From: Odiellus spinosus
Taxonomy: Eukaryota > Arthropoda > Arachnida > Opiliones > Phalangiidae
Assembly (NCBI GenBank): GCA_963920705.1
Contig: OY987234.1
Coordinates: 22,587,794-22,651,793 of the forward strand
DNA: 64,000 nt
Reading direction: 5' to 3'
Shown one piece after another: positions 1 to 64,000 of the stretch. The translations under genes and the position numbers were made by a program. Positions within the stretch are counted from its first letter, which is position 1; every line of letters begins with the position of its first letter. The notes beneath the pieces were generated by a model. That model was not told where the DNA came from. It was given only the letters and a program-made list of their open reading frames with translations, and searched no databases.

Positions 1-2
1 GG

Positions 3-122
3 CGCGACTATGAGACAAGGGCCCATTTCCGGCAAATCGACCAGGACTATTGGTCAGTTGCCGATGGGTCCTACTTGATAATGTACACATACCTCAGATT
101 TCTATCGCGTCTAAAGGGATAG
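3..122 (+). CDS. Possible 3' end of a gene entering from the left edge
   Basis: Frame 3 is open from the window edge for 39 codons and stops at TAG 120-122. The first 95 bases are much more GC-rich than the DNA that follows, and the translation (for example RDYETRAHFRQIDQDYW) has a balanced, protein-like composition. I do not recognise a family. The opposite strand has a donor-like GAG|GTATGT near 95-97, so an exon on the minus strand is an alternative. The fragment is too short to decide. Confidence 0.25.
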   Translation, partial: RDYETRAHFRQIDQDYWSVADGSYLIMYTYLRFLSRLKG

Positions 123-2980
123 TTAATTATCTCAAATAATTAAATCAAGTCCTTAAAATTGGGTAATTAAATAATGAAATATTTATATTTTACAATCTAA
201 TTTCTAATCTCACCAATTCTCGTAATAAAAATTACGAAAAGCTTTAGAAAAGTGATTGTGTGAGAAATTTAAAAGAAAATTTTCAACCAATTACGTATTT
301 AGCGTTGCCAAAGGCTGTAGTTAGTAGACACTACGTCTGATTTCTTGTTAACTAATAATTTCTGGTCGCTTTATATTAAGAGAGAATTTCTACCATCGAA
401 CCAAATTGAATGTGAACGTTCTAGAGAGTATATTAGCTGAGAAAAAAGTGTGCGAGATTGTTTTCGATAAACATCTGCCGTTTTCCATCCAACTATTTTA
501 AGTCCAGCCGTTTCGAGATATTACCTTTTTTCTTTTTTTGTCCTTTTTCGTTTCAGTTTGGCTGCTTGGCGCAAAAACCAAATCAATATATACTTACCTA
601 GATATTAAAGAAAGAAAGAGGCGAGATAAAATTCTTCTAGAATAAATTATACGAGTATTAGAATTTAGGGTTCAATAAAGTTGCAATTTTTACGATTACT
701 TTTCAATTTAGCAAATGATTGGAGTTTGCCCCTTGGAAACTATTCGGTTGGCTTCCCCCCTGAGCTCCAAAGTTCGCGGAGAAGTTAATCTAATAGATTC
801 TAATCCCGAGGCTAATTACTTTTGCAATTACCGAGTTAGACTTAAATTTAGGCTTAAGTTAGAACGGTCTCTTCATTCTTAATTTAATTTAACTTTGAAA
901 TTTATTTAAACTGATTTAAATATATGATTAAATAGGCTTAATTCTCTTTAATCTTCGGATAATCTACTTACAAACTGTTCGAAATAGATTTCAAATATAA
1001 AATCTAATCAAAATATTTAAGTACAATTAGGAGATAAAATTAATCTTTTCAATCTTAGATTACTTTAAACACCTCTAAACCTAGCGGATAGATTTAAAAA
1101 TTAAATAAATAATAATAATAATAATAATAATGCAATTTAGGAAAATGGAATTAGTGGATCGATTTTGGGGTGTAGAAAAATTTGTATAATCGCTTGGTTG
1201 AACCTGATTTTGCCTAGCTCCTACTTTAGTTAATAATTTCTCCGGTATTCAATTAAAGGGAGACTGAAGTAAAAACTTAATTTTTAGATTTCTTTGACTA
1301 TAAAATATATTCTATTTAGTACAAAAAATAATCTAAAAATCGCGAAATATTATTAAAATAATAACTTTTAAATTTCTAACTTCTAGGTCGACCACCATTT
1401 TGAATCATGCTTGGAAAGAAGGGGATACCAGCCAATCAGATCTCGTCTTTTATTCCAAAATTATATATTCTACATGAAACAAGATGGCGCTGGTAAAACG
1501 CGAACTTTTAACCTCAATTTTAAGAGTAATTAATCAAAGTTTAAAATATTTCACTGGGTGAAGATTTATTAACAAAATAGGGTTGTTTTTTTTTCTCTTC
1601 ATTCTACCTTAAAATCCCGTGGTAAGATTGGAAATTGGAAAATGAGGTAGGTTGAAGCGGTAACGCCTCCCTTATCACGCTCTGTTGGAGTTAATACAGC
1701 TGAGATGTTTGGGCCACAGAGGGGGAAAAAACCCAAAATCACTGAAAAGTAGCTTTGTTCAAAAACGCTTTGTAGAACTAGCGAATACTGAGGCGTATTG
1801 ATACACCATGTTGAACATTACGAGCGCTTGAAGTAGTACTTAAGTACCAATCCCTTTTACCTCCTATTGAAAAATTAACGCCACGTAGCTGCCCAAAAAT
1901 CGTTAAAAGTTAACGCCTAAACTTTTAAGACATGAATTTTTTATTTTTATTTTCAATATAAACCCGAATGAAGTTAATGTTTAGATATTAGGGGAATGTG
2001 AGAAGATAGGTACCAAAGTTCCTATACGTTTAATACACTCTTTATTGTATAGATTTAATCTAACGGCTATTTTTGTTGGTTTCAATAATACCAACTATTT
2101 TAAACATTTTTTTAAGGCCTACATATCTTAATTCGTGGTAAATTTAACTTTTTTTAAGTCCAAAGTTCGACTTCTCAAATTTACAAATTGTATTGTAGTG
2201 TAGATTAGATTTTTTTTTAAATTTATGTGGATCAGGTTCTTGGATTTCCTACCCGCAAATTCTCTGCAAATTTTCTGTTAAGAGCCTCCTCGCCCGTTCA
2301 AGGCCTAGATTTATTTAATACTTTAATTTTAAATTAATTAATACTTCTAGCTTAGTTGTAATTCAATTTTTCATTTCTATTTTCAGATCCGTTCCTGATT
2401 GAATTCGCTAATTTTCATTAATTTTAATGTAATTGATTTTATTGTTAACTCAATAAACATGACATTTGCTTTTTAAATCTGTCAATTTCGTTAAGTTTTT
2501 ATTGCCTAAATTAATTGTTTAATTAATTCTACGGAGATTATTACTCCCTTATCATATCAGCTCGGTGATTAGGGTCTCACGGAAAGAAATTCAGCTGTTC
2601 TCCATTAAAATAACTTTTAAATTTCTCACCCTCTCATCTTAAAATTTTCCAAATAAAGATGATTATAACGAAAATTGCGCGCGTTTCCAAAAACTCAATG
2701 TCAATTAATTAATTTTAAAACATTAAAGGGGAAATTGAGTCAAATTTCAAACTGAGTAAAAATTAAAGAAGATCTTTAATATTTGCCTCCAGTAATTGAC
2801 CACATTGAAACGAACCGGTTAATCTATCGTAAGTCTATTCTTCGTAATAGACGAAATTTGAGAACGGGCTACTTCTTCCACAGATATACTAATAACAACT
2901 CGAGAAATATGACGTCGTGAAAAGTTTTTCGTAAGAGTTAATTACCGAAATACGACACCCGTATTTAAATTTGAGGTTCT
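123..2980. other. AT-rich intergenic DNA with no supported gene
   Basis: No frame gives a recognisable protein. There is an (AAT)n microsatellite at about 1108-1131 and a diverged copy of a small hairpin repeat at 284-327 (the better copy is at 59056-59101). An acceptor-like TTTTCAG ends at 2386 and AATAAA lies at 2452-2457, so an untranslated terminal exon of an upstream + strand gene could sit here. That is only a weak inference. Confidence 0.5.
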
Positions 2981-2986
2981 TATATA
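2981..2986 (+). promoter_or_regulatory. Candidate TATA box of the repeat-protein gene
   Basis: TATATA lies 102 bases before the ATG at 3088. A start site about 30 bases downstream would give a short, intron-free leader of about 70 nt. The match is to the motif only; in DNA this AT-rich chance matches are common. Confidence 0.35.
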
Positions 2987-3087
2987 CTCGTTACGTTTAT
3001 ACGAGTAATTTGATATCTCGCCATTTGATTGTAGAATTACAAAGATTTTAACTCCAGGCGACGAACGTTAAGTTAAAAATCCAAACG

Positions 3088-6000
3088 ATGAATCTAAAAA
3101 GCTTAGGACTACGCGCGTTTCTTTTGTTTTCGACGCTTATTAACGTATTATGGGCCAAATCCTTCGCCATCCACGAAATTAATAAAATTAGAAACCTTAA
3201 TTTGGTACAAAAGTGTCCGGAAATAAAAGATAAGTATAACTTAGATAAAGTAAGCGGCGAGTTAAATTTCGAAATAAAACCAAGAACTGATCTCTATTTA
3301 CGCGCTGAGATGGAAGAAATGAGATACGCGCCGATAGACGAATCAACGAGTGAAACGCCGAGAATGCTAAAAAATGACGTTGGCAATAAAGTGTCCAAAG
3401 ATACGGAGATAAGTTTAATGAATTATCTTAAAAATAATAGACTGAAAGGTAACGGGAAGAAGACTCGCGAGGATGAAGGCAAAGACAGCGCGGAAGACGA
3501 AGATGCTACAAATAAAATAATGACTAGGAAGAGAGGCACGATCATAAGGAGAGAGACTATTACAGAACCAAATTTTGACAAAGAAACTACGACAAAACCC
3601 AATTATGAGGAGACTACGACAGAACCAAATTATGACAAGAATGCAACTACGGAAAGAAATGATGACAAAGAGCGCCCTTTAAAACCAAAAGCTAACAATA
3701 AAACTGCAACAAAACCAAACAATGAGAGGAAGACTGCCAAGGAAGCAACGGATGAGAATAAGACTGCCAAGGAAGCAACGGATGAGAATAAGACAACTAC
3801 AGAACCAACTGATGAGAATGGGTCTACTACAGAACCAATTGATGAGAATGGGTCTACTACAGAACCAACTGATGAGAATGGGTCTACTACAGAACCAACT
3901 GATGAGAATGGGTCTACTACAGAACCAACTGATGAGAATGGGTCTACCACAGAACCAACTGATGAGAATGGGTCTACTACAGAACCAACTGATGAGAATG
4001 GGTCTACTACAGAACCAACTGATGAGAATGGGTCTACTACAGAACCAACTGATGAGAATGGGTCTACTACAGAACAAACTGATGAGAATGGGTCTACTAC
4101 AGAACAAACTGATGAGAATGGGTCTACTACAGAACAAACCGATGGGAATGAGATAACTGCGGACCCAACCGATGAGAATGAAACAACTACGGAACTAACC
4201 GACGAGAACGAGACCACAACGGAACCAACCTATGCGAACGAAACCACTACAGAACCAACCGATGCGAACGAAACTAGTACAGAACCAACCGATGAGAGCG
4301 AAACCACTACAGAACCAACCGATGCGAACGAAACCACTACAGAACCAACCGATGCGAACGAAACTAGTACAGAACCAACCGATGAGAGCGAAACTACTAC
4401 AGAACCAACCGATGAGAGCGAAACTACTACAGAACCAACCGATGAGAGCGAAACCACTACAGAACCAACCGATGCGAACGAAACTAGTGCAGAACCAACC
4501 GATGAGAGCGAAACTACTACAGAACCAACCGATGAGAGCGAAACTACTACAGAACCAACCGATGAGAGCGAAACCACTACAGAACCAACCGATGCGAACG
4601 AAACTAGTGCAGAACCAACCGATGAGAACGAAACAACTACAGAACCAACCGATGCGAACGAAACCACCACAGAACCAACCGATGAGAGCGAAACTACTAC
4701 AGAACCAACTGATGAGAACGAAACCACTACCGAACCAACCGAGGCGAGTGAAACCACCACAGAACCAACTGATGAGAACGAAACCACTACCGAACCAACC
4801 GAGGCGAGTGAAACCACCACAGAACCAACCGAGGCGAGCGAAACCACTACAGAACCAACCGATGCGAACGAAACCACTACAGAACCAACCGATGCGAACG
4901 AAACCACCACAGAACCAACCGAGGCGAACGAAACTAGTACAGAACCAACCGATGAGAGCGAAACTACTACAGAACCAACCGATGAGAGCGAAACCACTAC
5001 AGAACCAACCAATGCGAACGAAACTAGTGCAGAACCAACCGATGAGAACGAAACAACTACAGAACCAACCGATGCGAACGAAACCACCACAGAACCAACC
5101 GATGCGAACGAAACCACCACAAAACCAACCGATGAGAGCGAAACTACTACAGAACCAACTGATGAAAACGAAACCACTACCGAACCAACCGAGGCGAGTG
5201 AAACCACCACAGAACCAACTGATGAAAACGAAACCACTACCGAACCAACCGAGGCGAGTGAAACCACCACAGAACCAACCGAGGCGAGCGAAACCACTAC
5301 AGAACCAACCGATGCGAACGAAACCACTACAGAACCAACCGATGCGAACGAAACCACTACAGAACCAACCGATGCGAACGAAACCACTACAGAACCAACC
5401 GATGCGAACGAAACCACTACAGAACCAACCGATGCGAACGAAACCACTACAGAACCAACCGATGCGAACGAAACCACTACAGAACCAACCGATGCGAACG
5501 AAACCACTACAGAACCAACCGATGCGAACGAAACCACTACAGAACCAACCGATGCGAACGAAACCACTACAGAACCAACCGATGCGAACGAAACCACCAC
5601 AGAACCAACCGATGAGAGCGAAACTACTACAGAACCAACCGATGAGAGCGAAACCACTACAGAACCAACCGATGCGAACGAAACTACTACAGAACCAACC
5701 GATGAGAACGAAACAACTACAGAACCAACCGATGCGAACGAAACCACCACAGAACCAACCGATGAGAGCGAAACTACTACAGAACCAACTGATGAGAACG
5801 AAACCACTACCGAACCAACCGAGGCGAGTGAAACCACCACAGAACCAACTGATGAGAACGAAACCACTACCGAACCAACCGAGGCGAGCGAAACCACTAC
5901 AGAACCAACCGATGCGAACGAAACCACTACAGAACCAACCGATGCGAACGAAACCACTACAGAACCAACCGATGCGAACGAAACCACCACAGAACCAACC

Positions 6001-9000
6001 GAGGCGAACGAAACTAGTACAGAACCAACCGATGAGAGCGAAACTACTACAGAACCAACCGATGAGAGCGAAACTACTACAGAACCAACCGATGAGAGCG
6101 AAACCACTACAGAACCAACCAATGCGAACGAAACTAGTGCAGAACCAACCGATGAGAACGAAACAACTACAGAACCAACCGATGCGAACGAAACCACCAC
6201 AGAACCAACCGATGCGAACGAAACCACCACAGAACCAACCGATGAGAGCGAAACTACTACAGAACCAACTGATGAAAACGAAACCACCACAGAACCAACC
6301 GATGCGAACGAAACCACCACAGAACCAACCGATGAGAGTGAAACCACCACAGAACCAACCGATGAGAGTGAAACCACCACAGAACCAACTGATGAAAACG
6401 AAACCACTACCGAACCAACCGAGGCGAGTGAAACCACCACAGAACCAACCGAGGCGAGCGAAACCACTACAGAACCAACCGATGCGAACGAAACCACTAC
6501 AGAACCAACCGATGCGAACGAAACCACTACAGAACCAACCGATGCGAACGAAACCACTACAGAACCAACCGATGCGAACGAAACCACTACAGAACCAACC
6601 GATGCGAACGAAACCACTACAGAACCAACCGATGCGAACGAAACCACTACAGAACCAACCGATGCGAACGAAACCACTACAGAACCAACCGATGCGAACG
6701 AAACCACTACAGAACCAACCGATGCGAACGAAACCACTTCAGAACCAACCGATGCGAACGAAACCACTACAGAACCAACCGATGCGAACGAAACCACTAC
6801 AGAACCAACCGATGCGAACGAAACCACTACAGAACCAACCGATGCGAACGAAACCACTACAGAACCAACCGATGCGAACGAAACCACTACAGAACCAACC
6901 GATGCGAACGAAACCACTACAGAACCAACCGATGCGAACGAAACCACTACAGAACCAACCGATGCGAACGAAACCACTACAGAACCAACCGATGCGAACG
7001 AAACCACTACAGAACCAACCGATGCGAACGAAACCACTACAGAACCAATCGATGCGAACGAAACCACTACAGAACCAACCGATGCGAACGAAACCACTAC
7101 AGAACCAACCGATGCGAACGAAACCACTACAGAACCAACCGATGCGAACGAAACCACTACAGAACCAACCGATGCGAACGAAACCACTACAGAACCAACC
7201 GATGCGAACGAAACCACTACAGAACCAACCGATGCGAACGAAACCACTACAGAACCAACCGATGCGAACGAAACCACTACAGAACCAACCGATGCGAACG
7301 AAACCACTACAGAACCAACCGATGCGAACGAAACCACTACAGAACCAACCGATGCGAACGAAACCACTACAGAACCAACCGATGCGAACGAAACCACTAC
7401 AGAACCAACCGATGCGAACGAAACCACTACAGAACCAACCGATGCGAACGAAACCACTACAGAACCAACCGATGCGAACGAAACCACTACAGAACCAATC
7501 GATGCGAACGAAACCACTACAGAACCAACCGATGCGAACGAAACCACTACAGAACCAACCGATGCGAACGAAACCACTACAGAACCAACCGATGCGAACG
7601 AAACCACTACAGAACCAACCGATGCGAACGAAACCACTACAGAACCAACCGATGCGAACGAAACCACTACAGAACCAACCGATGCGAACGAAACCACTAC
7701 AGAACCAACCGAAGCGAACGAAACCACTACAGAACCAACCGATGCGAACGAAACCACTACAGAACCAACCGATGCGAACGAAACCACTACAGAACCAACC
7801 GATGCGAACGAAACCACTACAGAACCAACCGATGCGAACGAAACCACTACAGAACCAACCGATGCGAACGAAACCACTACAGAACCAACCGATGCGAACG
7901 AAACCACTACAGAACCAACCGATGCGAACGAAACCACTACAGAACCAACCGATGCGAGCGAAACCACTACAGAACCAACCGATGCGAGCGAAACCACTAC
8001 AGAACCAACCCATGCGAACGAAACCACTACAGAACCAACCCATGCGAACGAAACCACTACAGAACCAACCGATGCGAACGAAACCACTACAGAACCAACC
8101 GATGCGAACGAAACCACTACAGAACCAACCGATGCGAACGAAACCACTACAGAACCAACCGATGCGAACGAAACCACTACAGAACCAACCGATGCGAACG
8201 AAACCACTACAGAACCAACCGATGCGAACGAAACCACTACAGAACCAACCGATGCGAACGAAACCACTACAGAACCAACCGATGCGAACGAAACTACTTC
8301 AGAACCAACCGATGAGATCGAAACCGCTACAGAACCAACCGATGCGAACGAAACCACTACAGAACCAACCGATGCGAACGAAACCACTACAGAACCAACC
8401 GATGCGAACGAAACCACTACAGAACCAACCGATGCGAACGAAACCACTACAGAACCAACCGATGCGAACGAAACCACTACAGAACCAACCGATGCGAACG
8501 AAACCACTACAGAACCAACCGATGCGAACGAAACCACTACAGAACCAATCGATGCGAACGAAACCACTACAGAACCAACCGATGCGAACGAAACCACTAC
8601 AGAACCAACCGATGCGAACGAAACCACTACAGAACCAACCGATGCGAACGAAACCACTACAGAACCAACCGATGCGAACGAAACCACTACAGAACCAACC
8701 GATGCGAGCGAAACCACTACAGAACCAACCGATGCGAGCGAAACCACTACAGAACCAACCGATGCGAACGAAACCACTACAGAACCAACCGATGCGAACG
8801 AAACCACTACAGAACCAACCGATGCGAACGAAACCACTACAGAACCAACCGATGCGAACGAAACCACTACAGAACCAACCGATGCGAACGAAACTACTTC
8901 TGAACCAACCGATGAGATCGAAACCGCTACAGAACCAACCGATGCGAACGAAACCACTACAGAACCAACCGATGCGAACGAAACCACTACAGAACCAACC

Positions 9001-9480
9001 GATGCGAACGAAACCACTACAGAACCAACCGATGAGAGCGAAACTACTACAGAACCAACCGATGAGAGCGAAACTACTACAGAACCAACCGATGCGAACG
9101 AAACTACTTCAGAACCAACCGATGCGAACGAAACAGTTGCAGAACCAATTGATAAGTACGGGGTTAAAATGAACGAAATTTCAATTGAAGAACAACCCTT
9201 GAGCATCAAAGGACCCTTTGTGATCAAGGACCCCTTGTATTTCAATAGTTTTTTGGCCTGTAAAAGCGACGAAATTTGCTTAGATACTTGCGTGGCGAAT
9301 GGCAATTCGGCACTGGTAAAAGTCCTTAAAAAGCAAAATTACAAGGGTTTTTGCGTCAATAATCGGTGCAGATGTTGTTCCAAAACAGACAGAAAATGTC
9401 TCATCAGCGCGGGAATCAATCACATGTTCGATGGCTATGGCAAACTCAGAGGAAAACACTTACCATTTTGGTTTAATTAA
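3088..9480 (+). CDS. Secreted Thr/Pro/Glu-rich repeat protein with a C-terminal CS-alpha-beta-like cysteine domain
   Basis: One open frame of 2130 codons without introns. The N-terminus is a good signal peptide (hydrophobic core AFLLFSTLINVLW, likely cleavage after residue 23). Residues 24-211 are charged and rich in Lys and Glu. Residues 212-2021 are 181 uninterrupted 10-residue repeats, consensus DANETTTEPT, with variants DENGSTTEPT, DESETTTEPT and EASETTTEPT. Most units contain an N-x-T/S sequon and four Thr, so dense N- and O-glycosylation is expected. Two to four acidic residues per unit make the chain strongly negative. The tail holds Cys 2058, 2064, 2068, 2089, 2094, 2096, 2097 and 2104. 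The CxxxC (2064-2068), GFC (2087-2089) and CxC (2094-2096) spacings match the CS-alpha-beta/gamma-core pattern of defensin-like peptides. The last 26 residues are basic and aromatic. A mucin-like coat, silk/glue or cuticular secretion is plausible; the function is unknown. The start is the first ATG, directly before the signal peptide. AATAAA follows 18 nt after the stop. Confidence 0.85.
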   Translation: MNLKSLGLRAFLLFSTLINVLWAKSFAIHEINKIRNLNLVQKCPEIKDKYNLDKVSGELNFEIKPRTDLYLRAEMEEMRYAPIDESTSETPRMLKNDVGNKVSKDTEISLMNYLKNNRLKGNGKKTREDEGKDSAEDEDATNKIMTRKRGTIIRRETITEPNFDKETTTKPNYEETTTEPNYDKNATTERNDDKERPLKPKANNKTATKPNNERKTAKEATDENKTAKEATDENKTTTEPTDENGSTTEPIDENGSTTEPTDENGSTTEPTDENGSTTEPTDENGSTTEPTDENGSTTEPTDENGSTTEPTDENGSTTEPTDENGSTTEQTDENGSTTEQTDENGSTTEQTDGNEITADPTDENETTTELTDENETTTEPTYANETTTEPTDANETSTEPTDESETTTEPTDANETTTEPTDANETSTEPTDESETTTEPTDESETTTEPTDESETTTEPTDANETSAEPTDESETTTEPTDESETTTEPTDESETTTEPTDANETSAEPTDENETTTEPTDANETTTEPTDESETTTEPTDENETTTEPTEASETTTEPTDENETTTEPTEASETTTEPTEASETTTEPTDANETTTEPTDANETTTEPTEANETSTEPTDESETTTEPTDESETTTEPTNANETSAEPTDENETTTEPTDANETTTEPTDANETTTKPTDESETTTEPTDENETTTEPTEASETTTEPTDENETTTEPTEASETTTEPTEASETTTEPTDANETTTEPTDANETTTEPTDANETTTEPTDANETTTEPTDANETTTEPTDANETTTEPTDANETTTEPTDANETTTEPTDANETTTEPTDANETTTEPTDESETTTEPTDESETTTEPTDANETTTEPTDENETTTEPTDANETTTEPTDESETTTEPTDENETTTEPTEASETTTEPTDENETTTEPTEASETTTEPTDANETTTEPTDANETTTEPTDANETTTEPTEANETSTEPTDESETTTEPTDESETTTEPTDESETTTEPTNANETSAEPTDENETTTEPTDANETTTEPTDANETTTEPTDESETTTEPTDENETTTEPTDANETTTEPTDESETTTEPTDESETTTEPTDENETTTEPTEASETTTEPTEASETTTEPTDANETTTEPTDANETTTEPTDANETTTEPTDANETTTEPTDANETTTEPTDANETTTEPTDANETTTEPTDANETTTEPTDANETTSEPTDANETTTEPTDANETTTEPTDANETTTEPTDANETTTEPTDANETTTEPTDANETTTEPTDANETTTEPTDANETTTEPTDANETTTEPTDANETTTEPIDANETTTEPTDANETTTEPTDANETTTEPTDANETTTEPTDANETTTEPTDANETTTEPTDANETTTEPTDANETTTEPTDANETTTEPTDANETTTEPTDANETTTEPTDANETTTEPTDANETTTEPTDANETTTEPTDANETTTEPIDANETTTEPTDANETTTEPTDANETTTEPTDANETTTEPTDANETTTEPTDANETTTEPTDANETTTEPTEANETTTEPTDANETTTEPTDANETTTEPTDANETTTEPTDANETTTEPTDANETTTEPTDANETTTEPTDANETTTEPTDASETTTEPTDASETTTEPTHANETTTEPTHANETTTEPTDANETTTEPTDANETTTEPTDANETTTEPTDANETTTEPTDANETTTEPTDANETTTEPTDANETTTEPTDANETTSEPTDEIETATEPTDANETTTEPTDANETTTEPTDANETTTEPTDANETTTEPTDANETTTEPTDANETTTEPTDANETTTEPIDANETTTEPTDANETTTEPTDANETTTEPTDANETTTEPTDANETTTEPTDASETTTEPTDASETTTEPTDANETTTEPTDANETTTEPTDANETTTEPTDANETTTEPTDANETTSEPTDEIETATEPTDANETTTEPTDANETTTEPTDANETTTEPTDESETTTEPTDESETTTEPTDANETTSEPTDANETVAEPIDKYGVKMNEISIEEQPLSIKGPFVIKDPLYFNSFLACKSDEICLDTCVANGNSALVKVLKKQNYKGFCVNNRCRCCSKTDRKCLISAGINHMFDGYGKLRGKHLPFWFN
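3721..9150 (+). repeat. Coding minisatellite, 181 units of 30 bp
   Basis: Every unit is exactly 30 bp with no indel, so the reading frame is held over 5.43 kb. Typical unit start: GATGCGAACGAAACCACTAC. Sub-blocks are visible. 3811-4140 holds 11 copies of the DENGSTTEPT type. 4200-6480 is a mosaic of DAN, DEN, DES and EAS types in which multi-unit blocks recur (for example around 4681, 5131, 5761 and 6241). From about 6480 almost every unit is identical at the DNA level. The rare unit pair carrying ATC (DEIETATEPT) occurs at 8281 and 8881, 600 bp (20 units) apart, which points to a recent block duplication. Confidence 0.97.
9241..9402 (+). other. Eight-cysteine CS-alpha-beta-like module of the repeat protein
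   Basis: Encodes residues 2052-2105. Cys pattern: C-x5-C-x3-C-x20-C-x4-C-x-C-C-x6-C. The first six cysteines fit the CxxxC...GxC...CxC signature of cysteine-stabilised alpha-beta peptides (invertebrate defensins and related folds). The adjacent Cys at 2097 and the Cys at 2104 could make a fourth disulphide. The loop before GxC is longer than usual in short defensins. It might instead be an unrelated cysteine-knot capping domain. No activity is implied by the spacing alone. Confidence 0.5.
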
Positions 9481-9497
9481 AATGTATGAAAATAGCC

Positions 9498-9503
9498 AAT
9501 AAA
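9498..9503 (+). promoter_or_regulatory. Polyadenylation signal of the repeat-protein gene
   Basis: AATAAA begins 18 nt after the TAA at 9478-9480. The 3' UTR would therefore be very short and end just before the satellite complex starts at about 9541. Confidence 0.7.
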
Positions 9504-9590
9504 TCACAATTTCAATAATCAAAAATCATTTTTAATTTATGGGTACCCCTTGTAAAAAATCGATAAAAAAATGCAATTTATTTCAAAAGT

Positions 9591-9800
9591 AATATTTTCA
9601 AGGCGTGTTTTATTTTCAACGCATGTTTATTTTCAACGGGTGTTTTATTTTCAACGGGTGTTTTATTTTCAACGGGTGTTTTATTTTCAACGGGTGTTTT
9701 ATTTTCAAAGCGTGTTTATTTTCAACGCTTGTTTATTTTCAAAGCGTGTTTTATTTTTAACGCGTGTTTTATTTTCAACGCGTGTTTATTTTAATGGGGT
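9591..9800 (+). repeat. 18-bp tandem array
   Basis: About 11 copies of a unit like GTGTTTTATTTTCAACGG, with C/G variation in the last bases (CGGG, CGCG, AGCG). Confidence 0.85.
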
Positions 9801-9804
9801 GTAA

Positions 9805-10125
9805 TATATATATTTTTTTACAAGGGGTACCCCTTGTCAAAAATTTGATATTATTTATTTTACAGGGGGTGTAATATATATTTATTTTTTTTACAAGGGG
9901 TACCCCTTGTAAAAAAAAATCAATTATTATTTTTTACAAGGGGTACCCCTTGTAAAAATAAATTAGGTATTTTTTTACAAGGGGTACCCCTTGTACAAAA
10001 ATCAATTATTATTTTTTTACAAGGGGTACCCCTTGTAAAAAAAAATCAATTGTACCCCTTGTAAAAAAATCAATTATTATTTTTTTACAAGGGGTACCCC
10101 TGGTAAAAAAATCAATTATTATTTT
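9805..10125. repeat. KpnI palindrome array
   Basis: Several copies of the perfect palindrome ACAAGGGGTACCCCTTGT, flanked by T-runs on the left and A-runs on the right and spaced by AATCAATTATTATTTTTT. One partial copy starts the complex at 9541. The palindrome could extrude as a hairpin with a 9-11 bp stem. A TTTGATATTATTTATTTTA stretch at 9846-9864 matches the unit of the array at 40.2 kb. Confidence 0.85.
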
Positions 10126-10135
10126 TTTATTTTCA

Positions 10136-10447
10136 AATGGTGTTTTATTTTCAAAGCGTGTTTTATTTTCAAAGCGTATTTTATTTTATAGCGTGTTTTA
10201 GTTTCAAAGCGTGTTTTATTTTCAAAGGGTGTTTTATTTTCAAAGCTTGTTTTATTTTCAACGCGTGTTTTATTTTCAAAGCGTGTTTTATTTTCAAATG
10301 GTGTTTTATTTTCAAATGGTGTTTTATTTTCAAATGGTGTTTTATTTTCAAATGGTGTTTTATTTTCAAAGCGTATTTTTTTTCAAAGCGTGTTTTATTT
10401 TCAAAGCGTGTTTTATTTTCAAAGGGTGTTTTATTTTCAACGTGTGT
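10136..10447 (+). repeat. 18-bp tandem array, second block
   Basis: About 17 copies of GTGTTTTATTTTCAAAGC and variants (CAAATG, CAACGC), the same family as 9591-9800. Confidence 0.85.
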
Positions 10448-10625
10448 TTTTCAAAAAAGGGGTGTTTTATTTTCAAAAAAGGGTGGTTTATTTTCAAAAA
10501 AGGGGAGTTTTATTTTCAAAAAAGGGGAGTTTTATTTTCAAAACAGGGGAGTTTTATTTTCAAAAAAGGGGAGTTTTATTTTCAAAAAAAGGGGAGTTTT
10601 ATTTTCAAAAAAGGGGAGTTTTTAA
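10448..10625 (+). repeat. 22-bp tandem array
   Basis: About 8 copies of GGGGAGTTTTATTTTC followed by about six A. It grows out of the 18-bp family through the intermediate GGGGTGTTTTATTTTC. Confidence 0.85.
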
Positions 10626-10895
10626 CAGGGGGTGTATTTATTATTTTTATTTTTTACAGGGGGTGTATTTATTATTTTTATTTTTTACAGGGGGTGTAAT
10701 TATTATTCTTATTTTTTACAGGGGGTGTATTTATTATTTATTTTTTTTTACAGGGGGTGTATTTATTATTCATTTTTTTTACAGGGAGTGTATTTATTAT
10801 GTAAAAAAATTGAACGATAAATACACCCCCTGTAAAAATAATTAATAATAAATACATCCCCTGTAAAAAAAAAAAAAATAATAAATACACCCCTT
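10626..10895. repeat. About 33-bp array with a local inversion
   Basis: Six copies of TTACAGGGGGTGTA with a TTTATTATTTTTATTT-type spacer on +. The same unit then runs on - from about 10820 (AATACACCCCCTGTAAAA). Confidence 0.85.
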
Positions 10896-13388
10896 CAAAG
10901 AAGCGGAGTTTTATTTTCTAAAAAGGGGAGTTTTATTTTCAAAAAAGGGGAGTTTTATTTTCAAAAAAGGGAGTTTTATTTTCAAAAAAGGGGAGTTTTA
11001 TTTTCAAAAAAGGGGAGTTTTATTTTCAAAAAAGCGGAGTTTTATTTTCAAAAAAGGGGAGTTTTATTTTCAAAAAAGGGAGTTTTATTTTCAAAAAGGG
11101 GAGTTTTAATATCAAAAAAGGGAGTTTTATTTTCAAAAAAGGGGAGTTTAATTTTCAAAAAAGGGGAGTTTTAATATCAAAAAAGGGGAGTTTTATTTTC
11201 AAAAAAGGGGAGTTTTATTTTCAATAAAGGGGAGTTTTATTTTCAAAAAAGGGGAGTTTTATTTTCTAAAAAGGGGAGTTTTATTTTCTAAAAAGGGGAG
11301 TTTTATTTTCAAAAAAGGGGAGTTTTATTTTCAAAAAAGGGGAGTTTTATTTTCAAAAAAGGGGAGTTTTATTTTCAAAAAAGGGGAGTTTTATTTTCAA
11401 AAAAGGGGAGTTTTATTTTCAAAAAAGGGGTGTTTTATTTTCAAAAAAGGGGTGTTTTATTTTCAAAAAAGGTGTGTTTTATTTTACAGGGGGTGTATTT
11501 TTACAGGGGATGTATTTTTACAGGGGATGTATTTTTACAGGGGGTGTATTTTTACAGGGGGTGTATTTTTACTGGGGGTGTATCAGGGGGTGTATTTTTA
11601 CAGGGAATGTAATTTTACAGGGGGTGTATTTTTACAGGGGGTGTATTTTTACAGTGGGTGTAATTTTACAGGGGGTGTATTTTTACAGGGGTGTAATTTT
11701 ACAGGGGTGTAATTTTACAGGGGGTGTATTTTTACATGGGGTGTAATTTTACAGGGGGTGTAATTTTACAGGGGGTGTATTTTTACAGGGGGTGTATTTT
11801 TAATATCAAAAAAGGGGAGTTTTATTTTCAAAAAAGGGGAGTTTTAATATCAAAAAAGGGGAGTTTTATTTTCAAAAAAGGGGAGTTTTATTTTCAAAAA
11901 AGGGGAGTTTTATTTTCAAAAAAGGGGAGTTTAATTTTCAAAAAAGGGGAGTTTTATTTTCAAAAAAGGGGGGTTTTATTTTCAAAAAAGGGGAGTTTTA
12001 TTTTCAAAAAAGGGGAGTTTTATTTTCAAAAAAGGGGAGTTTTATTTTCAAAAAAGCGGAGTTTTATTTTCAAAAAAGGGGAGTTTTATTTAAAAAAACG
12101 GGAGTTTTATTTTCAAAAAAGGGGAGTTTTATTTTCATAAAAGGGAAGTTTTATTTTCAAAAAAGGGGAGTTTTATTTTCAAAAAAGGGGAGTTTTATTT
12201 TCAAAAAAGTGGAGTTTTATTTTCAAAAAAGGGGTGTTTTATTTTCAAAAAAGGGGTGTTTTATTTTCAAAAAAGGGGTGTTTTATTTTCAAAAAAGGTG
12301 TGTTTTATTTTACAGGGGGTGTATTTTTACAGGGGATGTATTTTTACAGGGGATGTATTTTTACAGGGGGTGTATTTTTACAGGGGGTGTATTTTTACTG
12401 GGGGTGTATCAGGGGGTGTATTTTTACAGGGAATGTAATTTTACAGGGGGTGTATTTTTACAGGGGGTGTATTTTTACAGGGGGTGTATTTTTACAGTGG
12501 GTGTAATTTTACAGGGGGTGTATTTTTACAGGGGTGTAATTTTACAGGGGTGTAATTTTACAGGGGGTGTATTTTTACATGGGGTGTAATTTTACAGGGG
12601 GTGTAATTTTACAGGGGGTGTATTTTTACAGGGGGTGTATTTTTACAGGGGGTGTATTTTTAATATCAAAAAAGGGGAGTTTTATTTTCAAAAAAGGGGA
12701 GTTTTAATATCAAAAAAGGGGAGTTTTATTTTCAAAAAAGGGGAGTTTTATTTTCAAAAAAGGGGAGTTTTATTTTCAAAAAAGGGGAGTTTTATTTTCA
12801 AAAAAGGGGGGTTTTATTTTCAAAAAAGGGGAGTTTTATTTTCAAAAAAGGGGAGTTTTATTTTCAAAAAAGGGGAGTTTTATTTTCAAAAAAGCGGAGT
12901 TTTATTTTCAAAAAAGGGGAGTTTTATTTACAAAAACGGGAGTTTTATTTTCAAAAAAGGAGAGTTTTATTTTCATAAAAGGGGAGTTTTATTTTCAAAA
13001 AAGGGGAGTTTTATTTTCAAACAAAGGGAGTTTTATTTTCAAAAAAGGGGAGTTTTATTTTCAAAAAAGGGGAGTTTTATTTTCAAAAAAGGGGAGTTTT
13101 ATTTTCAAAAAAGGGGAGTTTTATTTTCAAAAAAGGGGAGTTTTATTTTCAAAAAAGGGGAGTTTTATTTTCAAAAAAGGGGTGTTTTATTTTCAAAAAA
13201 GGGGTGTTTTATTTTCCAAAAAGGGGTGTTTTATTTTCAAAAAAGTGGTGTTTTATTTTACAGGGGGTGTATTTTTACAGGGGATGTATTTTTACAGGGG
13301 GTGTATCAGGGTTGTGTATTTTTACAGGGAATGTAATTTTACAGGGGGTGTATTTTTACAGGGGGTGTATTTTTACAGGGGGTGTAAT
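10896..13388 (+). repeat. Alternating 22-bp/17-bp higher-order array, left arm
   Basis: Blocks alternate: 22-bp units (10896-11425, 11806-12230, 12661-13165), a few GGGGTGTTTTATTTTC transition units, then 17-bp units (11486-11805, 12305-12660, 13256-13388). Each return to 22-bp units passes through the same AATATC junction. The same transition GGTGTGTTTT appears at 11471 and 12297, giving a higher-order period of 826 bp. The third block has a shortened 17-bp part before the centre of inversion. Confidence 0.9.
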
Positions 13389-16300
13389 TTTACACCCCCT
13401 GTAAAAATACACCCCCTGTAAAAATACACCCCCTGTAAAAATACACCCCCTGTAAAAATACACCCCCTGTAAAATTACACCCCCTGTAAAATTACACCCC
13501 CTGTAAAAATACACCCCCTGTAAAATTACACCCCCTGTAAAATTACACCCCCTGTAAAAATACACCCCCTGTAAAAATACACCCCCTGTAAAAATACACC
13601 CCCTGTAAAAATACACCCCCTGTAAAAATACACCCCCTGTAAAAATACACCCCCTGTAAAAATACACCCCCTGTAAAAATACACCCTCTGTAAAAATACA
13701 CCCCCTGTAAAAATACACCCCCTGTAAAAATACACCCCCTGTAAAAATACATCCCCTGTAAAAATACACCCCCTGTAAAATAAAACACCCCTTTTTTGAA
13801 AATAAAACACCCCTTTTTTGAAAATAAAACACCCCTTTTTGAAAATAAAACTCCCCTTTTTTGAAAATAAAACTCCCCTTTTTTGAAAATAAAACTCCCC
13901 TTTTTTGAAAATAAAACTCCCCTTTTTTGAAAATAAAACTCCCCTTTTTTGAAAATAAAACTCCCCTTTTTTGTAAATAAAACTCCCCTTTTTTGAAAAT
14001 AAAACTCCGCTTTTTTGAAAATAAAACTCCCCTTTTTTGAAAATAAAACTCCCCTTTTTTGAAAATAAAACTCCCCTTTTTTGAAAATAAAACTCCCCTT
14101 TTTTGAAAATAAAACTCCCCTTTTTTGAAAATAAAACATCCCTTTTTTGAAAATAAAACTCCCCTTTTCGAAAATAAAACTCCCCTTTTTTGAAAATAAA
14201 ACTCCCTTTTGAAAATAAAACTCCTCTTTTTTTATATTAAAACTCCCTTTTTTGAAAATAAAACTCACCTTTTTTGAAAATAAAACTCCCTTTTTTGAAA
14301 ATAAAACTCCCTTTTTTGAAAATAAAACTCCCCTTTTTTGAAAATAAATCTCCCCTTTTTTGAAAATAAAACTCCCCTTTTTGAAAATTAAACTCCCCTT
14401 TTTTGAAAATAAATCTCCCCTTTTTGAAAATAAAACTCCCCTTTTTTGAAAATAAAACTCCCCTTTTTGAAAATAAAACTCATCTTTTTTGAAAATAAAA
14501 CTCCCCTTTTTTGAAAATAAAACACCCCTTTTTTGAAAATAAAACACCCCTTTTTTGAAAATAAAACTCCCCTTTTTTGAAAATAAAACTCACCTTTTTT
14601 GAAAATAAAACTCCCCTTTTTGAAAATAAAACTCACCTTTTTTGAAAATAAAACTCCCCTTTTTTGAAAATGAAACTCCCCTTTTTTGAAAATAAAACTC
14701 CCCTTTTTTTGAAAATAAAACTCCCCTTTTTTGAAAATAAAACTCCCCTTTTTTGATATTAAAAATACACCCCCTGTAAAAATACACCCCCTGTAAAAAT
14801 ACACCCCCTGTAAAAATACACCCCCTGTAAAAATACACCCCCTGTAAAAATACACCCCCTGTAATAATACACCCCCTGTAAAAATACACCCCCTGTAAAA
14901 TTACACCCCCTGTAAAATTACACCCCCTGTAAAAATACACCCCCTGTAAAAATACACCCCTGTAAAAATAAACCCTCTGTAAAAATACATCCCCTGTAAA
15001 AATACACCCCCTGTAAAATAAAACACACCTTTTTTGAAAATAAAACACACCTTTTTTGAAAATAAAACACCCCTTTTTTGATATTAAAAATACACCCCCT
15101 GTAAAAATACACCCCCTGTAAAATTACACCCCCTGTAAAATTACACCCCCTGTAAAAATACACCCCCTGTAAAAATACACCCCTGTAAAAATACACCCCC
15201 TGTAAAATAAAACACCCCTTTTTTGAAAATAAAACACCCCTTTTTTGAAAATAAAACACCCCTTTTTTGAAAATAAAACACCCCTTTTTTGAAAATAAAA
15301 CACCCCTTTTTTGAAAATAAAACTCCCCTTTTTTGAAAATAAAACTCACCTTTTTTGAAAATAAAACTCCCCTTTTTGAAAATAAAACTCCCCTTTTTGA
15401 AAATAAAACTCCCCTTTTTTGAAAATAAAACTCCCCTTTTTTGAAAATAAAACTCCCCTTTTTTTGAAAATAAAACTCCCCTTTTTTGAAAATAAAACTC
15501 CCCTTTTTTGATATTAAAAATACACCCCCTGTAAAAATACACCCCCTGTAAAAATACACCCCCTGTAAAAATACACCCCCTGTAAAAATACACCCCCTGT
15601 AAAAATACACCCCCTGTAATAATACACCCCCTGTAAAAATACACCCCCTGTAAAATTACACCCCCTGTAAAATTACACCCCCTGTAAAAATACACCCCCT
15701 GTAAAAATACACCCCTGTAAAAATAAACCCTCTGTAAAAATACATCCCCTGTAAAAATACACCCCCTGTAAAATAAAACACACCTTTTTTGAAAATAAAA
15801 CACACCTTTTTTGAAAATAAAACACCCCTTTTTTGATATTAAAAATACACCCCCTGTAAAAATACACCCCCTGTAAAATTACACCCCCTGTAAAATTACA
15901 CCCCCTGTAAAAATACACCCCCTGTAAAAATACACCCCTGTAAAAATACACCCCCTGTAAAATAAAACACCCCTTTTTTGAAAATAAAACACCCCTTTTT
16001 TGAAAATAAAACACCCCTTTTTTGAAAATAAAACACCCCTTTTTTGAAAATAAAACACCCCTTTTTTGAAAATAAAACTCCCCTTTTTTGAAAATAAAAC
16101 TCACCTTTTTTGAAAATAAAACTCCCCTTTTTGAAAATAAAACTCCCCTTTTTGAAAATAAAACTCCCCTTTTTTGAAAATAAAACTCCCCTTTTTTGAA
16201 AATAAAACTCCCCTTTTTTGAAAATAAAACTCCCCTTTTTTGAAAATAAAACTCCCCTTTTTTGAAAATAAAACTCCCCTTTTTTGAAAATAAAACTCCC

Positions 16301-16490
16301 CTTTTTTGAAAATAAAACTCCGCTTTTTTGAAAATAAAACTCCGCTTTTTTGAAAATAAAACTCCCCTTTTTTGAAAATAAAACTCCCCTTTTTTTGAAA
16401 ATAAAACTCCCCTTTTTTGAAAATAAAACTCCCCTTTTTTGATATTAAAACTCCCCTTTTTTGAAAATAAAACTCCCCTTTTTTGATATT
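13389..16490 (-). repeat. Alternating 17-bp/22-bp higher-order array, right arm
   Basis: The same blocks as the left arm on the opposite strand, with the same junction (GATATT, the complement of AATATC). The marker AACCCTCTGT is at 14971 and again at 15726, a higher-order period of 755 bp, so two near-identical copies cover about 14760-16270. Confidence 0.9.
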
Positions 16491-18774
16491 AAAAATACAC
16501 CCCCTGTAAAAATACACCCCCTGTAAAAATACACCCCCTGTAAAAATACACCCCCTGTAAAATTACACCCCCTGTAAAATTACACCCCCTGTAAAAATAC
16601 ACCCCCAGTAAAATTACATCCCTGTAAAATTACACCCCCTGTAAAAATACACCCCCTGTAAAAATACACCCCCTGTAAAAATACACCCCCTGTAAAAATA
16701 CACACCCTGTAAAAATACCCACCTGTAAAAAAACAACCCCTGTAAAAATACACCCCCTTTAAAAATACACCACCTGTAAAAATACGCCCCCTGTAAAAGT
16801 ACACCCCCTGTAAAAATACCCCCGTAGTAAAAAAAACACCCCCTGTAAAAATACACCCCCTTTAAAAATACACCCCCTGTAAAAATACGCCCCCTGTAAA
16901 AATACACCCCCTGTAAAAATACCCCCGTAGTAAAAAAAACACCCTGTAAAAATACACCCCCTTTAAAAATACACCCCCTGTAAAAATACCCCCCCTATAA
17001 AAATACCCCCCCTGTAAAAAAACACCTCCTGTAAAAATACACCCCCTGTAAAAATACACCCATTGTAAAAATACACCCCCTGTAAAATTACACCCCCGGT
17101 AAAAATACACCCCCGGTAAAAATACACCCCCGGTAAAAATACACCCCCTGTAAAATTACACCCCCTGTAAAAATACACCCCCTGTAAAAATACACCCCCT
17201 GTAAAATTACACCCCCTGTAAAATTACACCCCCTGTAAAAATACACTCCCTGTAAAAATACACCCCCTGTAAAAATACACCCCCTGTAAAAATACACCCC
17301 CTGTAAAAATACACCCCCTGTAAAAATACACCCCCTGTAAAAATACACCCCCTGTAAAAATACACCCCCTGTAAAAATACACCCCCTGTAAAAATACACA
17401 CCCTGTAAAAATACACCCCCTGTAAAAATACACCCCTTGTAAAAATACACCCCCTTTAAAAATACACCCCCTTTTAAAAATACACCCCCTGTAAAAATAT
17501 ACCCCCTGTAAAAATACACCCCTGTAAAATACACCCCCTGTAAAAATACACCCCCTGTAAAAATACCCCCGTAGTAAAAAAAACACCCCCTGTAAAAATA
17601 CACCCCCTTTAAAAATACACCCCCTGTAAAAATACACCCCCTGTAAAAATACCCCCCCTGTAAAAAAACACCTCCTGTAAAAATACACCCCCTGTAAAAA
17701 TACACCCATTGGAAAAATACACCCCCTGTAAAAATACACCCCCTGTAAAAATACACCCCCTGTAAAAATACCCCCCTGTAAAAAAACACCCCCTGTAAAA
17801 ATACACCCCCTGTAAAAATACACCCCCTTTAAAAATACACCCCCTGTAAAAATACACCCCCTGTAAAAATACCCCCCCCCCTGTAAAAAAAACACCTCCT
17901 GTAAAAATACACCCCCTGTAAAAATACACCCATTGTAAAAATACACCCCCTGTAAAATTACACCCCCTGTAAAAATACATCCCCGGTAAAAATACACCCC
18001 CTGTAAAAATACACCCCCTGTAAAAATACACCCCCTGTAAAAATACACCCCCTGTAAAATTACACCCCCTGTAAAATTACACCCCCTGTAAAAATACACC
18101 CCCTGTAAAAATACACCCCCTGTAAAATTACACCCCCTGTAAAATTACACCCCCTGTAAAATTACACCCCCTGTAAAAATACACCCCCTGTAAAAATACA
18201 CCCCGTGTAAAAATACACCCCCTGTAAAAATACACCCCCTGTAAAAATACACCCCCTGTAAAAATACACCCCCTGTAAAAATACACCCCCTGTAAAAATA
18301 CACCCCCTGTAAAAATACACCCCCTGTAAAAATACACCCCCTGTAAAAATACACCCCCTGTAAAAATACACCCCCTGTAAAAATACACCCCCTGTAAAAA
18401 TACACCCCCTGTAAAAATACACCCCTGTAAAATACACCCCCTGTAAAAATACACCCCCTGTAAAAATACACCTGCTGTAAAAATACACCCCCTGTAAAAT
18501 TTCACCCTCTGTAAAAATACACCCCCTGTAAAATTACACCCCCTGTAAAATTACACCCCTTGTAAAAATACACCCTCTGTAAAAATACACCCCCTGTAAA
18601 AATACACCCCCTGTAAAAATATACCCCCTGTAAAAATACACCCCCTGTAAAATTACATTCCCTGTAAAAATCCACCCCCTGATACACCCCCTGTAAAAAT
18701 ACACCCCCTGTAAAAATACACCCCCTGTAAAAATACACCCCTGTAAAAATACACCCCCTGTAAAATAAAACTCC
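16491..18774 (-). repeat. Long 17-bp array
   Basis: About 2.3 kb, near 130 copies of TGTAAAAATACACCCCC. Variants such as TACCCCCGTAGTAAAAAA and CACCTCCTGTAAAAAAA recur in the same order near 16820, 16930, 17000, 17570 and 17880, which shows block duplication inside the array. Confidence 0.9.
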
Positions 18775-19299
18775 CCTTTTTTGAAAATAAAACTCCCCTT
18801 TTTTGAAAATAAAACTCCCCTTTTTTGAAAATAAAACTCCCCTTTTTTGAAAATAAAACTCCCCTTTTTTGAAAATAAAACTCCCCTTTTTTGAAAATAA
18901 AACTCCTTTTTTTGAAAATAAAACTCCCCTTTTTTGAAAATAAAACTCCCTTTTTTGAAAATAAAACTCCCCTTTTCTGAAAATAAAACTCCCCTTTTCT
19001 GAAAATAAAACTCCCCTTTTTTGAAAATAAAACTCCCCTTTTTTTGAAAATAAAACTCCCTTTTTTTGAAAATAAAACTCCCCTTTTTTGAAAATAAAAC
19101 TCCCCTTTTTTGAAAATAAAACTCCCCTTTTTTGAAAATAAAACTCCCCTTTTTGAAAATAAAACTCCCCTTTTTTTGAAAATAAAACTCCCTTTTTTTG
19201 AAAATAAAACTCCCCTTTTTTGAAAATTAAACTCCCCTTTTTTGAAAATAAAACTCCCCTTTTTTGAAAATAAAACTCCCCCTTTTTGAAAATAAAACA
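18775..19299 (-). repeat. 22-bp array, right outer block
   Basis: About 24 copies of GAAAATAAAACTCCCC plus a T-run, the complement of the left-arm 22-bp unit. Confidence 0.9.
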
Positions 19300-20100
19300 C
19301 CCCTTGTAAAAAAATAATAATTGATTTTTTTTTACAGTGGTACCCCTTGTAAAAACATAATAATTGATTTTTTTTACAGTTATACCCCTTGTAAAAGCAT
19401 AATAATTGATTTTTTTACAAGGGGTACCCTTGTTAAAAAAATAAATACTCACCCTGTAAAAAAAAAATAATAATAAATACACCCTCTGTGGAAAAAAAAT
19501 AATAATAAATACCTCTGTAAAGTAAATAATAAATACACCCCCTGTAAAAAAAAAAAAAAAATAATAAATACCTCTGTAAAGTAAATAATAAATACACCCC
19601 CTGTTAAAAAAATAAATAATAAATACACCCCCTGTTAAAAAAATAAATAATAAATACACCCCCTGTAAAAAAAATAAGTAATAAATGCACCCCCTATAAA
19701 AAAATAAATATTAAATACACCCCCTGTAAAAAAAAAAAAAAAAAATAATATATACACCCCCATTAAAAATAATTTATTTTTTTTACAATGGGTACCCCTT
19801 GTAAAAAATAATAATTGATATTTTTTTTACAAGGGATACCCCTTGTAAAAAATTATAGTTAATTTTTTACAAGGGGTACCCCTGTAAAAAAAATAATACA
19901 TACTCCCCCTGTAAAAAAAAATAATAAATACACCCTATGTGAAAAAAAATAATTATAAATACACCCCCTGTAAAGAAAATAAATAATAAATACACCCCAT
20001 GTAAAAAAATAAATAATAAATACACCCCCTGTAAAAATAATTGTTTTGTAAAAAATAATAATTGATTTATTTTTTTTTTACAAGGGGTACCCTTGTAAAA
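19300..20100. repeat. Mixed KpnI-palindrome and about 33-bp units, right edge
   Basis: GGTACCCCTTGTAAAAA elements (about 19330, 19390, 19420, 19790, 19840, 19880, 20085) alternate with AATAATAAATACACCCCCTG units. It mirrors the left edge of the complex. Confidence 0.85.
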
Positions 20101-20420
20101 AACTGGATTGGAAACCTGGATTGGATAAACTGGAATTGAAAAATTGAATTGGAAACCTGGATTGGAAAAACTGGATTGGAAAAACTGGATTGGAAAAACT
20201 GGATTGGAAAAACTGGATTGGAAAAACTGGATTGGAAACCTGGATTGGAATAACTGGATTGGAAACCTGGATTGGAATAACTGGATTGGAAAACTGGTTT
20301 GGAAAACTAGATTGATAAAACGGATTGGAATAACTGGATTGGAAAAAATGAGGAAAAACAGGATTTGAAAACCTAGATTAGAAAACTGGATTGGAAAAAA
20401 TGGATTGGATAAAAAGGATT
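20101..20420 (+). repeat. 14-bp tandem array
   Basis: About 20 copies of CTGGATTGGAAAAA, some replaced by ACCTGGATTGGAA or AACTGGATTGGAAT. It is unrelated in sequence to the satellite complex it abuts. Confidence 0.9.
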
Positions 20421-20436
20421 GGAAAACTGGTCCTGT

Positions 20437-20600
20437 TTTTATATTTTTTGATGAATTTTCATTTAGATTTTTTTATGAATTTTCATTTGGATTTTTTTAT
20501 GAACAGTCATTTAGTTTTTTGGATGAATTGTCATTTAAATTTTTTGATGAATATCCATTTATTGAGATTTTTTTATGAATTGACATTTTTAAGGTATCTT
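20437..20600 (+). repeat. 24-bp tandem array
   Basis: Six to seven imperfect copies of ATGAATTTTCATTTAGAT followed by a T-run. It ends about 165 bp before the MCM2 promoter elements. Confidence 0.8.
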
Positions 20601-20765
20601 TTTTTGATTTTTTTTCAGATCCATAGTAATAGTATTAACAAGAATTCGTTTAGGTTCCATGGATTCTTGATAATATTGAAGCGGGGTATTCATAATTTTA
20701 TACCTCTGGTGGAGTACTGGAGTGGTGGTTGCCTTGTCACGTACATATACATACAGCTAGTTTAA

Positions 20766-20811
20766 TTGGCGCCAAAACACTCGGCTACAATTGGTTGAAA
20801 GTTTTCCCGCC
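20766..20811 (+). promoter_or_regulatory. E2F - inverted CCAAT - E2F promoter module of MCM2
   Basis: TTGGCGCCAAAA at 20766-20777 is a palindromic E2F site. ATTGG at 20790-20794 is an inverted CCAAT box (NF-Y type). TTTTCCCGCC at 20802-20811 is a second E2F consensus. All lie 130-175 bases before the ATG at 20942. MCM genes are standard E2F targets in animals, so G1/S-dependent transcription is expected. The sites are read from sequence; binding is inferred. Confidence 0.75.
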
Positions 20812-20941
20812 TAAAATGCGCTATTAAAGCATTTAAAGGACTTTGTTGGAGCCTTAGACCACTTTTTAAAGGGACGGATATTTAGGAAATTTTAAATAGA
20901 CAAATTTCCTTTTTCAAATTGAAATTAACCAGATTTTCGAA

Positions 20942-24748
<3,807 letters not shown>

Positions 24749-24813
24749 ATATAATTAAAAAATTGTAAGATAAATTAACGTATTTTGATATCATGTTCTC
24801 GCATTTGTTTTTT

Positions 24814-24819
24814 AATAAA
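24814..24819 (+). promoter_or_regulatory. Polyadenylation signal of MCM2
   Basis: AATAAA 66 nt after the TAA stop at 24746-24748, in a T-rich setting. It is the first clear signal downstream. Confidence 0.6.
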
Positions 24820-27800
24820 CCTTGTTTTCTTCTAAGACACAAATTTATTTTTTTTATAACATGACACGAAAAAACATTTAAGATTCTGTACATAAATTTT
24901 TCTTACGGTAACAAATGGGTGGAAAATTGTTTTAACTATTTTATATTAATTGTTAATTTATTAAAGGAATTAAAAATAAGGTTAAGGTTTGTTTAGATAA
25001 AAAGAGCGCTCAATTCTTGAAAATTTTAAACGTCTAAATATTGGCAGTGTGCACTCTTAGCGAAGTTTTTAAATCAAGGAACTTGGAAATTATATTAAAA
25101 CTCGCCTCGTTCCTTTATTGGGCTTAGTTGGGGACAATGGAGTTTAGATTTTAGATTAAAAGCTCGTACGTATATTGTACAGCCAATCAGAAGCTAAGTT
25201 CATTCTAATTCTCAGTTTACCTCTCCACTAAGCCTAAAATAGGCTTAGCTGGGATTCAACAGCTTTGAAATTAAACTACGTATCAAAATCTAGAGAAAAC
25301 GAGAGAAATAATCGTGTTCTACACGTAGATTTTCTTTAAAGCCACGTTCATATAGCTCAGAATTGATTTCAGCGCCATCTGTCAACATCTTCTTAAACCA
25401 ATTTATTTGATTGAAGATAAATTGGTTTGAAACTGGTTCCCGAAGCAATTTCGAGAAATCAATTAGAGAAATATGGTTTCCTCATTCGTACTTCTCCAGA
25501 GCGAAACGGTTTTTGAGTCAACTCCAAGGCCTAGCATGAACGCGGCTTTAGTTTCTCTAGCATTTTGAAAACTCTCAAAGCTTAAGAGAATCGCTAAGCC
25601 TAAATAAAGGAACTAAGACAGTTTCGTTTAAGATAAAGTAGCGGCGTGGTTTTGTTAAGCCCCTTCTTCGCATTGTTTTTCTATAACTCTTAAGCTACGT
25701 TCGACAAAGCTTTTCAAAAGCTCAGTGGTGAATCACCGCTTTACTGAACTGAAGAACACGTTCAATAATGTCAGAGCCTCACCGGTTAAAAAATTTGATA
25801 AAATTCTGTTTTTATTCGAAAAGCTTTATTGAACCGAGACAGACTCCGCCCATATGGCGGACAAGACTAGTGTGATGTCTAGACACAACGCCATTTTACT
25901 CTTATTGAGATGGGGTGGGGGAAAAAAAAAGCACCGGTATAGCTAAAAATTTAAAATCTACTTAACTTTTTAAGTCAAATAATTTAAATTATCTTTCCAA
26001 TTCGATAAATTAAATTTTTAATAAATTAAATTTTCAGGGGGGCATGATCTAATAATTTTAATTATTATTAATATTTAAATTTTTTTAAAATACCGAGATT
26101 ACTGACAAGTTTTCCTCTCTTATAATATTACGCAAGCGTGAAAATATTCCGATAGTTAAAGAATTTGTTTTTGAATAGAGATAGAAAGAGGGATGGGGGA
26201 GTTTATTATTTTATTAAATTTATTTTAATCTCCATTAGTTCCTTGTAAGATTTTTTTTACTTGTTTTAGAGACTTTTTTGAGGGGGGTTTTCAATTTTAA
26301 ATCACTATTTATCGCTATAAACAAATTTTACACAGAGATCATATTAAATAATGACCAGAAAAACCGTAGGGGGCAGTTTTGAGCGAAAGATTTACTTTTT
26401 CAACTTAAGAAAAAAGTTCCATCTCTTGACCCTCGTTATCTTTATAGTTTTTATGTATTTTTTTTTTTACAAACTGCCGCACTCGTTTTTTATATATATT
26501 TATATATAATTTCACTCCGTTATTATCTCGCAGGGGGGAAAATTGGCTAATTTTTTATAGAATATACGCACACAAACACAAAATAGCTTCGCAAAGTTAT
26601 TTTTTTCGATACGTTCGTATCTTTTGATAGTAAAATGTTTTTAGCGTTTGTTTTTCTTTACCTATACAATATATACCGGTAATAATTAGGATTTATCTCT
26701 TATATATAAATTTTCGATTCGTATAGAAGAGTTTTACGAATCTTCGTTCATCGCGTGTTGATTTTAGTCTCGTATATTGTTTAAAAACCAAAAAAAAAAA
26801 AAGGAAAAATGTATAAATTGGAATGCGCTATTTTGTACAAATTAAAATATTTAAATGGGATTAAAATAAATTCTCCAACGATGCTTTTACTTTATCATTT
26901 CGAAGGGGGGGGGGCTGGTATGTTAATGGGAGAATATTATCTGTACAAAGAGACGGACCCTAGTAATTTCGCGCGAACTTTAGCTTATTTTTAATTTAAT
27001 CTTGATTATTTGTTTCGAAGCTTAGTATTTTCTTTTAATATTATAAGGGGGATTATTATATATATATATCTTTATCTTTTTTTTAAAAACTGTATAGTTT
27101 TCTTCGTAAACTACAATTATTTTACAGAGAGCATTTTTTTCAATATTATTAACACGTCGATTCTATATTTTTGGTCCTTCAGGATCGACCGTTTTTTTGT
27201 TTTTGTTAATTTATTTCCACACTCAAGCACACGTTAATTATGTTCGATAACTTTTCTTCGAAGTTTTGATCTCTATAATTTAAATTTAATTTAAAAAAAA
27301 CTAATGCAGGTGCTAAAATGTTGCTTGTTTAACGCAGATTTAATTATTTTTAAAAATTTTAAATAGTGGTGGCCGTTATTGCTATCAAGATTTAACCGAT
27401 ACGTTAATATCAATATCGGCGAAACCTTGCTATTGGAAAAACCACAATATCGTATTCGTTCCGATCACTAAATTAATTATTATTATTATTAATAATTATA
27501 ATTAATACGTTCTTTAAGTTCATTATATTAAATATTTCCCTATTTTGTTTTTGTTAAAAGCCCGATGTGTGGAGACCGGCAAAACCGGTTTTAATCGTTT
27601 TAAACAATTCATTTTGGGCTAAATTTGGTTAAGGTTTTTTTGTTTCAAAAATTAAACGATCACGATTGAGTGTTTTCAGTTTTAAATATATTTTTTAGTA
27701 GCTGCGCTTAAGGATGTTTTCTTTTGCCAAATCTAGAAAAAGAAAATTCAAAATTTTCGCTAAAACGCAGGAGGGAATCGCGAGGATAAATGGATGAAAT

Positions 27801-28045
27801 GAAATGGAAATAAAAAAAGAACCGCACCGGTATAATTAATTAAAAAAATGGTGTTTTTTCACTGTTTTCTTAGGAAGTTATAAAAAGCTTTGGTGGTAGA
27901 TTTTACGTTTAAACTGTGACATTTAAAACGCAAGTTCTCGATTTTGTTGTTTGTGCAATTAAAATTAAAAAAAAAAAAAAAAAAAAGGGGGGGATCGTTC
28001 CTTAATTATTTATTTTTATATAAATTAAAGCGTCACGTTTCGTTA
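24820..28045. other. Region between the convergent MCM2 and Ptp99A-like genes
   Basis: AT-rich DNA with homopolymer runs (for example A-run then G7 at 27967-27993) and no convincing ORF. It must contain the 3' UTR of the minus-strand phosphatase gene. AATAAA on the minus strand lies close after the stop at about 28008-28016, but a longer UTR running into 26600-27900 is equally possible. Confidence 0.5.
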
Positions 28046-56253
<28,208 letters not shown>

Positions 56254-57539
56254 CTGTTTAAAAAGATAGAAAAAAAACACCCAAAATTAACACTCGTACC
56301 TTAAAAATTTAAAAAGTTTAAAAGAGATCGTGTATGTATTTAAACAAAGCGTAGGATTATTATCGTGGGAGTTTGTTTTTTGGCGCGAACTTTCTTAAAA
56401 ATTTAGAGAAGGGCGATACGCAAATAGGGTTTTTTTTTGTTTTTTTCCCACAAAAATAGGCCTAACTTTAATCTTTGACCATATATATATCCCACCATAA
56501 ATGTCCGGGAACGAAATTGGTTTTCTGGGCATGAAGGACTCAAGTAGGGAGTTAACAGTTTAACCTAACAGCTTAATATTCTTTTGTACTATTTATGGTA
56601 ACAAAAAAAAACAGCGAAATTCAACCTTTAGTCCCAAACTCTAAAATATTTCAGTCACTGGATGTGGCAAACCGGAAAGTCTGCGAAATATTTTCTACTT
56701 AATGTATATTTTTACCTTAAGTACGAACAAAGTACTTAGAATGATTTGAAAACTTCTAATTACAAGTTTAAAATGAGAGTAAATTTGTACTCAATGTTTT
56801 GAGTACGATTGAATAACAGTGTACTTATTAGAGTTAAATAATTATCCTAATGTCTTCAAGCTTACGATTTCTCTAAGAACAAACCAATCGGGTTGCTGCT
56901 TTCAAACGAGAGTAGTAGTGATGGGAAAATTAAAAGAAAACCATAGAGAGAAATTTAAATGCGGGTAAGTGGCTTCCATAAAAAGACTAATACAATCCAT
57001 TCCACAAGGGGGGGACAAAAAATAGATTTAAATTTAAAACTTTGTGATATTTTTGTACGTAATCCCGAAAAGAAGGGGGTCCTCAACAAAAGAGAAAGAA
57101 AAATATGATTTCAAGACGTCGCTATATTGATGATGAGATGTAAAAATGGTAATAAACTCAAGCAAGGTGGCCCCGCGCTATTCTTACTACAACTTTACAA
57201 GAAAAACATCTGCCGTGTCATTATAGCTCCCCGGTAATAACAGAGGTTCTTTTCTTTAACATACTAACACCAAATTTAAAGAAAAAAGTCTACAGATTCA
57301 TTTTTGATATAAATAAGAGCAGGCAATGACGTGAGATAAAAAAATTAAAGGTCTGATGAAAAGAAAAACTGGTTTAAATTAATATCAGCCTCAAAATTAT
57401 AACCTTTAAACCAACGACACGTTTTTGCTTATTTAGAGAAAATATAAACGCATAATCAAAAGATTATTTAATGGGATTTGAGTTAGGCTTAGCAGCGTGC
57501 GTTTGATTTAGGCTTAGTGGGGTTAAAGGTAGGTTTCAC

Positions 57540-57829
57540 CAAGAAGGATCAGATAAGGAGAGGAAAAGTGGGGCTGCGTTGAGTTAGAGAGAAGAGCCAA
57601 CCTCCCACTCGGGTGGAAAGGGGGGATAATAAATTCTCGAGGTAAACTGTTGTCACGTGGTCACTAGCGTCGTTGGCTACTATGAAGCTGATAAAGGATC
57701 CGTTTTACCCACGTGACAACATTTTACCACGAAACGTCTCTACCCCCGTTCTCCCAGAGTGGGAGTTTAGGCCGACGCAGTAGGAACCGCGCCGTCCCCA
57801 CTTTTCCTCTCCTTATCTGATCCTTCTTG
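57540..57829. mobile_element. MITE copy A with 34-bp terminal inverted repeats and 7-bp duplication
   Basis: The ends start CAAGAAGGATCAGATAAGG and are perfect 34-bp inverted repeats. GTTTCAC flanks both sides (57533-57539 and 57830-57836). A subterminal inverted pair (TGTTGTCACGTGG / CCACGTGACAACA) makes most of the 290 bp self-complementary. Non-coding. A 7-bp duplication does not clearly fit one superfamily. Confidence 0.9.
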
Positions 57830-58471
57830 GTTTCACGTACTGCGTTTTGAGTTAGGCTTAGGGTAGATGCTTTTATTTAGATCTAAAAGTATTTGAGGTA
57901 GGCTTCACGGATTGGGTTTGGGTTAGGCTTAGCGGAGTGACAGTTAGGGTTAAAGTAGTGAGAGTTAACGCAGTAGTGTTGAAATTTAAAAGCTAGCGAG
58001 AAGTGAACTACAATATTTTTTTCTACCTTCCCTTTGCGGGCAACTCTCCGTGTTATTACGACACTTCGGTCTGGTACTTAGGTGTTTTTCACTACAAGAT
58101 CATACCGGAGATTAAGGTGGTGGTTATATTTTTTCAATGGAACCAGATTTTGGTTGTCCTTACTCTAGGGTTACCATCTTATCGTACGGTGAGATAGTAA
58201 AGGATGAAAAATTGATCTAAGCCCAAACATCGGTGTCACGTGGTAATACGTATTATAAGAAATAGAGTTATAGCGGTCTCTGCCTTTGACAGAATTAAAA
58301 ACAAGACTTAGAACAGCGTACGGTGTCACGATATAACCTCGGCGCAAAATGAAAAATGTACTTCTATCTATAATGTATTTCCCCTTAGGACTAAAAGGGA
58401 AACTTTGCCATCGTAAAAGAATCATTCATCAATAATTTTAACTCCCCTCAAATTTTTTACGAATACATTAG

Positions 58472-58752
58472 CAAGGAGGATCAGAGAAGGAGAGGAAATG
58501 TGGGGCTGCGTTGAGTTAGAGAGAGAAGAGCCAACCTCCCACTCGGGTGGAAAGGGGGGATAGGAAATTCTCGAGGTAAACTGTTGTCACGTGGTCGCTA
58601 GCTAGCGCGTCTCATAAAGGATTCGTTTTACCCACGCGACAACATTTTACCACGAAACGTCTCTACCCCCGTTCTCCCAGAGTGGGAGTTTAGGCCGACG
58701 CAGTAGGAACCGCGCCGTCCCCACATTTCCTCTCCTTCTCTGATCCTCCTTG
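58472..58752. mobile_element. MITE copy B, same family
   Basis: The ends start CAAGGAGGATCAGAGAAGG, again perfect 34-bp inverted repeats, flanked by ACATTAG (58465-58471 and 58753-58759). The interior is nearly identical to copy A apart from a deletion and a few changes. 281 bp, same orientation as copy A. Confidence 0.9.
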
Positions 58753-59055
58753 ACATTAGTTGGTTTTCAAAGGGGAGGAGGTTAATTTAATATATTTGGA
58801 GCTATGTTTCGAGTGATATACGCTCCTGGTTTGATGCTCTACTTTTGTATATCTTCAGAGCTAAATCAACCAATTAGTACAGACTAATTTTGTGGCGAAA
58901 ACAAAAATTGGGAGGATAATATAGAAACTATAGTTGTCCGAATAATTACTAATGCTTGAATTTAAATGATTAAAAATGATCCTAATTACACGAATAAACA
59001 ATTAATTCAACCTTAGTCAAAGTAGTATCTTTGACTGTACTATAAAATTGATTAC

Positions 59056-59101
59056 GTAACTAATTACGTACTTAGCATTGCTAAAGGCTGTAATTAGTTA
59101 C
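59056..59101. repeat. 46-bp hairpin repeat
   Basis: GTAACTAATTAC and GTAATTAGTTAC are perfect 12-bp inverted ends around TTAGCATTGCTAA, itself a near palindrome. A diverged copy with the same order (AATTACGTATTTAGCGTTGC...GGCTGTAGTTAGTAG) is at 284-327. Confidence 0.6.
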
Positions 59102-61225
59102 TTATACATAATTTAGATAGAGATTAACCCTTTGACCTCTTAATCCTAACGAGAAAAGAGGAAAATTATTACATCATTTATTGCTTTGATAAGAAATTTT
59201 CATGGTTTATTATTTTTCTTGATAATTTGTTTCCTTACTAGATCATTACCTTCTAAAGTAATTGCATAAATAATACTTACTATTATCATGTAATTACTCG
59301 TTTCTCGAGTACCGTGTATAATAACTTATGGTATCAAGTACCAGAGCAGGTGCGAACAAGGATTAACCAAAAGCACGCGTCCATAAATTAAAACCCCGCA
59401 AAATCCCTCAGGGAATCTAGGTATAGGATTCACTATGCTGGGAGAGCGCGGATCTGAGATTAACTCGTTTTGAATTTGCAGTAACTACAATTATATTCTT
59501 CGCCCATCTCTCTTTTAAAAGCTAAAAATCAAGTTAAAACCTAGTTTAGAATTGTACGCGTTGATTGTTATAATCTGTTCGTCATATCTAACGAATATAA
59601 AGACCCCGTGAGCAGAGGGACAAAGAATTAAAAGAACTTTAACAAAGATAAAGAAAAATTCAATAAAAACGGAGTTGGGGACGGAAGAATTCAAGTTACA
59701 ATAAGGATGGTTAAACTTTAGTTATTTCGTCCTCTGGTTGTCGTGTTTTTTCCACAACATCGATTTAGCCAATCAGAACTAAATGCCCATCACACGAGGT
59801 ACTTAGAAAATAAAATAGTAGAATCCCTAGCGACACCTAGGAGAAAATTGGGAAAATATTCTATTTCAAATCTTCAATTTAAACATTATGATCTTCGATA
59901 GAGCCTCCTGTAATTGGCTCTTAGCTCTGATTGGTCCTTTGGCAACGGTGAAAAATTCAAATACATAGTTAAGCCTAATTAAGTTTTAAATAATTAATAC
60001 TAATCGAAATAATTTTTTAAAAAATGTGAAAAAATTCAGTGGGTTTTATTTGATTGCGAGGAATCGGATAAAAAATTAAAATGGGTATGGAATTTTCACC
60101 TAATAATCTTTCTTTAATATCTCTTTCAAAACAAGGACCCGGCCAATTTTAATTAACTAAAAATTATCCCGTAATACTGAATACACTTTCTGACACCCGC
60201 TTAACAAAATGTCAAACATGGAGCCCCTGAATTTTGTCTAATTAACAAAACTTCAGTTTGACATTATGCTTAGAAGAAAAATGTAGCCAAGGCTTAAGAA
60301 AAATCGTTAATATTTTAAAAAGAAGAAAAAAGTTTTAGATTACCCGGTAGACCGTAAAAAATTCAGAAATCATTTCGTTCGCTGAATTAAACGCGATATC
60401 GTCAAGGATAGGGATAGAATAAAACGTATAATAACTTGAAGAACGATGATACGATCCTACCTTCACTCTATTACATCCAAATGTTTAGATAGTCGAAAGA
60501 AAAATCGAAGAAACGAATATGGGTGCTTATAAAAGCGAGTTTTCAAAGACTACTTTATTAATATACGGGAATTGACATTATGTATCACTCCGCTTAAGCT
60601 TTTCCCATTATGTCAACTCTCTCAAACCTTAGTTTAGTAAGAAAACACTCCTACGCAAACCATATACCTTTTTATCCCTAAGATTTGATTTGTAAGAGAT
60701 AATGGCGAGGTTACCTTTCTACGTACTGAAAAATCGAACTGACACAGAGAACTTTCTGTTCTTTTTTTTTCACTCGAGGGCAAATGGCCAGAAAAGTTTT
60801 TTTTCGGAAGTTTTTTTTTTTTTTTTTTTTTTCTAAATCAGCAGATGCTGGTATAAAATATACAAGTAACGTAGAAAGAAAGTGAGAAGGGAATTATAAA
60901 CAACCAGGGCAGATGCTGACCCCACACTGACCCCTTACAGCCCAACCAGGAGTCCAAGACTTAAACAGTCCAAAGAACATCCTCTATATGATCAGGATGA
61001 ATAAGAAAAAAAAAACTGCTAAATTACACCAAGGAAAAGAAGAAAACTTTTCTTTTGTTGAAAAAGGATAAAAAATATCCATGTTTAAAAGGAGAGAGGA
61101 AATTCCGAATTAGATAAAGATATTTTTAATCCATGTAGTTTTTGCTTGCTATTTTAATTCAGCCAGTTAGAATTTTATTATTAATTGTTATAATGCTAGT
61201 AAAAACCCGAGAAAAAACAAGGGAA

Positions 61226-61560
61226 TTTTCCAGAATCTTTCCAGAATTTTCCCAGAATCTTTCCAGAATTTTCCCAGAACTTTCCATAATATTCCCAAAA
61301 TCTTTCCCAGAACTTTCCATAATATTCCCAGAATCTTTCCCAGAACTTTCCATAATATTCCCAGAATCTTTCCCAGAACTTTCCCAGAATCTTTCCCAGA
61401 ATTTTTCCAGAATCTTTCCATAATATTCCCAGAATCTTTCCAGAATCTTTCCATAATATTCCCAGAATCTTTCCCAGAATTTTCCCAGAACTTTCCAGAA
61501 TCTTTCCAGAATTTTCCCAGAACTTTCCAGAATCTTTCTATAATTTCCCGTAATTTCCCA
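61226..61560. repeat. CCCAGAATCTTTCC minisatellite
   Basis: Short units of 13-14 bp (TTTCCCAGAA / TTTCCAGAATC). In the middle they are organised in a 33-bp repeat that includes CATAATATTCCC (61283-61400). Confidence 0.85.
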
Positions 61561-64000
61561 GACCTTTCTAAAACTTTGAAGCCCTTTCCAAAATTCTCTA
61601 GATATCTCCATCCTTTTTTTGAAACCTAGAACATTCTGGAAATAGTTAGGGAAGAATTCAAGTACTGACATGTAAATTAATCGTGTGAAATAAAAATCCT
61701 AAAGTATGAAAATTGGCGCTAAGATAATTTTAGAACCAAGATTCTAGATATTTAAGAAACTTAAAGAATCTCACTTCACCTTTATAAGGGGACTGAGCAA
61801 AATAATCTAAAAACAGGATCCAAGAACGTCAATATCCCAGATAAATATACTATACTATAGCGGGGGGGGGGGGGGGGGGGGAGAATAATGTTAGGCCCCA
61901 ATACAGAACTTTCCAGGCTTGGAAACTTGGAAAACCGTGGAAAACGAACGAAAAAAAAACTTATTTTCCCTTTCGTTGGATATCTCCACTCTCTAGAGAA
62001 ATTCATCCGTAAATACATATAGAGTACATAGCTTTCAATTCAATTGAAAACCAACTATATTACTCTAAAATTTCAACCTAAGTTTACAGCGCAGTTTAAG
62101 CTATGGTGTAGTAAAAATCAAGCACCCATAACTTCGTAAAAAAAATTCACAAGGTCCTGAAAAACATAAGTTTCAAAAATATGTTTGGTAAATCCAAATT
62201 AAAAGGTTTTCCTCGTTGGTTATTTTATTCCCATATTGAAATTAAAAGTAAAACCAACGTCATACCTATATTAAAACAACCTTAGATTACACTAGATACA
62301 ACTAGTAACGTAGCTTTATACGCGCTTTAAACTAAAGGTAAAAAAAGTCCTTAGATAAGATAAAAAATAGTACAAGAACATTCTAACTTCCTCAGACTCT
62401 TCTCCATCTTATATAGTCTGTTTAAATGAGAGTTTACAACACGCACCAAGCTACAGAAAACCCATTTATAACTAAATAATATTCGAGAGACTATTTTTTT
62501 TCATACAACGTTCAATATTATGTATCAATCCGCCTCGATTTCTCACGCATTACAAACTTATCTTCATTAGCTGAAAATAAAAAAAATGTTTCCAACTAAA
62601 GTTTCACTGTATTGGATCCGGAATAGCAAGGGGAAAAAAGTCAATATGGTGTAGTATATTCGTTGAGAGAATAGGAATAAAGTCAAAGGCAGGGAGGAGA
62701 AATAACGGGCATGGTTTAAATCATTTACAACGTTATTACCGTATTCTTAACTTTATCATGGTTCTACGTTTGATCCTTAATTATTCAAGAAGTCGGTATA
62801 TTACCCGGATAGGGATTTTGCGAAAAAAGCCAAACCATTTCATTTGCAATGCATTAGTTCCGTGAAAAATAACACGCTAAAAGGTAAGCTAACAAAAACA
62901 CACAGCGTGAAAGAAAGAGAAACACAATAATTGGTGAAATGGACTACGTTAGCTAGATAATGAAAAGTACCGTTATTTAAATTTCTGACAGAATAAATTA
63001 AATTTGAAATAATGAATGCCAGTTCCGTCAAAGAAGTTGGTTAACCTTGACTTCTTTGTCAAAAGGAGTAGATTGGCACATAATTAAATCATTAAAGTCA
63101 GGCTGTGAGGAATTTTTCATAAACTGCAAATTAGCCCAGAGGTATAATCCATATTTTTTAGTTAAATATAATAATAATTTAAACTAAATCACGATTAGAA
63201 TTTCGATTAAATTATGATTAAATAAAGGTTTGACCGTAACAAATTAGATTAAATCGTAATTAAACCGATTAATTCATGGATTACGAGTAATTTAATAAAA
63301 TAATGATGAAATCAATATTAACATATACTTTTTTATACGAATTAAGTACAGTTTGACCTTTTGACCTTCCTAAAAATCGTTATTTCATTTTGTCTCCTTA
63401 TATTACAATAAACCTCTTAGGAAATACGAGCTTGTGACGCAAATAAACCAAAAAAAGGCGTCCTGATAAATCAGACACCATTACAATAAAGTATGACCTT
63501 TTGACCCCTTTCGATTGATAACCCAGATTAAATTATATTTAACAATTAAATTTATTTATTATTACCCAACTAATTCTTGGGTCTATACTAGCAGGATCTT
63601 GGGAGTCTCCAAGACAGAGATCATACCTTTTTTTTGCAAAAACTAGTTGGATCTAAAAGAATGAACCATGGTTAACCGCTACATCCAGGTAAATTTAACT
63701 CTGTTCCAAGTCAGAAGGTACCAAAAAAAATTGGGTTTTTTCTCAGATTTTAGGAGGCTGTAAATTGAGGCGATAAATGCGCGGGAAATATTGGCGCTAA
63801 ATATTACAGCAGAACCCGCCTCTATAGGGAGATGAAATATTTAGGTGTTTACGTAAAATATGAATGAAGGGAAACGGAAGTTATAGGTTCGGAAAAATAT
63901 CTATCGTATTCGACTTATTCCTAGTTAATAAAAGAATGTTCGAGGAAGGAGATAAAGTCGGTAGAAAAAGAATCGTTTAAACAGCTTGAGAAACGTTATC

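Follow-up and report, generated by a model that had tools for sequence, protein, structure and literature searches.

The closest described systems are the Drosophila proteins Sgs1, Sgs3 and Eig71Ee, which have a signal peptide, a long threonine-rich array whose repeat number varies fast, and a conserved cysteine-bearing C-terminal segment of 50 aa in Sgs3, about 120 aa in Sgs1 and 135 aa in Eig71Ee; the Sgs1 array of D. melanogaster consists of 86 ten-residue repeats (PMC6352337, PMC9409817). The glycosylated repeats of the fly glue mucins are thought to form extended hydrated threads that are linked by cysteines (PMC9409817, PMC6352337), and Eig71Ee, a mucin with cysteines, has been reported in structures entrapping bacteria (PMC9409817). 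In most members of the Sgs1-3-7-8-Eig71Ee family, a phase 1 intron interrupts the signal-peptide sequence at about codon 10 (PMC6352337). For insect mucins in general, Syed et al. (2008) used an S+T content above 25%, at least four ten-residue repeats and PTS repeats over more than one third of the length as criteria (PMC2515642). At the ends of some fly mucins, that paper places PerA domains, which bind chitin, and von Willebrand C and DUF725 domains, none of them defensin-like, and the word 'defensin' occurs 0 times in its text. In plants, the defensin-polyproline-linked proteins Art v 1 and Amb a 4 join a defensin fold to an extended O-glycosylated proline-rich region, which may have an anchoring role (PMC10281898); the comparison is one of analogy only, as these are plant proteins with an N-terminal defensin and a proline-rich part of about 53 residues.

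The gene described here lies in a window of 64,000 nucleotides (the whole stretch of DNA that was analysed) from Odiellus spinosus, and its product has the same layout as Sgs1, Sgs3 and Eig71Ee: a signal, a long T-rich repeat and a Cys-bearing end. Its features are as follows.

2981..2986, plus strand: TATATA, a possible core promoter 5' of the ATG (motif match alone, no evidence of function)
3088..9480, plus strand: coding sequence of 2130 aa with an ATG start, a single uninterrupted frame (ORF list, coding tests)
3088..3168, plus strand: start resembling a signal peptide, from residue 1 to about 23-27 (hydrophobic stretch that begins at residue 10)
3169..3552, plus strand: unique N-terminal region to residue 155, with a single cysteine, Cys43 (sequence)
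3553..3795, plus strand: about eight degenerate repeat units, about residues 154-236 (repeat comparison)
3796..9135, plus strand: 178 ten-residue units with the consensus TTEPTDANET (unit comparison, genome site count)
9136..9258, plus strand: linker from the array to the cysteine module (sequence; low pLDDT in the modelled part)
9259..9399, plus strand: eight-cysteine module, residues 2058-2104 (Cys pattern, models)
9259..9375, plus strand: CS-alpha-beta framework inside the module, with two further cysteines beyond it (Cys pattern)
9400..9477, plus strand: C-terminal end past the last cysteine (sequence; in the model, a helix until about residue 2113 and low confidence beyond it)
9498..9503, plus strand: AATAAA polyadenylation signal (motif; starts 18 bases beyond the end of the stop codon)

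The original prediction of a giant, intronless repeat protein with a signal-like start and an eight-cysteine tail was confirmed from the sequence, the frame being open throughout. Frame length by itself says little about whether this is a gene, since a 30-base array leaves several frames open by itself, and competing open frames of 1691 aa on the minus strand and 1646 aa in another plus frame also run across the array. The 114 non-repeat codons of the tail end were open in 1 of 4000 Markov sequences and the 155 non-repeat codons of the N-terminal end in none of 4000; a simple per-codon estimate of chance openness gave 0.004 and 0.0003, respectively. Codon preference, trained on 943 codons from pieces of nearby exons, the majority of which match Pfam, placed the annotated frame first among six for both ends, the score of the tail being reached in 124 of 3000 non-coding windows and that of the N-terminus in 53 of 3000. 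The 39 distinct unit types of the array are joined by 38 links, comprising 11 single-step silent changes, 13 single-step replacing changes and 14 multi-step links that were left unclassified; the ratio of silent and replacing changes against opportunity was 0.37. The open non-repeat ends, the codon bias and the polyadenylation signal favour a real gene, known at present from its DNA.

The neighbours of this gene are an MCM2 gene and receptor tyrosine phosphatase-like exons (PTP and FN3 matches), which say nothing on its function, and many non-coding tandem arrays lie near it. Arthropod telomeres usually carry TTAGG repeats, which flies lack; this genome contains such repeats, with 7014 and 2583 TTAGG 30-mers on the two strands and none for the reversed control. 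The genome also gave one receptor-like frame matching 7tm_6 (E 6.3e-8), a family whose distribution hints at an insect, while a coleoptericin search matched neither this genome nor its controls and is uninformative.

The strongest hydrophobic 12-mer in the first 220 residues begins at residue 10 (mean Kyte-Doolittle value 2.19), whereas past residue 30 the best 19-mer reached only 0.91, with no segment of transmembrane strength. From this profile we infer that the protein is secreted and, as had been predicted, starts with a signal peptide, which would be cleaved after residue 23 or 27. Unlike most of the Sgs family, the signal-like start has no intron, although one could lie 5' of the ATG. 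Cys43 is an additional cysteine that the original prediction did not include. Pfam returned no family on the N-terminal region, and among the best candidates scored in its own genome the N-terminus retrieved, apart from its own locus, only a single stretch at E 2.05.

Repeat units were counted when at least six of ten residues matched TTEPTDANET, contiguously and in one register. The predicted array is real, with 178 clean units, 99 of which are exact copies of the consensus; the earlier figure of 181 fits if some of the degenerate ones before the array are included. The spacing of GAACCA-type motifs was always 30 (173 cases) or 60 bases (2 cases), which indicates that no unit carries an indel. 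By comparison, indels were present in 11 of 13 rows of other tandem arrays with at least 20 copies in the window, although these rows overlap and the arrays are, except for two, far smaller. An N-x-S/T sequon for N-glycosylation is present in 139 of the 178 units, T and S make up 736 of the 1780 array residues, and the net charge of the array is approximately -564; its pI is acidic (4.05), in contrast to the basic pI of the tail (8.9). With 36.6% S+T in the whole protein, 178 units and an array that takes up 83.6% of the length, the protein is a mucin by the sequence criteria of Syed et al., and its acidic repeat distinguishes it from the fly glue mucins. The 5' side of the array is the most varied (units 1-60 comprise 27 types, units 61-120 comprise 21 and units 121-178 comprise 11), and a 12-unit block at unit 48 was found again at unit 87, as expected of unequal exchange. 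Sites within three mismatches of the repeat numbered 155 in the 443-Mb assembly and 155 in the window, and the array appears to be single-copy in the assembly. The repeat string had no match in the open-access papers searched.

The eight cysteines of the last 114 residues lie at positions 2058, 2064, 2068, 2089, 2094, 2096, 2097 and 2104, in the order C-x5-C-x3-C-x20-C-x4-C-x-CC-x6-C, and the CxxxC, GxC and CxC spacings that had been predicted are all present. C2058, C2064, C2068, C2089, C2094 and C2096 form the framework C1..C2-x3-C3..C4..C5-x-C6, which, leaving the glycine aside, one published statement gives as a requirement for the CS-alpha-beta fold (PMC5234102); the gamma-core GxC described at the fourth framework cysteine (PMC5116183) corresponds to G2087-F-C2089. 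In shuffles, the loose CS-alpha-beta framework with GxC arose in 67 and 50 of 50000 (two runs) for the last 75 residues, in 7 of 50000 for the 104-residue tail and in 60 and 84 of 50000 for the 50-residue core; across all six reading frames of the window, it occurs in the tail alone. A stricter CS-alpha-beta pattern, in which the C3-C4 loop is short, did not match the tail. The tail also agrees with a long-loop spacing of the beta-defensin type, which is less striking (158 of 50000 shuffles) and whose strict form did not match. The loop of the GxC..C hairpin contains one basic residue, and the amphipathicity of the helix in the C3-C4 insert was not distinctive, being equally high in 0.18 of permutations.

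Two single-sequence models of the tail (pLDDT 60.1 and 79.6) placed CxxxC on a helix, CxC on the last strand and C4 on the strand before it; an N-terminal strand was present only in the first model. The tail is thus predicted to fold as a helix and a two-stranded hairpin with an added helix, which agrees, with modest strength, with the CS-alpha-beta-like end proposed at the outset. In a CS-alpha-beta fold, its framework cysteines would pair as C1-C4, C2-C5 and C3-C6. A Foldseek search with the models returned no significant structural match. The tail has the C..C-x3-C..GxC..C-x-C pattern of invertebrate CS-alpha-beta peptides (defensins and scorpion-toxin-like folds) and a similar predicted placement of helix and hairpin, but differs from them in the 20-residue C3-C4 loop with its extra helix, the added CC and C-x6-C, and the fusion to a giant mucin, and it has no significant sequence similarity to them.

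Kinship was sought in several collections. Pfam gave no family for pieces of the tail, apart from a methyltransferase model at E 0.13 for two short core pieces, which was taken as chance, and Defensin_2 (PF01097) did not match the tail at E 10. One PDB sequence search with the tail returned 0 matches, and a further PDB sequence search returned four at E 0.75-2.2, none significant; among these was the scorpion toxin BmTX2 (E 1.9, not significant), aligned at the same hairpin. As a positive control, a defensin from the same genome retrieved micasin, BmKDfsin3 and MGD-1 in PDB at once. No classical defensin was among the VIA-align entries, and this does not speak against one. No relative was found in viral contigs for the tail, the N-terminus or the repeat DNA, in prokaryote genome contigs for the tail, or in either collection for a neighbouring minisatellite; these collections contain few or no animal sequences, so that the negatives say little.

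In the genome itself, Defensin_2 matched 13 times at E 10, with seven loci above the cut-off; such matches occurred in 3 of 14 control genomes, none above the cut-off. When the tail and its core were searched against this genome at E 10, only the sequences themselves were found among the best candidates scored, and the tail looks single-copy in the 443-Mb assembly. In an alignment with eight defensin-type sequences from the same genome, the glycine and six cysteines were invariant, tail included, although the C3-C4 loop of the tail was 11 residues longer than in the others. A HMMER profile of these defensins gave 1.0 bits for the tail and 2.6 bits for the core. The tail value was reached in 443 of 4000 shuffles, or 739 of 4000 with the cysteines kept, and the core value in 147 and 668 of 4000, respectively; the defensin-type sequences themselves scored 26.6-61.0 bits when left out one at a time. 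The hhalign comparison was in register (probability 2%, E 0.024), and a score as high arose in 3 of 400 full shuffles and in 17 of 400 in which the cysteines were kept. Past the cysteines, the likeness of the tail to these defensins is marginal at the sequence level, and the sequence profiles did not show kinship.

These results allow a reading, which we regard as somewhat unlikely, that the tail forms a small disulfide knot of some other kind, either beta-defensin-like or unrelated, whose cysteine spacing is convergent, on what would otherwise be a glue or gel mucin. The lack of significant matches in the Pfam, phmmer, HMMER profile and Foldseek searches supports this reading, as do the immediate PDB matches of a defensin from the same genome that was treated alike, the length of the C3-C4 loop and the fit of the long-loop beta-defensin-like spacing.

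The framework, the hairpin with a basic residue in its loop and the basic character of the module also raise the possibility that the tail is a working host-defence peptide, either displayed by a microbe-trapping mucin or released from it by cleavage. Defensins are in use in this genome as well, and the report of fly Eig71Ee in bacteria-entrapping structures (PMC9409817) points in the same direction. However, the framework does not separate toxin, antimicrobial and other functions (PMC5116183), kinship to the defensins of this genome was not shown, and the positive charge of such an end could be neutralised by the acidic array; we therefore consider antimicrobial action of the tail possible but unsupported, and this explanation as a whole unlikely. 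Similarly doubtful is a polymer-tethered defensin, in which a giant acidic mucin would end in a CS-alpha-beta module that has gained an additional helix, the cationic knot of each chain both assembling the gel or glue and keeping microbes off it. A non-working gene, that is, a minisatellite open by chance with chance open ends, is very improbable: many non-coding arrays lie nearby and the array is also open in other frames, but the non-repeat ends are open, codon bias, a polyadenylation signal and a signal-like start are present, and 178 units are free of the indels found in most of the other array rows compared.

We favour, with a probability of roughly 0.6, a secreted arthropod polyanionic mucin, a gel or glue, in which a small, cationic disulfide knot at the end would anchor chains or link them. 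This reading draws on the composition, the coding evidence, the uneven array, the contrast between basic tail and acidic array, the layout of the fly glues and the predicted fold of the tail. The acidic repeat, once glycosylated, would form an extended, water-holding bottlebrush, presumably as a gland or epithelial product such as glue, silk coat, saliva, or egg or gut mucus. An acidic thread with a basic end suggests that the ends dock on threads or on surfaces, the compact cationic tail acting as a sticky end on polyanionic chains or a surface. If the eight tail cysteines pair internally, Cys43 could link chains by a disulfide. Chain length would be set by the repeat number and altered by unequal exchange, while both ends are kept.

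The original prediction placed this combination in no named family. The layout is in fact known from the fly glue mucins, but we found no description, in the open-access literature searched, of an arthropod mucin with a CS-alpha-beta-like end. Nor is such an end mentioned for the fly glue mucins in the relevant parts of PMC6352337 and PMC9409817, the comparison being one of layout, not of sequence. A CS-alpha-beta-like end on a long mucin-like secretion may therefore be new.

Arthropod glues and mucins have a common layout, but their end modules vary and for the most part lack an explanation. Should the tail prove to be an unrelated knot, this gene would be one more fast-evolving secretory mucin. 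If the end is truly of the defensin type, the protein would connect the structure of mucus or adhesives with host defence in a concrete, testable way, and would offer a compact design from nature for a material that assembles or protects itself.

Further genes, or exons of genes, lie in the window beside the mucin-like gene:
20996-24700, plus strand, MCM2 gene in several exons
29482-39158, minus strand, receptor tyrosine phosphatase-like gene, represented by exons with matches to Y_phosphatase and fn3
55928-56257, minus strand, immunoglobulin-domain exon

The loci L004-L011 of the animal's own genome, which were drawn from Pfam Defensin_2 (PF01097) matches, comprise eight defensin-type sequences, seven of which scored above the Pfam cut-off. 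These loci are carried on contigs C5, C7 and C8, and L004 and L005 are separated by approximately 3 kb. Among the first 100 places listed for the telomere-type TTAGG repeat, runs on contig C1 of the same genome were internal and scattered over many places, and one long run was also present on this contig.

The window itself contains several repeat arrays. Directly 3' of the mucin-like gene, an AT-rich array (9803-10111) carries recurrent palindrome-like ACAAGGGGTACCCCTTGT elements, and at 61223-61538 an 11-base unit, GAATCTTTCCA, is repeated in 28.8 copies, through which several reading frames are open. Long minisatellite arrays built from two units, of 17 and 22 bases, occupy positions 10125-19305. 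The core TTTTACAGGGGGTGT of a separate 30-base array at 40198-41066, some 20-30 kb from the arrays of the 17-base unit, is common to that unit. The motifs of the 17- and 22-base arrays lie on one strand until approximately position 13390 and on the opposite strand beyond it; the 10125-19305 block is therefore roughly inverted about this point.
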